Shown one piece after another: positions 1 to 64,000 of a stretch of DNA of 64,000 nucleotides. The notes under the pieces were generated by a model. That model was given only the letters and a program-made list of their open reading frames with translations. It made no database searches and had not been told where the DNA came from. Made by a program: the position numbers and the translations under genes. Location: the NCBI GenBank assembly GCA_028289285.1, contig JANQRF010000002.1, positions 868,001-932,000 on the forward strand. Reading direction: 5' to 3'. The stretch's first letter is position 1. Every line of letters begins with the position of its first letter. The DNA is from Alphaproteobacteria bacterium. GTDB taxonomy: Bacteria; Pseudomonadota; Alphaproteobacteria; Micavibrionales; Micavibrionaceae.

Positions 1-845
1 CTGACATCGCAAAAGCGTTTCGCCCCGACACTGTTCAAACGAAACGAGACAGCAGGCTGGCCGTTTTGGTCCGGGGCAAAAGCCGCATGGACCAGCATAT
101 CCCCTGTAATCATCGCCCGGCGTTCCAGCGCCAAAGTCTGCGCCGGGTCTTCAAGCATCGGCAGGACAAGATTGCCACCGCCTGCCCGTAAATTGCTGCC
201 GACATCCATATTCACAAGGTGAAAACCAAGCTTCGCGGTTTTGCCGAGAAGCTCTTTAATGCGCTCCGGATCATCCACACCGGGCAATTGTACGAGAATA
301 CGGTCATCGCCCTGTCTTTGAATCACAGGTTCATTCGTCCCTGTTTCGTCGACGCGGCGGCGGACAATTTCAATCGACTGGTTGATTGTTTGCGTTTGCA
401 ATTCTTCCAGCGCAGCGTCATTAAACCGCGCTTCAATAATCCCGCCATCACTTGTGAGAATATCCAGGTTCGGATCAATCTCTCTCAAAATGCGCCGTGC
501 TTCTTCTGCCTGTGCAACATCCCGCAGCGTGACACGCATCCCGTTTTCAATACGGCCAATACGCTTATAGCCGATACGCGCAGAGCGCAGTTCCGGCCGG
601 GCGGACGAGACCAAATCATCCGCGCGCTCTTTCAAGACACTGGAGACATCAACTTCTAAAAGGATATGCGAGCCACCCTGCAGGTCGAGACCAAGATTAA
701 CGGTCTGCGACGGCGCCCAACCGGGTAATGTCTGTGCGACCCAGTCCCGTGCGCCTGGACCAAGCACATTGGGTGCGCTGTACGCTGCGCCGAACACACA
801 GACGATCAGTATAAAAATAATTTTCCAGCGCGGGATTTGAACCAT
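1..845 (-). CDS. secD: Protein translocase subunit SecD (N-terminal part, cut by window edge)
   Basis: Reading the minus strand from ATG at 845 gives an N-terminal membrane anchor (MVQIPRWKIIFILIVCVFGA) followed by the periplasmic start typical of SecD, including LGLDLQGGSHILLEVD and the region with VRRRVDETGTNEPVIQRQG. About 281 residues are present and the frame runs off the left edge, so the P1 domain remainder and the five following membrane segments lie outside. SecD works with SecF and YajC to pull exported proteins across the inner membrane using the proton gradient. It is the last gene of a yajC-secD unit, but here a GxxExxY gene and its repeats sit between the two. No Shine-Dalgarno sequence precedes the start; the upstream bases are the repeat arm plus an A-run. 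Confidence 0.95.
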   Translation of the reverse strand, partial: MVQIPRWKIIFILIVCVFGAAYSAPNVLGPGARDWVAQTLPGWAPSQTVNLGLDLQGGSHILLEVDVSSVLKERADDLVSSARPELRSARIGYKRIGRIENGMRVTLRDVAQAEEARRILREIDPNLDILTSDGGIIEARFNDAALEELQTQTINQSIEIVRRRVDETGTNEPVIQRQGDDRILVQLPGVDDPERIKELLGKTAKLGFHLVNMDVGSNLRAGGGNLVLPMLEDPAQTLALERRAMITGDMLVHAAFAPDQNGQPAVSFRLNSVGAKRFCDV

Positions 846-852
846 TTTTTTA

Positions 853-883
853 TTTCACGCTAAGACGCCAAGGCCGCAAAAGA
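853..883. repeat. Left arm of inverted repeat flanking the GxxExxY gene
   Basis: Thirty-one bases beginning TTTCACGCTAAGACGCC match the reverse complement of 1297-1327 at 25 of 31 positions. The arm is built from roughly 8-base units of the type ACGCxAAG. It encodes the last residues and TAG stop of the GxxExxY protein and ends 8 bases before the secD start codon. Confidence 0.8.
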
Positions 884-1291
884 TTTGTTTTTAATATTTT
901 CAGACATATAAAATCTCCTGATACCGTCTTTAATCAAAGATACGTTAAAATTAATCAAAAGGCCTAAACTGATCCCTGCAAGCTTCATATAGGTCAGGGT
1001 TTGCGCCTCTTGAAGTTTTCCAATTTTTTCAATGCTTTTTAACTCAATTAAAACAGAATCATTAATGATCATATCTGCCCGAAAGGCTGTTTCTATTTTT
1101 CTGCTATTGAAAAATAAAGGAATTGGTTTTTGGGTTTCAACATGAAATCCCCTATGCCGCATTTCATCTGCAAGACAAACCTCATACACATTTTCTAATA
1201 AACCGGGTCCAAAAGCCTTATGAATTTGAAAACAGGCATCAACGACCTGCTTTGCAATTTCATTTTCTTCATTTGTCGGCTCTTTTAGCAT
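860..1291 (-). CDS. GxxExxY-family protein, PD-(D/E)XK-like nuclease fold
   Basis: This 143-residue protein carries the diagnostic motif at residues 30-36 (GLLENVY). A later stretch, with Asp73 in RADMII and Glu83/Lys85 in LIELKS, resembles the PD-(D/E)XK nuclease core, which agrees with the family's placement in PDDEXK_3. Function in the family is unknown; DNA or RNA cleavage is inferred only from the fold. The gene is AT-richer than its neighbours and lies between yajC and secD, which are normally adjacent. Inverted repeats of ACGCxAAG units bound it on both sides. The C-terminus (KSFAALAS) is encoded by the left repeat arm, and the start codon follows directly after the right arm. This arrangement suggests insertion of gene and repeats as one cassette. 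Confidence 0.85.
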   Translation of the reverse strand: MLKEPTNEENEIAKQVVDACFQIHKAFGPGLLENVYEVCLADEMRHRGFHVETQKPIPLFFNSRKIETAFRADMIINDSVLIELKSIEKIGKLQEAQTLTYMKLAGISLGLLINFNVSLIKDGIRRFYMSENIKNKSFAALAS

Positions 1292-1296
1292 ATGGC

Positions 1297-1327
1297 TTCT
1301 TAGCGGTCTTTGCGTCTTTGCGTGAAA
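1297..1327. repeat. Right arm of inverted repeat flanking the GxxExxY gene
   Basis: On the minus strand this reads TTTCACGCAAAGACGCAAAG and continues, matching the left arm at 853-883 at 25 of 31 positions in inverted orientation. It starts immediately after the yajC stop codon at 1328-1330 and ends 5 bases before the GxxExxY start codon. Confidence 0.8.
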
Positions 1328-1693
1328 TTATTTTTTCTCTGCCAAGTTCTGGATTGTGCTTTTGAGCGCCGTGACTTTGACTTCACCAAGATCAACCTCG
1401 ACTTCATCTTTGTCACCGTCGATTTTGGAAATTTTGCCGATCAACCCACCAGAAGTCACAACCTTATCGCCCTTTTTAAGCGCGCCGATCATATCCTGAT
1501 GTTCTTTAAACCGCTTTTGTTGCGGACGGATGAGCAGCACATAAAACAGCACCACCAAAAGAACGATCAAACCCATATTCCAGGCAAAAGCACTGGCCGC
1601 ACTTGGGGGCTGCGCCACGGCGCCATCCGCCATCGGGGTTGGGACTTCGATTGTTGCTGTTGTTTCCTGCGCATAAGCGGTTGATATCACCAT
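1328..1693 (-). CDS. yajC: Preprotein translocase subunit YajC
   Basis: A 121-residue protein with one membrane segment at about residues 33-50 (MGLIVLLVVLFYVLLI), followed by the family signature RPQQKRFKEHQDM and a KGDKVVTSGGLIGKI beta domain. YajC is the accessory subunit of the SecDF-YajC complex in the inner membrane. An Ala/Pro-rich segment precedes the membrane helix; the N-terminus (MVISTAYAQ) looks like the remnant of a longer leader. A promoter with -10 TATAGT and -35 TTGTTT lies just upstream at 1730-1757. The stop codon abuts the right repeat arm of the inserted GxxExxY cassette. Confidence 0.93.
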   Translation of the reverse strand: MVISTAYAQETTATIEVPTPMADGAVAQPPSAASAFAWNMGLIVLLVVLFYVLLIRPQQKRFKEHQDMIGALKKGDKVVTSGGLIGKISKIDGDKDEVEVDLGEVKVTALKSTIQNLAEKK

Positions 1694-1729
1694 CTCTTTA
1701 TGTCCTTATCTAAATGAAATTACGGCCAG

Positions 1730-1757
1730 ACTATAGCGTTCTGGCCGCCAAAAACAA
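1730..1757 (-). promoter_or_regulatory. Probable yajC promoter within an inverted repeat
   Basis: On the minus strand, TTGTTT (1757-1752) and TATAGT (1735-1730) are separated by 16 bases and point at yajC. The -10 overlaps a perfect 8-base-arm inverted repeat (CGGCCAGA...TCTGGCCG, 1723-1747). This position argues that the divergent ATPase gene starts at 1768 rather than at the ATG at 1714. Confidence 0.5.
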
Positions 1758-1767
1758 GAGAGACCGG

Positions 1768-2628
1768 ATGGACAATACACAAGGCGCAGAGATCAGGGAT
1801 TTGCTGGAGCGCATTGCCATGGCGCTCGAGGCCCGGGCGGATATGGGGACTGCCCGCCCGCCCGCAGACTGGAATGCCGCAGAAGCCTATGTCTGGCTGG
1901 CCAGCGCGCAGGCATTGAAGCCCGTGGCCAATACGGGTGCCCTGCCGCTTGAATTGCTGGTTGGGATCGGCCCACAGATAGAGACCCTTAAAGAAAACAC
2001 CAAGCAATTTGCGGACGGGTATCCGGCCAACAATGCGCTTTTGTGGGGGGCACGCGGGATGGGCAAAAGCTCGCTTGTCAAAGCTATTCATGCAGACATT
2101 GCCAAAGACACCAAAATGCCTTTGAAACTGATCGAGATTTACCGGGAAGATATTAATACGCTGCCGATCCTGCTCGATCTGTTACGCACCGAAGATCAGA
2201 ATAACTATATCCTGTTTTGTGATGATCTGTCGTTCGATGAACAGGACAGCGCGTATAAATCACTTAAGGCTGTTTTGGAAGGCGGGATTGAGGCACGGCC
2301 GAAAAATGTGATTTTCTATGCAACCTCGAACCGCCGTCATCTGATCCCGCGGCAAATGATTGAGAATGAACGCTCAACCGCCATTCACCCGGGCGAAAGC
2401 GTGGAAGAAAAAGTCAGCCTGTCCGACCGGTTCGGCCTGTGGCTTGGCTTTTACCCCTGCGATCAGGAGACATATCTCACCATGCTGCGCGGATACTGCA
2501 AAGCCTATGGTCTCAAACTGGATGAAGCAGATGCTTTAGAGTGGGCTAAAACCCGCGGCGCCCGCTCCGGCCGGGTGGCCTGGCAATATATTCAGGCCAT
2601 TGCAGGAGAGCAGAAGAAATCTCTATAA
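1768..2628 (+). CDS. DUF815-family AAA-type ATPase
   Basis: A 286-residue ATPase of the DUF815 family. A Walker A motif (GARGMGKSS) lies at about residues 94-102 and a Walker B-type segment (ILFCDDLSF) about 50 residues later, followed by YATSNRRHLIP, which resembles a sensor 1 region, and a DRFGLWLGF segment typical of this family. The physiological role is not established. Its place beside yajC-secD, pcm and an M23 peptidase is usual in alphaproteobacteria. I chose the ATG at 1768 (MDNTQGAEIR), preceded by AAGAGAGACCGG, because the longer frame from 1714 would run through the yajC promoter. The 3' end overlaps that of nlpD by 6 bases. Confidence 0.85.
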   Translation: MDNTQGAEIRDLLERIAMALEARADMGTARPPADWNAAEAYVWLASAQALKPVANTGALPLELLVGIGPQIETLKENTKQFADGYPANNALLWGARGMGKSSLVKAIHADIAKDTKMPLKLIEIYREDINTLPILLDLLRTEDQNNYILFCDDLSFDEQDSAYKSLKAVLEGGIEARPKNVIFYATSNRRHLIPRQMIENERSTAIHPGESVEEKVSLSDRFGLWLGFYPCDQETYLTMLRGYCKAYGLKLDEADALEWAKTRGARSGRVAWQYIQAIAGEQKKSL

Positions 2629-3660
2629 ATATCTCTGCGGATCGAGGGCTTTTGTCCCTTTACGGACTTCAAAATGAAGCTGGGGTGTATCGACGCTTCC
2701 CGTTGATCCGACGGTGCCGATAGACTGGCCTGCTTTCACGGTTGCGCCGCGATCGATCAGCATTTTATCCATATGCGCATAGGCGGTCATGTAGCGGTCC
2801 TGGTGGCGCACCAAAACCAAATTTCCAAAGCCTTCAATTTCATTGCCTGCATAAACAACAACGCCGTTTTCAGCTGCCCGCACAGGCGTGCCGCGCGGGG
2901 CCTTGATATTGATCCCGTCATTATGAAGCCCGCCTTTTTTGGGCCCGAAATCAGAAATGATCCGGCCATCCACCGGCTGCATGAAACGTCCATTGCCGGA
3001 ACGTGCAGGGACATGTTCCGGGATTTTTGCGCGCGCAGGCGCAGAGGCCTGTTGCACTTGCGGCTGTAGTTGGGGTTTTTGTTGAGGTGTGACGATCTGC
3101 GCAGGCGCTTCCCCCATATCGGGCTGGACGATGGGTTTTGACCGCAATCCGGATGGCGACGTGCTTACCACAGCTTGCTGCGCCAGTGAGGGCAGCCTTA
3201 ACATCTGCCCGGGGTTAAGGGTAAAAGGCGCATTCAGATTATTCATCTGCGCTAATTCAAACGGGCTGGCATCAAACATATTGGCGACACTCTCAAGCGT
3301 ATCCCCTTCCCGAACCTCATATTCATTCGGCGCAGGCAGCTTCATCCGGTACCCAACATTCAGGACATAAGGCGCAGACAGACTGTTGATCGTAATAATA
3401 TCCCGGATCGGCAGATTATAGTGTTTCGATACGCTATAGACCGTATCGCCCGAAAGCACGGTATGCATGCCTGTGCTGCCTGCCGGGTTGGCCAGACCAT
3501 AGGAAGCTACAGACGCGGTTTCAGGGTCCTGCTTTCCAAAGCAGCCTGAGAGTAAAAATAATATCATTGTCATCCCCGCGAAAGCGGGGACCGGGTAGCC
3601 CCAAAAACCCCGATTCCTGCTTGCGCAGGAATGACATGTATCTCTGTTTTTTTTACTCAT
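2623..3660 (-). CDS. nlpD: NlpD-like LysM/M23 lipoprotein, likely amidase activator
   Basis: The 345-residue product has a lipobox (LLSG-Cys40), two LysM repeats (about 66-109 and 114-157) that bind peptidoglycan, a Pro/Gln-rich linker and a C-terminal M23/LytM domain (about 226-345). The usual GxHxGxD zinc signature reads LHNDGIN, so the His and Asp ligands appear to be Asn, while the later His296 (AYAH) and His329 (LHF) remain. E. coli NlpD and related factors that lost these ligands activate amidases instead of cutting peptidoglycan, and I infer the same here. The N-terminus is odd: 23 residues between the basic start (MSKKNRDT) and the hydrophobic core (MILFLLSGC) are encoded by a 69-bp palindromic repeat. 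The start overlaps the pcm stop by 4 bases. Confidence 0.9.
   Translation of the reverse strand: MSKKNRDTCHSCASRNRGFWGYPVPAFAGMTMILFLLSGCFGKQDPETASVASYGLANPAGSTGMHTVLSGDTVYSVSKHYNLPIRDIITINSLSAPYVLNVGYRMKLPAPNEYEVREGDTLESVANMFDASPFELAQMNNLNAPFTLNPGQMLRLPSLAQQAVVSTSPSGLRSKPIVQPDMGEAPAQIVTPQQKPQLQPQVQQASAPARAKIPEHVPARSGNGRFMQPVDGRIISDFGPKKGGLHNDGINIKAPRGTPVRAAENGVVVYAGNEIEGFGNLVLVRHQDRYMTAYAHMDKMLIDRGATVKAGQSIGTVGSTGSVDTPQLHFEVRKGTKALDPQRYL
3568..3636. repeat. 69-bp palindromic repeat element inside nlpD
   Basis: The element starts TGTCATCCCCGCG and ends GGAATGACA, with TGTCAT/ATGACA termini in inverted orientation and internal hairpins (CCCCGCGAAAGCGGGG and ATTCCTGCTTGCGCAGGAAT). It belongs by appearance to the widespread 'TCATTCCCGCGAAAGCGGG' class of dispersed repeats. 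It is exactly 23 codons long and lies in frame within the lipoprotein signal peptide, encoding Cys9 to Thr31. Confidence 0.85.
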
Positions 3661-4331
3661 GCAGCCGCTCCGTTTTGATCCGCGACCTCCGGCAAGAGAG
3701 GCACAAAGCGCACCGGGCAGAGATCACTCACCGCCCAGTTTTCATCTGATAAACGTTCATATTTTCTGAGCATCTGATTGCCCGGCTCCCCGACCGGAAT
3801 GACCATGATCCCGCCCTCTTTCAGCTGGGTCATAAGCGCATCCGGCGGCGCTGTCCGGGCGGCGGCGGTGACGATAATCTTGTCAAAAGGCGCTTGTTCA
3901 AGTCCGCCCATTTTCGGCCAGCCCTGCATGCCGTCTGCACAGATCGCTGTGATATTACGGATACCAAGTTGATCGAAGCGTTTTTCAGCTTCGTCCAAAA
4001 GCGGCTTGTGGCGCTCAATCGTATAGACCCGCCGGGCGATTTTGGATAAAACAGCCGCTTGATAGCCGCAGCCGGTACCGATTTCCAGTACCTTGTCCAT
4101 ATCGGTAAGCTCGAGTGCCTGAGTCATCAGCGCTACCACATAAGGCTGGGAAATGGTCTGTCCCTGCCCAATCGGCAAAGCAATATCTTCCCAGGCATCG
4201 TGTTTCTGGCTGTTTGGGACAAACAGATCACGCGGCACACGTTCCAGCGCGCTGAGCACACACGTATCGGTAATGCCCATCTTGCGCAGATGCATGACCA
4301 GTTTAATGGCTTTGGTTGTGGTTGAGAGCAT
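3657..4331 (-). CDS. pcm: Protein-L-isoaspartate O-methyltransferase
   Basis: A 224-residue SAM-dependent methyltransferase that repairs isoaspartyl damage in proteins. The SAM-binding motif I (VLEIGTGCGYQAAVL) lies near residue 85, preceded by GQGQTISQPYVVALMTQ and the RVPRDLFVP segment characteristic of the family; an IIVTAAA strand follows. Length is standard. It is translationally coupled to nlpD (4-base overlap), the usual alphaproteobacterial arrangement. surE, which often sits between serS and pcm, is not here; a DUF4153 gene takes that position. Confidence 0.95.
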   Translation of the reverse strand: MLSTTTKAIKLVMHLRKMGITDTCVLSALERVPRDLFVPNSQKHDAWEDIALPIGQGQTISQPYVVALMTQALELTDMDKVLEIGTGCGYQAAVLSKIARRVYTIERHKPLLDEAEKRFDQLGIRNITAICADGMQGWPKMGGLEQAPFDKIIVTAAARTAPPDALMTQLKEGGIMVIPVGEPGNQMLRKYERLSDENWAVSDLCPVRFVPLLPEVADQNGAAA

Positions 4332-4393
4332 GGATCAGCCCCTGTGGATAAACCTGTGTAGATTCTACCCTTTACAGAATCTCCAATCAAGTC

Positions 4394-6166
4394 TCAGCGT
4401 TCATCCACATACGCGATAAAGGAAAGACGGTGAAAGGTCAGCCCGCCTGATATCTCAACACTCATGTAAGGAAATAAAACTTTGACCCGAAGACCGTTTT
4501 GGTCTTTTTCAAGCATAAGGTTTTCATATTGCATTTGCCCGCTATCCGCCAGACCCCTGGCATATTTCGCTACATCAAATGCGATTTTCTTCTTATCCCG
4601 TAAGGTAAGCGTTAAAACACCATTCTCCGAGAAAAAAGCCTTTAACCCTGTTTCCGGCCAATGCCTGCTCCATACGCTTCCATCTTTTTTTGCAATAATA
4701 TGGGTTTGAGGAATAACGTAGTCATACCCAGTTACAACATGAATATTATGCTGTTTTAAGCTGCGAAGATTAAATTTTCTTTGCGGATCTTCTATCTTCG
4801 CTTTTCTATTGTAGGAATAAGGTTCATGTACAAACTCAAACCCCATGCGTGCAATATACTTGTTTGCATTCAACGTGCTGACATCAATCTTTTCAGATGC
4901 ATCAATCCATCCTGCCAGCGTGTCCATGCGTCTTGTTTCGTACATATACCTGATAATTGAACTGATCCGTGCACGATCTTCCAAAGGAATATCCTGCGTG
5001 CTTTCAACGATTTTGCCATCCTGGAGAATACCATTTTCGGTCATAAGCCTTTCAACAATTTTTGTTTGCGACCAGCCGGAGAGATTATAGGCACTCCACG
5101 GTCCAAAACTTGCCAGCAGTAACAAAACGATTAACACCAGGGGAATAACCTTGAGGTGGATATTTTTCTTAAGCGTAAAAAGAACCGCCAGTACTGCAAA
5201 CCAGACCGCCGCAAGACAGACCAGGTAGCGTTTCTCTGTTAACCCGTAAGCATCAATCCGCACGCCGATTGCAAGCGCCTGCATTAAAATGGGAATAATC
5301 AGGGCCGGGAAAAACCATTTAACTGCTGTTCTTAAAAAGAAACCGCCCTCTTCACGCAAAGGCCACCCGGTTGCGTAGGTGACAATTCCTGCGGCAGCAA
5401 ATCCTATAGTCATATTGGCCATTTGACCGCGCGGCAGTTCCTGCGTTACCCCGATTTTAACAAAATACGCATAGAGGATTACCATATAGACAATCACCAA
5501 TGGCGCTAAAATCCAGTTCAGGATAAATTTCAAACCCTTGTTTGGATCAAATGCCTCATCATCAAAACGGTCCGGCGCCCAGGACAGCGTGTAAAGCGGT
5601 CCCAATAATATTGCAGCAAAAACCCAGATATAAACGTAAAACCGCCAGTCGATTTTCAGCTCAAACAAATAGGCAATACTGGCTAAAGCGGCGCTTACCC
5701 CGCCCCATAAAATCATTGCAGCCAAAAATCCGAATGATGCCCCAACACCAAGAGTATGCTGAAACACCCAGAAAGCGTGAGGGCTGCGCTGGTTTAAAAT
5801 ATAAGGAGCACTGAAAATCAAAAGAAAGAGCGCACCGCCTATGAGCGGGGCCTGGTACTGAAGAATGCCGCTCATGAGCCACATGGCCGTAAGCGCCAGA
5901 AAACCGGTAACGGTTAAACTATAATATACAATGTTTGAAAGAGAGTGGCTTTCCCGAAAAAGCTGTGCAGCAGCACACCAAAAAAACCCGGATATAAACA
6001 ACCCGATCATGCGCGCATGCAGGATTTGATCATCAAAAAGTTTTACTTTTTCTAAAGAAAGAGCAATCAAAAAAAATGTAATGAGCGCACACAATGTAGA
6101 AAGTGGAAACCGCAAAACGGTGTCCTTCAGCGTTTCTACAGATTTAAAAAAAGAAAGTGCTTTCAT
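4394..6166 (-). CDS. DUF4153 multi-pass membrane protein
   Basis: The 590-residue product has about a dozen hydrophobic segments over the first 370 residues and a soluble C-terminal part of about 200 residues, a layout that fits the DUF4153 family. Recognisable pieces include the membrane stretch with WGGVSAALASIAYLFELKI and the following loop. The function of DUF4153 is unknown. It sits 17 bases downstream of the serS stop in the same direction, so it is probably cotranscribed. It contains more AT-rich codons than serS or pcm, suggesting a later arrival at the site usually held by surE. Confidence 0.75.
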   Translation of the reverse strand: MKALSFFKSVETLKDTVLRFPLSTLCALITFFLIALSLEKVKLFDDQILHARMIGLFISGFFWCAAAQLFRESHSLSNIVYYSLTVTGFLALTAMWLMSGILQYQAPLIGGALFLLIFSAPYILNQRSPHAFWVFQHTLGVGASFGFLAAMILWGGVSAALASIAYLFELKIDWRFYVYIWVFAAILLGPLYTLSWAPDRFDDEAFDPNKGLKFILNWILAPLVIVYMVILYAYFVKIGVTQELPRGQMANMTIGFAAAGIVTYATGWPLREEGGFFLRTAVKWFFPALIIPILMQALAIGVRIDAYGLTEKRYLVCLAAVWFAVLAVLFTLKKNIHLKVIPLVLIVLLLLASFGPWSAYNLSGWSQTKIVERLMTENGILQDGKIVESTQDIPLEDRARISSIIRYMYETRRMDTLAGWIDASEKIDVSTLNANKYIARMGFEFVHEPYSYNRKAKIEDPQRKFNLRSLKQHNIHVVTGYDYVIPQTHIIAKKDGSVWSRHWPETGLKAFFSENGVLTLTLRDKKKIAFDVAKYARGLADSGQMQYENLMLEKDQNGLRVKVLFPYMSVEISGGLTFHRLSFIAYVDER

Positions 6167-6183
6167 ACCTGAAAACTCACACC

Positions 6184-7461
6184 CTATTGCGGCAGAATTT
6201 TGTCCAATCCATTCATATAAGATTTTAAAGCCTCCGGCACGAACATCCCGCCATCGGCCGGATCATAGTAATTCTCGAGCACAGCAATGAGCGCCCGGCC
6301 CACGGCCACGCCGGACCCGTTGAGTGTATGCAGGAATTCAGTTTTCTTTTCGCCCTTGCGGCGGAAACGCGCATTCATGCGCCGCGCCTGGAAATCCCAG
6401 CAATTGGAACAGCTTGAGATTTCGCGGTAGGTATTTTGTCCCGGCAGCCAGACTTCAATGTCATAGGTCTTGCGCGCGCCAAACCCTGTATCACCGGAAC
6501 AGAGCACAACGGTGCGAAACGGCAATTCCAGTTTTTTAAGCACGGTTTCTGCGCAGTCCGTCATGCGTTCATGTTCTGCTTCGCTTTCTTCGGGTAACGT
6601 CACAGACACCAACTCAACTTTATAAAACTGATGCTGGCGGATCATCCCGCGCGTGTCTTTCCCAGCGGCTCCTGCTTCGGAACGGAAACACGGCGTAAAG
6701 GCTGTATAGCGGCGCGGTAGATAATCATCTTCAACAATTTCCTGTGCGACGATATTTGTCAGCGGCACTTCTGCCGTCGGAACAAGCCAGTCCCCGCGTG
6801 TTGTCCGAAACAAATCTTCCCCGAATTTCGGCAGTTGGCCAGTGCCATACATTGTTTCATCGCGCACCAAAAGCGGTGGAGAGACCTCAATGTAACCGTG
6901 ATCCTGCGTATGCGTATCCAGGAAGAATTGCGCAAGCGCGCGTTCCAGCCGGGCAAGACCTGAATGCATCAACACAAAGCGGCTGCCGGACATTTTCACC
7001 GCTGTTTCAAAATCCATCATGCCGAGACCTTCGCCTATGTCGAAATGCTCTTTGGCCTGTTCATTTGGAATTTTCGGACTGCCTTCTTTGCGGATTTCCT
7101 TATTCTCACTTTCATCCGCGCCGTCCGGCACATCATCGGCCATGATATTTGGTAAGCCAGCCAGATGCTGATTGATGCTCTCGCCCAGCGTACGGTCTTT
7201 TTCTTCCATCTCCGCGATCTGGCCTTTAAGTACACCGACCTCGGCCATCAGACTTTCCGCATCGCCGCCGGATTTTTTGATCTCGCCGACTTCACGCGAT
7301 TTTTCATTGCGTGTATTTTGCAATGTTTGAAGCTCTGTCTGGATCGCGCGGCGCTCTTCATCCAGTTTCAGGATATCCGGGCTTTGCGCTCCTAGCCCCC
7401 GGCGCGCCATGGCGGCATCAAACTCGCCTGCGTTTTCGCGGATAAATTTTATGTCGTGCAT
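6184..7461 (-). CDS. serS: Seryl-tRNA synthetase
   Basis: A 425-residue class II synthetase that charges tRNA-Ser. The N-terminal part forms the long antiparallel coiled-coil arm (about residues 25-110) that contacts the tRNA variable arm. Motif 2 reads [20 protein letters not shown] and motif 3 includes [19 protein letters not shown] near the C-terminus. Length and domain order are standard. A short intergenic region separates it from the divergent N-formylglutamate amidohydrolase gene. Confidence 0.97.
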
Positions 7462-7496
7462 TGTGCCCTCGCTGTCTTTCCCGTATTACTTAGCGA

Positions 7497-8369
7497 ATGG
7501 GGCCGAAAACCACAATCCCTGATATTTTAACGGCAGTGCGCCCGGAAAACGCCCTGCCGCTCGTCTTTGACAGCCCGCATAGCGGCGATACCTACCCGGC
7601 CGATTTCGATTATAGCTGCGACTTTGCAACGCTTGAACTGACCGAGGATAAATATGTCGATGATTTATTTGCCGATGCGCCGGAGTATGGGGCTGCGTTC
7701 CTCTGCGCGCATTTCCCGCGCTCTTATATCGACGTGAACCGCTGCGAAAAAGATATCGACCCGGATTTGCTCGAAGAGCTTTTGCCTGAAGAAGCCAATC
7801 CTTCCGCGCGCTCCGATGCCGGAATCGGGCTGATCCGCCGTCTTATCCGTCCGGGCCTGCAGGTTTACGACCGGCATTTATCTCTGGAAGAAGTGCAAAA
7901 ACGGATTGAGGGCTATTACCGTCCCTATCACGCTGCGCTGTCTGATTTGATTGAAACGGCTTACTCTACACACGGGCAGATCTGGCATATTAACTGTCAT
8001 TCCATGCCGCCGCAAAAAACGCATTTCCCGGGCAATGCGTTTAAACCTGCCGAGATTGTTTTGGGCGATCGCGACGGGACAAGCTGTTCGATTGATCTGC
8101 GCGAAACCGCCGCCGCCTTTTTCAAATCCAAAGGCTATAAAGTTGCCGTGAATGACCCGTATAAAGGCGTAGAACTCGTCGACAGGTATTCAGACCCGGC
8201 GCGTAGCCGGCATTCGCTTCAGATTGAAATCTGTAAATCGCTGTACTTAGAAGAAGACCTCAAAACAAAATCCAGGAATTATAAAACCCTCAAAGCCGAC
8301 CTGACCGCTTTCACCGCCCACATGGCTGATTTCACACGGTCAAACTTGATGCCGCTTGCTGCGGATTAA
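7497..8369 (+). CDS. N-formylglutamate amidohydrolase family protein
   Basis: A 290-residue enzyme of the FGase family, which releases glutamate from N-formylglutamate at the end of one histidine degradation route. The N-terminal signature LVFDSPHSGDTYP supplies a presumed metal-binding His, and FPRSYIDVNRCEKDID and INCHSMPP follow as in the family. No other hut genes are nearby, so the substrate is not certain. The ATG at 7497 is preceded by a weak ribosome site. The last 38 bases overlap the end of a convergent AT-rich orphan. Confidence 0.85.
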   Translation: MGPKTTIPDILTAVRPENALPLVFDSPHSGDTYPADFDYSCDFATLELTEDKYVDDLFADAPEYGAAFLCAHFPRSYIDVNRCEKDIDPDLLEELLPEEANPSARSDAGIGLIRRLIRPGLQVYDRHLSLEEVQKRIEGYYRPYHAALSDLIETAYSTHGQIWHINCHSMPPQKTHFPGNAFKPAEIVLGDRDGTSCSIDLRETAAAFFKSKGYKVAVNDPYKGVELVDRYSDPARSRHSLQIEICKSLYLEEDLKTKSRNYKTLKADLTAFTAHMADFTRSNLMPLAAD

Positions 8370-9321
8370 GCGCAGCCGGTTGCAATTCATGCGATTTCCA
8401 ATCTTCATAGGATTGGCGCAAAGCCTCTCTAAAATCTGGCAAGCGCTCTGTATCAATTTCAAAATCTTCTGGATAAGCAAAGCTATCATTTACTATTGAG
8501 TAAGTTGGCCCAACCTCATACCCTCTATATATCTTGGACACCATTTGACGACAGTCCCACCGGTACGAGATCTCAAGAATATCGCATCCATAGCGGCCAT
8601 TTATACCTTCCTTTAATTCATTATTGCTGTGCTCAGAACCAAATATAATTGTATAGTTCTCAGCGTCCGGCTGGGCGTCACTTGAAACATCTTTTATGAA
8701 GGATGCAATTTCTCCATCTTTATGGCGAAAAACTTCTTCATCTAAATCCTGCAGTAAGATAAGGCTGCAAACATGTAGAAGAGAATCTTTATCCATAGGA
8801 AAGTCATGGCCCATAATCTCTTTATGTAAGGAAATAAGCTCTGGCCAGCGCGCGCCTATAAATCGGTTTACGTTTTCGGCCTCCTTATCATATGACATCT
8901 CTTCAGCTTTTTGTTCTAAAATATTCATATCTACTAAATTACAAAAAGAAATCTGGGTGCCCCGGTCTCTTGAAAGGCTCAACACTTCACCTAAACCCAG
9001 CCATGCACGGCGCATAAAACTACAGCTTAAATTAATGCCAATATTCTCAAGTTGTTCGGCTAATTTATTATTATCTGCATCATCTAAATCGGGGTCATAT
9101 TCAGCTAACCCCTCTGGTGGAAGTTCATGAAAAATGGTACGCCTGCCAGCATTTCCTAAAATCTCTATATTAAAAAAGGCAGAACATAGAAATTGTTGTA
9201 AGCCCCAATTATTATGATCTGTATCACCTATAAAAAGAGGACGATACGCTCTATGAGGCATCGCTAAATATGCTCTCAGATTTTGAAAATTATGGGATAT
9301 ATTTTCATCTACATACTTCAT
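8332..9321 (-). CDS. AT-rich orphan with possible TIKI/ChaN-like GxxH motifs
   Basis: I do not recognise this 329-residue protein with confidence. Two short motifs stand out: IGDTDHNN at residues 31-38, with FHELPP about 30 residues later, and FGSEHSNN around 227-234. Paired G-x-x-H-type motifs plus an early HE resemble the TIKI/TraB/ChaN/erythromycin-esterase superfamily, but this is only a pattern resemblance. No signal peptide or membrane segment is visible. The start at 9321 is favoured because a -10 TATAAT ends exactly 7 bases upstream, implying a leaderless message; a second ATG at 9336 is possible. Base composition is clearly lower in GC than the flanking lipB and amidohydrolase, suggesting transfer. 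The tail overlaps the amidohydrolase gene by 38 bases. Confidence 0.6.
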   Translation of the reverse strand: MKYVDENISHNFQNLRAYLAMPHRAYRPLFIGDTDHNNWGLQQFLCSAFFNIEILGNAGRRTIFHELPPEGLAEYDPDLDDADNNKLAEQLENIGINLSCSFMRRAWLGLGEVLSLSRDRGTQISFCNLVDMNILEQKAEEMSYDKEAENVNRFIGARWPELISLHKEIMGHDFPMDKDSLLHVCSLILLQDLDEEVFRHKDGEIASFIKDVSSDAQPDAENYTIIFGSEHSNNELKEGINGRYGCDILEISYRWDCRQMVSKIYRGYEVGPTYSIVNDSFAYPEDFEIDTERLPDFREALRQSYEDWKSHELQPAALNPQQAASSLTV

Positions 9322-9327
9322 AAAAAT

Positions 9328-9356
9328 ATTATACATAATGCTAAAAAATTAAACAA
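9328..9356 (-). promoter_or_regulatory. Promoter giving a probable leaderless mRNA
   Basis: On the minus strand, TTGTTT (9356-9351) and a perfect TATAAT (9333-9328) are separated by 17 bases. Transcription would begin near 9321, which is the A of an in-frame ATG. No Shine-Dalgarno sequence precedes either candidate start codon. Confidence 0.6.
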
Positions 9357-9358
9357 AT

Positions 9359-9997
9359 TCAGGGTTTTTCGGCAGAAGAGCTGAATATGGCTTCGAATTT
9401 ACCTTCCAAAACATCATCCAACTCTGCCATCTCAACCTTTTTGCCCAAATCCTCAAAACTTGTGACGCCGGCATCTGAGATGCCGCAGGGGACAATGCCG
9501 TTAAAATGGGAGAGGTCAGGATTTACGTTGATAGATATCCCGTGATAGGTCACCCAGTGCCGGACCCGGACGCCGATCGCGGCGATTTTCTTTTCCCCCG
9601 CATCCGTATCAACCCAGATCCCGACGCGGCCTTCAATGCGGCGGCCGTCAATATCAAAGGATTTGAGGGTCCGGATAATCCATTCCTCGAGCTGCCAGAC
9701 ATATTTTTTAATATCAGGCTCTTGCTGATGCTTTTTAAGATCAAGCATTACATAAGCAACGCGCTGACCGGGACCGTGATAAGTATATTGTCCGCCCCGC
9801 CCAGTTTCATAGACCGGGAATCGGGGGGCCAGTAAATCTTCGGCTTTTGCGCTCGTGCCTGCCGTGTAAAGCGGCGGGTGCTCCAAAAACCAGATACATT
9901 CCTCCGCCGTCCCGCTACGGATATCCGCGACACGCTGCTCCATGAACGCCAGCGCCTCTTCGTATGCAACAGGCTCTTTTGAGGTTTTCCATTCCAT
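9359..9997 (-). CDS. lipB: Octanoyltransferase LipB
   Basis: A 212-residue transferase that moves octanoyl groups from acyl carrier protein to lipoyl domains, the first step of lipoate assembly. Family motifs are visible in order: [14 protein letters not shown], then [21 protein letters not shown] with the substrate-binding GGQ-HGPGQ stretch, then [20 protein letters not shown] containing the catalytic-site lysine/alanine region (KKIAAIGVR), and [13 protein letters not shown] with the conserved Cys. Length is standard. It is a stand-alone gene here, between an acquired-looking orphan and tRNA-Leu. Confidence 0.95.
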
Positions 9998-10118
9998 CCC
10001 TTCTGTATAAAGAGTTTTGGTTGACCTTTTCCAGCCCTTACCCTAAATATCTTGCACCGCAGCGCGGGGCGTTCTTGCACCTTGCATGCGGATTTGATAC
10101 GACCCTCATACATGGAAT

Positions 10119-10206
10119 GCGGCTGTGGCGGAATGGTAGACGCGCAGCGTTGAGGTCGCTGTGGGCGATTAAGCCCGTGGAGGTTCAAGTCCTCTCAGCC
10201 GCACCA
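10119..10206 (+). tRNA. tRNA-Leu (anticodon GAG)
   Basis: An 88-base class II tRNA with acceptor stem GCGGCTG/CAGCCGC, a D arm (GGAATGGTAGACG), an anticodon stem CAGCG/CGCTG with loop TTGAGGT (anticodon GAG at 10152-10154), a long variable arm, a T arm with GTTCAAGTC, and an encoded CCA end. Confidence 0.95.
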
Positions 10207-10299
10207 GGCTTCGCAGCTTAATGAGCGTAGCGAATTTAGCGAGAAGCAGGCTACGCCCGGCGCAGCCATTACAACGACAACAGAGGGTCAAAATACATT

Positions 10300-12564
10300 A
10301 TGCCAAAAGATACATTGCGCGAAGACGCACTGGAATATCATAAAAATCCAACGCCCGGGAAAATCTCCATCGCACCGACAAAGGGCATGGCGACGCAGCG
10401 CGACCTGGCGCTTGCCTATTCGCCGGGCGTTGCGGTGCCGTGTGAAGAAATTGCAGAAGACCCGTCCAAGGCCCTCGACTATACCTCACGCGGAAATATC
10501 GTCGCCGTGATTTCAAACGGAACAGCTGTGCTTGGCCTTGGTAATATCGGCGCACTTGCCTCCAAGCCGGTGATGGAAGGAAAATCTGTCCTGTTCAAAA
10601 AATTCGCGAATATCGATTCTTACGATATTGAAGTTGATGAAACAGATGTCGATAGGTTTGTTGAAACAATCGCCCGCCTGGAACCTTCTTTTGGAGGTAT
10701 TAATCTTGAAGACATCAAGGCACCGGAATGTTTTGAGATTGAAAAACAGCTCCGGGAACGGATGAATATTCCGGTCTTTCATGACGACCAACATGGAACG
10801 GCGATTATCGTTTCTGCCTGTATCCTGAACTGGATTGAATATACGGGGTGTAAAATCACGGATGTGCGTCTGGTGGCAAACGGCGCAGGCGCCTCTGCAA
10901 TTGCCTGCCTGAACCTTCTCGTGGAGATGGGGCTTCCCAAAGACAATATCATTGTCTGTGACCGGAGCGGCGTCATCTATGAAGGCCGCAAAGAGGGTAT
11001 GGACGCGTATAAAGAACAGTTTGCGAATAAGACAAACGCGCGTGAGTTAAAAGACGCTCTGTCTGATGCAAACATCTTCCTTGGCCTGTCCGGCCCGAAT
11101 GTTCTGGACAGCAAGATGGTGAAAGAAATGGCCGATGCGCCATTGATCATGGCGCTGGCCAACCCGACACCTGAAATTCTCCCCGAAGACGCGCTGAAAG
11201 GAAAACCCGATGCGATTGTCTGCACAGGCCGATCCGATTTTCCGAACCAGGTGAATAATGTTTTGTGTTTTCCGTTTATTTTCCGCGGCGCTTTGGATGT
11301 TGGCGCAACAGCAATTAATGAAGAAATGAAAATCGCCTGCGTCAAAGCAATTGCAGACCTGGCCCGGCGCGAAGCCAGTGAAGAAGTTGTTTCGGTTTAT
11401 GCAGGCCAGACGCTGGAATTTGGTCCTGAATATCTTATTCCAAAGCCGTTCGATCCGCGCCTGATTGTCGAACTGCCGATTGCCGTTGCCAAAGCGGCTA
11501 TGGAGACCGGGGTTGCCACACGCCCGATTGATGATTTCGAAGCCTACCGCCATAAGCTGGAACAATATAATGCGCGCAGCACGATGGTCATGCGACCTGT
11601 TTTCTCCCAAGCTAAGAAAGAGCCCAAACGTATTGCCTATTGTGAAGCAGAAGAAGAGCATGTGTTACGTGCCGTACAGATGGTTCTGGATGAAGGTATT
11701 GCCCGCCCTATTTTGATTGGCCGGCGTGAAGTTGTTGCTTCGCGTATCAAGCGTATGCGCTTGCGGATGGAAATCGACAAGGATTTTGAACTGGTCGACC
11801 CGCAAGATGACCGGCGTTACCGCGATTACTGGGAAACCTATGCAGGCTTGATGGAGCGTGACGGCGTCACCCCAACCATGGCAAAAACCATTGTCCGCAC
11901 CAATACGACCGTGATCGGATCTCTTTTAGTGCATAAAGGGGATGCCGATGCGATTCTGTGCGGGTCCGTCGGCGCATACCGTAATCATCTAAATGATATT
12001 ACCGATGTGATCGGCCTGAAAGAAGGTGTGCAAACGCCTGCCGCCTTGCGCGTTCTGATCCTTCCCAAAGGGACTTATTTTGTCTGTGATACGCATGTGA
12101 CCCAAAATCCGAGTATGCAGCAGGTTGCGGATATGACGATTATGGCCGCCGAGCAAATAAGACGTTTCGGTATCACGCCGCGTGTTGCCATGCTGTCTCA
12201 TTCCGATTTTGGTACGATCAATGATGATAGTGCCCTTAAAATGCGCGAAGCGACAAGACAGCTTAAAGAACGCGCACCGGACCTGCTGATTGACGGGGAA
12301 ATGCACGCAGACTGCGCACTCTCAGAAGATATCCGCAATATCGTCATGCCCAACTCTACACTGGATGGACAGGCCAACCTGCTCATCATGCCTAACATGG
12401 AAGCAGCGAATATTTCATTTAATATGCTGAAAGTACTTGGGGATGGAATTCCGGTCGGGCCAATTTTACTGGGCGTTAGAAAGCCGGCGCATATTTTAAC
12501 GCCATCGGTATCAACACGCGGCATCTTTAATGTAACGGCTCTTGCGTGTGTTGAAGCACAGTAA
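10300..12564 (+). CDS. maeB: NADP-dependent malic enzyme, MaeB type with phosphotransacetylase-like domain
   Basis: The 754-residue protein joins an N-terminal malic enzyme (about residues 1-410) to a C-terminal phosphotransacetylase-like domain (about 430-754), the fused form common in alphaproteobacteria. It decarboxylates malate to pyruvate; the second domain is generally regulatory and acetyl-CoA responsive. Visible motifs include [23 protein letters not shown] with the metal-binding Asp residues, and the nucleotide-binding [15 protein letters not shown]. In the second domain, [21 protein letters not shown] and the region around [12 protein letters not shown] are typical. An AGAGGG ribosome site precedes the ATG. 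It stands alone between tRNA-Leu and mgtE. Confidence 0.96.
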
Positions 12565-12623
12565 CTTGAACTGATCTCAAACGCCGCTTATGATGCCCCT
12601 TAAATCAAGGGAGGTCATAAGGC

Positions 12624-14024
12624 GTGTCTGTGCAGGAACAGCCATCATTAACAATGGACCTGAATGAAGCCGCTGCCGAAAGCATCGGCCTGTCCGATGC
12701 GCGCATCGCGGATATTATTGCGGCGCTTCATGAAGGGTATGCACAGGACCTGTCCGGATTGATTGCTTCGCTGAGCACATCCGAAACTGTCGACCTCATT
12801 CAAAAAATCGGCACGGATGACCGCAAAGTCCTGCTCGATGAGTTTACAGATTTTTTCGACCCGGACGTCTTTTCAGAGCTCGACCCGGATTTACGCCGCG
12901 ACACGCTTTCGGAAATGGAAGCGCATAAAGTTGCGCGTATTGTATCCGATCTGGACTCTGATGATGCGCTGGATTTAATTCTTAATCTTGATCCTATTTT
13001 TCAAAAAGAAATTTTGCGCAAACTTTCTGCTAAGGATCGTGTCACCTTAGAAGAAGGTCTGACCTTCCCGGAAGATTCCGCCGGGCGTTTGATGCAACGG
13101 GAATTTGTGGCTATCCCAAAATTCTGGACGGTTGGAAAAACGATTGATTATTTACGCGCCGCCGCCGAAGACCTGCCCGATGATTTCCGGGATATCATCA
13201 TCATCGACCCGGCCTATCATGTCAGCGGCGAACTTCCGCTTGACCGCCTGGTGAAATCCAAGCGCTCTGAAAAAATTGAAAATATCACGCTCGATACAAC
13301 GCACACAGTGCCTGCTGCGATGGATCAGGAAGAAGTTGCGATGATCTTCCGGCGCGAAGGATTATCGACAGCGCCTGTCATAGATGAAAATGAACGGCTG
13401 ATTGGTGTCATCACGATTGATGACGTCATTGATGTTATCGACGAAGAAGCGGCCGAAGATATCCTCAAACTTGCCGGGGTGGAAGGCGGCGATTTATATC
13501 GCGCCGTCCTGTCAACTACCACCAGCAGGTTCAAATGGTTGTTTGTTAATCTCATCACGGCGATTGTCGCCTCCCTTGTGATTGCCATGTTCGATGCCAC
13601 GATTGAACAGCTGGTCGCACTGGCTGTCTTAATGCCGATTGTCGCCTCTATGGGCGGCAATGCAGGCACGCAGGCGCTCACGGTTGCCGTGCGGGCGCTC
13701 GCCACCAAAGAGGTTTCTGAAACCAACATGTTCCGGATTATCTGGAAAGAGACACTGGTCGGCACACTCAATGGTGTGGGCTTTGCAATCATTATGGGTC
13801 TGATTGCTGCGCTATGGTTTTCAAGCCCGCTGCTCGGCTTTGTCATTGGCGCGGCGATGATCCTGAACCTCATCTGCGCAGGCCTTTTTGGGGCAGGCAT
13901 TCCGATCTTTTTAAACCGTATCGGCGCAGACCCGGCGCTAGCCTCTACGGTGTTTTTAACCACCGTCACCGATGTGGTCGGATTTTTCGGCTTTTTGGGC
14001 CTGGCCGCGCTGTTTCTTGTCTAA
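12624..14024 (+). CDS. mgtE: MgtE-family magnesium transporter
   Basis: The 466-residue protein shows the standard MgtE order: an N-terminal superhelical domain rich in acidic residues (about 20-140), a CBS-domain pair (about 150-285, with EDSAGRLMQREFVAIP and LIGVITIDDVIDVIDEEAAEDI), and five membrane segments in the last 180 residues containing MPIVASMGGNAGTQALTVAVR. MgtE is a magnesium channel gated by cytosolic Mg2+ through the N and CBS domains. Translation starts at GTG 12624, chosen because GGGAGG lies 9 bases upstream. Confidence 0.95.
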   Translation: MSVQEQPSLTMDLNEAAAESIGLSDARIADIIAALHEGYAQDLSGLIASLSTSETVDLIQKIGTDDRKVLLDEFTDFFDPDVFSELDPDLRRDTLSEMEAHKVARIVSDLDSDDALDLILNLDPIFQKEILRKLSAKDRVTLEEGLTFPEDSAGRLMQREFVAIPKFWTVGKTIDYLRAAAEDLPDDFRDIIIIDPAYHVSGELPLDRLVKSKRSEKIENITLDTTHTVPAAMDQEEVAMIFRREGLSTAPVIDENERLIGVITIDDVIDVIDEEAAEDILKLAGVEGGDLYRAVLSTTTSRFKWLFVNLITAIVASLVIAMFDATIEQLVALAVLMPIVASMGGNAGTQALTVAVRALATKEVSETNMFRIIWKETLVGTLNGVGFAIIMGLIAALWFSSPLLGFVIGAAMILNLICAGLFGAGIPIFLNRIGADPALASTVFLTTVTDVVGFFGFLGLAALFLV

Positions 14025-14078
14025 CGCTTAAAAGAAGATTACACTCAAAGAAAAACAAAGTCTTATTCAGTTACCTTC

Positions 14079-14618
14079 ATGCCCGCATCTAAACTTGTCC
14101 GTCCATCTGTTGAGTACCAGGAGTCTTACCTTGAGGCCCTGGCCGAGTATCATGAAGAAGAGCGCTACATCTACCAGAATGCAGACCTGCTTCGAAATGA
14201 AGAGGCCTTTCAAAACTTCGTTGATGATCTGTGTGCGGAAAAAGGTCGCCCGCACCAACCACTTCAGGACTGGGTTGAACCGATGCCGGAAACAGTTTTA
14301 TGGCTCGTTAAAGACGGGACATATCTCGGCACGATTGAAATCCGTCACCGCTTAAACTGGCATCTCGAAAAATGGGGCGGACATGTACATTTCGTCATCC
14401 GGCCATCCATGCGTGACAAGGGCTATGGCAAGAAAATCCTCAAAAAAGCCATGCCGGTGATTAATTATCTGGGCATAGATAAAGCCCTGCTCACGGTTGA
14501 TCCGGACGATGAGGAAGCCATTCATATCATTGAAAAACTGGGCGGGGCGTTTGAAGATGAAACGCAGGCCACAGAGTGCTTTCCCGCCGTACGCCGTTAC
14601 TGGCTTGATTGCTCCTAA
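14079..14618 (+). CDS. GNAT-family N-acetyltransferase
   Basis: A 179-residue acetyltransferase-fold protein. The central region HVHFVIRPSMRDKGYGKKIL contains the R/Q-x-x-G-x-G/A acetyl-CoA loop (RDKGYG), and the strand VDPDDEEAIHIIEKLGG follows as usual. The N-terminal half carries a YLEALAEYHEEERYIY segment seen in ElaA/YvbK-like predicted acetyltransferases. The substrate cannot be read from the sequence. It lies 54 bases after mgtE and before the PBP gene, all on the same strand. Confidence 0.85.
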   Translation: MPASKLVRPSVEYQESYLEALAEYHEEERYIYQNADLLRNEEAFQNFVDDLCAEKGRPHQPLQDWVEPMPETVLWLVKDGTYLGTIEIRHRLNWHLEKWGGHVHFVIRPSMRDKGYGKKILKKAMPVINYLGIDKALLTVDPDDEEAIHIIEKLGGAFEDETQATECFPAVRRYWLDCS

Positions 14619-14703
14619 CAAAACTGGACTTTTTCCCCTAAATCCGACTATATAGGCGGGCTTTTGCCCTGTTTTGACCCTATTTACCTGTCACGAAAAC
14701 ATC

Positions 14704-16710
14704 ATGGCCACGAAGAAAAAGAAGAGCACGAAAAAGAAGAGCACAAAAAAACGTGCAAAGAAAAAAACGCAAAGCGTAAATCCGCTTGGGCGTTTTGTTG
14801 TGTTTTCCATGCGCTGGGGGATCGTGATCGGCCTGTGGGCCGTGCTGGCGGTTGGGATCTTGCTGGCCTGGTATGCACGCGATTTACCGAGCATCACCGA
14901 AAGCATGGTGTTTGAGCGCCGCCCAACGATCATCATCAAGGCCAATGACGGTGAGATCGTGGACCGGTACGGCGATATTAAAGGCGAGAGCGTTACGGTT
15001 GAAGATATGCCCCCGCATGTGATCTATGCCGTGCTGGCAACCGAGGATAGGCGTTTTTATTCTCATCCGGGACTGGACATTGTCGGGATCGGGCGCGCTT
15101 TTGTTGTGAACATTATGAAGGGCCGGTTTGCGCAAGGCGGATCAACGATTACCCAACAGCTTGCAAAGAATTTGTTCTTAAGCCGTGAACGCACGCTTAA
15201 ACGCAAAATCCAGGAAGCGATGCTGGCGATCTGGCTGGAACAAAAACTCACCAAAGATGAAATCTTAAGCGCTTATTTGAATCGCGTTTACCTTGGTGCA
15301 GGTGCATACGGCATTGATGCAGCTTCAAGAGTTTATTTTGGTAAACCAGCAACGGCTTTGACTTTGCGGGAAGCTGCCATGTTGGCAGGACTTTTGCGTG
15401 CACCGTCGCGTTATTCCCCGTCCGCGGACCCGGAAGCAGCCGCTTTACGCACACAAACCGTTCTCAATTCCATGGTTGATGCGGGCTTTATTGAACAGGC
15501 GGATCTGGACAAGCTGGATGCAATCCCGCCTTCCCCGCGCCGCAAACCCTCCAGCGGAAACACATATCGTTATTACACCGATTATATTGTGAACCAGATT
15601 GAAGGACTTATCGGTACGGTTGAGCAGGATTTGATTGTCGAAACAACGCTCGATATGGATATCCAGAACGAAACCGAAGAAGCGATTACCAAAGCGCTTT
15701 TACGGTTCGGCTCGGACCGCGAAGTCGGCCAGGGCGCGGCCGTGGTAATGAGCCTTGAAGGCGCTGTTGTTGCCCTTGTCGGCGGACGCGATTATTCCAT
15801 GAGCGAATTTAACCGGGCCACGGATTCCTTACGGCCGCCAGGCTCGTCCTTTAAACCGATTGTATACCTGGCTGCGCTTGAGCAAGGCCGGCAGGTGGAT
15901 GATCTGATCGTGGATGAGCCGATTGAAGAAGGCCGTTACCGCCCGGCCAATTACGGTCATGAATATTACGGCGAAGTGACTTTATATGAAGCGCTGACGC
16001 GCTCGCTCAATACGGTTGCCGTGAACCTGATGCGCGAAGTCAAACCGGTGGAGGCCATTGGGGTTGCCCGCAGACTTGGCATCACCTCTGACCTTGAACC
16101 TGATTTATCGCTTGCACTTGGAAGCTCAGGTGTGCCGGTTGTTCAAATGGCGACCGCCTATGCCACGATTGGCCGCGGTGGGTTGGCTATTGATCCGTTT
16201 TCCATTCTTAAAATCACGGATAAAGATGGAAACCTGCTCTATGAACGCCCGAAAATCTATAAAGCACGGCAGGTCGTGGCCCGTAAAAATATTTACGACC
16301 TGACCACCATGATGCAGTCCGTGATTGATAACGGGACGGGCGCAGGTGCGCGTATCCCCTACCCCGCAGCCGGTAAAACAGGCACCTCGCAGGATTTCCG
16401 TGATGCGTGGTTTATCGGCTTTACCAACCGCTATACAGCGGCGGTCTGGTTTGGAAATGATGATAATTCTCCAACGAAACGTGTCACCGGCGGGTTGATG
16501 CCGGCCCCTGTCTGGCGAGAAATTATGATGAAGGCCATGCAAAAGCCTACGCGTTCCTATAGCTCTTTTGTCAGTGTTGATCAGGATTTCAGTTTCCATG
16601 ACATGATCGGACGGCTTCTTGGCGGGGAGTTTGACGGACCAAACCGCACGCGCGTGACGCAGGATGAATACACCCCCCTTGGCCGTCACCAATGGGATGT
16701 GAATGACTGA
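14704..16710 (+). CDS. Class A penicillin-binding protein, PBP1A family
   Basis: A 668-residue bifunctional peptidoglycan synthase. A Lys-rich cytoplasmic tail (MATKKKKSTKKK) precedes a single membrane anchor at about residues 32-56. The transglycosylase domain shows the catalytic Glu in ATEDRRFYSHPG and GGSTITQQLAKNL. The transpeptidase domain has SSFK (serine 381), SLN and KTGTS (about residue 557), so all catalytic motifs are intact. The start at 14704 is preferred over the upstream in-frame ATG at 14674 because the latter adds a non-homologous stretch. It lacks the long OB-fold insertion of E. coli PBP1A, fitting shorter PBP1C/2A-like members. Confidence 0.95.
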   Translation: MATKKKKSTKKKSTKKRAKKKTQSVNPLGRFVVFSMRWGIVIGLWAVLAVGILLAWYARDLPSITESMVFERRPTIIIKANDGEIVDRYGDIKGESVTVEDMPPHVIYAVLATEDRRFYSHPGLDIVGIGRAFVVNIMKGRFAQGGSTITQQLAKNLFLSRERTLKRKIQEAMLAIWLEQKLTKDEILSAYLNRVYLGAGAYGIDAASRVYFGKPATALTLREAAMLAGLLRAPSRYSPSADPEAAALRTQTVLNSMVDAGFIEQADLDKLDAIPPSPRRKPSSGNTYRYYTDYIVNQIEGLIGTVEQDLIVETTLDMDIQNETEEAITKALLRFGSDREVGQGAAVVMSLEGAVVALVGGRDYSMSEFNRATDSLRPPGSSFKPIVYLAALEQGRQVDDLIVDEPIEEGRYRPANYGHEYYGEVTLYEALTRSLNTVAVNLMREVKPVEAIGVARRLGITSDLEPDLSLALGSSGVPVVQMATAYATIGRGGLAIDPFSILKITDKDGNLLYERPKIYKARQVVARKNIYDLTTMMQSVIDNGTGAGARIPYPAAGKTGTSQDFRDAWFIGFTNRYTAAVWFGNDDNSPTKRVTGGLMPAPVWREIMMKAMQKPTRSYSSFVSVDQDFSFHDMIGRLLGGEFDGPNRTRVTQDEYTPLGRHQWDVND

Positions 16711-17160
16711 TCAGGTTGTAACCGGAATTTCGGCCACAGGATAGTCCCGGCGAAAGGCTGCGAATTTATCCTCGCCTTTGGCATCCCAGTAAGATTTGAG
16801 ATCCAGCGTTGCCGCATCCGGCCCGCCAAGCTCAAACCCTGAGCGCAACAGGCTTTTATCGACATGTTCCAGATAGGCTGCCGGGAACGCCTTGCGCACG
16901 GCACGCAGGCCCAGATCAACCAATATCTTGGCCACCAGGTCATCGCGTAAATCCATCATATCGGCGGTAAACTGGATCGCCGAGAGAACCTTAATTTCCT
17001 CGCGGCTGTTCGGGACCATCCGCAAATGACGCATGAAGCGGGCGTAAAGCTCGATTTCAATGTCATTTTGAGCGTCTTTTTCCGGCGGCAGCGGCAGGAT
17101 TGTGTATTTCAAATCCTCCGGCCTGTTATCATTACTCTTGAGCGTTTGTGTGTGTGTCAT
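16711..17160 (-). CDS. Conserved-looking hypothetical protein, 149 aa
   Basis: I do not recognise this cytoplasmic protein. It has no membrane segment or signal peptide; the middle (about residues 40-115) is predicted mostly helical and contains a charged LRDDLVAKILVDLGL segment. The ATG at 17160 (MTHTQTLKSND) is chosen because AGGAGGTC lies just upstream; a longer frame from 17196 lacks such a site. Its stop abuts that of the convergent PBP gene. A 22-base perfect palindrome lies 91 bases upstream of its start. Confidence 0.75.
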   Translation of the reverse strand: MTHTQTLKSNDNRPEDLKYTILPLPPEKDAQNDIEIELYARFMRHLRMVPNSREEIKVLSAIQFTADMMDLRDDLVAKILVDLGLRAVRKAFPAAYLEHVDKSLLRSGFELGGPDAATLDLKSYWDAKGEDKFAAFRRDYPVAEIPVTT

Positions 17161-17250
17161 AACTGACCTCCTGTTCAACGTTCGCATAACTGGCATAAAC
17201 CGTTACATCTTCTACTGTCTTCATGATTCCTTAACGAAAGGTAAAGGCGC

Positions 17251-17272
17251 AAATTTGGCAGCTGCCAAATTT
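17251..17272. promoter_or_regulatory. 22-base perfect palindrome, possible operator
   Basis: AAATTTGGCAGCTGCCAAAT plus TT is its own reverse complement over all 22 bases. It lies between the divergently positioned ends of the 149-aa gene's upstream region and the end of rnhA. It could be a repressor operator or, as RNA, a hairpin with an AGCT loop ending rnhA. Two perfect DnaA-box sequences (TTATCCACA) lie at about 17283-17291 and 17328-17336. Confidence 0.5.
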
Positions 17273-17297
17273 TGTATAACTCTGTGGATAAGTAGTG

Positions 17298-17723
17298 TTA
17301 AGACTTTGGAATCGCTGCGACTGCCAACTTATCCACACGCTCATTTTCAGCGTGCCCGGAATGGCCCCGCACCCAGTGAAATTCGACGTCATGAAGCTGG
17401 ATCAGCGAATCGATTTGAAGCCATAAATCCTTGTTTTTAATCCGCTTGGGCCAACCTTTGGCTTTCCACCCATCCATCCATTCCGTGACGCCGCGCTGGA
17501 CATACTGGCTATCTGTATAGAGACTTACCTTTGACGGTTTCTTGAGTGCCTCCAACCCTTCAATGACCGCCATCATTTCCATGCGGTTATTGGTGGTCTC
17601 CTCTTGTCCGCCGGAAAGCTCCTTTTCATGCCCGTTCCAGCGCAGTAATACCCCCCAGCCGCCCGGCCCCGGATTGCCGCTACACGCCCCGTCTGTAAAA
17701 ATTTCAATCACTTCATCCGTCAT
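17298..17723 (-). CDS. rnhA: Ribonuclease HI
   Basis: A 141-residue enzyme that cuts RNA in RNA-DNA hybrids. The catalytic acidic residues are visible: Asp in [12 protein letters not shown], Glu in [12 protein letters not shown], Asp in LYTDSQYV, and a late Asp in NERVDKLA, with the His-containing loop WVRGHSGH. The basic protrusion [17 protein letters not shown] is present. It is the last gene of the ispH-thrB-rnhA cluster typical of alphaproteobacteria and overlaps thrB by 11 bases. Confidence 0.97.
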
Positions 17724-18663
17724 AGGTCTGGAAAAATTTTAAGCGTTCAAAATAAACCAATGGATCGTGCGGCACGACAAAATCGCCGTCTTTGTAATTT
17801 AGTTTTTCTTCAAGGCGTGAGAGTAAAAACCGCATCGCAGCGCCGCGCAGCAGCACAGGCAAAGCCGCCCGCTCTTTATCACTTAAAGGCCGCACGGCTT
17901 CATATCCTTGTATAAAAGAGCGGTAGCGTTCTTCTTCCCAGTGATTGGCGCCATTAAAACACCAGGCGGATAGAGCGATTGCCAGATCAATCAAATAAAA
18001 ATCCGTGCAAACAAAATGAAAGTCAATAACGCCGATTGCCGTTTCGCCATCATAAAAAACATTATCGTCAAAATAATCACCATGAATCGGCCCTACCGGA
18101 AGATCTTTGGGCCAGTTTTTATTCAGATAGGCCATTTCCGATTCAATCGCCGCGCATAAATCTTCCTGGATTTGGTTTGCTTGCGGGCACAGGCTTTTCG
18201 ACCACTCATTGAGTTTCTCAAACCCGAACAGGTTTGGCGCTTCATGCTCAAAACTATCGCCGACTTTATGCATCTTTGCCAAAAGCGCACCGCCTTCAGA
18301 ACAGATTTTAGGCGTATGGATCGCAATATCCCCGCATGTGCCGCGCATAAATTCAAAAATCCCGGTGGGACGGTCTTTAAAAACAGTATAGAGCGCCCCC
18401 TCTTTTGTTTTATATGTTTGCGGACAACCAACCCCATGCGCTTTCAGGTGATCGACATAGCTCAGGAAAAATCCGACATCTTCCTCACGCACGCGGTGCG
18501 GTTCAAACAATGTCACAACAAATTTTCCCTGATCCGTTTTTAAAATGAAATTGGAATTGCTGACCCCTGCCTGAATACCGACATGAGAATGATAATCTCC
18601 GATATCATAAAGCTGCAATAAGGCGTGCATTTCCGCTTCTGAAACATCCGTATACACTGCCAT
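17713..18663 (-). CDS. thrB: Homoserine kinase, ThrB (APH-fold type)
   Basis: The 316-residue protein has the aminoglycoside-phosphotransferase fold used by alphaproteobacterial ThrB. It phosphorylates homoserine on the way to threonine. The N-terminal [19 protein letters not shown] and GVSNSNFIL segments match this family, and the kinase signature is [12 protein letters not shown] followed by VIDFHF, supplying catalytic Asp and metal-binding residues. It lies between ispH (3-base gap) and rnhA (11-base overlap), so the three genes are likely one transcript. Confidence 0.95.
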
Positions 18664-18666
18664 CTC

Positions 18667-19656
18667 CTAGGCTGCCTGGTTTTTTGTGTCGTTTTCCGCA
18701 TCGCGCAGAAGTTTTGGAATATTAAAGATGACATTTTCTTCGCGGATAGAGACTTCTTCCACACGCACGTCAAAGCGCATCCGGGCCGCTTCAATGACTT
18801 CATCCACCAGAATTTCAGGGGCAGAGGCGCCCGCCGTCAGGCCCAGCTTCTGGACCCCTTCAAACCAGGCCCAGTCAATATCGCTTGCCCGCTGCACCAG
18901 CATAGCCTGTTCACATCCATAGACTTTTGAAACTTCTACCAGGCGGTTTGAGTTAGATGAGTTCGGCGCGCCGATGACCATCAAGGCATCTACTTTCGGC
19001 GCAAGCGCTTTCACTGCTTCCTGCCGGTTAGTTGTCGCATAACAAATATCTTCTTTATGCGGACCTTTGATCGATGGGAATTTTTCTTTTAACGCCTCGA
19101 CAATCTCCGCCGTGTCATCAATAGAGAGCGTCGTTTGTGTACAATAAGCCAGATTATCTTCATCCTGAACGTTTAAAGCAGTTACATCCTCGACCGTTTC
19201 TACCAAAAGCACCGCACCCTCCGGAAGCTGGCCCATCGTACCGATCACCTCCGGATGCCCTTCATGACCGATCAGGATAATCTGCCGCCCGTCTTTATGA
19301 TGAAATTCAGCTTCCTTATGCACCTTGCTCACCAGCGGGCAGGTCGCATCAATGTAAAACATTTCGCGCGCCTGCGCTTCGCGCGGCACGGCTTTGGGCA
19401 CACCATGGGCGGAAAAGACAACGGGAGCCCCATTGTCCGGAATTTCATCCAGCTCCTCGACAAAAATCGCGCCTTTTTCTTTTAAAGATTCCACCACGAA
19501 TTTGTTATGCACGATTTCATGGCGTACATAGACGGGCGCGCCATATTTTTCCAGCGCCTTTTCAACGATCTGGATCGCCCGGTCAACGCCCGCGCAAAAG
19601 CCCCGTGGCGCCGCTAAATATATCTCTAAAGAAGGTTTCTCAGACATGAGCAGCAT
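18667..19656 (-). CDS. ispH: 4-hydroxy-3-methylbut-2-enyl diphosphate reductase
   Basis: The 329-residue iron-sulfur enzyme makes IPP and DMAPP in the last step of the MEP isoprenoid pathway. The three cluster-binding cysteines are visible in [20 protein letters not shown] and [10 protein letters not shown], and the catalytic Glu lies in the region following [13 protein letters not shown]. Length is standard. The start is either 19656 (MLLMSEKP) or the ATG three codons later at 19647; neither has a strong ribosome site. It heads the ispH-thrB-rnhA cluster, and ispA for the next pathway step is in the same window at 24445. Confidence 0.96.
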
Positions 19657-19680
19657 AAAACCATAGAAAGAGAGTATGTA

Positions 19681-20967
19681 TCAACCCTTTGCCTTAATAG
19701 CATAGCGCGCCGTGCGCACAGCATCAGACAATTTGCGTTTGGCCCGGTAGATCAGTAATTCCGCCTGTGTGGTGAGTGATTTGGACGCTCCCCGCGCGCG
19801 CAAGGCCTCCAGCGTTTCCATGATCCCGTAATAGACATGATAGGGCGTTGTGCCCGGCATATAATCGACTGCGGGTTTGAGGTCACGGGTCAGCCATTCC
19901 ACCCAGAACCCGCGTTCCTGCATATAATGGTCGTTAAAGACACTCACCATATCCGTCATCCGGTCTTTGAGCGCATCGCGGTCCGGCGCGCTGTCCAGCA
20001 TCAGGGCGCTGGCTTTAAGCATTTCTGCGAACGGCCAGATACGTTTTGTGTCTTGAACGATATGCCCATCCGCATCCAGCTCATCATAAATGCCGCCATG
20101 TTCCTCATCCCAGCCATGGTCATAGGCCCAATCTAAAAGAGTCTGACAGGTGTCATCATAACAATCCGGTGTGCCTTTCAAGATTGCATGCTTTTTCAAA
20201 AGCCAGATCCATTCGGCTGCGTGTCCGGGTTCGCAAATGATTTGCCCTTCTTCATTCCCGCGCGGGCTTAAATCACCGGTATAATATTCACTCAAAAGAA
20301 TACCGCCTGCCTGGTAAAATTTTTCAAAAAACAGATTCACAAGTTCATCTGTAAACGCGCTCCAGCGTTTATCTACCGGCCAGGTTTCGGCTGCAAACAA
20401 ACACCCTTCCAGCACATGCATATGGCTTTCGTGCCGGCGCAGGCCCGGCACAAGGTTTAACGCAGCATCCAGCGCTTCGGCATAACCCTGTTCCAGTTTA
20501 AAGTTTTCCTGAATAAAACCTAAAACAGCCTGCGCATAGTCCTGCGCGCGCTCATCACCCGTGGCGCGGTAATAATGTGAGAACGCAAAAATCACGAACC
20601 CTTGCGCATAGAAATCATAATGTGTTTCCAGCGGGTTCAAATCATCATCAACTGAAAATATAAAGCCGCCTGTTTCAGGCACGTGATACAGGTCAAGAAT
20701 ATTTTCAAAGGCCGGGGTTAGAATACCCGTTTTCAGGCGGCAGGTTTTATAGGCGCTTGCATCCGAAAAAGTCGCGAGTAAACGGCACTGTGTGAGAAGA
20801 CGGCGCTGACCTGTCAGGATCGGTTTAAAATGTTGATTGACCCGCTCATAAAAACAGTTTTGATCCGTATCCCAAAAGGCTTCATGCCATTTAGGGACCC
20901 AGCGCGCCAAAAGCCGCCCGGACAAATGCTCAACTGTTGATAGTGCTCCACGCTTATTTCGTTTCAT
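19681..20967 (-). CDS. AGE-family epimerase/isomerase
   Basis: A 428-residue protein of the N-acylglucosamine 2-epimerase/mannose isomerase superfamily with an (alpha/alpha)6 barrel. Family-like stretches include LDLYHVPETGGFIFSVDDD, QGFVIFAFSHYYRATGD, MHVLEGCLFAAETW, ICEPGHAAEWIWLL (with the conserved His) and TKRIWPFAEMLKA. The exact sugar cannot be deduced; mannose-6-phosphate isomerase-like members of this clade act on hexoses. The ATG at 20967 follows AAGAGGCG. A longer frame from 21018 would overlap the divergent deacetylase gene. Confidence 0.85.
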   Translation of the reverse strand: MKRNKRGALSTVEHLSGRLLARWVPKWHEAFWDTDQNCFYERVNQHFKPILTGQRRLLTQCRLLATFSDASAYKTCRLKTGILTPAFENILDLYHVPETGGFIFSVDDDLNPLETHYDFYAQGFVIFAFSHYYRATGDERAQDYAQAVLGFIQENFKLEQGYAEALDAALNLVPGLRRHESHMHVLEGCLFAAETWPVDKRWSAFTDELVNLFFEKFYQAGGILLSEYYTGDLSPRGNEEGQIICEPGHAAEWIWLLKKHAILKGTPDCYDDTCQTLLDWAYDHGWDEEHGGIYDELDADGHIVQDTKRIWPFAEMLKASALMLDSAPDRDALKDRMTDMVSVFNDHYMQERGFWVEWLTRDLKPAVDYMPGTTPYHVYYGIMETLEALRARGASKSLTTQAELLIYRAKRKLSDAVRTARYAIKAKG

Positions 20968-20998
20968 TTTCACGCCTCTTGCTCCAATATAACGGGGC

Positions 20999-21940
20999 AT
21001 GAGCGCAAAAACCACCATCTACACCCATCCTTTGTCCCTTGCCCATGATACGGGACCAGCGCATCCGGAATGTGCCGCGCGGATTGAAACGTTAAATACC
21101 CTGTTTTCAGAAGACGATTTCCAGGATTTTAAATTTAAAGACGCCCCTGCCGCCACACGCGACCAGCTTCTTTACGCCCATCCTGAAAGCTATATCCGGT
21201 TCATGGAAGAGGCGGTTCCGGAGAGCGGATATGCCCAGATTGACGGAGACACCATTCTCTCTCCCGGGTCTTTAGAGGCGGGCTTACACGCTGCAGGTGC
21301 AGCTTGCGCGGGCATAGATGATCTTTTGACTGACAAGACGCAACGCATTTTCTGCGCGATGCGCCCGCCAGGCCATCATGCGGAAAGCACGCGCTCGATG
21401 GGTTTTTGTCTCTTTGCCAATATCTTTATCGCCGCGCGTCATGCGCAGGAAACATATAAGGTGCCTAAAGTCGCGATTGTCGATTTTGATGTGCATCACG
21501 GCAATGGAACGGATTCCCTGGTGCGCACGCACGATCATGAAAAACACGGCGAAATTCTCTTTATCTCGTCACATCAATACCCGCTCTGGCCGATGAGCGG
21601 CGTGCCCGAAGATAATGAAGAGCATGTCCAAAACTATACCCTGCCGCCGGAAAGCGGCAGTGCGGAGTTAAGAGCGCTATATGAGAGAACTATCTTCCCG
21701 CAGCTAGACGATTTTAAGCCTGATCTGTTTCTTATCTCGGCAGGCTTTGATGCGCATCGGGACGACCCGCTGGCCAATCTGAACTGGACGGAAGAAGATT
21801 TCGGATGGCTCACGGAAAAGCTCTGCGCGATTGCAGATAAACATGCCAAAGGCCGTGTGCTGTCTATTCTAGAAGGCGGATATAATATAAACACCCTGAC
21901 GGAAAGCGTCAGGGCGCATCTTCTGGCACTGAACGCATAA
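20999..21940 (+). CDS. Histone-deacetylase-family amidohydrolase
   Basis: A 313-residue protein of the class II HDAC/acetoin utilisation superfamily, zinc enzymes that remove acetyl or acetylated-polyamine groups. The tandem active-site histidines (RPPGHHAE), the zinc-binding DFDVHHGNGT and the later LISAGFDAHRDDPL with the third ligand Asp are intact. The C-terminal LEGGYNINTL also matches. Bacterial substrates vary (acetylpolyamines, lysines), so none is assigned. Its start lies 31 bases from that of the divergent epimerase gene. A strong terminator follows. Confidence 0.93.
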   Translation: MSAKTTIYTHPLSLAHDTGPAHPECAARIETLNTLFSEDDFQDFKFKDAPAATRDQLLYAHPESYIRFMEEAVPESGYAQIDGDTILSPGSLEAGLHAAGAACAGIDDLLTDKTQRIFCAMRPPGHHAESTRSMGFCLFANIFIAARHAQETYKVPKVAIVDFDVHHGNGTDSLVRTHDHEKHGEILFISSHQYPLWPMSGVPEDNEEHVQNYTLPPESGSAELRALYERTIFPQLDDFKPDLFLISAGFDAHRDDPLANLNWTEEDFGWLTEKLCAIADKHAKGRVLSILEGGYNINTLTESVRAHLLALNA

Positions 21941-21945
21941 AGAAA

Positions 21946-21977
21946 AAAGGCGGCCCTACTTAAGGACCGCCTTTCTT
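21946..21977. terminator. Bidirectional intrinsic terminator
   Basis: AAAGGCGG-C-CCT / AGG-A-CCGCCTTT forms an 11-pair stem with one mismatch and a 5-base loop, flanked by an A-run on the left and T-rich sequence on the right. It lies between the convergent deacetylase and aquaporin genes and can serve both. Confidence 0.85.
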
Positions 21978-21983
21978 AAAAAG

Positions 21984-22691
21984 TTATTTTTTCTTCTTTT
22001 TGCCGTCGCATGAACCGCAACAGAGCACGCATTTATGCGCAAGCCCGGCCAGCACAGCCCCGGCAAGAGGCGCAGCGATAAACAGCCAGAGCTGGGAGAG
22101 GGCCCCTTCACCGACAAAGACAGCCGGACCGAGGCTTCGCGCCGGGTTCACGGACACGCCTGTAATATTGATCCCGACAATATGGATCACCACAAGCGTC
22201 AGACCGATCGCCAGCCCTGCCATCGCGGCATGGCCGCTATCATGCGTGACCCCTAAAATGACCAGCACGAACAAGAAGGTTGCAACCAGCTCAAAGAGGA
22301 AAGCGGCGTGCATGTTATATGCGCCCATATAGCCTTCGCCCCAGCCGTTCTGCCCGAGGCCGGACGCTGCAACGTCATAGCCCGCAAGCTGGCCCTGAAG
22401 AAGGGTCATCAGGACAAAAGCCCCTGCGATCGCGCCTGCACATTGCGCAGCCATATAGCGCAACATCTCGACAAGCGACATCTGCCCGGAGACAAAAACA
22501 CCCAGCGAGACCGCCGGGTTGATATGACATCCGGATATCGCCCCGATGCCGTACGCCATGGCAATCAGTGCCAGACCGAACGCAAAGGAGATTCCCAAAA
22601 TGCCGATACTGTCTCCTGCTATGGCCGCGGCGCCGCACCCAAATAGCACAAGCGTGAATGTACCGATAAATTCAGCTATTTCTTTTTTCAT
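21984..22691 (-). CDS. aqpZ: Aquaporin Z-like water channel
   Basis: The 235-residue MIP-family protein has six membrane segments and both pore NPA motifs: SGCHINPAVSLG and GVSVNPARSLGPAV. The arginine after the second NPA and a His in the second half (VVIHIVGI) give the narrow water-selective filter of aquaporins, not the wider glycerol type. The C-terminus ends in an unusual Cys- and Lys-rich tail (CVLCCGSCDGKKKKK). Confidence 0.93.
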   Translation of the reverse strand: MKKEIAEFIGTFTLVLFGCGAAAIAGDSIGILGISFAFGLALIAMAYGIGAISGCHINPAVSLGVFVSGQMSLVEMLRYMAAQCAGAIAGAFVLMTLLQGQLAGYDVAASGLGQNGWGEGYMGAYNMHAAFLFELVATFLFVLVILGVTHDSGHAAMAGLAIGLTLVVIHIVGINITGVSVNPARSLGPAVFVGEGALSQLWLFIAAPLAGAVLAGLAHKCVLCCGSCDGKKKKK

Positions 22692-22718
22692 GATTAAACT
22701 CCATCTGTTGTGAGAAGG

Positions 22719-22741
22719 ATGCAGGGAAGGACTCCCTGCAT
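22719..22741. terminator. Perfect 9-bp hairpin, possible weak terminator
   Basis: ATGCAGGGA-AGGAC-TCCCTGCAT is a perfect stem-loop between the aqpZ start and the end of the deiminase-like gene. No T-run follows on either strand, so it may be an RNA-stabilising or rho-assisted end for the upstream minus-strand gene. Confidence 0.45.
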
Positions 22742-22787
22742 ACGCGATTATGTCATGAGTCGGGGAAGCGGCAAACTTGGCGCACGC

Positions 22788-23822
22788 TTAAAAGACATAA
22801 TCCAAAAGCTTGCGGGCGCTCTCTCCGCGCAGCTGCCAGGACATGCAGCGCACGCCGCCGCCCATATGGCAGACCTGTTGAGAAGCCACGGGGACAACCT
22901 CACGGCCGGTTACAGCCCTGACCTGCTTCAATGCAATCTTGTCTTCTGCGATCCCGAATTGGGGCAGATAGACCCGCTCCGGCGTCACCAGCGCGTTTGT
23001 GTATAACCCGCAGGCGGACCCGAAACGCTCATCATAAATCTCAGAATCATCATAGGGCGTGACAATTTCATGGATTTTTACCTCCGGCAGGCCGCGCTTT
23101 AAATCTGCTTTTAATTGCCGCGCATAATCCGCATCTTCCGGATAGCTATTGATCACCAGGGTATTTGTATCGACAAAGCTTACCACCCCGTCCGCATGTT
23201 CAAGCCCGCCCTGCTCATCGGCTTCGATAAACGCAACATGATCAATACCCGGCATGACTGTTAATATTTCCCGGGCGCGCGTTTCAGACAGCTTGTTATC
23301 TGCCAGGAACTTTGTACTCATCACGACATTACCGGCATAATCATCAACAAAATTACCGCCGTCATTGATGAAATCGCTTTCCTCAAAATTGAGCCCGGTC
23401 TCTTCCAGAAAAGCTGCAAGCACGTCCTGAACAATATCGGCTTCGTCCTGGCTGCCGCCCTGCCCGGCGGCACTGTATCGGAACATGACAGGCGCGGATG
23501 CATTGGAGGGCGCAAAATCACGCATCCAGATGTCCTGCATTGGGGCAGACACAACCTTATCCGCCCCGAGGGCTTCTACATATTGCCTGTAAAAATCCGG
23601 GCTTGTGAGAATAAGGACTTTATCCCCGTGGGCTTCAATCTGCCGGGCGTACTCAATATGAAACGCGAGAATATCTGGAGCGGCATCCTTATAGTAAGAG
23701 TCCATGCCGGCCGGGGAAGCCAGAACAATTAATTCCGCGCGAACGGTGTTTGCCATGCTTGCCCCCGTCAGCAGGATGAAAATGAAAAGAAGAACAGGAC
23801 GCATCGCCATAAGCGATAGCAT
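22788..23822 (-). CDS. Exported agmatine deiminase/peptidyl-arginine deiminase-like protein
   Basis: The 344-residue protein has an N-terminal signal sequence (hydrophobic PVLLFIFILLTGASMA, about residues 9-24) and the guanidine-modifying fold of the PAD_porph/agmatine deiminase family. All catalytic positions are present: Asp102 in IWMRDFAP, the DGGNF loop at 154-158, His209 and Asp211 in LEHADGV, and Cys326 in GGGVRCMSWQ. Agmatine deiminases are cytoplasmic, so an exported form suggests action on extracellular arginine compounds or protein C-terminal arginine, as in Porphyromonas PPAD. No polyamine genes are adjacent. Start choice among three nearby ATGs (23822, 23810, 23804) is open. Confidence 0.85.
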   Translation of the reverse strand: MLSLMAMRPVLLFIFILLTGASMANTVRAELIVLASPAGMDSYYKDAAPDILAFHIEYARQIEAHGDKVLILTSPDFYRQYVEALGADKVVSAPMQDIWMRDFAPSNASAPVMFRYSAAGQGGSQDEADIVQDVLAAFLEETGLNFEESDFINDGGNFVDDYAGNVVMSTKFLADNKLSETRAREILTVMPGIDHVAFIEADEQGGLEHADGVVSFVDTNTLVINSYPEDADYARQLKADLKRGLPEVKIHEIVTPYDDSEIYDERFGSACGLYTNALVTPERVYLPQFGIAEDKIALKQVRAVTGREVVPVASQQVCHMGGGVRCMSWQLRGESARKLLDYVF

Positions 23823-23840
23823 AAAACTGCCATGAAAAAA

Positions 23841-23865
23841 CCCCCGGTCTATGCGGGGGCTTTTT
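23841..23865. terminator. Bidirectional intrinsic terminator
   Basis: CCCCCG-GTCTATG-CGGGGG with A6 before and T5 after gives a strong stem-loop between the 51-aa gene and the deiminase-like gene, both on the minus strand. As it lies downstream of the 51-aa gene, it separates the two transcripts. Confidence 0.85.
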
Positions 23866-23882
23866 AGAAAATAATCTTTGTT

Positions 23883-24038
23883 TTAATGCTGTGTCACATC
23901 CTCGCGGCGCAGGCGCGGGCGCAAGGAAAGCTGCCGGTTCACGGCCTGTTTGTGAAGCTGTTTTTTGGCTTTGGACACGCGCCAGGACACAAAATCCAGC
24001 GCTTTCAGAGGTGTCTGCTCAAGTTTTTCTGTGTTCAT
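23883..24038 (-). CDS. Small basic orphan protein, 51 aa
   Basis: On the minus strand, ATG at 24038 is preceded by GGAGGG at the right spacing and opens a 51-codon frame ending TAA at 23883, directly before a strong terminator. The product (starting MNTEKLEQTPLKALDFVSWR) is highly basic, with no membrane segment and a C-terminal half rich in Arg, Lys and Gln. I do not recognise it. The good ribosome site, the terminator and the divergent position from xseB make a real gene likely. Confidence 0.6.
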   Translation of the reverse strand: MNTEKLEQTPLKALDFVSWRVSKAKKQLHKQAVNRQLSLRPRLRREDVTQH

Positions 24039-24127
24039 GTCAAAACCCTCCAGATTTAATAATTATGTATAGTTTCAGTATACCGCAAACCTGCCCGTTC
24101 CAGAGTCGCTAAGATTACCGATCTGCC

Positions 24128-24156
24128 TTGTGAAAATGGCATATCTGGATTACACT
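24128..24156 (+). promoter_or_regulatory. Probable promoter of xseB-ispA-nadE
   Basis: TTGTGA (24128-24133) and TACACT (24151-24156) are separated by 17 bases and lie 37 bases upstream of the xseB start, in a stretch with no gene on the plus strand. Confidence 0.45.
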
Positions 24157-24193
24157 CCCGCTGCTTTAAAATGAGGGCCCAATAGCAAATAAG

Positions 24194-24433
24194 ATGGCAA
24201 ACACCGTTGAAAAAATGAGCTTTGAAGATGCGCTGGCCGAGCTGGAAAGCATTGTCCGCGACCTGGAAAGCGGAAAAGCCCCGCTAGATCAAAGCATTAG
24301 CGCCTATGAGCGCGGTATTGCTTTAAAGAAACATTGCGAAAGTAAGCTGCGTGATGCACAACTCAAGATTGAAAAAATCAATCTCGGGCCGGATGGTAAA
24401 ATCTCCACGCAACCTGTTGATATTGAAGATTAA
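24194..24433 (+). CDS. xseB: Exodeoxyribonuclease VII small subunit
   Basis: A 79-residue helical subunit. The signature [20 protein letters not shown] followed by the second helix ([25 protein letters not shown]) is diagnostic of XseB, which binds multiple copies to XseA for single-strand DNA degradation. The xseA gene is not in the window. It is followed after 11 bases by ispA, the common alphaproteobacterial order. Confidence 0.96.
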
Positions 24434-24444
24434 AGGATAAATTT

Positions 24445-25356
24445 ATGGCCCCGTCCCCCAGAGAAGCCTCTTCGGCCCTGCAACAAGCTTTGGATGAAAG
24501 CGCGACCGCGGTCAATAAGACCATTCAGCGGCTCCTGCCGGAGACCGATCTGGCCGAATCGCGACTCTATGATGCGATGCGCTACGGGGTGATGGGCGGC
24601 GGAAAACGCCTGCGGCCCTTCATGGTCATGCAATCTGCACGGCTTTTTAATGTCGACCCGTCCCGCGCCCGGCGCGTGGCCGCCGCCGTGGAACTTCTTC
24701 ATTGTTATTCTCTCATCCACGACGATCTCCCGGCCATGGATGATTCAGATATGCGCCGGGGGCAACCCGCCGTGCATCGCCGCTTTGATGAAGCCACTGC
24801 TATTTTGGCAGGCGATGCGCTTTTGACCCTGGCCTTTGAAGTCCTCTCCGACCGGGATACGCACCCCGATCCGCATGTGCGCGTAGAACTTGTCCGCAAG
24901 CTGGCAGAGGCATCCGGCGGGCACGGCATGGTCGGCGGGCAGATGCTGGACCTGATCGGTGAAAATGAAGAATTTGATCTTGGCACCATTTCCCGCATGC
25001 AGCGTATGAAAACAGGCAAGCTTTTTGCCTTTGCCTGCGAAGCCGGCGCGATTTTGGGCCGCAGTGATGACAAACATAAAAAGGCGCTGTGTAATTACGC
25101 TTTTGATCTTGGTTTGGCCTTCCAGGTCACGGATGATGTTTTGGATGTGGAAGCCGATCCGGCCGATACGGGAAAACCTGCCAATCAGGACGGTCCGGCA
25201 AGTAAATCAACATTCGTGTCTGCAATGGGAAAAGAGCAGGCCAAAGCCCGCGCTGAAATGCTGATCCATCAATCGATCCGCCACCTGCATATTTTCGAAG
25301 GCCGCGGCGAAATGCTTAAAGAACTTGCCATGTATGTCCTGGAGCGCCGGGCTTAA
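24445..25356 (+). CDS. ispA: Farnesyl diphosphate synthase-type polyprenyl synthetase
   Basis: A 303-residue prenyltransferase that condenses IPP with allylic diphosphates. The first Asp-rich motif is DDLPAMDDSDMRRG and the second lies in FQVTDDVLDVEAD; both can bind the Mg2+-diphosphate. Residues before the first motif (YSLIH) and the GGKRLRPF loop match short-chain, farnesyl-type enzymes. It lies between xseB and nadE with no gaps of note, so the three form one operon. A dxs gene, which follows in some relatives, is absent. Confidence 0.94.
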   Translation: MAPSPREASSALQQALDESATAVNKTIQRLLPETDLAESRLYDAMRYGVMGGGKRLRPFMVMQSARLFNVDPSRARRVAAAVELLHCYSLIHDDLPAMDDSDMRRGQPAVHRRFDEATAILAGDALLTLAFEVLSDRDTHPDPHVRVELVRKLAEASGGHGMVGGQMLDLIGENEEFDLGTISRMQRMKTGKLFAFACEAGAILGRSDDKHKKALCNYAFDLGLAFQVTDDVLDVEADPADTGKPANQDGPASKSTFVSAMGKEQAKARAEMLIHQSIRHLHIFEGRGEMLKELAMYVLERRA

Positions 25357-26949
25357 ATGACCGCCCTGCCGACATTCATCCTCGCCCAGATCAACCCGGT
25401 CGTAGGCGATCTTGGATATAATTTCGGCAAGATTTCAGATGTCTGGGCGGAGCATGATGCGAATGACACAATCATTGTCTTTCCCGAACTTGTGACCTGC
25501 GGCTATCCGCCCGAAGACCTTGTCCTGAAAAGTTTTTTCATGGAGCGGATTGAGGCGCATATTGACGACCTCCTCATCCAAAGTAAAAAACACAAAAGCT
25601 GGGTCACTCTGCCGACCCCGCATCGTGAGAGTGGAAAGCTTTATAATGCTGCGCACCTGATCGGCGACGGTCAAATTCAGGACACGGTGCTCAAACACTG
25701 CCTGCCCAATGAAGATGTGTTTGATGAAAAGCGTATCTTCACCCCCGGCCCGCTGCCAAAACCTGTTACTTATAAAGGTACAAAACTCGGCCTGATGATC
25801 TGTGAAGATATGTGGTGGCCGGAACCTGCGGCGGCTTTAAAAGAAGCAGGCTCAGAGATTTTAATTGTTCCAAACGGCAGTCCGTTTGATGCAAATAAAC
25901 AAAACCAGCGTTACGATCTTGCGCGTGAGCGTATCAGTGAAACCGGCCTACCACTGATATATCTCAATCAGGTCGGCGGACAGGATGAACTTGTCTTTGA
26001 CGGCGCGTCTTTTGTGATGGATGCGCAAGGCACGATCACATATGAAGCGCCGCAATTTGAGGAAAGCATCACCGCATCAGATTCTCCCTCCTCATCTCAA
26101 AAACTTGGAGAAGAAGAAACACTTTATAAAGCCCTGATCCTTGGCCTGCATGATTATGTGGTGAAGAACAACTTTCCGGGTGTGTTAATTGGTCTGTCCG
26201 GCGGGATTGACAGCGCGCTCTCTGCTGCGATTGCCGTGGATGCACTTGGAGCTGATAAGGTCCGCTGTATTATGATGCCATCTCCTTATACCTCGAAGGA
26301 CAGTCTGGAGGATGCAAAAGAGTGCGCCGCCCTTTTAGGGGTTTCCTATGAAAGCATATCCATTGAGCCTGCCATGGAGGCTTTTACACAAATGCTGCCG
26401 GATCTTTCCGGTACGGCGCACGAGAATATGCAATCGCGTGCCCGCGGTCTGACCCTGATGGCGCTATCAAACTCAACAGGCCATATGGTGCTCTCCACGG
26501 GCAACAAATCTGAAATGGCGGTCGGCTATGCCACACTCTATGGTGATATGTGCGGCGGGTTTAATGCCTTAAAAGATCTCTATAAAATGCAGGTCTATGC
26601 GCTTTCAAAATGGCGGAATACGAAAAGCGCAGTCATCCCGGAGCGGATCATCACCAAAGCTCCGTCTGCAGAATTAAAACCGGACCAGGCCGATCAGGAT
26701 AGTTTACCGCCCTATGAAACACTGGATGATATTCTTGAATGTCTCATCGAACATGATATGGGCCTGTCCGATATCACTGCCCGCGGGCATGATTTGGAGA
26801 CCGTCAAGCGCGTCTGGACGCTTCTTGACCGCGCCGAATATAAACGCCGCCAGGCCCCGCCGGGTGTCAAAGTCACCACCAAAGCCTTTGGCAAAGACCG
26901 CCGCTATCCCATTACCAACGGGTTTACGGGGAATATTGAAAAAGCCTGA
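25357..26949 (+). CDS. nadE: Glutamine-dependent NAD+ synthetase
   Basis: A 530-residue two-domain enzyme. The N-terminal glutaminase (nitrilase-like, about residues 1-250) has the Glu-Lys-Cys triad in FPELVTCGYP, LKHCLPNEDVF and MICEDMWWP. The C-terminal synthetase domain carries the PP-loop LSGGIDSALSAAIA and LSTGNKSEMAVGY, and ends with SAELKPDQADQDSLPPYETLD and a KRRQAPPG segment. It amidates deamido-NAD+ to NAD+. Its ATG directly follows the ispA stop codon. Confidence 0.96.
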   Translation: MTALPTFILAQINPVVGDLGYNFGKISDVWAEHDANDTIIVFPELVTCGYPPEDLVLKSFFMERIEAHIDDLLIQSKKHKSWVTLPTPHRESGKLYNAAHLIGDGQIQDTVLKHCLPNEDVFDEKRIFTPGPLPKPVTYKGTKLGLMICEDMWWPEPAAALKEAGSEILIVPNGSPFDANKQNQRYDLARERISETGLPLIYLNQVGGQDELVFDGASFVMDAQGTITYEAPQFEESITASDSPSSSQKLGEEETLYKALILGLHDYVVKNNFPGVLIGLSGGIDSALSAAIAVDALGADKVRCIMMPSPYTSKDSLEDAKECAALLGVSYESISIEPAMEAFTQMLPDLSGTAHENMQSRARGLTLMALSNSTGHMVLSTGNKSEMAVGYATLYGDMCGGFNALKDLYKMQVYALSKWRNTKSAVIPERIITKAPSAELKPDQADQDSLPPYETLDDILECLIEHDMGLSDITARGHDLETVKRVWTLLDRAEYKRRQAPPGVKVTTKAFGKDRRYPITNGFTGNIEKA

Positions 26950-26951
26950 AT

Positions 26952-27287
26952 TTATTGCGGTCTAGATTCAAAAAAGACACCTAATACTAAAATACCGCAT
27001 GGAAAACTGAAACGGCGCCTTGAAGCGGCAAAGTTTGCATCATGCGCTTTTTGTTCACAGACTTCTATTGAACTTTCAAAGACTCTTACTACCCCATGTG
27101 GCGACGCCTGTTGTACTTTTGTTGCAGCCTCACCATGTGACATTCGAAAAACTTCCTTTAACACACATATTGCACAAGGTATTGGAATATTAGACTGATT
27201 ATGAAGTAAAACCTCACCCTTTCGAGGAGGCTTGGGTTTTAATTTTTGTTTGCCTTTTTTTTCAGGCTCTAAAACTTTTACTGACAT
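26952..27287 (-). CDS. Degenerate ClpS-like adaptor protein
   Basis: The 111-residue protein aligns by eye with ClpS adaptors. GEVLLHNQSNIPIPCAICVL-KEVFRMS corresponds to the ClpS core LLNDDYTPMEFVVEVL-xxVFxMS, and the later helix and the ESSIEVCEQKAHDANF stretch fit the second half. ClpS presents N-degron substrates to ClpA through a pocket formed by Asn-Asp-Asp, Thr, Met and His. Here the first Asn (30) stays, but the two Asp positions are Gln31 and Ser32, Thr is Ile34, Met is Ile36 and the pocket His is Ser62. A different ligand or a non-proteolytic role is likely. The N-terminus is basic and Pro/Lys-rich. Start at 27287 follows GAGGAATG. It is not next to clpA. Confidence 0.6.
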   Translation of the reverse strand: MSVKVLEPEKKGKQKLKPKPPRKGEVLLHNQSNIPIPCAICVLKEVFRMSHGEAATKVQQASPHGVVRVFESSIEVCEQKAHDANFAASRRRFSFPCGILVLGVFFESRPQ

Positions 27288-27368
27288 TACACATTCCTCA
27301 AATATGTTATGAAACACACAGTATAAATTATGTCAATATTTATTTTTCTGCGTATATATTGCGCAGTC

Positions 27369-27409
27369 TTGACTCTTTTTACCCCTTACTGATAATGATA
27401 ATCATTCTC
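27369..27409 (+). promoter_or_regulatory. Promoter overlapped by a Fur box
   Basis: TTGACT (27369-27374) and GATAAT (27391-27396) are 16 bases apart. The sequence GATAATGATAATCATTCTC at 27391-27409 matches the 19-base Fur consensus at 18 positions and covers the -10. Iron-loaded Fur would block RNA polymerase here, so the following gene should be induced by iron shortage. Confidence 0.85.
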
Positions 27410-27427
27410 ATTTAAAGGAGGTTGTTC

Positions 27428-27616
27428 ATGTCGATTATCATTTGCCAGTGCCGTATCATTACAGAGATACAGTTACAGGAAGTCTTTTGCGATATCTGCC
27501 GTAGAAAAGGAAACATCGATCTCAAAGATCTCACGGAGTATTTCGAACCGCCAAAATGCAGTGGATGCAAACGGACATTTCAAACCTCTATAAGAGAGTT
27601 TCCGTGCGTGAGATAG
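27428..27616 (+). CDS. Bacterioferritin-associated ferredoxin (Bfd)-like [2Fe-2S] protein
   Basis: The 62-residue protein has the Bfd-type cysteine layout: CxC at 6 and 8 (IICQCRI) and CxxC at 44 and 47 (PKCSGCKRT), plus an additional CxxC at 21-24. Bfd reduces ferric iron stored in bacterioferritin so that it can be released. A near-perfect Fur box on the promoter supports a role in iron release during shortage. A perfect ribosome site (AAAGGAGG) sits 5 bases before the ATG. The order of cysteines is like Bfd but the sequence between them is diverged, so another small iron-sulfur or zinc protein is possible. Confidence 0.6.
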   Translation: MSIIICQCRIITEIQLQEVFCDICRRKGNIDLKDLTEYFEPPKCSGCKRTFQTSIREFPCVR

Positions 27617-27633
27617 GAGAGCGGACAAAAACC

Positions 27634-27704
27634 GTCATTGCCGGGTTTATCCCGGCAATCCAGATATCTTTTCAATGGATTACCCGGACAGGCCGGGTAA
27701 TGAC
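27634..27704. repeat. 71-bp dispersed palindromic repeat
   Basis: GTCATTGCCGGGTTTATCCC opens an element whose two 29-base arms (to ...GCAATCCA and from TGGATTACC...) are imperfect inverted copies, ending GGTAATGAC. The GTCAT/ATGAC termini and hairpin layout resemble those of the element in nlpD (3568-3636), so the two may belong to one repeat superfamily. Confidence 0.75.
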
Positions 27705-27713
27705 AATTAAAGA

Positions 27714-27744
27714 AGACTTGGTGTCTTCGTGCCTTGGTGGTTAA
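27714..27744. repeat. Short tandem-unit repeat, related in form to the GxxExxY arms
   Basis: The segment CTTGGTGTCTTCGTGCCTTG and its continuation GTGGTTAAC consists of about three 8-base units of the type TTxGTGxC. Read in reverse complement (GTTAACCACCAAGGCACGAA...) it has the same period and layout as the ACGCxAAG arms at 853-883 and 1297-1327, but no GxxExxY gene is attached. Confidence 0.5.
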
Positions 27745-27812
27745 CAACTCAATTATTGATATTTTCCAAAAACTTACCTATTCTCACGCTCTGTTTAAAG
27801 ATAGGAAGTTTT

Positions 27813-29144
27813 ATGTCTGTCAAGGTCCGTTTTGCCCCCTCGCCCACCGGCTATTTGCATGTTGGTAATGCCCGCACGGCGATTATCACCTGGCTGTTTT
27901 GCCGCAATCAAGGTGGCCATTTCCTGCTGCGTATTGACGATACGGATACGGAGCGCTCCAAAGAAGAATATGAAATTGCCATTGAAGACGGTCTGCAATG
28001 GCTGGGGCTTAGCTGGGATGAAAAGACCAACCAGAAAAACAGGACCGATCGCTATGACGAGATTATCGAGCAACTGAAAGGCGATGGACGAATTTATGCC
28101 TGTTATGAAACACCGGATGAATTAGGCCTCAAACGCAAATCACAACTCTCCCGTGGCCTTCCACCGATTTATGAACGCCCGGATGAGGCGCAGATTCAAA
28201 AATATATCGAAGAAGGCCGTCAGCCCCATTGGCGCTTTGCGCTCAAGAAAGAGCCTATTCACTGGCAAGATCTTGTGCGCGGCGAGGTCAATTTCCACGG
28301 CAAGGATCTCTCCGACCCTGTCGTTATCCGCGAAAACGGAATCCCGCTTTATCATTTATGCTCCGTCATTGACGATGTCGATTACGGCATTACCCATGTT
28401 GTGCGCGGCGAAGATCATGTCTCTAACACTGCTACCCATGTGCAAATGTTCGAAGCCATTTCCGGGCAAGCACCACAATTTGCACATTTGCCCCTGATTG
28501 CAGACATGGAAGGCGGCAAGCTCTCCAAACGCCTTGGATCGCTCTCCGTCAAATCGGTGCGTGAAGAAGAAATGCTTGAACCGATGGCGCTGGTGTCCCT
28601 GATGGCACGAATGGGCTCTTCCGACCCGATTGAACCCTTTACATCTTTAGAGCCCCTGATAGACAGTTTTGACTTCGCTAAATTTTCGCGCAACACGCCA
28701 AAATTCGATATGGATGAATTGCTCCGCCTCAACGGCAAAATCCTGCATGAAACATCTTTTGAAACCGTGCAGGTGCGCCTGGCAAATATGGGATTGCAGG
28801 ATCTGGATGAAGCTTTCTGGACCGCCGTGCGTGGAAACCTTGTCCGGCTTGAAGATATTAAAGACTGGTGGCAAGTTGCAAATGGTCCGGTCGATCCGGT
28901 GATAGACGATGCCGACTTTACTGCCGCAGCCGCAGACCTTCTCCCCCCTGCGCCGTGGGATGAAACAACCTTTAAAACCTGGACAGGCGCCGTCAAAGAT
29001 CAAACTGGACGTAAAGGTAAAGAACTGTTCATGCCGCTTCGCAAAGCTTTAACGGGCATGGATCACGGCCCTGAACTCCCTGCCCTTCTCCCCCTGCTTG
29101 GCCCTGAAAAAGTCAAATCCCGCCTGACAAGAAAAGCGGCATAA
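27813..29144 (+). CDS. gltX: Glutamyl-tRNA synthetase
   Basis: A 443-residue class I synthetase. HIGH-type motif is APSPTGYLHVGNARTA at the N-terminus and the KMSKS-type motif is GGKLSKRLGS (about residue 245). The start at 27813 (MSVKVRFAPS) follows AGGAAG, whereas the open frame upstream crosses repeats. Many alphaproteobacteria have two GltX copies, one restricted to tRNA-Glu and one also charging tRNA-Gln; which this is cannot be told by eye. It starts a three-gene run with a hydrolase and trmJ joined by 1- and 4-base overlaps. Confidence 0.95.
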   Translation: MSVKVRFAPSPTGYLHVGNARTAIITWLFCRNQGGHFLLRIDDTDTERSKEEYEIAIEDGLQWLGLSWDEKTNQKNRTDRYDEIIEQLKGDGRIYACYETPDELGLKRKSQLSRGLPPIYERPDEAQIQKYIEEGRQPHWRFALKKEPIHWQDLVRGEVNFHGKDLSDPVVIRENGIPLYHLCSVIDDVDYGITHVVRGEDHVSNTATHVQMFEAISGQAPQFAHLPLIADMEGGKLSKRLGSLSVKSVREEEMLEPMALVSLMARMGSSDPIEPFTSLEPLIDSFDFAKFSRNTPKFDMDELLRLNGKILHETSFETVQVRLANMGLQDLDEAFWTAVRGNLVRLEDIKDWWQVANGPVDPVIDDADFTAAAADLLPPAPWDETTFKTWTGAVKDQTGRKGKELFMPLRKALTGMDHGPELPALLPLLGPEKVKSRLTRKAA

Positions 29145-29935
29145 TGGATAAAACACCTATTAAAAACCGCCATGGCCTGACAATGTTCGTCCGCTATGAA
29201 GCGCCGGACAATCCCATTGGAGAACTGGCAATCATCCAACACGGATTTTCAGGCTCCATGGATGAAAAACATATTCGCGGTTTTGCCGATACGTTTTTAA
29301 AAAACGGTTATGATGTTCTTCTCATGGACTGCACACACAGCTTTAACGATGCTGATGGAACACTTGAACAAAATACAATCAAGACACATTCCGATGACCT
29401 TGAAGATGTCATCGCCTGGGCCGGCACACAAGATTTTTACAAAGAACCATTTGCGCTTGCCGGACACTCCCTCGGCGGTATGTCGGTTTTACATTATGCT
29501 CAAAATCATCCTGAAAAGATTTCCCTGCTTGTTCCGGCGTCTACAGTGATTTCAGGAAAGCTTCTCGAAGACGCGTTTAAGCAGAATATGCCAAGCGAAT
29601 ATAATGATATGCTGACAAAAGGCAAAATGCGCGTTGAATGCACATATAAAGACGGCATCGAAAGCTATCGCCCCTATAGCTGGCTTCAGGATATGCAAAG
29701 CTGGAACATGCTGGACAAAGCCGCTCATCTGAACATGCCATGCCTGTTTGTCGTGGGTGCGGACGATGCCCCAACTCCGCCGGAACACCAAAAGCTTTTG
29801 TTTGATCTCATGCCGGGCGAAAAGGAACTGCATATTATTGACGATGCAGACCATTGCTATGAACCAAAACTTGACGAAGCGCTTGTACACCTTGATAACT
29901 GGTTGCAATCCCAGAAAGCGCGCAAAGCAGCGTGA
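29144..29935 (+). CDS. Alpha/beta hydrolase
   Basis: A 263-residue alpha/beta-hydrolase-fold protein. The nucleophile elbow is AGHSLGGMS (about residues 106-114), the acid is Asp in VVGADDAPTPP and the His is in IDDADHCYEP, so a catalytic triad is complete. An early QHGFSGSMDE segment provides the oxyanion strand. It resembles serine hydrolases of the DUF/BAAT or peptidase S9-like sort acting on small esters; the substrate is not known. It overlaps the gltX stop by one base (TAATG) and the trmJ start by four. Confidence 0.85.
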   Translation: MDKTPIKNRHGLTMFVRYEAPDNPIGELAIIQHGFSGSMDEKHIRGFADTFLKNGYDVLLMDCTHSFNDADGTLEQNTIKTHSDDLEDVIAWAGTQDFYKEPFALAGHSLGGMSVLHYAQNHPEKISLLVPASTVISGKLLEDAFKQNMPSEYNDMLTKGKMRVECTYKDGIESYRPYSWLQDMQSWNMLDKAAHLNMPCLFVVGADDAPTPPEHQKLLFDLMPGEKELHIIDDADHCYEPKLDEALVHLDNWLQSQKARKAA

Positions 29936-30663
29936 GTCAAAAACCCCTCATCATTCTTGTTGAGCCCCAGATGGGGGAGAATATCGGCGCAAGCGCGCGG
30001 GCGATGCTGAATTGCGGGCTTGTCGATTTACGGCTTGTAACCCCGCGTGACGGCTGGCCGAGTGAACGGGCGCGGGCTATGTCTTCCGGCGCGCTAGATA
30101 AAATGCCGCCGGTAGAAGTTTTTAAAACGCTCAGCGATGCCATTGCAGGTTGCCACCATGTATACGCAACTACTGCCCGGCCACGCGATATGAACAAGCC
30201 CATGATGAGTGCCCGCGAAGCTGCCACTCATTGCCATAGCCGTGCGGCGCAAGGACAACGTACGGCTTTTGTTTTTGGCGGAGAGCGCGCAGGCCTGTCC
30301 AATGAAGATGTCGCACTATGTCACACCATTATCACCATTCCGCTCAACCCGGACTTTTCATCGCTCAATCTCGCGCAATGTGTTTTGCTCTGTACGTATG
30401 AATGGTCGCAGATTGATCCGCCGCCCTCGCAGGAAAGCGAAAATCTGCCCGCACCACATAAAGATCTAAATTTTTTATTTGAACGGTTGGAAACAGAATT
30501 GGCGCAGCACGGGTTTTTTAAAACACAGGAAATGCGCCCGAATGTGATGCGCAATATCCAAACAATGCTGAACCGTGCGGAGCTAACCGCACAAGACGTT
30601 CAAACCTTTCATGGTATGATTACCGCTTTGATTGAGCGGAAAAACGGCCCTGACGGCTCATAA
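29932..30663 (+). CDS. trmJ: tRNA (cytidine/uridine-2'-O)-methyltransferase TrmJ
   Basis: A 243-residue SPOUT-class methyltransferase modifying position 32 of several tRNAs. Conserved parts are LVEPQMGENIGASARAMLNC at the N-terminus, FGGERAGLSNEDV (SAM-binding knot) and IPLNPDFSSLNLAQCV. The C-terminal helix region (FFKTQEMRPNVMRNIQTMLNRAELTAQDV) is also typical. Translation begins at GTG 29932, which overlaps the preceding stop codon (GTGA). Confidence 0.93.
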   Translation: MSQKPLIILVEPQMGENIGASARAMLNCGLVDLRLVTPRDGWPSERARAMSSGALDKMPPVEVFKTLSDAIAGCHHVYATTARPRDMNKPMMSAREAATHCHSRAAQGQRTAFVFGGERAGLSNEDVALCHTIITIPLNPDFSSLNLAQCVLLCTYEWSQIDPPPSQESENLPAPHKDLNFLFERLETELAQHGFFKTQEMRPNVMRNIQTMLNRAELTAQDVQTFHGMITALIERKNGPDGS

Positions 30664-30748
30664 GAACAGCTGCTGCTGCGCTCATGAAGGCGGCGCCCCA
30701 GTCCAGTGTCCAATACGGCAAAAATGCTGCGAAAAGCGTTTCAATCAT
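30620..30748 (-). CDS. Possible small membrane peptide, 42 aa
   Basis: A minus-strand frame starting ATG at 30748 (AGGGACG just upstream) encodes MIETLFAAFLPYWTLDWGAA and continues to residue 42, with one hydrophobic segment (FMSAAAAVLM) and a basic end. It overlaps the trmJ 3' end by 44 bases and lies just downstream of the terminator shared with rpsD. I do not recognise it and it could be chance. Confidence 0.25.
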   Translation of the reverse strand: MIETLFAAFLPYWTLDWGAAFMSAAAAVLMSRQGRFSAQSKR

Positions 30749-30804
30749 CGTCCCTATCCCAAACCCAAGAGATTAAGATAGAGCATAAATCTTTATAAAT
30801 TATG

Positions 30805-30832
30805 AAAAAAGCCGCGATGAAGCGGCTTTTTT
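30805..30832. terminator. Bidirectional intrinsic terminator after rpsD and trmJ
   Basis: AAAAAAGCCGC-GATGAA-GCGGCTTTTTT is a perfect 11-pair stem with A- and T-runs, lying between the end of rpsD (minus) and the gltX-trmJ operon (plus). Confidence 0.9.
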
Positions 30833-30855
30833 GAAATTCTTTATATAGGCAGAAA

Positions 30856-31473
30856 TTATCGTGAGTAATATTCCACGACCAGATGCGGTTCCATCTGAGA
30901 GGCGTAAGGCACATCTTCCATTTTCGGAATGCGCAGGAAAGTGGCTTTGGCCGCTTTCGCATCAACTTCAACATACTCGCAGAAATCACGCTCTTGTGAT
31001 TCAATCGCCTGCAGGAAAAGCGGCATCTGGCGGGAGCTCTGCTTAACCTCAATCACATCGCCTTCTTTGACCTGGTAAGACGGGATAGTCACTTTCTTGC
31101 CGTTCACAAGAACGTGGCCGTGGCTGACAAACTGACGCGCAGAGAAAACAGTCGGCACGAATTTCGCGCGGTAGACAACGGCGTCCAGACGGCGCTCTAA
31201 AAGACCGATCAGGTTCTGACCGGAATCGCCACGAAGGCGCACAGCTTCCAGATAGTAATTGCGGAATTTCTTTTCCCCGATATTGCCGTAATAGCCTTTC
31301 AGCTTTTGCTTTGCAAAAAGCTGGATACCGTAATCGGTCGGCTTAGCGCGGCGGGCACCGTGCATACCGGGCGCACTTTGACGGATATTGTAAGGGGATT
31401 TCGGACGGCCCCACAGGTTGCACCCGAGGCGGCGGTCAATTTTATATTTGGACTTAGGGCGTTTTTCGCTCAT
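30856..31473 (-). CDS. rpsD: 30S ribosomal protein S4
   Basis: A 205-residue primary 16S rRNA-binding protein. The sequence shows the expected [20 protein letters not shown] start region, the tRNA/S4-type RNA-binding domain ([37 protein letters not shown]), and the usual C-terminus. Length fits the long, zinc-free alphaproteobacterial form. It stands alone with its own strong promoter at 31573-31600 and terminator. Confidence 0.98.
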
Positions 31474-31572
31474 GTCATGTTTCCTTTTCTTGTTGTTCTT
31501 GTCCCGCGTGCCGTCATGGAATGATTTTTAAAATCATCAAGAGCAATCGCTCTTTTTGCAGGAATGAGCGGA

Positions 31573-31600
31573 TTTATAGGGATTTCAGCAGATTTGTCAA
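31573..31600 (-). promoter_or_regulatory. Strong rpsD promoter and structured leader
   Basis: On the minus strand, consensus TTGACA (31600-31595) and TATAAA (31578-31573) are 16 bases apart. The 5' leader of about 90 bases holds two small hairpins (AAGAGCGATTGCTCTT and GATGATTTTAAAAATCATT), which could be an S4 autoregulatory site. The -35 overlaps the stop of the upstream GST gene. Confidence 0.8.
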
Positions 31601-32229
31601 GAAATGAGTGCATAAAGCGTCTGTTCCTGCTTTTTGAAAATCCGGGCAAAGAGATCACTCTCCAGATGCCCGGACAGCCAGTCCTGAAGCGGTTTTAGGG
31701 GTAAAGCATCAAACCAGGCCTTATCAACATGAGCGAACTGGCGGATAAAGGGAAAGATGGAGATGTCCGCCAGCGTGGCTTTAGCCCCGAATATCTGCCC
31801 CTCTTTTGAGATCATTTCATTGATTTTATTTAAAAACGCTTCCCCGGCGTCCCGCGCGCCGGAACAGTCTTCGCCTTCAAACCGGCCCGGATATTTATAC
31901 CGGTCCAGGGCTGCTTTAAACGGCCCGTCATTTTCAGCAATGAGTTGAAGCGCGGCGTCTTTATTCTCCAGCCAATTTCCCGGATCGTTTTGCGATAAAG
32001 CCCAGAGCATAATATCCAGGCTTTCCTCTATCACCTGCCCGTCTTCTGTCTGCAAAACAGGGACCGTGCCTTTGGGAGAAATTTCCAGCATATGGGCAGG
32101 TTTATCTTTGAAATCAATTTCATGAACGTCGCATTGTATACCTGCACTGACAAGCGCCATACGCGCCCGCATCGCATAGGGGCAGCGGCGGTAGCTATAA
32201 AGTGTATGATGTTTGTTTTTTTTAATCAT
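31597..32229 (-). CDS. Glutathione S-transferase-like protein
   Basis: A 210-residue protein with an N-terminal thioredoxin-like domain (LYSYRRCPYAMRARMAL, with the CPYA motif), the cis-Pro region KGTVPVLQ and the glutathione-binding ES in IEESLDIMLWAL. A mostly helical C-terminal domain follows. The CPYA site suggests glutaredoxin-2- or omega-like thiol chemistry. ATG at 32229 (MIKKNKHHTLYS) is the likely start; the frame upstream to 32265 adds an unrelated Cys-rich piece. The stop overlaps the rpsD promoter. Confidence 0.88.
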   Translation of the reverse strand: MIKKNKHHTLYSYRRCPYAMRARMALVSAGIQCDVHEIDFKDKPAHMLEISPKGTVPVLQTEDGQVIEESLDIMLWALSQNDPGNWLENKDAALQLIAENDGPFKAALDRYKYPGRFEGEDCSGARDAGEAFLNKINEMISKEGQIFGAKATLADISIFPFIRQFAHVDKAWFDALPLKPLQDWLSGHLESDLFARIFKKQEQTLYALIS

Positions 32230-32285
32230 AGACAGGCACAACCATAGATAGTAGCATTCACACAATCGTCAGAAAGAGAGTACAT

Positions 32286-33221
32286 ATGCAAAATTATACC
32301 AGAGCTTTCGTCCTCTGTGCAGGAATGACATTAATCACAACGACGGCATTGGCTCAAGAAACATTACGAGCTGAAATTGAATTTTATGCAAGTGGCGAGG
32401 GCGTGGGCTTGATTGATACAAGCAGGGCCGATTTTGTAGCACAATATATAACGAATAATATACACTCTCTCGGAAAAACTGAACTCGCAGAACTCATTCA
32501 ACAAGTTATCGGGCTTGGAGGAACAATAACGATTGGTAGCAACGATCAACCTCGCCCGATCGATCCGGGGCAAGCGTGTCTTATTGAACAGGAGACAAGA
32601 CAAAAAATTGATGAAGCTGTAAATGGGACAAGAGGCTTAGACTTCTATTTCGATCGGAGAGAAAATGATTCTAATAATTTTGGGGTTAAAGAAGGATTTG
32701 GGTTTTGGACAGAAGGATTTAGATTTGAAAACGTAAGAGAATATAATGTAAGCGGCATTAAAGGATTCAAGGTCTTTGATGGCATTACGGCAGAACAATA
32801 TTGCCAAGGTGATCCTGAGTGCATCAGAGAAATCGGTAGAAATGGAGCCCCCGCCTTACCCCAACCACATCAAGCAAAACAAATCTCTTGTATGGGAGCA
32901 ACTATTACGGATCCGGACCTCATAGGGAAAATTTCAGATACAATTGAGCAAACAGCTCAACAAAAATCAGACATCGCGGCGCGTGCCTGGGGCTATCAAC
33001 AATATATTACAGGCATAAGACCAGAAGATTTGGGCATAGGAGCAAGTATAGGGAGCGCTGAAACCGACTTGGGACCAGTTCCCAGTAAAGCGGAGACAGA
33101 AATAGAGGCTATAAGAAAAGCTTATAATGAATCTGCGGTACAAATTATATATGAAACGGAAAAAGCGACTGATTTTACACCGGAAATTAAAAAGTACGGG
33201 TTGCAATTTGTTATCCAATAA
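32286..33221 (+). CDS. Exported orphan protein, 311 aa
   Basis: I do not recognise this protein. It has a clear signal peptide (AFVLCAGMTLITTTALA, cleavage before QETLRA at about residue 23), then a soluble, mixed alpha/beta region of about 290 residues with only four cysteines (in ACLIE, YCQGDPECI and SCMGA), which could form two disulfides. No repeats or known catalytic motif are visible. Codon use is AT-rich compared with rpsD and the CHAP gene on either side. An AAAGAGAG ribosome site precedes the ATG. Confidence 0.75.
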   Translation: MQNYTRAFVLCAGMTLITTTALAQETLRAEIEFYASGEGVGLIDTSRADFVAQYITNNIHSLGKTELAELIQQVIGLGGTITIGSNDQPRPIDPGQACLIEQETRQKIDEAVNGTRGLDFYFDRRENDSNNFGVKEGFGFWTEGFRFENVREYNVSGIKGFKVFDGITAEQYCQGDPECIREIGRNGAPALPQPHQAKQISCMGATITDPDLIGKISDTIEQTAQQKSDIAARAWGYQQYITGIRPEDLGIGASIGSAETDLGPVPSKAETEIEAIRKAYNESAVQIIYETEKATDFTPEIKKYGLQFVIQ

Positions 33222-33225
33222 AAAC

Positions 33226-33831
33226 TTAATGATATACAAATCCATAAGCCGGATACACGCTACCGTATGAACGCGACGGGTAATCCCAAAAGCGGACCTT
33301 CGACCAGTCATTGTTTTTAGAGATATCAATGGCCGGCATGCGGTTATAAACATAGCTGCGTGTATAGCGATCCCCGCCCCAGTTGGCGTGGGCCACCTCA
33401 ATCGTGCGGGAGTCAATCACACGTTCAACGACGCCAATATGCCCATAGCGCAAACGGTTTGTCTTCGACAGAACAATAACAGAGCCTGCTTTGGGCGTTT
33501 GCCCGCGCGTATAGCGCGGATGATGGGCTGCCTGATGCCACCATGTGTTTGCATTGCCCCTGATCTGAATACCGGATCGATTACGCGCATAGGGCACACA
33601 TTGGGTTGGATTGGACACGCGGTAAAAATCCATGCGTTCACGGTCCGGTTTACTTTGCGGATAAGGCAGGCCGGAAGCTGCATAGCGAACCGGTTCAGGT
33701 TTGTAAGATGAGGCAGGCTCATCGGGTGTAAAAAACCCGGCAGCCGGATTAAGGGCTTGCAAATCCATAGACACGCAGCCTGTCAGAATAAGAAAGGACA
33801 GAATAAAAATAATAGGCGTTGTTTTCATCAT
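33226..33831 (-). CDS. CHAP-domain lipoprotein, probable peptidoglycan amidase/peptidase
   Basis: The 201-residue protein starts with a lipoprotein signal (FILSFLILTG-Cys) and has a C-terminal CHAP domain. The catalytic Cys lies in TQCVPYAR, the His in RYGHIGVVE, and the following EVAHANWG supplies the polar residue. CHAP enzymes cut peptidoglycan as amidases or endopeptidases. The middle segment is Pro-rich. It ends 5 bases from the convergent exported orphan. Confidence 0.88.
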   Translation of the reverse strand: MMKTTPIIFILSFLILTGCVSMDLQALNPAAGFFTPDEPASSYKPEPVRYAASGLPYPQSKPDRERMDFYRVSNPTQCVPYARNRSGIQIRGNANTWWHQAAHHPRYTRGQTPKAGSVIVLSKTNRLRYGHIGVVERVIDSRTIEVAHANWGGDRYTRSYVYNRMPAIDISKNNDWSKVRFWDYPSRSYGSVYPAYGFVYH

Positions 33832-33844
33832 GACAAAAATATAG

Positions 33845-33921
33845 TGGTGGGCCTGGCCGGACTTGAACCAGCGACCAATCCGTTATGAGCGGACCGCTCT
33901 AACCAACTGAGCTACAGGCCC
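33845..33921 (-). tRNA. tRNA with CAU anticodon, probably Ile2 (lysidine type)
   Basis: A 77-base tRNA on the minus strand: acceptor GGGCCTG/CAGGCCC, D arm GCTC-AGTTGGTTA-GAGC, anticodon stem GTCCG/CGGAT with loop CTCATAA, T arm GCTGG-TTCAAGT-CCGGC and an encoded CCA. The acceptor stem resembles the alphaproteobacterial tRNA-Ile type instead of elongator Met, so lysidine-modified Ile2 is favoured; elongator Met remains possible. Confidence 0.9.
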
Positions 33922-34058
33922 TGAATTAGCGTGTATATACACTAAAGACAATTATGTCGAGACTGAGAAATTATCTCAACTTCTGTTTTTATAGAAATAC
34001 TGTAAAAACTGTGTTAAAGTAATCCCAATAACAAAAAATATAAAACAGGGAGATAGTT

Positions 34059-35282
34059 ATGGTATCACAAACGCTCAGTGCGTTTGCACGAAGTGCGCAT
34101 GCACGTCATTTATTTCAATCCGGATCAGCAACCTCAAGAGAAATTTTTGAAACAGAATTCGGGCACTTTCCACCAAAAGGCCTAGATTTTGCCAATCAAA
34201 ATAGTCTCGACAAACAAATCAAAATCAAATCTTGTTTTGAAGATAAAGATATGGGCTGGCTTGGTAAGACAATTACAGCCGTTGCTGCCTACGGATACGT
34301 GCACGGAAAAAAACAGATTGTCGGCTCAGAGGCAGAAAGCGCACCAAAAGATCAGTCAATATACCTCAACCCAGTCATACTTGGCCCAGTAGGCAGAACA
34401 TTCGGAGCTCTTTTTACATACACTATGGCAAAAAACTTTTTGTCAGATTTATCCCTGACAGGAATGGTCGACTTTATTACTGATTACCAACTTTTTTCCC
34501 TAATGCTTTTCGCAACTTCACTGCGCTATATGCCTTTGACACAGCTTGCAAACATACCGTTTCGTTCTTATGCAGACATTCTTGGGCACGAGCATATTCA
34601 TATTTTACAAGTTCATGACAAAGAACGTGCAAACACAGGGTATGATATGGATCGCGATTTATTTAAGGGGCTTGTTACATTAAACCACGATAGTTTTTCA
34701 GGATTCAAAAAATACAGAAAATTAGCTGATAACGTTCTTTCCCTAGGTACATCCCGGTATCTTTTAAATGACGTAGAAGTACAAGCACGCCTTCATACAA
34801 TAATTGCAAACGGCTATCATAGATGGGGCCAAATTCCACGCACAAAAATGGAATTTTATGCAGCCTGTATTGATAGTGGTTTAAATGTACCTAAGCCTAT
34901 AAGAGATTTGGTTAGAGAATCTAGTGACGAAAATATTCATAGGTTTTTACCACAAACCCTATCTTCAAAATTTTTTAGAGCAGCTCGAAAATATCTTAAC
35001 TGTGATGCCAGTGAATTAAATGCGGCCCAACGTTCAGTTATGGACGCAAACCTTGAGAAAGTACACTGGCAGGTAACACTACCTTTTATGTATGGGCACT
35101 TACTTGAATTATATGGAGACCCCAGAGGGCGTATTAAAATGGGTTTTTATTTGGAAGAACAAGACGGGCAATTATCACGTTTTGATGCAACACCAAAAGA
35201 TCGCATGACAGCTATTAGACATAGCGCCCCCCATGATACAATATTAGGTGTCCAAGAAGCTCCGCAACTTGCGCGAGCGTGA
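34059..35282 (+). CDS. Orphan HExxH protein, putative membrane-associated zinc protease
   Basis: I do not recognise this 407-residue protein as a named family. It contains HEHIH at residues 177-181 ([11 protein letters not shown]), the zincin HExxH signature, and DVEVQARLH with Glu240 about 59 residues later, which fits the third ligand of a gluzincin (ExxA-type). Two hydrophobic stretches precede the motif (about 102-125 and 143-160). The rest is soluble with no signal peptide. AT-rich composition and lack of partner genes suggest acquisition. A GGGAG ribosome site precedes the ATG. The last 39 bases overlap the rpoD 3' end. Confidence 0.65.
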
Positions 35283-37463
35283 GGGGTGCTTGAGCTTCCG
35301 CAGGGCTTTGGCTTCGATCTGGCGTATCCGTTCACGGGTCACGTTAAATTGCTGACCAACCTCTTCAAGCGTGTGGTCGGTATTCATCCCAATTCCAAAG
35401 CGCATACGAAGGACACGCTCTTCCCGCGGCGTGAGCGAGGCCAGCACGCGGGTGGTTGTTTCGCGCAGATTTGAATGGATCGCCGCTTCCACGGGGAGGA
35501 TCGCATTTTTATCTTCAATGAAATCTCCAAGGGATGAATCTTCCTCATCGCCAATTGGCGTTTCAAGAGAGACCGGCTCTTTGGCAATTTTAAGAACTTT
35601 ACGCACTTTATCGAGCGGCATATGCAGGCGCGCAGCCAGTTCTTCAGGTGTCGGCTCGCGGCCCATTTCATGCATCATCTGGCGTGAAGTGCGGACAAGC
35701 TTATTAATTGTTTCGATCATATGGACCGGAATACGGATTGTCCGCGCTTGGTCGGCAATCGAACGTGTAATCGCCTGCCTGATCCACCAGGTGGCATATG
35801 TTGAAAATTTATAGCCGCGGCGATATTCAAATTTATCAACCGCTTTCATGAGACCGATATTCCCTTCCTGAATAAGGTCGAGGAATTGAAGCCCACGATT
35901 TGTGTATTTCTTTGCAATGGAAATCACCAGGCGAAGGTTGGCTTCCACCATTTCTTTCTTGGCGCGGGCCGCTTCTTTTTCGCCTTTTTGAACCGTGCCT
36001 GCAATGCGGCGGAATTCCTTGATCGGCAGCGCTGCTTCATCAGCCAGCGCGGAAATTTCCTCGCGCAAAGCTTTGACTTTATCGCCGTGCTTGTCGACAA
36101 ATTTGTCCCAGTTCTTATCGATTTTTTTGACACGGGTCAGCCATTTCGGGTCTTGCTCCGAGCCATAATATTCTTCGAGGAAGGCTTCACGCTTCACTTT
36201 ACAGTTCACAGCCATACGCATGATCTGACCTTCCAGCCCGACCAGCTCACGGTTCACGCGATAGAGTGCTTCTACAAGCTGCTCAATCCGCGCCGGATTA
36301 AAACGCACCTCTTCCATAAGAGCGACCATATCTTCGTTGGCTTTTTTATATTTCTTATTCACCGCATCGGGCGGCTCTTTTCCTTTATTGATGGCTTCAA
36401 ACCGCTCGGCCTGAATTTTTTTAATGCGGTTATAAGTGCGCTTGATCTTGGCAAAGGTATCAAAAACCTGCGGCTTTAATTCTTCTTCCATCGCGGCGAG
36501 AGACATATTGTCCATCTCGTCATCGGCGTCATCACCGCTATTGCCTTCTGCGTTTTCTTCATTTTCAGAGTCGTCATCATCATCGTCGTCAGATTGTTGT
36601 GTCGCATCAGGCTGCTCGCCGCCCATTGTCGCATCAAGATCAATGATTTCACGCAGCAGAATATCGCCTTTTTGAAGCGCTTCGTACCAGGCAATGACGG
36701 ATTCAATCGCAAGCGGGCTTTCGCAAATCCCGCTAATCATCATTTCCTTACCGGCTTCGATACGCTTGGCAATGGCAATCTCTCCTTCACGGGAGAGGAG
36801 CTCCACCGTGCCCATTTCACGCAGATACATACGCACCGGATCGTCAGTCCGGCCTGTATCATCTGAAGAGATATTTCCACCGGATTCGTACTCGCTATCT
36901 TCCTCATCACTGTCGGAGTCATCTCCTTCGGACATTTGTATCCCAACATCAGAGAGCGTGGACATCGCATCTTCAATTTGCTCTGAGGTAAATTCTTCGG
37001 CTGGCAAAGCCTTGTTAAGCTGGTCGTAGGTGATGTACCCCTTTTCCTTGCCTTCTTTAACAAGCTTTTTGACGATCTGCGCCAGAGTCCCCTTTGCAGT
37101 CTTTTTCGAAGAAGTGCTTTCCTCTTCTTCCTCAGTATCCTGATCGTTTGCTGCTTTTGATTTTGATGCTGTCTTTTTGGCCGTTTTTTTATTATCCGTT
37201 TTTGCAGCCTTCTTGGCTGGAGACTTTTTCGTCGCTGTCTTCGTCACTTTTGAATCCTTCTTTACCGCTTTTTTTGCAGGCGTTTTTTTCGCCGCTTTCT
37301 TCACCGCTTTTTTTGCAGCCGCCTTTTTTGCCGTTTTTTTCACTGTTTTGGAAGCAGTTTTTTTAGCTGCTTTTTTAGCAGGCGTTTTCTTTGCAGCCTT
37401 TTTCACAGCTGTCTTTTTAGACGCTGTTTTCTTTTTGGATGCTGCCTTTTTTGCTGCCGCCAT
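35244..37463 (-). CDS. rpoD: Primary sigma factor RpoD with Lys/Ala-rich N-terminal extension
   Basis: A 739-residue sigma-70. Regions 1.1 (from about residue 124, [20 protein letters not shown]), 1.2 ([22 protein letters not shown]), 2 ([20 protein letters not shown]), 3 and 4 ([27 protein letters not shown]) are intact, with acidic insertions as in other non-conserved regions. The first 105 residues are unusual: Lys/Ala-rich with [25 protein letters not shown] repeats like histone H1 tails. No alternative Met lies between residue 1 and region 1.1, so the extension is probably translated. It directs most housekeeping transcription. The gene follows dnaG by about 80 bases. Confidence 0.96.
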
Positions 37464-37498
37464 TATCTGCCCTTATGCGAATCGCCTGTCAAAGAGCG

Positions 37499-37526
37499 AT
37501 TAAAGCATTTTTCCTATCTAAATCAA
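37499..37526 (-). promoter_or_regulatory. Probable rpoD promoter
   Basis: On the minus strand, TTGATT (37526-37521) and TTTAAT (37504-37499) are 16 bases apart in the gap between dnaG and rpoD, so rpoD need not depend on dnaG readthrough. Confidence 0.45.
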
Positions 37527-37543
37527 AGGGTTTGAAAAACACT

Positions 37544-39310
37544 CTAATGCCCGGCCATGCGCTTTATATCGGCCTGGCCTTGCAGTTTTTCAAGGGCCTC
37601 AAAGGCCGCTTTCCAGCCTTCCAGCGCACTGCCCGCATCCTTCTCCGGACGGGCAAAAGCCGCATGGATATAAATCTGGTCGGATAAAAGCGCGCGAAGC
37701 TCCCCTTCAAACCCGTTTTCTGTCAAAAATGCCTGCAAAGCCGCAGCTTCCGGCATATTTTCAGAATGCAGCTGTGATAGCAGCATTTGCCGTAATGCGT
37801 CAAGACGGGCTTCAGAAAGCGCCAGCGCACCAAGCTCTTCTTCGACTTCTTCGACAATTTCCGGATAATTAAGCGCGCAGGAGAGCAGCGCATTGCAAAT
37901 CAGCGTTTCTTTATTAAAAGACGGCGCGCGCAAGGCCGACACACCTGCAATCTCCGCATGGCCGGGTTTTTGACCATAAGGGCGTTTTTGAGCTGTCTTG
38001 GCGGGACCGAAGGTTTTCCAGCTTTTATCCTTAAAGGCCTGACGGTAATGATATTGCACATCCCGGTCCGGGATTTTGGCGGTGATATCGCTCAAAATCT
38101 TGTTCAGCCCGGCGCGGGATTCCGGCGTATCAAAGCGTTTGCCTTGCGTATGCTCGGCCCAGATGAAATCAGCCAGAGACAAAGCCCCTTCTATTACCCG
38201 CTCCAGCGCTTTGGGGCCCTGCCCCTGCACCAACGTATCGGGGTCCTGCCCCTCCGGGAGAAACGCAATCTTCACGGACTGGCCGGGTTTGAGCATCGGG
38301 ATCACGCGATCGGCCGCACGTGCAGCTGCCCGTCGGCCTGCATTATCTCCGTCAAAACAAAGCACTGGCACTTTTTCTTCAGACGGGATCATCTTCCACA
38401 AAACCTGAATCTGGTCTTCGGTCAGTGCGGTCCCCAGTGGCGCCACCGCGCCTGTAAACCCGACTTTATTGGCCGCAATCACATCCATATAGCCTTCAAC
38501 GACAAGAACCGGTTTATCTTCATTGGCCGCCTGGCGCGCATGGCTTTCGGCATAGAGCATCGAGCCTTTATGAAAGAGCGGCGTATCAGACGAGTTCATA
38601 TATTTTGCCGGCACATAATCCCCCTGATCGGGCGGGCGCAAATGATCGGGCAATATCCGCCCGCCATAGGCGACGACCCGGCCGCGCCGATCCATAACCG
38701 GGAACATGATGCGTTCCCTGAAAAAAGCATAAGGCTGCCCATCCTGCCCTTTCGGGCGCATAACGCCAGCCTCAATCATTTGATCATCACGATAGCCTTG
38801 TCTTTTTAAATGAGTCCGCAGCACCTGCCGGTCGGCAGGCGCATAACCGACCCGAAAGCGCGCAAGCGTTTCTTCGTCCATCCCGCGCTGGGTGATATAG
38901 TCATACGCCCCGCGATTTTCAGGCGCACGCAACTGCGCTTCCATCCAGCGCGTTGCCTCTTCCATCAGGCTATAGAGATCTTTTTGCTTTTTGGCCCGCT
39001 CAATGTCCTGCGGCGAAGCTTTGGGGACTTCCATCCCGGCTTCAGAGGCCAGTGTCTCCACCGCTTCAGGGAAAGACAGATTGTCGTATTGCATCGTGAA
39101 ATCGATGATCGAGCCGTGCGCCCCGCAGCCAAAACAGTGATAAAACTGCTTGTCGTCATTCACATAGAAAGACGGCGTTTTTTCATGATGAAACGGGCAG
39201 CAGGCTTTATATTCACGTCCTGCACGGGTGAGCTTGATCTTGCGCCCGATAATATCGGACACATTCAGCCTCGAACGAAGCTCTTCCAAAAACCGTGGTG
39301 GAATGGTCAT
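37544..39310 (-). CDS. dnaG: DNA primase
   Basis: A 588-residue primase. The zinc-binding domain has CCPFHHEKTPSFYVN and FYHCFGCGAHG (CHC2 ligands), the TOPRIM domain shows VEGYMDVIAANKVGF and PVLCFDGDNAGRRAA, and the RNA polymerase core has FRERIMFPVMDRRGRVVAYGGRI across the expected spacing. The C-terminal helicase-binding region is shorter and diverged as usual. It makes primers for replication. Upstream of rpoD, as in the conserved macromolecular synthesis order; rpsU is absent here. Confidence 0.97.
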   Translation of the reverse strand: MTIPPRFLEELRSRLNVSDIIGRKIKLTRAGREYKACCPFHHEKTPSFYVNDDKQFYHCFGCGAHGSIIDFTMQYDNLSFPEAVETLASEAGMEVPKASPQDIERAKKQKDLYSLMEEATRWMEAQLRAPENRGAYDYITQRGMDEETLARFRVGYAPADRQVLRTHLKRQGYRDDQMIEAGVMRPKGQDGQPYAFFRERIMFPVMDRRGRVVAYGGRILPDHLRPPDQGDYVPAKYMNSSDTPLFHKGSMLYAESHARQAANEDKPVLVVEGYMDVIAANKVGFTGAVAPLGTALTEDQIQVLWKMIPSEEKVPVLCFDGDNAGRRAAARAADRVIPMLKPGQSVKIAFLPEGQDPDTLVQGQGPKALERVIEGALSLADFIWAEHTQGKRFDTPESRAGLNKILSDITAKIPDRDVQYHYRQAFKDKSWKTFGPAKTAQKRPYGQKPGHAEIAGVSALRAPSFNKETLICNALLSCALNYPEIVEEVEEELGALALSEARLDALRQMLLSQLHSENMPEAAALQAFLTENGFEGELRALLSDQIYIHAAFARPEKDAGSALEGWKAAFEALEKLQGQADIKRMAGH

Positions 39311-39373
39311 GTATTATGTTTAGCATAGGATTTGCCCATGTGTAGGCGATTTAAATAAAAATTCTACACAAAT

Positions 39374-39403
39374 TTGATTTTCATAATATTTTTTTAGTAG
39401 AAT
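39374..39403 (+). promoter_or_regulatory. Promoter for a probable leaderless ATP-grasp mRNA
   Basis: TTGATT (39374-39379) and TAGAAT (39398-39403) are 18 bases apart. Transcription would start near 39410, which is the A of the ATG, and no Shine-Dalgarno sequence precedes it. The surroundings are very AT-rich. Confidence 0.5.
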
Positions 39404-39409
39404 ATTTTC

Positions 39410-40333
39410 ATGAAAATTGCCTTTCTGACGTGCGCTCTTAATTTCGACGAAACAATCGAAGACAACAGACCTGTCAGAAATCTACGTGATGCTCTTGTTG
39501 CAAATGGTCATGAGGTTATTCATCTGGATACGGATGCAGCACAGAGAAATGGTAACACAATTGCGTATCCTAATTTACAGCCTGGCGATCATCTGGATTG
39601 TTTTATTGGCTTTTATCCGGGGGATACAGAAAATATCCCTTATTTTGATCAGTTAGAATATCTTGACAGTCTTTATCCTTCCCCTGTTCCATATAAAGCT
39701 CAGAACATAGCAAGGGATAAAACAGCCCTTATTGATGTATTTGAAAATGCACGTCTGCCAAAGCCAGCCTCGTATGATGGAAATATCCCTGACAACAGAC
39801 TGTTTGTCCTAAGTGAAATTGAAAATACAGGAAAACCTTTTGTTTTAAAACCAGACTTTGGCGGCAGCGGAGATGGAATTGTAAAAGTTTCCACTCCAGA
39901 AGAAGCTCAAACTGCCTTTGATGATTTTGACGCTCGCAACGCTCCTTTTATGATGCAGCATTATATCGAAACAAGAGATCAAAACGGACATTCAGCTGAT
40001 TATCGTGCATATGTCATCGGTGACCGCGTACTGGCTGGTATCAAGCGTACAGCACAGGAAGGGGAGTGGCGGACTAACCTGGCTTTAGGTGCTTCTATTT
40101 CTCCTCATCAATTCACGCCCGAGCAGGAAAGGGATGCCGTCAGAGCGATGCAGGAAACAGGCCTCAACTTTGGAGCTGTTGATATTCTTATCGACACAAC
40201 TACCGGCCAACACTATATCTGCGAAGTAAATGATGCCTGTTCAGGCACAGAAAGCATCGAATTTGCACACAAAGGAATAGGTGTCGCAGGGCATGTCACT
40301 GCAATGCTGGAAAAGCAGTTCGGCCAACAATAG
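39410..40333 (+). CDS. Orphan ATP-grasp ligase, RimK/glutathione-synthetase-like
   Basis: The 307-residue protein has an ATP-grasp fold: a flexible N-terminal domain, ARDKTALIDVFENARLPKP, the nucleotide loop KPFVLKPDFGGSGDGIVKV and the metal-binding end YICEVNDACSG with Asp/Glu/Asn positions. RimK-like enzymes add amino acids to proteins or peptides. There is no partner gene; neighbours are dnaG and yqeY. Composition is AT-rich and the mRNA may be leaderless. The final VNDACSG departs from the usual EVNxSPG. Confidence 0.8.
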   Translation: MKIAFLTCALNFDETIEDNRPVRNLRDALVANGHEVIHLDTDAAQRNGNTIAYPNLQPGDHLDCFIGFYPGDTENIPYFDQLEYLDSLYPSPVPYKAQNIARDKTALIDVFENARLPKPASYDGNIPDNRLFVLSEIENTGKPFVLKPDFGGSGDGIVKVSTPEEAQTAFDDFDARNAPFMMQHYIETRDQNGHSADYRAYVIGDRVLAGIKRTAQEGEWRTNLALGASISPHQFTPEQERDAVRAMQETGLNFGAVDILIDTTTGQHYICEVNDACSGTESIEFAHKGIGVAGHVTAMLEKQFGQQ

Positions 40334-40795
40334 CTAACTTGCCAGTTTTTGCTTCACCAGCCCTCCGGCTTTTCCCATATCGATCTGGCCGGCATATTTG
40401 GATTTAAGCACGCCCATCACCTGTCCCATGGCTTTAATGTCGGATGCGCCGGTTTCGGCGATGATGTCTTCAATCGCCTTGGCGACGTCTTCATCACTGA
40501 GCTGTTGGGGCAGGAAGGTTTCAATGATTTTGATTTCGGCTTCTTCGCGATCGGCCAGTTCAGCCCGCCCAGCATCTGCATATGTCTTGGCAGATTCCAC
40601 CCGCTGCTTAATCATGGATTGCAGCATGGAGAGAATTTCACTATCGGCAATACCTTCATCATTGCCCGATCCGCGCGCATTGATGTCCCGGTCTTTGAGC
40701 GCAGCGTTAATCAGCCGGATTGTGGACAGCGCCACCTGGTCTTTTTCTTTCATCGCCGTTTTCAAAGCGCTGTTGATTTCTTCGCGTTTAGACAT
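40334..40795 (-). CDS. YqeY/GatB-domain protein
   Basis: A 153-residue member of the YqeY family, which shares the tRNA-contacting tail domain of GatB. The N-terminal REEINSALKTAMKEKDQVALSTIRLINAAL and the later SEILSMLQSMIKQRVESAKTY and LPQQLSDEDVAKAI are typical. Its role is thought to be tRNA-related but is unproved. It is divergent from carA, with which it commonly neighbours, and its stop lies directly after the ATP-grasp gene's stop. Confidence 0.93.
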   Translation of the reverse strand: MSKREEINSALKTAMKEKDQVALSTIRLINAALKDRDINARGSGNDEGIADSEILSMLQSMIKQRVESAKTYADAGRAELADREEAEIKIIETFLPQQLSDEDVAKAIEDIIAETGASDIKAMGQVMGVLKSKYAGQIDMGKAGGLVKQKLAS

Positions 40796-40837
40796 TTTTT
40801 TACTTCCTTTTTAGGCCAAAACCCCTTAATAAAATGG

Positions 40838-40864
40838 CTTCCAGTAGGCAAAGTCAACTGGAAG
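40838..40864 (+). promoter_or_regulatory. Inverted repeat covering the carA ribosome site
   Basis: CTTCCAGT (40838-40845) and ACTGGAAG (40857-40864) are perfect inverted arms with an 11-base loop. The right arm includes GGAAG of the carA Shine-Dalgarno site, 6 bases from the ATG, so a hairpin here would hide it. Confidence 0.5.
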
Positions 40865-40870
40865 AGAAAT

Positions 40871-42049
40871 ATGGGCTTATTATCTAGCGCGCAGACCCCC
40901 CCAACATCAAGTCAAACATCAAGTGCCGTTCTTGTTTTTGCCGATGGAACTGTTATCCACGGGCAAGGCATTGGTGCGGAAACCAGCCAGGTTGCTGAGG
41001 TTTGCTTCAACACCTCCATGACCGGCTATCAGGAGATTCTGACCGATCCATCCTATGCCGGGCAGATCATCACCTTTACCTTTCCGCATATCGGCAATGT
41101 CGGCACGAATGAAGAAGATATTGAAACGCTTGAACCAGCTGCACGGGGGTGCGTTTTGCGCGAAGATATCACCACACCGTCCAACTGGCGCGCAGGTAAA
41201 CATTTCAACGACTGGTTGAAAAGCCATAACTTACCCGGTATTTGCGGGATCGACACACGGGCAATGACAAGGATGATCCGCGATAATGGTGCGCCGAACG
41301 CGGTTCTCGCGGTGAATTATAAAGGTGAGTTTGATATTGATGCGCTTAAGGAACAGGCCGCGCAATGGCCGGGACTCGAAGGCATGGATCTGGCCAAAGA
41401 TGTCACCTGCGGCCAGACTTATTTTTGGGAAGAAACCAAATGGAGCCTCGAAGATGGTTACGGCAAACAAGAGAGTGCACCACTTCATGTCGTTGCAATG
41501 GATTTTGGCGCCAAGCGTAATATATTGCGATGTCTTGCCTCCAGCGGATGCCGCGTCACGGTCGTGCCTGCCACGGCGACTGCCGAAGATATTTTAGGAT
41601 ATAAGCCGGACGGGGTATTTCTCTCCAACGGTCCGGGCGATCCTGCCGCGACAGGCGAATATGCCGTCCCAACAATCAAGGCGCTGCTTGAAAAGAACAT
41701 CCCGATCTTCGGAATTTGTCTGGGGCACCAGATGCTGGCGCTTGCCCTTGGCGGCAAAACAGAAAAAATGCATCTGGGCCATCGCGGCGCGAACCACCCG
41801 GTTAAAGATTTAACAACGGGTAAGGTTGAAATCACATCCCAAAATCACGGCTTTAAGGTCATTCCTGACAGCCTGCCGGAGGGTGTCGAGATCACGCATG
41901 AAAGCCTGTTTGACGGATCGAATGAAGGGCTGGCCGTGAAAGGCAGACCTGTCTTTAGTGTGCAATATCACCCGGAAGCCTCCCCCGGCCCGCAGGACAG
42001 CCACTATCTGTTTGAGCGCTTTGTCGATAACATCAAGGCCGTGGCATGA
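40871..42049 (+). CDS. carA: Carbamoyl-phosphate synthase small subunit
   Basis: A 392-residue glutaminase subunit. The N-terminal domain has FNTSMTGYQEILTDPSY and the GATase domain shows the nucleophile Cys in IFGICLGHQMLALALGG and the His/Glu pair in VQYHPEASPGPQDS. It supplies ammonia to CarB for arginine and pyrimidine synthesis. The real start is the ATG at 40871 (MGLLSSAQTPP) after GGAAGAGAAAT; the frame upstream is open but lies in the YqeY region. carB follows 2.4 kb away, with four accessory genes in between. Confidence 0.96.
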   Translation: MGLLSSAQTPPTSSQTSSAVLVFADGTVIHGQGIGAETSQVAEVCFNTSMTGYQEILTDPSYAGQIITFTFPHIGNVGTNEEDIETLEPAARGCVLREDITTPSNWRAGKHFNDWLKSHNLPGICGIDTRAMTRMIRDNGAPNAVLAVNYKGEFDIDALKEQAAQWPGLEGMDLAKDVTCGQTYFWEETKWSLEDGYGKQESAPLHVVAMDFGAKRNILRCLASSGCRVTVVPATATAEDILGYKPDGVFLSNGPGDPAATGEYAVPTIKALLEKNIPIFGICLGHQMLALALGGKTEKMHLGHRGANHPVKDLTTGKVEITSQNHGFKVIPDSLPEGVEITHESLFDGSNEGLAVKGRPVFSVQYHPEASPGPQDSHYLFERFVDNIKAVA

Positions 42050-42495
42050 ATGTCCAAATAGACAATAACCTGACAAAAGACGCCCTGATAGATATTTACG
42101 GCGGTAAAATTCCTTCTTACCACCCGGACTATTTCATCGACTCCAGGTTAAAAGACGGGTTTGGACTCCTTGCCGAAATGGATGGTAAACCTGCCGGGTT
42201 TCTTATTTATACAATCTGGTGGGGGAATTGTCCGTTTATAGAAGTACTAAAGGTAAAAGAGGGGTTTGAAGGTCACGGTATTGGTATATCGCTCATGCGC
42301 GCCGCAGCGCGGGAAATGAAAGCAAAAAACTTTGATACCCTTATTAGTTCTTCGGAAGCCGGAGACCCGGAGGGTAAGAAATATCCAGACGGTATGAGTT
42401 TTCATTTAAAACATGGTTTTGAAAAACTGAATACACTTCACCTGCCGCACGGCGAAGAGCAGTTTTTTAGTATCGAAGTGGAGAAACTTTTATAA
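42046..42495 (+). CDS. GNAT-family N-acetyltransferase
   Basis: A 149-residue acetyltransferase-fold protein with the acetyl-CoA loop in KVKEGFEGHGIGISLMRAA (G-x-G-I-G) and a typical central beta strand (AGFLIYTIWWGNCPFIEVL). A C-terminal HLKHGFEKLNTLHL segment resembles the MEF-type end. Its start overlaps the carA stop by 4 bases (ATGA) and its stop abuts sbtA, so it is cotranscribed with both. Substrate unknown. Confidence 0.82.
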   Translation: MNVQIDNNLTKDALIDIYGGKIPSYHPDYFIDSRLKDGFGLLAEMDGKPAGFLIYTIWWGNCPFIEVLKVKEGFEGHGIGISLMRAAAREMKAKNFDTLISSSEAGDPEGKKYPDGMSFHLKHGFEKLNTLHLPHGEEQFFSIEVEKLL

Positions 42496-43497
42496 ATGGA
42501 CTTCATCATCGATTTTGCTCTTCGGTTTGTAACCCAGTTCCAGTCAGCTTCGCTTGCGTTTTTGATTGGCGGCATGGCGCTGGCGGCCTTTGGCAGCAAG
42601 CTGCAGATCCCCGATGCGATTTATAAATTCTGTGTCTTTATGTTGCTCATGAAAATCGGGATCAATGGCGGCACCGAAATCCGCAATGCCGATCTGATGG
42701 ATATGTTGTTGCCCGCTGTGATGGCGGTCCTGATTGGCCTGACCATCGTTCTGCTCGGCAGTTTTGTCCTGTCCCGCCTGCCCGGCCTGAAACGTGAAGA
42801 TGCTATTGCGACCTCGGGCCTTTTTGGAGCCGTCAGCGCCTCTACCCTGGCTGCTGCCATGGCGATGATGGAAGAAAAAAACCTGGTCTTTGAAGCCTGG
42901 GCGCCTGCGCTCTATCCGTTCATGGATATTCCCGCGCTGGTGCTGGCGATTTTGCTGGCCAATATTTATTTATCCAAAAAGAACAACGAGACCAAAACCA
43001 AAATCGATGTGTGGGGTATTATTAAAGAAAGCCTTCAAAGCTCGGCGCTTTCTGCCCTTTTACTCGGGATCGCGCTTGGACTGCTTGCCAACACGGACCG
43101 TGTCTTTGACAGTTTTTATGAACCGCTTTTCCGCGGCCTGCTCTCCATTCTCATGCTCGCCATGGGGATCGAAGCCTATACCCGCCTGAATGAACTTCGC
43201 CGCGTCGCGCACTGGTATGCTGTCTATGCAGGCCTTGCCCCGATTATCCATGGGTTGATCGGGTTCGGTCTAGGTTATATCGCGCACATCCTGGTTGGCT
43301 TTTCACCGGGCGGGGTTGTCGTGCTGTCCATCCTGGCCGCCTCCAGTTCAGATGTGTCCGGCCCGCCGACGTTACGTGCCGGGATTCCATCCGCCAACCC
43401 GTCCACCTATATCGGATCATCCACAAGTGTGGGCACACCGGTTGCAATCGCGATCTGCATCCCGCTCTTTATCGCTTTGGCTGAAGCTGTGTTTTAG
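42496..43497 (+). CDS. Sodium-dependent bicarbonate transporter SbtA-like
   Basis: A 333-residue membrane protein of the SbtA family (sodium-dependent bicarbonate transport permease). Recognisable family stretches are SASLAFLIGGMALAAFGSKL, QIPDAIYKFCVFMLLMKIGI, ATSGLFGAVSASTLAAAMA, YPFMDIPALVLAIL and the second-half SSSDVSGPPTLRAGIPSANP. About ten membrane segments are visible. In cyanobacteria SbtA imports bicarbonate for carbon concentration. Here it would supply bicarbonate, fitting its location between carA and carB, whose enzyme consumes bicarbonate. Its regulator sbtB lies convergently, overlapping by 4 bases. Confidence 0.87.
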   Translation: MDFIIDFALRFVTQFQSASLAFLIGGMALAAFGSKLQIPDAIYKFCVFMLLMKIGINGGTEIRNADLMDMLLPAVMAVLIGLTIVLLGSFVLSRLPGLKREDAIATSGLFGAVSASTLAAAMAMMEEKNLVFEAWAPALYPFMDIPALVLAILLANIYLSKKNNETKTKIDVWGIIKESLQSSALSALLLGIALGLLANTDRVFDSFYEPLFRGLLSILMLAMGIEAYTRLNELRRVAHWYAVYAGLAPIIHGLIGFGLGYIAHILVGFSPGGVVVLSILAASSSDVSGPPTLRAGIPSANPSTYIGSSTSVGTPVAIAICIPLFIALAEAVF

Positions 43498-43808
43498 AAC
43501 TTTTGAGGTCTTAGAATTTCGACATCTTCCAGATAGGTGATGCCTGAATAATTCTCAAAGAAGGTATCGGCGACCTTATCCGTGATTGCATTCGCCACGT
43601 CATCGCTGGACGTAATCACCTCGATCTTCACATTTAAAAATGCATCCGTGACCCCGCCGCGCGCCGCCCGAACGCCACGGCTACCCTTTCCGCCTGCAGA
43701 GGTGATGGTATATCCCGTTGCCCCGCATTCCTCGATCAGTTTGGCGACTTTATCGCTGATCAGTTTTTCTGTGATGATAACGACTTTTTTAGCTTTGTGA
43801 TGATCCAT
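43494..43808 (-). CDS. PII-like regulator of SbtA (SbtB family)
   Basis: A 104-residue PII-fold protein. The beta1-alpha1 part (MDHHKAKKVVIITEKLISDK) leads to the T-loop region ITSAGGKGSRGVRAAR, then VNVKIEVI-type strand and a C-terminal YLEDVEILRPQKF resembling SbtB ends. SbtB proteins bind adenine nucleotides and gate SbtA. The start at 43808 is chosen for fit to family N-termini; an in-frame extension begins at 43847. Convergent to sbtA with 4 bases shared. Confidence 0.8.
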   Translation of the reverse strand: MDHHKAKKVVIITEKLISDKVAKLIEECGATGYTITSAGGKGSRGVRAARGGVTDAFLNVKIEVITSSDDVANAITDKVADTFFENYSGITYLEDVEILRPQKF

Positions 43809-43887
43809 AACAGGCAAAGAATATGCTATTCCTATGCCCCTTGGCAAGACGTTCTAAACATATCTCAATATGTTTGAAAATGTGTTC

Positions 43888-44283
43888 TTACAAATGAACC
43901 CCTGGTCTAAATCCTGAATCAGTAACTGATTGTTCAGGAACTCGAATTTGATCAGCAATACTCGATAGCAAATCCGTTATTTCATCCGACAACCTTCTTA
44001 ATGCAGGATCATAAGGACGCCTTTTTGCCTCATCTACATATGACATGTATAAAGGCTCTAATGAAAAAATAACTGCTTTCATAACGGAGTTGGAGAAATC
44101 AATATTCGCTTGCGCTTTGCCTTTGTGGCCAATTACCTTACCTTTTTTGTGTTTAATCTCCTCAGGTGGTATTTCAATAGGATATAGATCTCCTTTTTCC
44201 GCAGCACGCAATGCATCGGCTAGGTGCTCAAGCGAGTCTCTAAAGTTCTCATCTGATAATTTTTCTGGCTCTTTAGATAACAT
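43888..44283 (-). CDS. AT-rich orphan protein, 131 aa
   Basis: I do not recognise this cytoplasmic, mostly helical protein. It has no signal or membrane segment; the central EEIKHKKGKVIGHKGKAQ is basic and the rest acidic. It has a near-consensus promoter (44305-44333) and no ribosome site before its ATG. Composition is AT-rich. It lies between sbtB and carB. Confidence 0.6.
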   Translation of the reverse strand: MLSKEPEKLSDENFRDSLEHLADALRAAEKGDLYPIEIPPEEIKHKKGKVIGHKGKAQANIDFSNSVMKAVIFSLEPLYMSYVDEAKRRPYDPALRRLSDEITDLLSSIADQIRVPEQSVTDSGFRPGVHL

Positions 44284-44304
44284 ATTTATTTACCATAATT
44301 CTTT

Positions 44305-44333
44305 AATTTAATGATATTTACTGCTATTGTCAA
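44305..44333 (-). promoter_or_regulatory. Probable promoter of the 131-aa orphan
   Basis: On the minus strand, consensus TTGACA (44333-44328) and TAAATT (44310-44305) are 17 bases apart, leaving a leader of about 15 bases without a Shine-Dalgarno sequence before the ATG at 44283. Confidence 0.5.
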
Positions 44334-44455
44334 CTATAATTTCATAAAAACCTTTTTGTCTTGAAAACTCATAGATTTCCGGGATTTTAAGTTGCGACAT
44401 TAGACAAAACAACTTAAATAATCATTCTCAGTATCACTTGAGATATTGAGAGTTC

Positions 44456-47400
44456 ATGCCCAAACGTAACGATATAAAATCCATCCTGATTATTGGCGCC
44501 GGCCCTATTGTGATCGGCCAAGCCTGCGAATTTGATTATTCCGGCACACAAGCCTGTAAAGCGCTGAAAGAAGAAGGCTACCGGGTTATTCTGGTCAACT
44601 CCAACCCGGCCACGATTATGACCGACCCGTCCATGGCCGATGCAACCTATATCGAACCGATTACCCCTGGCGTTGTGGCCAAGATTTTAGAAAAAGAAAA
44701 ACCGGATGCGGTGCTCCCGACCATGGGGGGGCAGACAGCTTTGAATACAGCGCTTGCCCTCGCCGAAGATGGAACCCTCGACAAGCTCGGCATTGAGCTG
44801 ATTGGCGCAAACCAGGAAGCAATCGCAAAAGCCGAAGACCGCGATCTGTTCAAAAAATGTATGACCGAGATCGGCCTCGATAGCGCACGGTCTAAACTTG
44901 CGCATAATAAAGAAGAGTGTGATGCCGCGCTGGAAGAAATCGGCCTGCCCTGCATCATTCGCCCTGCCTTTACACTTGGCGGCACAGGCGGCGGAATTGC
45001 CTATAATAAAGAGCAGTTTGAGCAAATTACGGAAGCAGGCATAGACGCCTCGCCCATCAACCAGATCCTGATTGAGGAATCGCTTCTTGGCTGGAAAGAA
45101 TATGAGATGGAAGTTGTCCGTGATAAAAACGACAACTGCATCATTATTTGTTCGATTGAAAATCTGGACCCGATGGGCGTTCATACGGGCGATTCCATCA
45201 CCGTTGCGCCCGCTTTAACGCTGACCGATAAAGAATACCAGATCATGCGCAATGCTTCGCTTGCGGTCTTGCGCGGGATCGGCGTGGAAACGGGCGGATC
45301 GAATGTCCAGTTTGCGATTAGCCCCGATGACGGACGCATGATCGTGATTGAAATGAATCCGCGCGTGTCCCGCTCTTCTGCGCTTGCTTCCAAAGCAACT
45401 GGCTTTCCGATTGCTAAAATCGCGGCCAAACTCGCGGTTGGCTACACACTCGATGAACTTGGTAATGACATTACAGGCGGGCGCACCCCGGCCTCGTTTG
45501 AGCCGACCATTGATTATGTTGTGACGAAAGTGCCGCGCTTTAACTTTGAAAAATTCAAAGGTGCAGAAAAACGCCTGACCACGGCGATGAAATCGGTCGG
45601 TGAAGTGATGGCGATCGGCCGGAATTTTGAAGAATCCATTCAAAAAGCCCTGCGCTCCATGGAAGAAGGCCTGACAGGCTTTAATGAAATGCAGATCGGT
45701 GATGCAGAAGAACCCCATAAAGACCAGATTCGTGCGTCTTTATCCGTGCCGACCCCGCGGCGAATTCTCTATGTCGCACAAGCCATGCGCCACGGCTTTA
45801 CCGATGAAGAGATTTTCGATGCCTGTAAAATCGATCCGTGGTTTTTGGAACGCATCCGCGCGATCATTGATGCCGAAAGCGCCCTCAAAGAAAACGGTCT
45901 GCCGATCACACCTGAAGACTGGACGTCCGTAAAACAGCTTGGCTTTGGAGATGCACGCCTTGCGCAACTAGCAGGTGTAGATGAAAAAGCTGTGACCAAG
46001 GCACGGCACAAGCATAAAGTCACACCCGTTTATAAACGGGTGGATACGTGCGCAGCCGAAATTCCATCCGAAACACCTTATATGTATTCAAGCTATGAGC
46101 GCTCTGATGAGAGCGAGTGCGAACCGACAGATAAAGAAAAAATCGTTATCCTTGGCGGCGGACCGAACCGGATCGGCCAGGGGATTGAGTTTGATTATTG
46201 CTGCGTCCATGCCTGTTATGCGCTTCAGGAAGCAGGTTATGAAACCATTATGATTAACTGTAATCCGGAAACGGTGTCGACAGATTACGATACAGCAGAC
46301 CGCCTGTATTTCGAACCGCTCACCGCCGAAACGGTGATTGAAATCATCAATGCTGAAAATCAAAACGGTAAAGTGAAAGGTGTCATCGTTCAGCTTGGCG
46401 GACAGACACCATTGAAACTTTGTCATGATTTGAAAGCAGCAGGCATTCCGATCCTCGGCACTGATCCGGATGCGATTGACCTGGCCGAAGACCGCGAACG
46501 TTTCCAGAAACTTCTTAAAAAACTCAAACTGAAACAGCCAAAGAACGGGCTTGCGCATTCTGAAGAGGAAGCTTTGGATATGGCCGAGGATATCGGCTTC
46601 CCGCTTGTCATCCGCCCCTCTTATGTTCTTGGCGGACAGGGCATGGAAATCGTGCAGAATATGGAAGAGCTCAAACGCTATATGGGCCGCGCAGTAAAAG
46701 TGTCCGGGAAAAACCCGGTTCTGCTGGATCGTTACTTAAAAGGCGCGCTTGAGATTGATGTCGATGCGCTGTGTGACGGGAAAGACGTTTATGTCTCCGG
46801 CATCATGGAACATATCGAAGAAGCGGGCGTGCATTCCGGCGATAGTGCGTGTGTCCTGCCGCCGCATTCCCTGCCCTTCAAAAAAGTCAAAGAGCTTGAA
46901 CAGCAAACAGAAAAACTTGCTAAGGCCCTCAAGGTGAAAGGCCTGATGAATGTGCAATATGCGCTCAAGAAAAATAAACAAACAGGCGAGCATGATATTT
47001 TCATTCTTGAAGTAAACCCGCGTGCTTCGCGGACTGTGCCGTTTGTTGCTAAAGCCACCGGTGTACCGGTTGCCAAAATCGCTGCGCGGATTATGGCCGG
47101 TGAAAAACTCTCCAGCTTTGCAGACGGGCTGACCGGCATGTCGACAGATCATATGAGTGTCAAAGCACCCGTCTTTCCGTTTAATAAATTCCCCGGCACG
47201 GATACGATCCTCGGGCCCGAAATGAAATCAACAGGGGAAGTGATGGGCATAGATGCGGATGTCGCGCAGGCTTTTGCCAAATCACAATTGGCCGCCGGTA
47301 TGATGCTTCCGACAGAAGGCAAAGTTTTCTTGTCTGTCAAAGACAGTGACAAAGATGCGCTGATCCCGATTGCCAAGGAACTGGTTGAGCTTGATTTTAC

Positions 47401-47749
47401 ACTAGTTGCCACAGGCGGTACCTGCTCACATTTAGAAGATGCCGACCTTCCGGTTGAACGTATCAATAAAGTGATGGAAGGTCACCCGCATATCGTCGAT
47501 GCCATTATCAATGGCGAGATTGATTTCATGATTAACACGACCAAGGGTCCGCAAGCCATGGCAGATAGTTTTTCCATCCGCCGCAATGCGCTGGCGCATA
47601 AAATTCCCTACTACACACTTCTGACCGCCGCCCGCGCAGGCGTGCAAGCCATCCGCTCCCTCAAACACAGGGAAATGGAGGTACGCTCCATTCAGGATTA
47701 TTTCACTGAGCCATCGCAGGATATCACCGAAAACCTTGCAGCAGAGTAA
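44456..47749 (+). CDS. carB: Carbamoyl-phosphate synthase large subunit
   Basis: A 1097-residue synthase with two homologous ATP-grasp halves, each starting [19 protein letters not shown] and [19 protein letters not shown], with [10 protein letters not shown] and GGQGMEIVQ nucleotide loops. The last 130 residues form the MGS-like allosteric domain ([13 protein letters not shown]). It uses glutamine ammonia from CarA, bicarbonate and two ATP. The ATG at 44456 follows a GAGAG site. It is separated from carA by a GNAT gene, sbtA, sbtB and an orphan. Confidence 0.97.
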
Positions 47750-47800
47750 GGTTCGGCGCTATAAAGGCGCATACCTCTTATTATCCTAAGGAGAAAAGTG

Positions 47801-48109
47801 ATGGAAAAATATATCCTGACATATCTAGTTGTTTTTATGTGCATCATAGCTCTACCTGCCCACGCAGAAACGCCTGAGCCGGCAGAGCAGCCTGCTGTTG
47901 AAAGCCAGATGTCTGAAGGTGAAGACGCCATGGAGGGAGCGCCTGAAGAGATTGAACCGGCCGCTTCTGAAGAAAGCGGTGACTGGGAAAAAGGTTCTAA
48001 TAATTTCAGCGCCACCCGTGACCGGGGCAATAGCCGTGATAACCAGATCTCTGCCGATCCGGATGGGCGCTCTAATCACACCTATATGGGCCGTGAGCTG
48101 AACCGATAG
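47801..48109 (+). CDS. Small exported acidic protein, 102 aa
   Basis: A signal peptide (ILTYLVVFMCIIALPAHA) precedes an acidic, Glu/Pro-rich, probably disordered chain (ETPEPAEQPAVESQ...), ending SNHTYMGRELNR. No known domain. An AAGGAG site lies ahead of the ATG at 47801. It follows carB by about 50 bases on the same strand and may be cotranscribed. I cannot assign a function. Confidence 0.65.
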   Translation: MEKYILTYLVVFMCIIALPAHAETPEPAEQPAVESQMSEGEDAMEGAPEEIEPAASEESGDWEKGSNNFSATRDRGNSRDNQISADPDGRSNHTYMGRELNR

Positions 48110-48247
48110 AATCTAGAGACTTAAAAAACTGATTGTTCAGTATTGTTTTTAACTCTGACTGTTAAGAGCTTTTTGAGAATTTTGCAGCGGAGTGATATTT
48201 AAGAATAGAATCCCTTTTGAAAATTAAGATTTAACAATTTAGTTTAT

Positions 48248-48634
48248 TCAATTCTTTAGAAAGGAGGGCTCAGTAATTTGAGTCGTATTTAGATACGCTT
48301 GATTTCTTATGTCTTTCATGTGGTGAAAAAATCCTTTCTCTGATAAGAGCATAGAGGCGATAATAAAAGACGCTGTAAAAACACCATAACCAGCCGTTTT
48401 AAAATTTTTTGATAGTTGTACGCTTTCTTTTTGAGGGGTCGCATCAAGAGCCAGTTTGGTGATAACTCCTGCAACAATAAAGGGTACATAAATACCCCCA
48501 GCTCCAAAATGATTACTTAAAAAACCACTTGCTAGACCTGTTGTAAAACCTATGCCACCGCCAACAATAGAGCCTGCAGCATAGATGCCAGCTTGTTCAG
48601 GGTTTGGTAGGTGATTAATAATAAATTTTTTCAT
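48248..48634 (-). CDS. Small membrane orphan with Gly-rich segment, 128 aa
   Basis: The 128-residue protein has two or three hydrophobic stretches: a Gly-rich segment (about residues 16-38, AGSIVGGGIGFTTGLASGFL), FIVAGVITKLAL and one at GVFTASFIIASMLL. The C-terminus is polar. AT-rich sequence, no clear ribosome site, and no recognisable family. The preceding gap 48110-48247 has no gene and only a weak stem (TTAAC-TCTGACT-GTTAA). Confidence 0.5.
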   Translation of the reverse strand: MKKFIINHLPNPEQAGIYAAGSIVGGGIGFTTGLASGFLSNHFGAGGIYVPFIVAGVITKLALDATPQKESVQLSKNFKTAGYGVFTASFIIASMLLSEKGFFHHMKDIRNQAYLNTTQITEPSFLKN

Positions 48635-48742
48635 TATGGCTTTTTAATTTTCTTAAAATGTTTTTTAAATTATGACAAATGTTTTTTATTTGCAAGACAA
48701 ATTATCCTTGACCATAGACTGATCTAGCTTCAAGTTAAGCTT

Positions 48743-48765
48743 ACCCGCCTGATGGCGGGTTATTT
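48743..48765 (+). terminator. Hairpin with T-rich tail in the greA leader
   Basis: ACCCGCC-TGAT-GGCGGGT is followed by TATTTATT and ends 21 bases before the greA start. It looks like a weak intrinsic terminator inside the leader; a possible -35 TTGACC lies at 48708-48713. The E. coli greA leader also terminates early to release a small RNA. Confidence 0.6.
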
Positions 48766-48785
48766 ATTGAAGAAAAGAGATCATC

Positions 48786-49262
48786 ATGGACAAGATTCCA
48801 ATGACAAAACCGGGGCTGGAACGCCTCGAAGAGGAGTTAAGAAACCGCAAGAATGTCGAACGCCCGCGCATCGTTGAGGCGATTGCTGAAGCACGCGCCC
48901 ATGGCGACCTTTCTGAAAATGCGGAATATCACGCCGCACGTGAACAGCAAAGCTTCAATGAAGGGCGCATCAAAGAGCTGGAAGGCGTTGTCGGGTCTGC
49001 CGATGTAATTGATATTACAAAATTCCAAGGGGACAAACAGGTGCGTTTTGGCGCCACCGTCACAGTCGCCGATGAAGAAACGGATGCAGAAAAAACATTT
49101 CAGATTGTCGGCGAATATGAATCCAATGCGGATGAAGGACGTATTTCCATCACGTCACCAATTGCCCGTGCCTTAATCGGTAAAAAAGAAGAAGACAGCG
49201 TTACTGTGAAAAGCCCGAAGGGTGATGTCGATTACGAGATTGTAGAAGTCTCTTACAAATAA
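48786..49262 (+). CDS. greA: Transcription elongation factor GreA
   Basis: A 158-residue factor that rescues backtracked RNA polymerase by stimulating transcript cleavage. The N-terminal coiled coil carries the tip motif [19 protein letters not shown] with the two acidic residues (Asp, Glu) that act in the polymerase active site. The C-terminal FKBP-like domain includes [19 protein letters not shown]. Length is standard. It follows the carAB region as in many alphaproteobacteria. Confidence 0.97.
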
Positions 49263-49265
49263 TTC

Positions 49266-49748
49266 TTATTCAATCTCTACGGGGACGCCCGGTTTTTCTT
49301 TTGCGGTGCGGACCAGCGGCATGGTTTTCACGGAAGTGACATTTTCTGCAGATGTTAATTCTTCGGTGAGAAATCTCTGATAACTATCCCAGTCTTTAGC
49401 CACGATCTTAAGAAGATAGTCCACTTCCCCGGAGAGCATATGCGCTTCGCGAACCAACCGCCAGGCAGCACATTGATCTTCAAATTTTTTCAAATCCGTT
49501 TCCGCCTGAGATTTGAGACTCACATGGGCAAAGACTGTAATGCCATAGCCAAGCGCCTGCGGGTCCAGATAAGCATGATAAGATTTAATTAACCCGACTT
49601 CTTCGAGCGCGCGCACCCGGCGCAAACAGGGCGGCGCAGAAATGCCAGCTTGCTTAGAAAGTTCTACATTTGTAATACGTCCCTGAGCCTGTAAAGTATG
49701 GAGGATTTTCCGGTCGATCCTGTCGAGTTTAATCCGGCGATGCGGCAT
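49266..49748 (-). CDS. Lrp/AsnC-family transcriptional regulator
   Basis: A 160-residue regulator with an N-terminal helix-turn-helix (LDRIDRKILHTLQAQGRITNVELSKQAGIS and the APPCLRRVRALEE recognition helix) and a C-terminal RAM ligand-binding domain (about residues 65-145). Lrp proteins respond to amino acids and form octamers. Its 3' end lies 4 bases from the convergent greA stop, and it is divergent from the ELM1 gene, a possible target. Confidence 0.92.
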   Translation of the reverse strand: MPHRRIKLDRIDRKILHTLQAQGRITNVELSKQAGISAPPCLRRVRALEEVGLIKSYHAYLDPQALGYGITVFAHVSLKSQAETDLKKFEDQCAAWRLVREAHMLSGEVDYLLKIVAKDWDSYQRFLTEELTSAENVTSVKTMPLVRTAKEKPGVPVEIE

Positions 49749-49822
49749 GAAATTTTCTTTCTATAATCAGACCAAATATTTCCAAATTGTGGATAAGTCA
49801 GGTATAAGATTCTAAAACCCGG

Positions 49823-50806
49823 ATGACAAGCCTTTTTATGAACGATTTTTTGCATAGCCCCCCGACCTGCTGGATTGTAACGGAAGGCCTGGCCGGAACC
49901 GAAAATCAGTGCCTGGGCATCGCAGAAGCGCTTGGTATTGAGCCAGTCATTAAAAGGATCGGCCTGAACCAGCCCTGGAAAAGCTTTTCGCCGTGGCTTG
50001 GCTTTGAGCAGAACTGGACGTTTACCGAACAGCTAAGCGGGCCCTGGCCGGACCTGCTGATAGCTTCGGGGCGTAAAAGCATTGCTGCAAGCCGCTATAT
50101 TAAAAAGCAAAGTGGCGGCAAAACATTCACCGTTCAAATTCAGGACCCGCGTATTTCGTCGAAAAATTTCGACCTTATTGCTGTGCCACATCATGACCCT
50201 ACACGCGGGGAGAATGTGATCGTTACAGATGCAAGCCCCAACCGTATCACGGCTGAAAAACTGAAAGAGGCCAGAGCACAATTTGCACCTGCTTTTGAAC
50301 CTTTAGAGTCTCCCCGTGTGGCCGTTCTCATTGGCGGCACAAGTAAAGCGCACCGTATGACTGAAGGCGTGATGAGCCGCCTTGCACAACAATTACAGAA
50401 TATAGATGCATCTTACATGGTGACCGCCTCGCGGCGGACGGATGAGACTTGTATGCGCATTTTAAAAAACGCTTTGCCCGGCGCTTATATCTGGAATGGC
50501 AGTGGAGAGAACCCCTATTTCGGGATGCTGGCCTGGGCGGATTTTATTCTTGTCACCGAAGATAGTGCCTCAATGCTGTCCGAAGCTGGAACCACAGGCA
50601 AACCGGTCTATATGATAGAGATGGAGGGTGGCGGCGCGCGCATTGATAAGCTCCATGCGCATCTTCAAACCCTTGGAGTAATCCGGCCTTTTGAGGGAAA
50701 ACTCGTTCCTTTTTCCTATACCCCTTTAAAGGACGCGTATAAGGTTGCCCAAGAGATTTCCAGAGCAATTATGGAACATGTGGGACAAGTCGAAAAAGCC
50801 TCTTGA
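49823..50806 (+). CDS. ELM1-family protein (mitochondrial-fission ELM1 homologue)
   Basis: A 327-residue member of the DUF1022/ELM1 family shared by alphaproteobacteria and plants, where ELM1 recruits the division dynamin to mitochondria; the bacterial role is unknown. Parts matching the family are ENQCLGIAEALG, LLIASGRKSIAASRYIKK, FTVQIQDPRISSKNFDLIAVPHHD, AVLIGGTSKAH and TEDSASMLSEAGTTGKPVYM. The fold is glycosyltransferase-B-like. Either the ATG at 49823 or 49838 may be used. It precedes trxB, a common neighbour. Confidence 0.88.
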   Translation: MTSLFMNDFLHSPPTCWIVTEGLAGTENQCLGIAEALGIEPVIKRIGLNQPWKSFSPWLGFEQNWTFTEQLSGPWPDLLIASGRKSIAASRYIKKQSGGKTFTVQIQDPRISSKNFDLIAVPHHDPTRGENVIVTDASPNRITAEKLKEARAQFAPAFEPLESPRVAVLIGGTSKAHRMTEGVMSRLAQQLQNIDASYMVTASRRTDETCMRILKNALPGAYIWNGSGENPYFGMLAWADFILVTEDSASMLSEAGTTGKPVYMIEMEGGGARIDKLHAHLQTLGVIRPFEGKLVPFSYTPLKDAYKVAQEISRAIMEHVGQVEKAS

Positions 50807-50862
50807 GCCGCCCTTTTAAGGCGCGTACAACCAATGAAGCATTCCAAAACAGGTGATCTCAT

Positions 50863-51846
50863 ATGAGTAATATACATACGAAAGTTCTTATCATTGGCTC
50901 CGGCCCGGCAGGGTACACGGCAGCGATTTATGCCGCGCGGGCCAATCTTGAGCCGATCCAGATTCTCGGCCTGCAGCCGGGCGGGCAATTGACCATCACA
51001 ACCGATGTTGAAAATTATCCGGGCTTTGCCGATGTGATTCAGGGGCCGTGGCTGATGGACCAGATGCGCGCGCAGGCAGAACATGTCGGCACCAAAACCG
51101 TGCAGGACCTCGTCACGGAAGTGGATTTTGAGGCGCGGCCTTTTGTCGCCAAAACCGATAGCGGGCAAACCTATACGGCAGATACAATTATTATTTCAAC
51201 CGGGGCCAAGGCGCGCTGGCTGGGGCTGGAGAGTGAAACCAAATTTCAGAATATGGGTGTTTCGGCCTGCGCCACCTGCGACGGGTTTTTCTTCCGCGGT
51301 AAGGAAGTCGCGGTTGTCGGCGGGGGGAACTCTGCCGTGGAAGAAGCCATGTTCCTAGCCAATATGTGTGACAAAGTCACTCTTATTCACCGCCGCGATG
51401 AATTGCGCGCGGAAAAAATCATGCAGGAACGTTTATTTAAACATCCGAAGATCGAGATTATCTGGGACAGTATTGTCGAGGAAATAGTTGGCATTGAACA
51501 AGGGCAAGGCGATGCGCCCGGCGTGACGGGCCTGCGTCTTAAGAATGTCAAAACGAACGAAGAAAGTACGATTGACGTGGCAGGTGTGTTTATCGCGATC
51601 GGCCATGACCCGGCCACTTCGCTGTTTAAAGGCAAGCTGGATATGGATGAAGAAGGCTATATCCTGACTGCGCCGGATTCGACTGCGACCTCTATTCCGG
51701 GCGTCTATGCCGCAGGTGATGTGAAAGATAAAATTTATCGCCAGGCCGTGACGGCGGCAGGCATGGGCTGCATGGCCGCACTGGAAGCCGATAAATTTAT
51801 CGCAGAGCTGGAAGACGGTCATGATGTCAAAGAGGCCGCAGAATGA
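50863..51846 (+). CDS. trxB: Thioredoxin-disulfide reductase
   Basis: A 327-residue FAD/NADPH enzyme. FAD loop is IIGSGPAGYTAAIYAAR, the redox pair is CATC in SACATCDGFFF, the NADPH loop is VVGGGNSAVEEA and the C-terminal FAD contact is GVYAAGDV. It reduces thioredoxin. Length is standard. Its last codons overlap the start of the next gene by 4 bases. Confidence 0.96.
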   Translation: MSNIHTKVLIIGSGPAGYTAAIYAARANLEPIQILGLQPGGQLTITTDVENYPGFADVIQGPWLMDQMRAQAEHVGTKTVQDLVTEVDFEARPFVAKTDSGQTYTADTIIISTGAKARWLGLESETKFQNMGVSACATCDGFFFRGKEVAVVGGGNSAVEEAMFLANMCDKVTLIHRRDELRAEKIMQERLFKHPKIEIIWDSIVEEIVGIEQGQGDAPGVTGLRLKNVKTNEESTIDVAGVFIAIGHDPATSLFKGKLDMDEEGYILTAPDSTATSIPGVYAAGDVKDKIYRQAVTAAGMGCMAALEADKFIAELEDGHDVKEAAE

Positions 51847-52457
51847 GATTTGTCTTTCTCATCGCTATCAGCCTCTTTTCTTTTCCTGCGACAGCCATGT
51901 CGGTTATTCAGGATAAAGTAGCCCCTTCAGCCGGCGTTGATGTAACAGGCATCTATATCACCAAGCATGAAAGCGGCATGATCGCCCCGCTTCAGGAAGG
52001 GCAGACCTGCGCGCCGCCCTATGAAGAGCTTGAAGGCGGCATGTGCATTGAGCCTTATGAAGCTATTAACAGACTGGTTTTACATGAAACGCCGTACGAT
52101 AAACTCTATTTTGGCCTTCACTTGTCTTTCTTTAACGGCCATAGCTGTTCCGTTGGCGGTATTGCAAATAAAAACAACAAAGGTTGGCTGTTTGAAGAAA
52201 TAGACTCAGCTAATGCACCGAATGAAAGCTTTGATGATTGCCGCCTCGATATCACTGTTGATGCAGAACATATCACCTTAAATGCACAAGATGAGGCACC
52301 GTGCCGGATGTATTGCGGCGCGCGCGGCAGCTTGCATGATGCTATTTTTCCGCGCACTTCTAAAACAGACGAAGAGCTGGATTTGAATAAAGCCAAATGC
52401 CTGGGCTGGATTGAGGGCGGTGAAAATTGTGATCAATATAATGAGCAGGTACAATAA
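51843..52457 (+). CDS. Exported Cys-rich orphan protein, 204 aa
   Basis: A signal peptide (FVFLIAISLFSFPATA) precedes a mature chain with eight cysteines in CAPPYEELEGGMC, HSCSVG, DDCRLD, PCRMYC, AKCLG and ENCDQ contexts. Such a pattern suggests several disulfides in the periplasm. I do not recognise the family. It is translationally coupled to trxB by an ATGA overlap and its stop touches the start of the LysR gene, so the three may be cotranscribed. Confidence 0.7.
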   Translation: MRFVFLIAISLFSFPATAMSVIQDKVAPSAGVDVTGIYITKHESGMIAPLQEGQTCAPPYEELEGGMCIEPYEAINRLVLHETPYDKLYFGLHLSFFNGHSCSVGGIANKNNKGWLFEEIDSANAPNESFDDCRLDITVDAEHITLNAQDEAPCRMYCGARGSLHDAIFPRTSKTDEELDLNKAKCLGWIEGGENCDQYNEQVQ

Positions 52458-53347
52458 TGGACTGGGATAAGTTACGCATTTTTCATTCTGTCGTTGAAGC
52501 GGGAAGTTTTACCCATGCCGGTGAAGCGCTCAATTTGAGTCAGTCCGCCGTCTCGCGGCAGATCAGCACGTTGGAAGATAGTATCGGCGTGCCGCTTTTT
52601 CACCGCCATGCGCGTGGACTGATCCTGACCGAAGAAGGGGAAATCCTGCATAGCGCGGCGCGGGATATTTTTGCCAAGCTGTCGATGATTGAAGGACAGA
52701 TTAACGACTCCCGGCAAATGGCCTCCGGCCCGATCCGTATCACGGCAGCGCCTTTTATCGGATCGACCTGGCTGGCGCCGCGTTTAAAAGCCCTGAAAGA
52801 AGAGCACCCGGACATTCAGCTCACGCTTTTACTGGATGACAAGATTTTAAATCTGTCTATGCGCGAAGCCGATGCTGCGATCCGCCTGTATAAACCTGAA
52901 CAGCCTGATCTTATCCAGCGTCACTTGACCGATATCCATTTTCACATCTGCGCATCGGAAGAATATCTTGAAAAACACGGTACGCCTGAAAAGGTCAAAG
53001 ACCTTTCGGATCATGTTCTGATCGGCTACCCGGAAAATGTGGCCCCGCCCTTTTCCGACCCGAACTGGCTGTTCCGCGTTGCGGGTGCCGATATGGACAG
53101 CAACCCGAACCTGGTTATGATGAATTCTCTCTATGGGATTTACGAATCGGTGAAGGCCGGAGTCGGTCTTGCCGCCCTGCCCGATTATCTTGTGCAGGAC
53201 GCCCAGCGAATCAAAGCTGTGCTCCCCGAACTGGAGCGCCCGCCTGTCGGGATGTATTTTGTGTATCCGGAAGAACGCAAACATTCCAAGCGCCTGAGCA
53301 TCTTCCGCGACTTCCTGCTTCAGACCATTTCTGAAACCAATTTTTAA
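52457..53347 (+). CDS. LysR-family transcriptional regulator
   Basis: A 296-residue regulator. The N-terminal winged helix-turn-helix (LRIFHSVVEAGSFTHAGEAL and NLSQSAVSRQISTLEDSIG) is followed by a periplasmic-binding-protein-like effector domain from about residue 90. The effector part begins GPIRITAAPFIGSTWLAPRL, as in the GcvA-like subgroup. The ligand is not known. It directly follows the exported Cys-rich protein with a 1-base overlap. Confidence 0.9.
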   Translation: MDWDKLRIFHSVVEAGSFTHAGEALNLSQSAVSRQISTLEDSIGVPLFHRHARGLILTEEGEILHSAARDIFAKLSMIEGQINDSRQMASGPIRITAAPFIGSTWLAPRLKALKEEHPDIQLTLLLDDKILNLSMREADAAIRLYKPEQPDLIQRHLTDIHFHICASEEYLEKHGTPEKVKDLSDHVLIGYPENVAPPFSDPNWLFRVAGADMDSNPNLVMMNSLYGIYESVKAGVGLAALPDYLVQDAQRIKAVLPELERPPVGMYFVYPEERKHSKRLSIFRDFLLQTISETNF

Positions 53348-53455
53348 AATAAAAACATAGTGTTAATACTGCTTATTGAAACTAAATTTCAATAGATCTT
53401 CGTTTTTAGACATATTAGATATGCAAAAAACGCATGGATTTTTGTCATTTTTTAG

Positions 53456-53595
53456 TGGACGCACGAGTCCGAATAGGGGTATAAACACTGCTAACGCTTT
53501 CGGGCGTTTGGGGTTCCCGCCTTGCGGGATTCCCTCGTCTCCCAGACGAAAAACCTCCCTGTTCAACTCGCCGGGCGTAAAAGCCCGGTTTTTTT
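53456..53595 (+). ncRNA. Candidate structured RNA or repeat with terminal terminator
   Basis: The 303-base gap between lysR and the patatin gene has no convincing gene. It holds four small hairpins in a row: GGAC/GTCC (53457-53470), AACGC/GCGTT (53493-53508), an 11-pair stem with one mismatch (53510-53534) and TCGTCT-CCC-AGACGA (53535-53549). These are followed by an intrinsic terminator, CCGGGC-GTAAAA-GCCCGG-T7 (53571-53595). It may be a small RNA, the extended lysR 3' end, or a repeat element. Confidence 0.45.
53571..53595 (+). terminator. Intrinsic terminator after lysR or candidate RNA
   Basis: CCGGGC-GTAAAA-GCCCGG followed by seven T gives a strong plus-strand terminator 55 bases before the patatin gene. 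Confidence 0.85.
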
Positions 53596-53650
53596 CTGCC
53601 CGCAAACAGGATAATATAAGGAAAAGAATAACTTAGAGTTCTTAGCCTTT

Positions 53651-54913
53651 ATGTCTTCACTGGCCTCCGACAAACCACCCATTATTGCGCTGTTTAATTA
53701 TGGCGGCGGCATGCGCGGGCTGATCCCGGCCCATATGATGGTCGAGATAGAACGCCGCACTGGCCTGCCCATGGCCAATATGATCGATGTGTTTTGCGGC
53801 CCCTCAACAGGTTCTATCCTGAATGCCGCGTTTGCCCTGCGCCATCCGAAAAAACCGGGGCGGCCAAAATACCGCGCCCGGCACATGGTGCGCTTTTATG
53901 AACGCGAAGGGATCAATATTTTCCCACCGGACCGGTACCGGGCCCTGCGCGGACTGATCCACGACTTTAACAACCGCACCATGAAGATCGGCCAGCTCAA
54001 TGCAATCTTCAGGCAGGGCCATTACGACCCGGCAAATCTGGCAAAATCTCTGCGCGCCCTTTATGGAGACACCAAGCTATCGGAAACAATGCGCTCTCTG
54101 ATTATTCCAACCTATAATATAGACGGCGAGCAGCTTCAGATTGTTGAAGAAGAAGGCGAAACAGCCCAGACCCCCGTGCACACCAAAAATAACTTTGTCG
54201 ATGAAGGCGGTCATGCGATCTGGTTTAAGAATATTAAATTCGGTCGCCACTTACCAACTTATAAAAAAGCGCCGGATGTGACACTGTTTGATGCGGTCAT
54301 GGCCTCTGCCGCAGCGCCGACCTATTTTCCCTGCCATCATTTCGAAGCAAACTGGCCGGATACTCCCGGTACGCATGACTATGCCTGCATTGACGGATCC
54401 ATTTTCGATAATCCGTGCATGACTTACCTGGGCGCACTGCGCCAGCATGTGGAGCCTGGGCGGCAAATCATCATGATCTGCCTTGGCACAGGTTATACGA
54501 ACAGGTCTGTCAGCAAAGAAGAATGGAACAGTTACGGATCACTCGGCGTCGTGGACCCGGTCAATGATTTGCCACTGATTAATATTTTCTTTCATGCACC
54601 TGAAAGCGCGCTCTTGGAATCTTTCACGGCGGAGATGCAGGACAATCTGTATGTGTTTAACAAATCACTTGTAACAGGCCGGAAACCCGACTGGCCCGGC
54701 ACGCAAATCGATGACGGCAGCCCGGAGAATCTTAAAAAGCTCAAAGATTTTGCGCATATCCTCATGGAAGAAAATGCGACTCAATTCGACCAGGTCTGCG
54801 ATCTTCTCGTCCGCAACTATGAAGCCAAACAAAAACAGCCTCTCGAACAGGCTAAATCCTGGTGGCACGGACTACAGGCAAGACTGCCTGTTTTACGCCG
54901 AAAAACCGGGTAA
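53651..54913 (+). CDS. Patatin-like phospholipase
   Basis: A 420-residue patatin-fold protein. The oxyanion loop is YGGGMRGLIP, the nucleophile Ser is in FCGPSTGSILN (G-x-S-x-G) and the catalytic Asp in YACIDGSIFDNP (D-G), so the Ser-Asp dyad is complete. Patatins release fatty acids from phospholipids or other lipids. No signal peptide or membrane segment is visible. A hydrolase gene of another fold follows 115 bases later on the same strand. No clear Shine-Dalgarno site precedes the ATG. Confidence 0.88.
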   Translation: MSSLASDKPPIIALFNYGGGMRGLIPAHMMVEIERRTGLPMANMIDVFCGPSTGSILNAAFALRHPKKPGRPKYRARHMVRFYEREGINIFPPDRYRALRGLIHDFNNRTMKIGQLNAIFRQGHYDPANLAKSLRALYGDTKLSETMRSLIIPTYNIDGEQLQIVEEEGETAQTPVHTKNNFVDEGGHAIWFKNIKFGRHLPTYKKAPDVTLFDAVMASAAAPTYFPCHHFEANWPDTPGTHDYACIDGSIFDNPCMTYLGALRQHVEPGRQIIMICLGTGYTNRSVSKEEWNSYGSLGVVDPVNDLPLINIFFHAPESALLESFTAEMQDNLYVFNKSLVTGRKPDWPGTQIDDGSPENLKKLKDFAHILMEENATQFDQVCDLLVRNYEAKQKQPLEQAKSWWHGLQARLPVLRRKTG

Positions 54914-55027
54914 CCCTCCGTTTTATCCACAATTTTGCGCAACGCAGCACATTTTATATGAGGCTTTTCAAATACAAGGCCATACACTTTACGTATATAA
55001 GGCGTATAGAGGGAGCCCCACAAGTAA

Positions 55028-57439
<2,412 letters not shown>

Positions 57440-57578
57440 CTAAGTATCAGAAAATATTGATCTTATCCTAGACAGGAGAACTGGAAAAATCAAATAAATC
57501 CGGAAGACCGCTTGCAGGTGCAAGGGCAGCCTTGTAAAAAAGAGAGAGAAATATTGATTTATATGGCCCCGATATCAA

Positions 57579-58556
57579 ATGTCCTTAAAAACAATTGTAA
57601 AAATAGTTCTATCTGTGAGCATTCTGGCAGTGCTTTTCTGGCGGATGGATTTTGCTCAACTACAAAATCTGATTGCGCATATTGAAGCCTCTGCCTGGGT
57701 CTATGCATTTTTATTGATTGTCGGGCAATTTATGTTCTTGTCTTACCGCTGGATGGTGCTGATTAATATTGGCCGCGCACGTATGACTTTCTTAAATTCT
57801 TTGCACGTCACATTGATGAGCCTTGTCGCCGGCACTGTTTTTTTAACATCCCTGACAGGAATTGTTGTCCGTATCGCTATGGCAATCCAGCATGGAGCAT
57901 CCCTCTTCAAAGCCTTTTTTGCGACCGCGATTGACCGCGGCATGACGCTGATGGCGCTTGTTGTGCTTTCTATCCTGTTTTTGCCCGCCCTAGGGCATTA
58001 TTTAGATGAAACAATGCACACACATATTTCAGCTTACCTCACATTCTTTGTTGTACTTATTTTTGTATTAGGGCCCCTGCTCTTATTTATTTTGTTTAGA
58101 AATATAGAGCACCTCCCCTTTTCCCCACATAATATCCGGTCAGGCGCTCGCTATTTAAAAATCCTGCTTAGTCAGCCCATCATTGCCTTTAAAGTAATCA
58201 CGACAAGTCTTTTGGGACAGATGTGCTTTTTCCTATCTATTTATTGCCTGACCCTTTCTGCAAACATTGATCTCAGTTTTCTAGACCTAATGACCGTTTT
58301 ACCGATCATTGCCCTTGTCGCCAGCCTGCCTTTGAGTTTTGGCGGATGGGGAGTGCGGGAAGGCGCCTTTGTCTATGGGTTGGGCCTCTTGGGCGTACCG
58401 ATGGAAGAGGCCTTTCTGATCTCCATTCAAACAGGCCTGATCAGTTTATTTGGAACAATTGTCGCAGGTATTCCGGCTATCTTTTTGACAGATATTGACA
58501 ATATTAGCCAGCATTCCAAGCATGTCTTTGCAAGCCTAAAAAATCGTACCAGATAA
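57579..58556 (+). CDS. LPG_synthase_TM-family membrane protein
   Basis: A 325-residue membrane protein with about eight to nine segments, fitting the family that includes the flippase-like part of lysylphosphatidylglycerol synthase (UPF0104). Conserved-looking bits are LSYRWMVLINIG, the GTVFLTSLTGIVVRI stretch, DRGMTLMAL and LPLSFGGWGVREGAFVYGL. Function in this subgroup is probably lipid or lipid-linked sugar related, unproven. It is AT-rich and 3 bases from the following ligase gene, thus likely cotranscribed. Confidence 0.85.
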   Translation: MSLKTIVKIVLSVSILAVLFWRMDFAQLQNLIAHIEASAWVYAFLLIVGQFMFLSYRWMVLINIGRARMTFLNSLHVTLMSLVAGTVFLTSLTGIVVRIAMAIQHGASLFKAFFATAIDRGMTLMALVVLSILFLPALGHYLDETMHTHISAYLTFFVVLIFVLGPLLLFILFRNIEHLPFSPHNIRSGARYLKILLSQPIIAFKVITTSLLGQMCFFLSIYCLTLSANIDLSFLDLMTVLPIIALVASLPLSFGGWGVREGAFVYGLGLLGVPMEEAFLISIQTGLISLFGTIVAGIPAIFLTDIDNISQHSKHVFASLKNRTR

Positions 58557-58559
58557 AAC

Positions 58560-59903
58560 ATGACAAATACTTTTCTCAAAGACATTTCTTTTATGTCTAT
58601 GTGTCTTTTTATCTTCGCAATTTTATTGCAGATCCAGTTTGATTTGTTTCAGTCAGAAATATATACGGGCTTGCGAATTGCGCTATCAGATCTAACCTTA
58701 CCGATTGCAGGTTTGCTTATATTGTTCAACTTGCTATCTCAAAAATCAAAATGGCCTAATTGGGCTATCAAGCATATGTATTCATGGCTTGCAGTAACGA
58801 CAGCTATTTTAGTGTTCGCCACACTGAACACATATTATACACACAGTATCTGGAGCCAGTGGGCTATTTTAAACAAGGTATTGGGATATGGCGTCATGAT
58901 CTCTTACCTTGCTTTGGGAGGATGGCTTGCAACCAACCTGGATGCACAAAAACTTCATAGCTTCATAAAAGTTTTTTGCGGTTTTTTCTTTCTCATTCTC
59001 ATTCTTCAAATTGCCTGTATGTGCCTGATGGTGGTCTATCCGCCATCAACATGGTTTTTTATTGATCATGATATCTGGTACCCGCTGGAAGGGTTAATGG
59101 CAAACCGGAATACATACGCCCTGATTCTCTTAATATGTTTTTCTTTTTTATGTGCGTTTTTATTATCAGAAAAACCTCTTTTTAATAGCAGCGTTACCTT
59201 TGCCATCCTCTTCTTATTACCGTTTGGTATGATAGATATCGGCTCCAGAGCATCCTTTATCGCCTTTATTGTTTTAAGCCTCTATTTGATCATTGCTTAC
59301 CGCAAACAAGCATTCAAAATATATAAACCTTTCATACTTGGCCTGATTGCGTTAACGGTTTTCTATGCACACGCTCCGGAAAAACTTGGCTTTTTCAGAG
59401 AAAAAAATATGGAGATTTTTCAGATTGCTCCTCAAATTGACGTTCAGGCTGAACACACAAAAGCCCCAGTTGAAATGGATTATATGGGAGATGAAAACAG
59501 GCTGACGATGATCCAATCCGCGCTTGGGACCTTTAAAGGAAACGAGCTTTTTGGTGCCGGCCTTGGCAGTGCGCTTATTAATCAGAAAACTGCTTTCGAA
59601 GAACATGTCGGCGTTGTGCACTCAACACCCTTATGGTTTTTGGTTGAAACAGGCCTGATTGGCCTGATTGTCTTTTCAGCTTTTTTTATTCTATGCCTGC
59701 ACAGGCTTTACAAGCTGCAGGTACAAAACACGCCTGATACCAATAATGCGATAGCAAGAGGCATGTTTTTAACCTTAATTTGTTTTGCTGTGATGAGCCT
59801 GGCGCATGAATTCACTTATACACGCCAGATTTGGTTCTTCCTCGGAATGGCTCTATGCCTGCCGCTCACACGTCAAACCCCTGCGCCTCAAACCAAAGTC
59901 TGA
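58560..59903 (+). CDS. O-antigen ligase/Wzy-like membrane protein
   Basis: A 447-residue protein with roughly ten to twelve membrane segments and a large loop before the last ones, as in the Wzy_C/O-antigen ligase family. Telling parts are GLMANRNTYALILLI, DIGSRASFIAFIVLSLYL, the loop ending GAGLGSALINQK, VGVVHSTPLWFLVETGLIG, in which Arg and His residues are usually functional. It would polymerise or attach surface glycan. Very AT-rich. Cotranscribed with the preceding gene; its last 38 bases overlap the convergent kinase gene. Confidence 0.82.
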   Translation: MTNTFLKDISFMSMCLFIFAILLQIQFDLFQSEIYTGLRIALSDLTLPIAGLLILFNLLSQKSKWPNWAIKHMYSWLAVTTAILVFATLNTYYTHSIWSQWAILNKVLGYGVMISYLALGGWLATNLDAQKLHSFIKVFCGFFFLILILQIACMCLMVVYPPSTWFFIDHDIWYPLEGLMANRNTYALILLICFSFLCAFLLSEKPLFNSSVTFAILFLLPFGMIDIGSRASFIAFIVLSLYLIIAYRKQAFKIYKPFILGLIALTVFYAHAPEKLGFFREKNMEIFQIAPQIDVQAEHTKAPVEMDYMGDENRLTMIQSALGTFKGNELFGAGLGSALINQKTAFEEHVGVVHSTPLWFLVETGLIGLIVFSAFFILCLHRLYKLQVQNTPDTNNAIARGMFLTLICFAVMSLAHEFTYTRQIWFFLGMALCLPLTRQTPAPQTKV

Positions 59904-60834
59904 AGTCTTTAAATATCTCTTTTTGCAAATGCGCGCGGATATAATTTCGAACGCGAGGCGTGTATATTCTTAAGTCATCTCTATCCAAATCTTCAATCTG
60001 ACCAATGACCCGGCTGTGGAACTGAAACGCCATCACATCATACCAGATGTTAAAATGCTTTTGCTCTTCTTCCGTCATACCCTCGCAATAAAAAGCTTTT
60101 AGTTCGGCTCTCAGGTCTTCGGGAATATCGCTGCGCACTGTTTCAAGCAAATTGACTAAATCATACGGTGCCTGCGCCCACATAGCAGAGCCAAAATCAA
60201 TAAGACCAACGCGTAAATGATTGTCGCGGCCCGGCAGCCACATCAGATTTTGGAAATCATAATCCCCATGCAAAAATGTTTCCGGACAGGGCGGCAGGTC
60301 TTTTTCAAAATCTTTCCAGAGATTATTATATTTTTTTATCTGATCTTCTGTGCCCTTTAAATAAAAACGAAGAATATACTCTTTAGCACGGTGCAAACGG
60401 CTACCAAGATAAGTTGGAAGCTTGTCTATTGGCCGGGAAAATTTATGCCTGAATAATTTTAAAATGCCGGCGGCTTGAAAAAACAAATCCCTGTAATCTT
60501 CCCCCATCGCAACCGCATTGTTAAAATGCATGTCACCGAAATCTTCAACTAATATGATTTCATTATCCAGATCGGCAGCATAGATTTCCGGCGCTGAAAA
60601 GCCTGCCGCCCTTAACGTGTCTGCCACAAAAAGAAACGTGCCCAGATGAATATTTGACCCTGCCCAAACCATAAGGATGGCGCTTTGCCCGTCCGCCTTT
60701 TTTAAACGGGTGATAGTTTTAAGGTCCCACCCGTCAGTAATCGGTGTATGTAGAACGTTATTCCCCGCCCACCCTTCGCGCGCCAGAAAGCTCTGCACGG
60801 CATCCGCGCGAATGGTCAGGTCTGATACCGTCAA
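59866..60834 (-). CDS. APH-fold sugar kinase (AmgK-like)
   Basis: A 322-residue protein of the aminoglycoside phosphotransferase fold. The catalytic segment is FLHGDYDFQNLMW with the base Asp and metal Asn, and the DFG-like LIDFGSAMWAQAPYDLVNLL follows. It resembles COG3178/AmgK, the anomeric MurNAc/GlcNAc kinase of cell-wall recycling. The usual MurU partner and TsaE are not seen, so this is a fold-level call. It is coupled to the upstream 137-aa gene by a 4-base overlap. Confidence 0.82.
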   Translation of the reverse strand: MTVSDLTIRADAVQSFLAREGWAGNNVLHTPITDGWDLKTITRLKKADGQSAILMVWAGSNIHLGTFLFVADTLRAAGFSAPEIYAADLDNEIILVEDFGDMHFNNAVAMGEDYRDLFFQAAGILKLFRHKFSRPIDKLPTYLGSRLHRAKEYILRFYLKGTEDQIKKYNNLWKDFEKDLPPCPETFLHGDYDFQNLMWLPGRDNHLRVGLIDFGSAMWAQAPYDLVNLLETVRSDIPEDLRAELKAFYCEGMTEEEQKHFNIWYDVMAFQFHSRVIGQIEDLDRDDLRIYTPRVRNYIRAHLQKEIFKDFRLWFEAQGFDV

Positions 60835-61244
60835 TTTTCGGTTTTGCCTTTGCGGGCAATCATCTTGAGTGCATCAATATGCTGCTGCGATGCTGCGCCG
60901 CGTTTGGGGGCCGGACGCCCGCCTGATTCCATGCCGAACTTGGCCGTACTATCAGCTGCAATGGCTTTTAAAAGCTCAACGCCAAACCCGTCTTCGCCTT
61001 CTTGCGGCGCAGTGCTATCCGGCACAGGTTCAGATTTGAGAGTATCTTCCCCGCGCTCCTGCATGCGTTTTACCCGCGAAATGGCATGGGCGATAATTCC
61101 GGTCATATGAGGCTTGGCCAGATCATGAAGCAACTTCGTATCTTCATAAGTCCAGGTGATAATTTGCTGGCGGGCCTTGGTTTCATTGCCCCGGGCATTT
61201 TCCAGCGCCTGCTTGATTTTCGCGATCACATAATCTTGAGTCAT
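60831..61244 (-). CDS. Hypothetical protein, 137 aa, upstream of the kinase
   Basis: A cytoplasmic protein with a helical N-terminal part (MTQDYVIAKIKQALENARGNETKARQQIITWTYEDTKLLHDLAKPHM, residues 1-47), an acidic linker and a basic C-terminus (HIDALKMIARKGKTEN). The N-terminal layout, with a GIIAHAISRVKRM helix, looks conserved among alphaproteobacteria, but I cannot name it. It overlaps the kinase start by 4 bases (ATGA), suggesting a shared function or at least shared expression. Confidence 0.7.
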   Translation of the reverse strand: MTQDYVIAKIKQALENARGNETKARQQIITWTYEDTKLLHDLAKPHMTGIIAHAISRVKRMQERGEDTLKSEPVPDSTAPQEGEDGFGVELLKAIAADSTAKFGMESGGRPAPKRGAASQQHIDALKMIARKGKTEN

Positions 61245-61338
61245 GGTTATATCCCTAGGTGATTCTTATCTATTATACCCCTAAATCCTTCACATCACAC
61301 GGTTTTTCATATTTTCTTAAAAATTCGTAAATTTTTTC

Positions 61339-61367
61339 TTGACATAACTTATGGAAAACTATACTGT
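61339..61367 (+). promoter_or_regulatory. Promoter of the 224-aa exported orphan
   Basis: TTGACA (61339-61344) and TACTGT (61362-61367) are 17 bases apart. The leader carries a short hairpin CCGCC-CAAAC-GGCGG (61392-61406) just before the AGGAG ribosome site. Confidence 0.7.
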
Positions 61368-61420
61368 TCCACCACATACGGATTTTTAACCCCGCCCAAA
61401 CGGCGGATATGGAGGAGAAG

Positions 61421-62095
61421 ATGAACTTATTCAATCGCGCAAAGCAAGCAGGAATAGTAATTGCAACAGCTACAACTTTGACCACTGGACTGGGCGTGAC
61501 TGCTGCGATGGCGGACTGCGTTGGACGAAAATTTACGCCGCAGCAATTCGCCCAAATTCAAACGCAATGGAATCAAATTAAAGCCGATGATTCCTCTTCA
61601 AGAAGTGCTGTCTTAAGAGCATTTAGTCGGCTTGGTGGCGAAAGAATCGGACGAAGTAAATATGGCGTCAACGGTGCTGCTCAGAGTTGTCGTTCGTGGG
61701 CAGAATTACGTACAGAGCGCGTTATGAGAAATAATCCACAAGAACAAGGCTACGTCCATTTATGGCTAATGGCATGTCAGGGAGGTAAAGAGCGTCACAG
61801 TAATGTAAACGATTGTCCTAACGTCATGCACATTACATACGATACTTCAAAAGCCAGTGGAGTAATTGGTTTTGCAGGATTTAGAGAAACTTTTAACTTC
61901 AGACCTTCCAGACCGTCTGCCCAGGCTGCACCTCAAGTACAAACAAGATCTGCAGGTGTATCAGGAACAGCCAGAGGTTCATTCGCAAGAACGCAGCGCG
62001 CGCAAGCATGCCCTACTACGACTGTGCGTAATTCAAGTGGATATACCGGAAATTGTCAAGTTATGCGAGGCTGGACTTTAACACCAAATAATTAA
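61421..62095 (+). CDS. Exported orphan protein, 224 aa
   Basis: A signal peptide (AGIVIATATTLTTGLGVTAAMA, ending before DCVGRKF) precedes a soluble region with cysteines in DCVG, QSCRSW, MACQGG, NDCPN, QACPTT and GNCQV contexts, probably paired in disulfides. A Ser/Arg/Gln-rich low-complexity stretch (about residues 165-200) separates a short C-terminal tail. I do not recognise the family. The ATG at 61421 follows GGAGGAGAAG at normal spacing. Its own promoter, hairpin and terminator make it a single-gene unit. Confidence 0.75.
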   Translation: MNLFNRAKQAGIVIATATTLTTGLGVTAAMADCVGRKFTPQQFAQIQTQWNQIKADDSSSRSAVLRAFSRLGGERIGRSKYGVNGAAQSCRSWAELRTERVMRNNPQEQGYVHLWLMACQGGKERHSNVNDCPNVMHITYDTSKASGVIGFAGFRETFNFRPSRPSAQAAPQVQTRSAGVSGTARGSFARTQRAQACPTTTVRNSSGYTGNCQVMRGWTLTPNN

Positions 62096-62113
62096 TGGGT
62101 AAGAATATAAACT

Positions 62114-62154
62114 TATAAAAAAAACCGCCCTTCATAAAAGAGGGCGGTTTTTTT
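62114..62154. terminator. Bidirectional intrinsic terminator before mfd
   Basis: AAAACCGCCCT-TCATAAAAG-AGGGCGGTTTT with long A- and T-runs lies between the 224-aa gene and mfd, whose TAA stop (62153-62155) overlaps its T-run. Confidence 0.9.
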
Positions 62155-64000
62155 ATGCCTTTAGCTTAGAAAGCTCTTTCACTAAAGATTGAATCCCTTT
62201 TACACGCGCTGGTGTGTCTTCCCAGCTTCGGATAATACCGATTTTCTGGTCGGGACGAAGCTTAACGGCCCCGCGCTGTTCTTCGATCCATGTCATCAGC
62301 GCAGGCACATTGGGCGGCGTATCTTTATAAAAACCAATCGTGGCCCCTTTCGGCCCGGCCTCGACCCGATCAACTCCGGCTGATTTACAAAGCTGTTTAA
62401 TCGCCACAATATCCAGGAGATTATCCACCTCTGCAGGCAGTTTTCCAAACCGGTCAATAAGCTCTGCCGCAAAAGCATCAATATCATCTTTATTTTCAAG
62501 ATCAGCGAGGCGGCGATAGAGACTCATCCGCACACTTAAATCTTCCACATAGGTTTCGGGAATAAGGACCGATGTACCGAGATTAATATTCGGTGACCAT
62601 TTTTCACGTGCCTGGATTTCTTCAAAATCCACTCCTGCACGTGCCGTCGCGACAGCTTCTTCGAGCATATGCTGGTACAGCTCCACACCGACTTCCTTGA
62701 TATGCCCGGATTGTTCTTCACCAAGTAAATTCCCCGCCCCGCGAATATCCATGTCGTGACTGGCCAGCTGAAATCCAGCCCCAAGCGTATCGAGCGTTTC
62801 AATCACTTCCAGGCGCTTTTGCCCCTGCGCTGTGAGTTTCTTGTCCGGTTGGTAAGTCAGATAGGCATAGGCGCGCACCTTAGACCGTCCAATCCGCCCG
62901 CGGATCTGGTATAGCTGCGCAAGTCCGAACATATCCGCCCGATGCACGATCATTGTATTAGCGGTTGGAATATCAATGCCGCTTTCAATGATGTTGGTCG
63001 CCAGAAGCACATCATACTGCCCGTCATAAAAGGCCGTCATTTTATCATCCAGTTCACCCGCCGGCATTTGCCCGTGCGCTGCAATCACTTTCACCTCAGG
63101 AACTAATTCTTTCAGAGCCTCTTCCACCTCTTTGATATCGCTGATACGTGGGCAGACGTAAAAGCTTTGTCCGCCGCGATAATGTTCGCGCAGCAGAGCT
63201 TCACGAATGACCATCGGATCGTAAGGTAGAACAAACGTACGGATCGCCAGACGGTCGACAGGCGGCGTCGTAATCAGACTCATTTCCTTCACGCCAGTCA
63301 GGGACATCTGCAACGTGCGCGGGATCGGTGTCGCGGTGAGCGTGAGAACATGTACATCGCTTTTAAGTTCTTTCAGTTTTTCTTTTTGCTTCACCCCAAA
63401 GCGCTGCTCTTCATCGACAATCACCAGCCCCAAATGCGCAAATTTGATATCTTTGGAAAGAAGCGCATGCGTCCCGATCACAATATTGACGCTTCCGTCC
63501 GCCAGACCTTCTTTCGTTTCTTTAGCCTCTTTAGTACTGACCATGCGGGATAATTGCCCGATGCGAAGCCCCATTCCTTCAAAGCGTTTCAGGAAATTCT
63601 TTGTGTGTTGCCGTGCAAGTAATGTTGTCGGCACAACAAGTGCCACCTGCGCGCCGCTCATCGCCGCCACATAAGCTGCCCGCAAAGCCACTTCGGTTTT
63701 GCCAAATCCGACATCACCGCAGACCAGGCGATCCATCGGCTGCCCGCCTGCAAGGTCATCAATGACATCATTAATAGAACGCAACTGATCGTCTGTTTCT
63801 GCGTATGGAAAGCGCGCTGCGAACTGGTCATACACCGCTTTATCAATATGTAGAGACTCGCCTTTGCGTAATTGGCGGGCCGCAGCGATTTTAAGCAAGC
63901 CGTCGGCCATCGCCATCAAATCTTTTTTGACCTTGGATTTACGCGCCTGCCACCCTGCCCCGCCAAGCCTGTCGAGCTGCGCAAAGCCTTCATCTGATCC
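62153..64000 (-). CDS. mfd: Transcription-repair coupling factor Mfd (C-terminal part, cut by window edge)
   Basis: The minus-strand frame is open to the right edge and about 615 residues are present. It contains the RecG-like translocase motor: Walker A in VCGDVGFGKTEVALRAAY, the DEEQ box in VDEEQRFGVKQKEKL, TATPIPRTLQMS (motif III), and the later GRIGRSKVRAYAYL and TRG-type region. The C-terminal D7 domain is included to the TAA at 62153. Mfd removes stalled RNA polymerase and recruits UvrA. The N-terminal UvrB-homology and RNAP-interaction domains lie outside the window. Confidence 0.97.
   Translation of the reverse strand, partial: GSDEGFAQLDRLGGAGWQARKSKVKKDLMAMADGLLKIAAARQLRKGESLHIDKAVYDQFAARFPYAETDDQLRSINDVIDDLAGGQPMDRLVCGDVGFGKTEVALRAAYVAAMSGAQVALVVPTTLLARQHTKNFLKRFEGMGLRIGQLSRMVSTKEAKETKEGLADGSVNIVIGTHALLSKDIKFAHLGLVIVDEEQRFGVKQKEKLKELKSDVHVLTLTATPIPRTLQMSLTGVKEMSLITTPPVDRLAIRTFVLPYDPMVIREALLREHYRGGQSFYVCPRISDIKEVEEALKELVPEVKVIAAHGQMPAGELDDKMTAFYDGQYDVLLATNIIESGIDIPTANTMIVHRADMFGLAQLYQIRGRIGRSKVRAYAYLTYQPDKKLTAQGQKRLEVIETLDTLGAGFQLASHDMDIRGAGNLLGEEQSGHIKEVGVELYQHMLEEAVATARAGVDFEEIQAREKWSPNINLGTSVLIPETYVEDLSVRMSLYRRLADLENKDDIDAFAAELIDRFGKLPAEVDNLLDIVAIKQLCKSAGVDRVEAGPKGATIGFYKDTPPNVPALMTWIEEQRGAVKLRPDQKIGIIRSWEDTPARVKGIQSLVKELSKLKA

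Follow-up and report, generated by a model that had tools for sequence, protein, structure and literature searches.

The yajC-secD junction in the window (the whole 64,000-nucleotide stretch of a Micavibrionaceae genome that was analysed) is occupied by a GxxExxY gene bracketed by inverted arrays of a short repeated unit, and this gene and its arms very probably constitute a mobile unit. Comparison of genome sequences demonstrates a common arm unit, clean boundaries, empty sites, linkage between unit and protein, gene-less derivatives, gene-associated repeat numbers and purifying selection. The locus is probably a mobile element of minimal design, and its PD-(D/E)XK nuclease would act on the arrays and move hairpins in trans.

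The yajC-secD element and its orthologous sites

The element and the neighbouring operon genes occupy the following positions in the window:
1..845, minus strand: 5' part of secD, the downstream operon gene, running off the window (same N-terminus after yajC in relatives)
852..880, plus strand: downstream inverted arm, TTTCACGCTAAGACGCCAAGGCCGCAAAA on the plus strand, coding for the last residues of the GxxExxY protein and the stop codon
860..1291, minus strand: GxxExxY gene, 143 aa (ORF list; TIGR04256 and PF13366 profile matches)
1300..1328, minus strand: upstream inverted arm, a three-unit TTTCACGCAAAGACGCAAAGACCGCTAAG-like array starting at the yajC stop codon
1328..1693, minus strand: yajC, the upstream operon gene (ORF, PF02699)

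The two arms (852-880 and 1300-1328) are 29 nt long, 86% complementary and separated by 419 nt, and they form the sole inverted pair detected within positions 700-1500. A pattern derived from them matched twice in the 64 kb, at the two arms themselves, as compared with 0.00 matches in shuffled sequences. The sequence at the yajC stop and upstream arm start is TAATTTCACGC, and the end of the downstream arm is separated from the secD ATG (845-843) by 6 bases, or by 8 if the terminal A/T bases are excluded from the arm. The only ORF inside the element is the PF13366 gene. The original prediction of a nuclease gene between inverted arms in this gap is thus confirmed. Its further statement that the arms encode the C-terminus of the protein applies to the downstream arm (FAALAS followed by the stop) and not to the upstream arm, which is noncoding.

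We compared insertion sites between the genome of the window (G000) and G001, the sole genome of the same genus in the comparison (YajC 80% identical). Orthologous junctions were located by search with concatenated flanking proteins, and the names of flanking genes were read off the translations. The yajC-secD junction of G001 is empty, reads TAACAAAAACCTATGG and has no Shine-Dalgarno site. Therefore, the insertion did not remove the Shine-Dalgarno site of secD; its absence in the window is real, but the arms, to which it had been attributed, are not the cause. Among the readable relatives, the yajC-secD gap has a median length of 17 nt versus 482 nt here; 21 of the 22 others have gaps of 6-136 nt, the remaining reading (L025, 395 nt) being doubtful as it was counted from an early in-frame stop.

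Besides yajC-secD, the nuoC-nuoD and trmD-rplS junctions carry an element in G000 only, whereas bamB-der, a glycosyltransferase locus, tpiA and gapA-tkt carry one in G001 only; elements upstream of eno and in sdhE-recG are present in both genomes. The seven junctions with a presence/absence difference include both gene-bearing and gene-less copies. For example, the second GxxExxY gene of G000 lies precisely at the nuoC-nuoD junction and has arms made of a CGCGAAG-type unit; its insertion changed the NuoC C-terminus to NREDAKGRR, the corresponding site of G001 being empty. The trmD-rplS gap contains a hairpin of ~85 bp that is built from the unit of the yajC-secD element and has no gene. Upstream of nagZ, the elements of the two genomes have different units (CACAGAG, CACCAAG) and are accordingly read as independent insertions. 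Clean presence and absence at orthologous sites, as expected of a mobile element, is thus what we observed.

Arms across GxxExxY loci and the units they contain

GxxExxY loci were collected from relatives, from another family of the phylum and from other groups (Chloroflexota, Gammaproteobacteria, Acidobacteria, Zixibacteria, Chlamydiota and others); a scan of genome contigs with a single protein contributed 12 loci. The arm score compares the upstream flank of a locus with its reversed downstream flank, and its cut-off of 30 was set by eye. The score had a median of 42 at own loci and a mean of 23 at swapped loci, and inverted arms (score of at least 30) were found at 69 of the 79 GxxExxY loci. 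In the other family of the phylum, 24 of 28 loci reached this score, as did about one fifth of the swapped pairs in the same set because the units are alike between loci; short unit matches were still present at the remaining four loci. Loci with arms were found in other phyla as well. Homology between copies in unrelated contexts (L061-L065, L199-L212) begins and ends at the arms. Indeed, these results bear out the expectations that the arms recur at GxxExxY loci and that their ends define the insertion boundaries, and, together with the empty sites, uphold the proposal that gene and repeats form one mobile unit.

Many GxxExxY copies are old and have been inherited vertically at one site. Two genes, L079 and L213, have an intact active site with no arms found, and such armless intact genes count against the nuclease as the mover. 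These two genes are orthologous and under strong purifying selection, with a dN/dS of 0.09, and are possibly domesticated copies.

Each arm consists of three to four copies of a ~7-nt unit with spacers of 1-4 nt, which by inspection are mostly of equal length within one element. The unit varies by locus and is common to both arms of a locus; the observed words include CACAGAG, CACGAAG, CACCAAG, CACTAAG, CGCAAAG, CACGAATGGA and CACAGATGAA, among others. At GxxExxY loci, agreement between the arms amounts to 83% for the two variable unit letters (39% after shuffling) and to 42% for the spacer letters (31%). The respective values for gene-less hairpins are 78% (37% shuffled) and 33% (31% shuffled). 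Facing and non-facing units agree to a similar degree (83% versus 81%, and 77% versus 80%). Since the match is equal for facing and non-facing units and the spacers are nearly free, the constraint acts on each unit as a word and not on stem pairing, which favours recognition of the units by a protein. Both ends of the element share TTTTTA-ACCAC among 92 elements, and a search of the same 92 for a target duplication revealed no offset or length above shuffles.

These comparisons bear on an alternative explanation at the RNA level, similar to the IVS of 23S rRNA, in which the arms would form a stem in the mRNA that is cut by RNase III to free the nuclease message from the operon, and the element would spread via RNA or by rare recombination. 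The arms of gene-less copies do fold into stable stems, the IVS of Coxiella carries a single ORF and a terminal stem of 28 bp (PMC4990558), and the four-helix-bundle genes described below likewise have inverted arms. The same explanation could account for orientation: in tandem gene contexts within operons, GxxExxY genes are co-oriented with their neighbours in 49 cases and opposed in 2. The simplest reading of this sense bias is that read-through expression has been selected on the element, and insertion through RNA is not our preferred source of it. On the other hand, facing units are no better matched and spacers are nearly unmatched, so that pairing is not conserved; solo arms exist; and the predicted fold of the enzyme is DNA-nuclease-like. 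Overall, we consider the RNA-level explanation improbable, as both the facing/non-facing comparison and the spacer test speak against the stem model.

The unit word is linked to the protein. In one protein subfamily, the unit ends in AT and recurs with a 10-nt period at 9 of 9 loci, as compared with 0 of 60 other loci. Nearest protein neighbours with less than 70% identity share the unit type in 57% of cases versus 20% after shuffling, and spacer length also follows protein kinship. It should be noted that the unit-protein signal in the Mantel test was not significant below 45% identity, and that part of the link reflects orthology, because old copies are inherited vertically at one site. Within a genome, the hairpin type is weakly related to the type of the resident gene (p=0.12 for the two variable letters, p=0.017 for 7-mers). 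This tracking of unit and protein, together with the concentration of gene-less arms in GxxExxY genomes, lends weight to the proposal that the repeat may be a substrate of the family nuclease. In the full version of this proposal, a stand-alone PD-(D/E)XK enzyme would read a 7-nt word and move itself and gene-less hairpins with no target duplication, the word co-evolving with the protein; we hold the chances of this version to be evenly balanced.

The nuclease, gene-less copies and candidate movers

The 143-aa protein matches TIGR04256 with 132 bits (cut-off 35) and PF13366 (PDDEXK_3) with 134 bits (cut-off 22). Residues D73, E83 and K85 and the G28..E33..Y36 motif are invariant in the alignment and intact in this protein, and the D-x(8-10)-E/Q-x-K catalytic motif is retained in 106 of 109 GxxExxY proteins. 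The catalytic residues are missing in L077 and L225, where the arms are missing too, and L221 has D in place of E and retains its arms. The AlphaFold2 model (pLDDT 89) has PD-(D/E)XK-like neighbours, the nearest solved folds being Cas4 SSO0001 and lambda-type exonucleases (LHK-Exo) with a modest similarity (E 2.7e-3). Searches of PDB sequences, PADLOC and PHROGs gave no result. The dN/dS values of eight ortholog pairs with usable dS range from 0.03 to 0.28, indicating that the nuclease is under purifying selection.

According to the mechanism that we propose, an element of ~480 bp with one GxxExxY nuclease gene between two inverted arrays of recognition units would insert cleanly, in the sense direction, into AT-rich gaps within operons, and could thus be expressed by read-through. 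The nuclease would bind the unit copies in both arms, cut or process the DNA at the arms, and move its own copy and also, acting in trans, short hairpins that have no gene but carry arms of this kind. Insertion would proceed with no detectable target duplication, in contrast to that by a classical DDE transposase. We think it rather likely that the nuclease is the mover; a point against this is that we know of no stand-alone PD-(D/E)XK nuclease that moves DNA alone.

Gene-less hairpins are more numerous than GxxExxY genes and sit in intergenic gaps; further hairpins and solo arms occur at other places. The window itself contains one solo arm:
27715..27744, minus strand: solo CACCAAG-type arm (AACCACCAAGGCACGAAGACACCAAG) upstream of a gltX-like gene, with no nearby partner arm found

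This arm adjoins a separate CATTGCCGGG/CCCGGTAATG palindrome, and the region (27630-27744) looks like a composite remnant, since the same palindrome is found inside CACCAAG hairpins in G001. In the tpiA gap of G001 (L179, contig C135), three palindromes of different types are nested: a CACAGATG-type palindrome encloses one of the CACCAAG type, which in turn encloses the third. An 834-nt tandem triplication in genome G059 has one CACCAAG arm per copy (L247, positions 968, 1802 and 2636). Finally, CACNNAG-type arm pairs surround two ORFs other than GxxExxY (142 and 157 aa; L235 991-1465 and L236 1052-1733), neither of which has a Pfam match above the cut-off; one of them contains an RxxxxH stretch resembling that of HEPN proteins.

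An array built from one repeated word is reminiscent of operator arrays, and the gene could in principle be an immobile resident whose product binds the flanking arrays as operators controlling its own operon. Such a role would agree with the purifying selection and with the long residence seen at some sites; we nevertheless consider it very improbable in view of the empty orthologous sites, the nested copies, the many gene-less hairpins elsewhere and the mirrored arrays with common ends on both sides of the gene.

A strict arm pattern matched in 39 of 115 relatives (one match overall for the reversed control); when two mismatches were tolerated, the arm pattern gave too much noise in the relatives to be of use. 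Arm matches were found in 31 of 43 genomes with the gene versus 8 of 72 without it (raw p=2.5e-11); in 20 of 43 versus 8 of 72 (p=3e-5) after the counts were redone with two matches subtracted for each gene, to correct for the inflation by its own arms; and, with the same discount, in 30 of 56 versus 21 of 242 genomes of a second sample of 298 (p=6e-13), all these p-values being too optimistic as the genomes are related. Among genera with both states, 11 had higher raw counts (own arms included) in their gene-carrying genomes and none had lower ones, and within family f39 the discounted link was not significant (p=0.13). The original prediction had named repeats occurring independently of the gene as the outcome that would speak against it. 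This is in part what we found: gene-less copies are common, mostly in gene-carrying genomes, and a few genomes have many copies with no GxxExxY gene found, such as G270 with 84 arm matches.

Genomes of the latter kind agree with another scenario, in which gene and arms are mobile, the nuclease is a passenger and all these palindromes are moved by another enzyme, for instance a Y1/RAYT transposase of the IS200-like kind, or by replication and repair in the host. Similar arms around other ORFs (L235, L236), a different unit class around four-helix-bundle genes, by which the layout can go with other genes, and the lack of a target duplication, as for Y1 elements, also fit this scenario. However, arm matches are linked to GxxExxY genes and not to the presence of Y1_Tnp (12 of 27 versus 27 of 88 genomes, p=0.25), the unit class tracks the GxxExxY subfamily, and the nuclease shows purifying selection; we therefore regard a passenger nuclease as fairly unlikely. 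RAYT in particular was rejected as the mover, Y1 genes having no association with arm matches.

Related systems and significance

The closest parallels to the proposed nuclease-driven element are found among known repeat families. Similar to REP/REPIN sequences and their RAYT (TnpA-REP) enzymes, it combines a single small nuclease-type gene with many gene-less intergenic palindromes (PMC3116915, PMC8266576, PMC3733652); in both systems the repeat type goes with the enzyme and non-autonomous copies outnumber the gene. In contrast, RAYT is an HUH (Y1) enzyme, whereas the element described here codes only for a PD-(D/E)XK protein, and each of its arms is composed of three to four 7-nt units in an array, in place of a single imperfect palindrome bearing a tetranucleotide tag. 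The IVS of 23S rRNA with an S23/four-helix-bundle ORF (PF05635; PMC4990558) similarly have a small ORF, inverted ends of ~28 nt, a sporadic distribution and a location inside an expressed transcription unit. They differ in residing in 23S rRNA with an unrelated helical protein, as opposed to a protein operon (yajC-secD) with a nuclease, and what is conserved in GxxExxY arms is not the pairing of a stem. DDE insertion sequences and their MITEs also have a gene between inverted ends and gene-less derivatives with the same ends. Here, however, there is no DDE transposase and no target duplication, and the ends are much more variable from copy to copy than those of insertion sequences.

Cas4 and lambda-type exonucleases, including solo Cas4 of mobile elements (PMC5704561), are the closest solved folds to the GxxExxY model; the similarity of this predicted structure is modest, and the proteins have no conserved Fe-S cysteines (four in Cas4) and no CRISPR context. 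Indeed, the GxxExxY alignment has no invariant or near-invariant cysteine. The accessible parts of the literature on solo Cas4 and palindromic elements deal with casposons and Cas4 phylogenomics and do not cover PF13366. The TAACTGA heptamer arrays of Beggiatoaceae are likewise intergenic arrays of a 7-nt word, for which the author considered a repeat-binding protein as a mobile element; these are mostly direct repeats, and the accessible part of that report mentions no link to GxxExxY (PMC4679880).

Inverted arms of short units also accompany PF05635 four-helix-bundle (S23/IVS-type) genes outside rRNA in this genome and its relatives (L146-L159, L162, L163). Their arm words belong to a different class (GTTGCAA, GTTTTCA, GAATCTC, GGAGTA), and most of the 15 scored loci exceed swapped pairs. 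The arm layout may thus be common to unrelated small proteins.

GxxExxY proteins occur in many phyla, often with several per genome, and have no assigned role. In the open-access literature searched, the name occurred in two papers, neither of which deals with function, and we make no claim of priority, since subscription papers and preprints lay outside this search. If the nuclease is indeed the mover, this would account for the CACNNAG arrays, which are a frequent type of intergenic hairpin, and for unusual protein tails such as the NREDAKGRR of NuoC, and a nuclease fold would be added to the short list of DNA-moving enzymes. The mobile-repeat reading gives this common and unexplained family a testable role, namely one protein for one 7-nt word.
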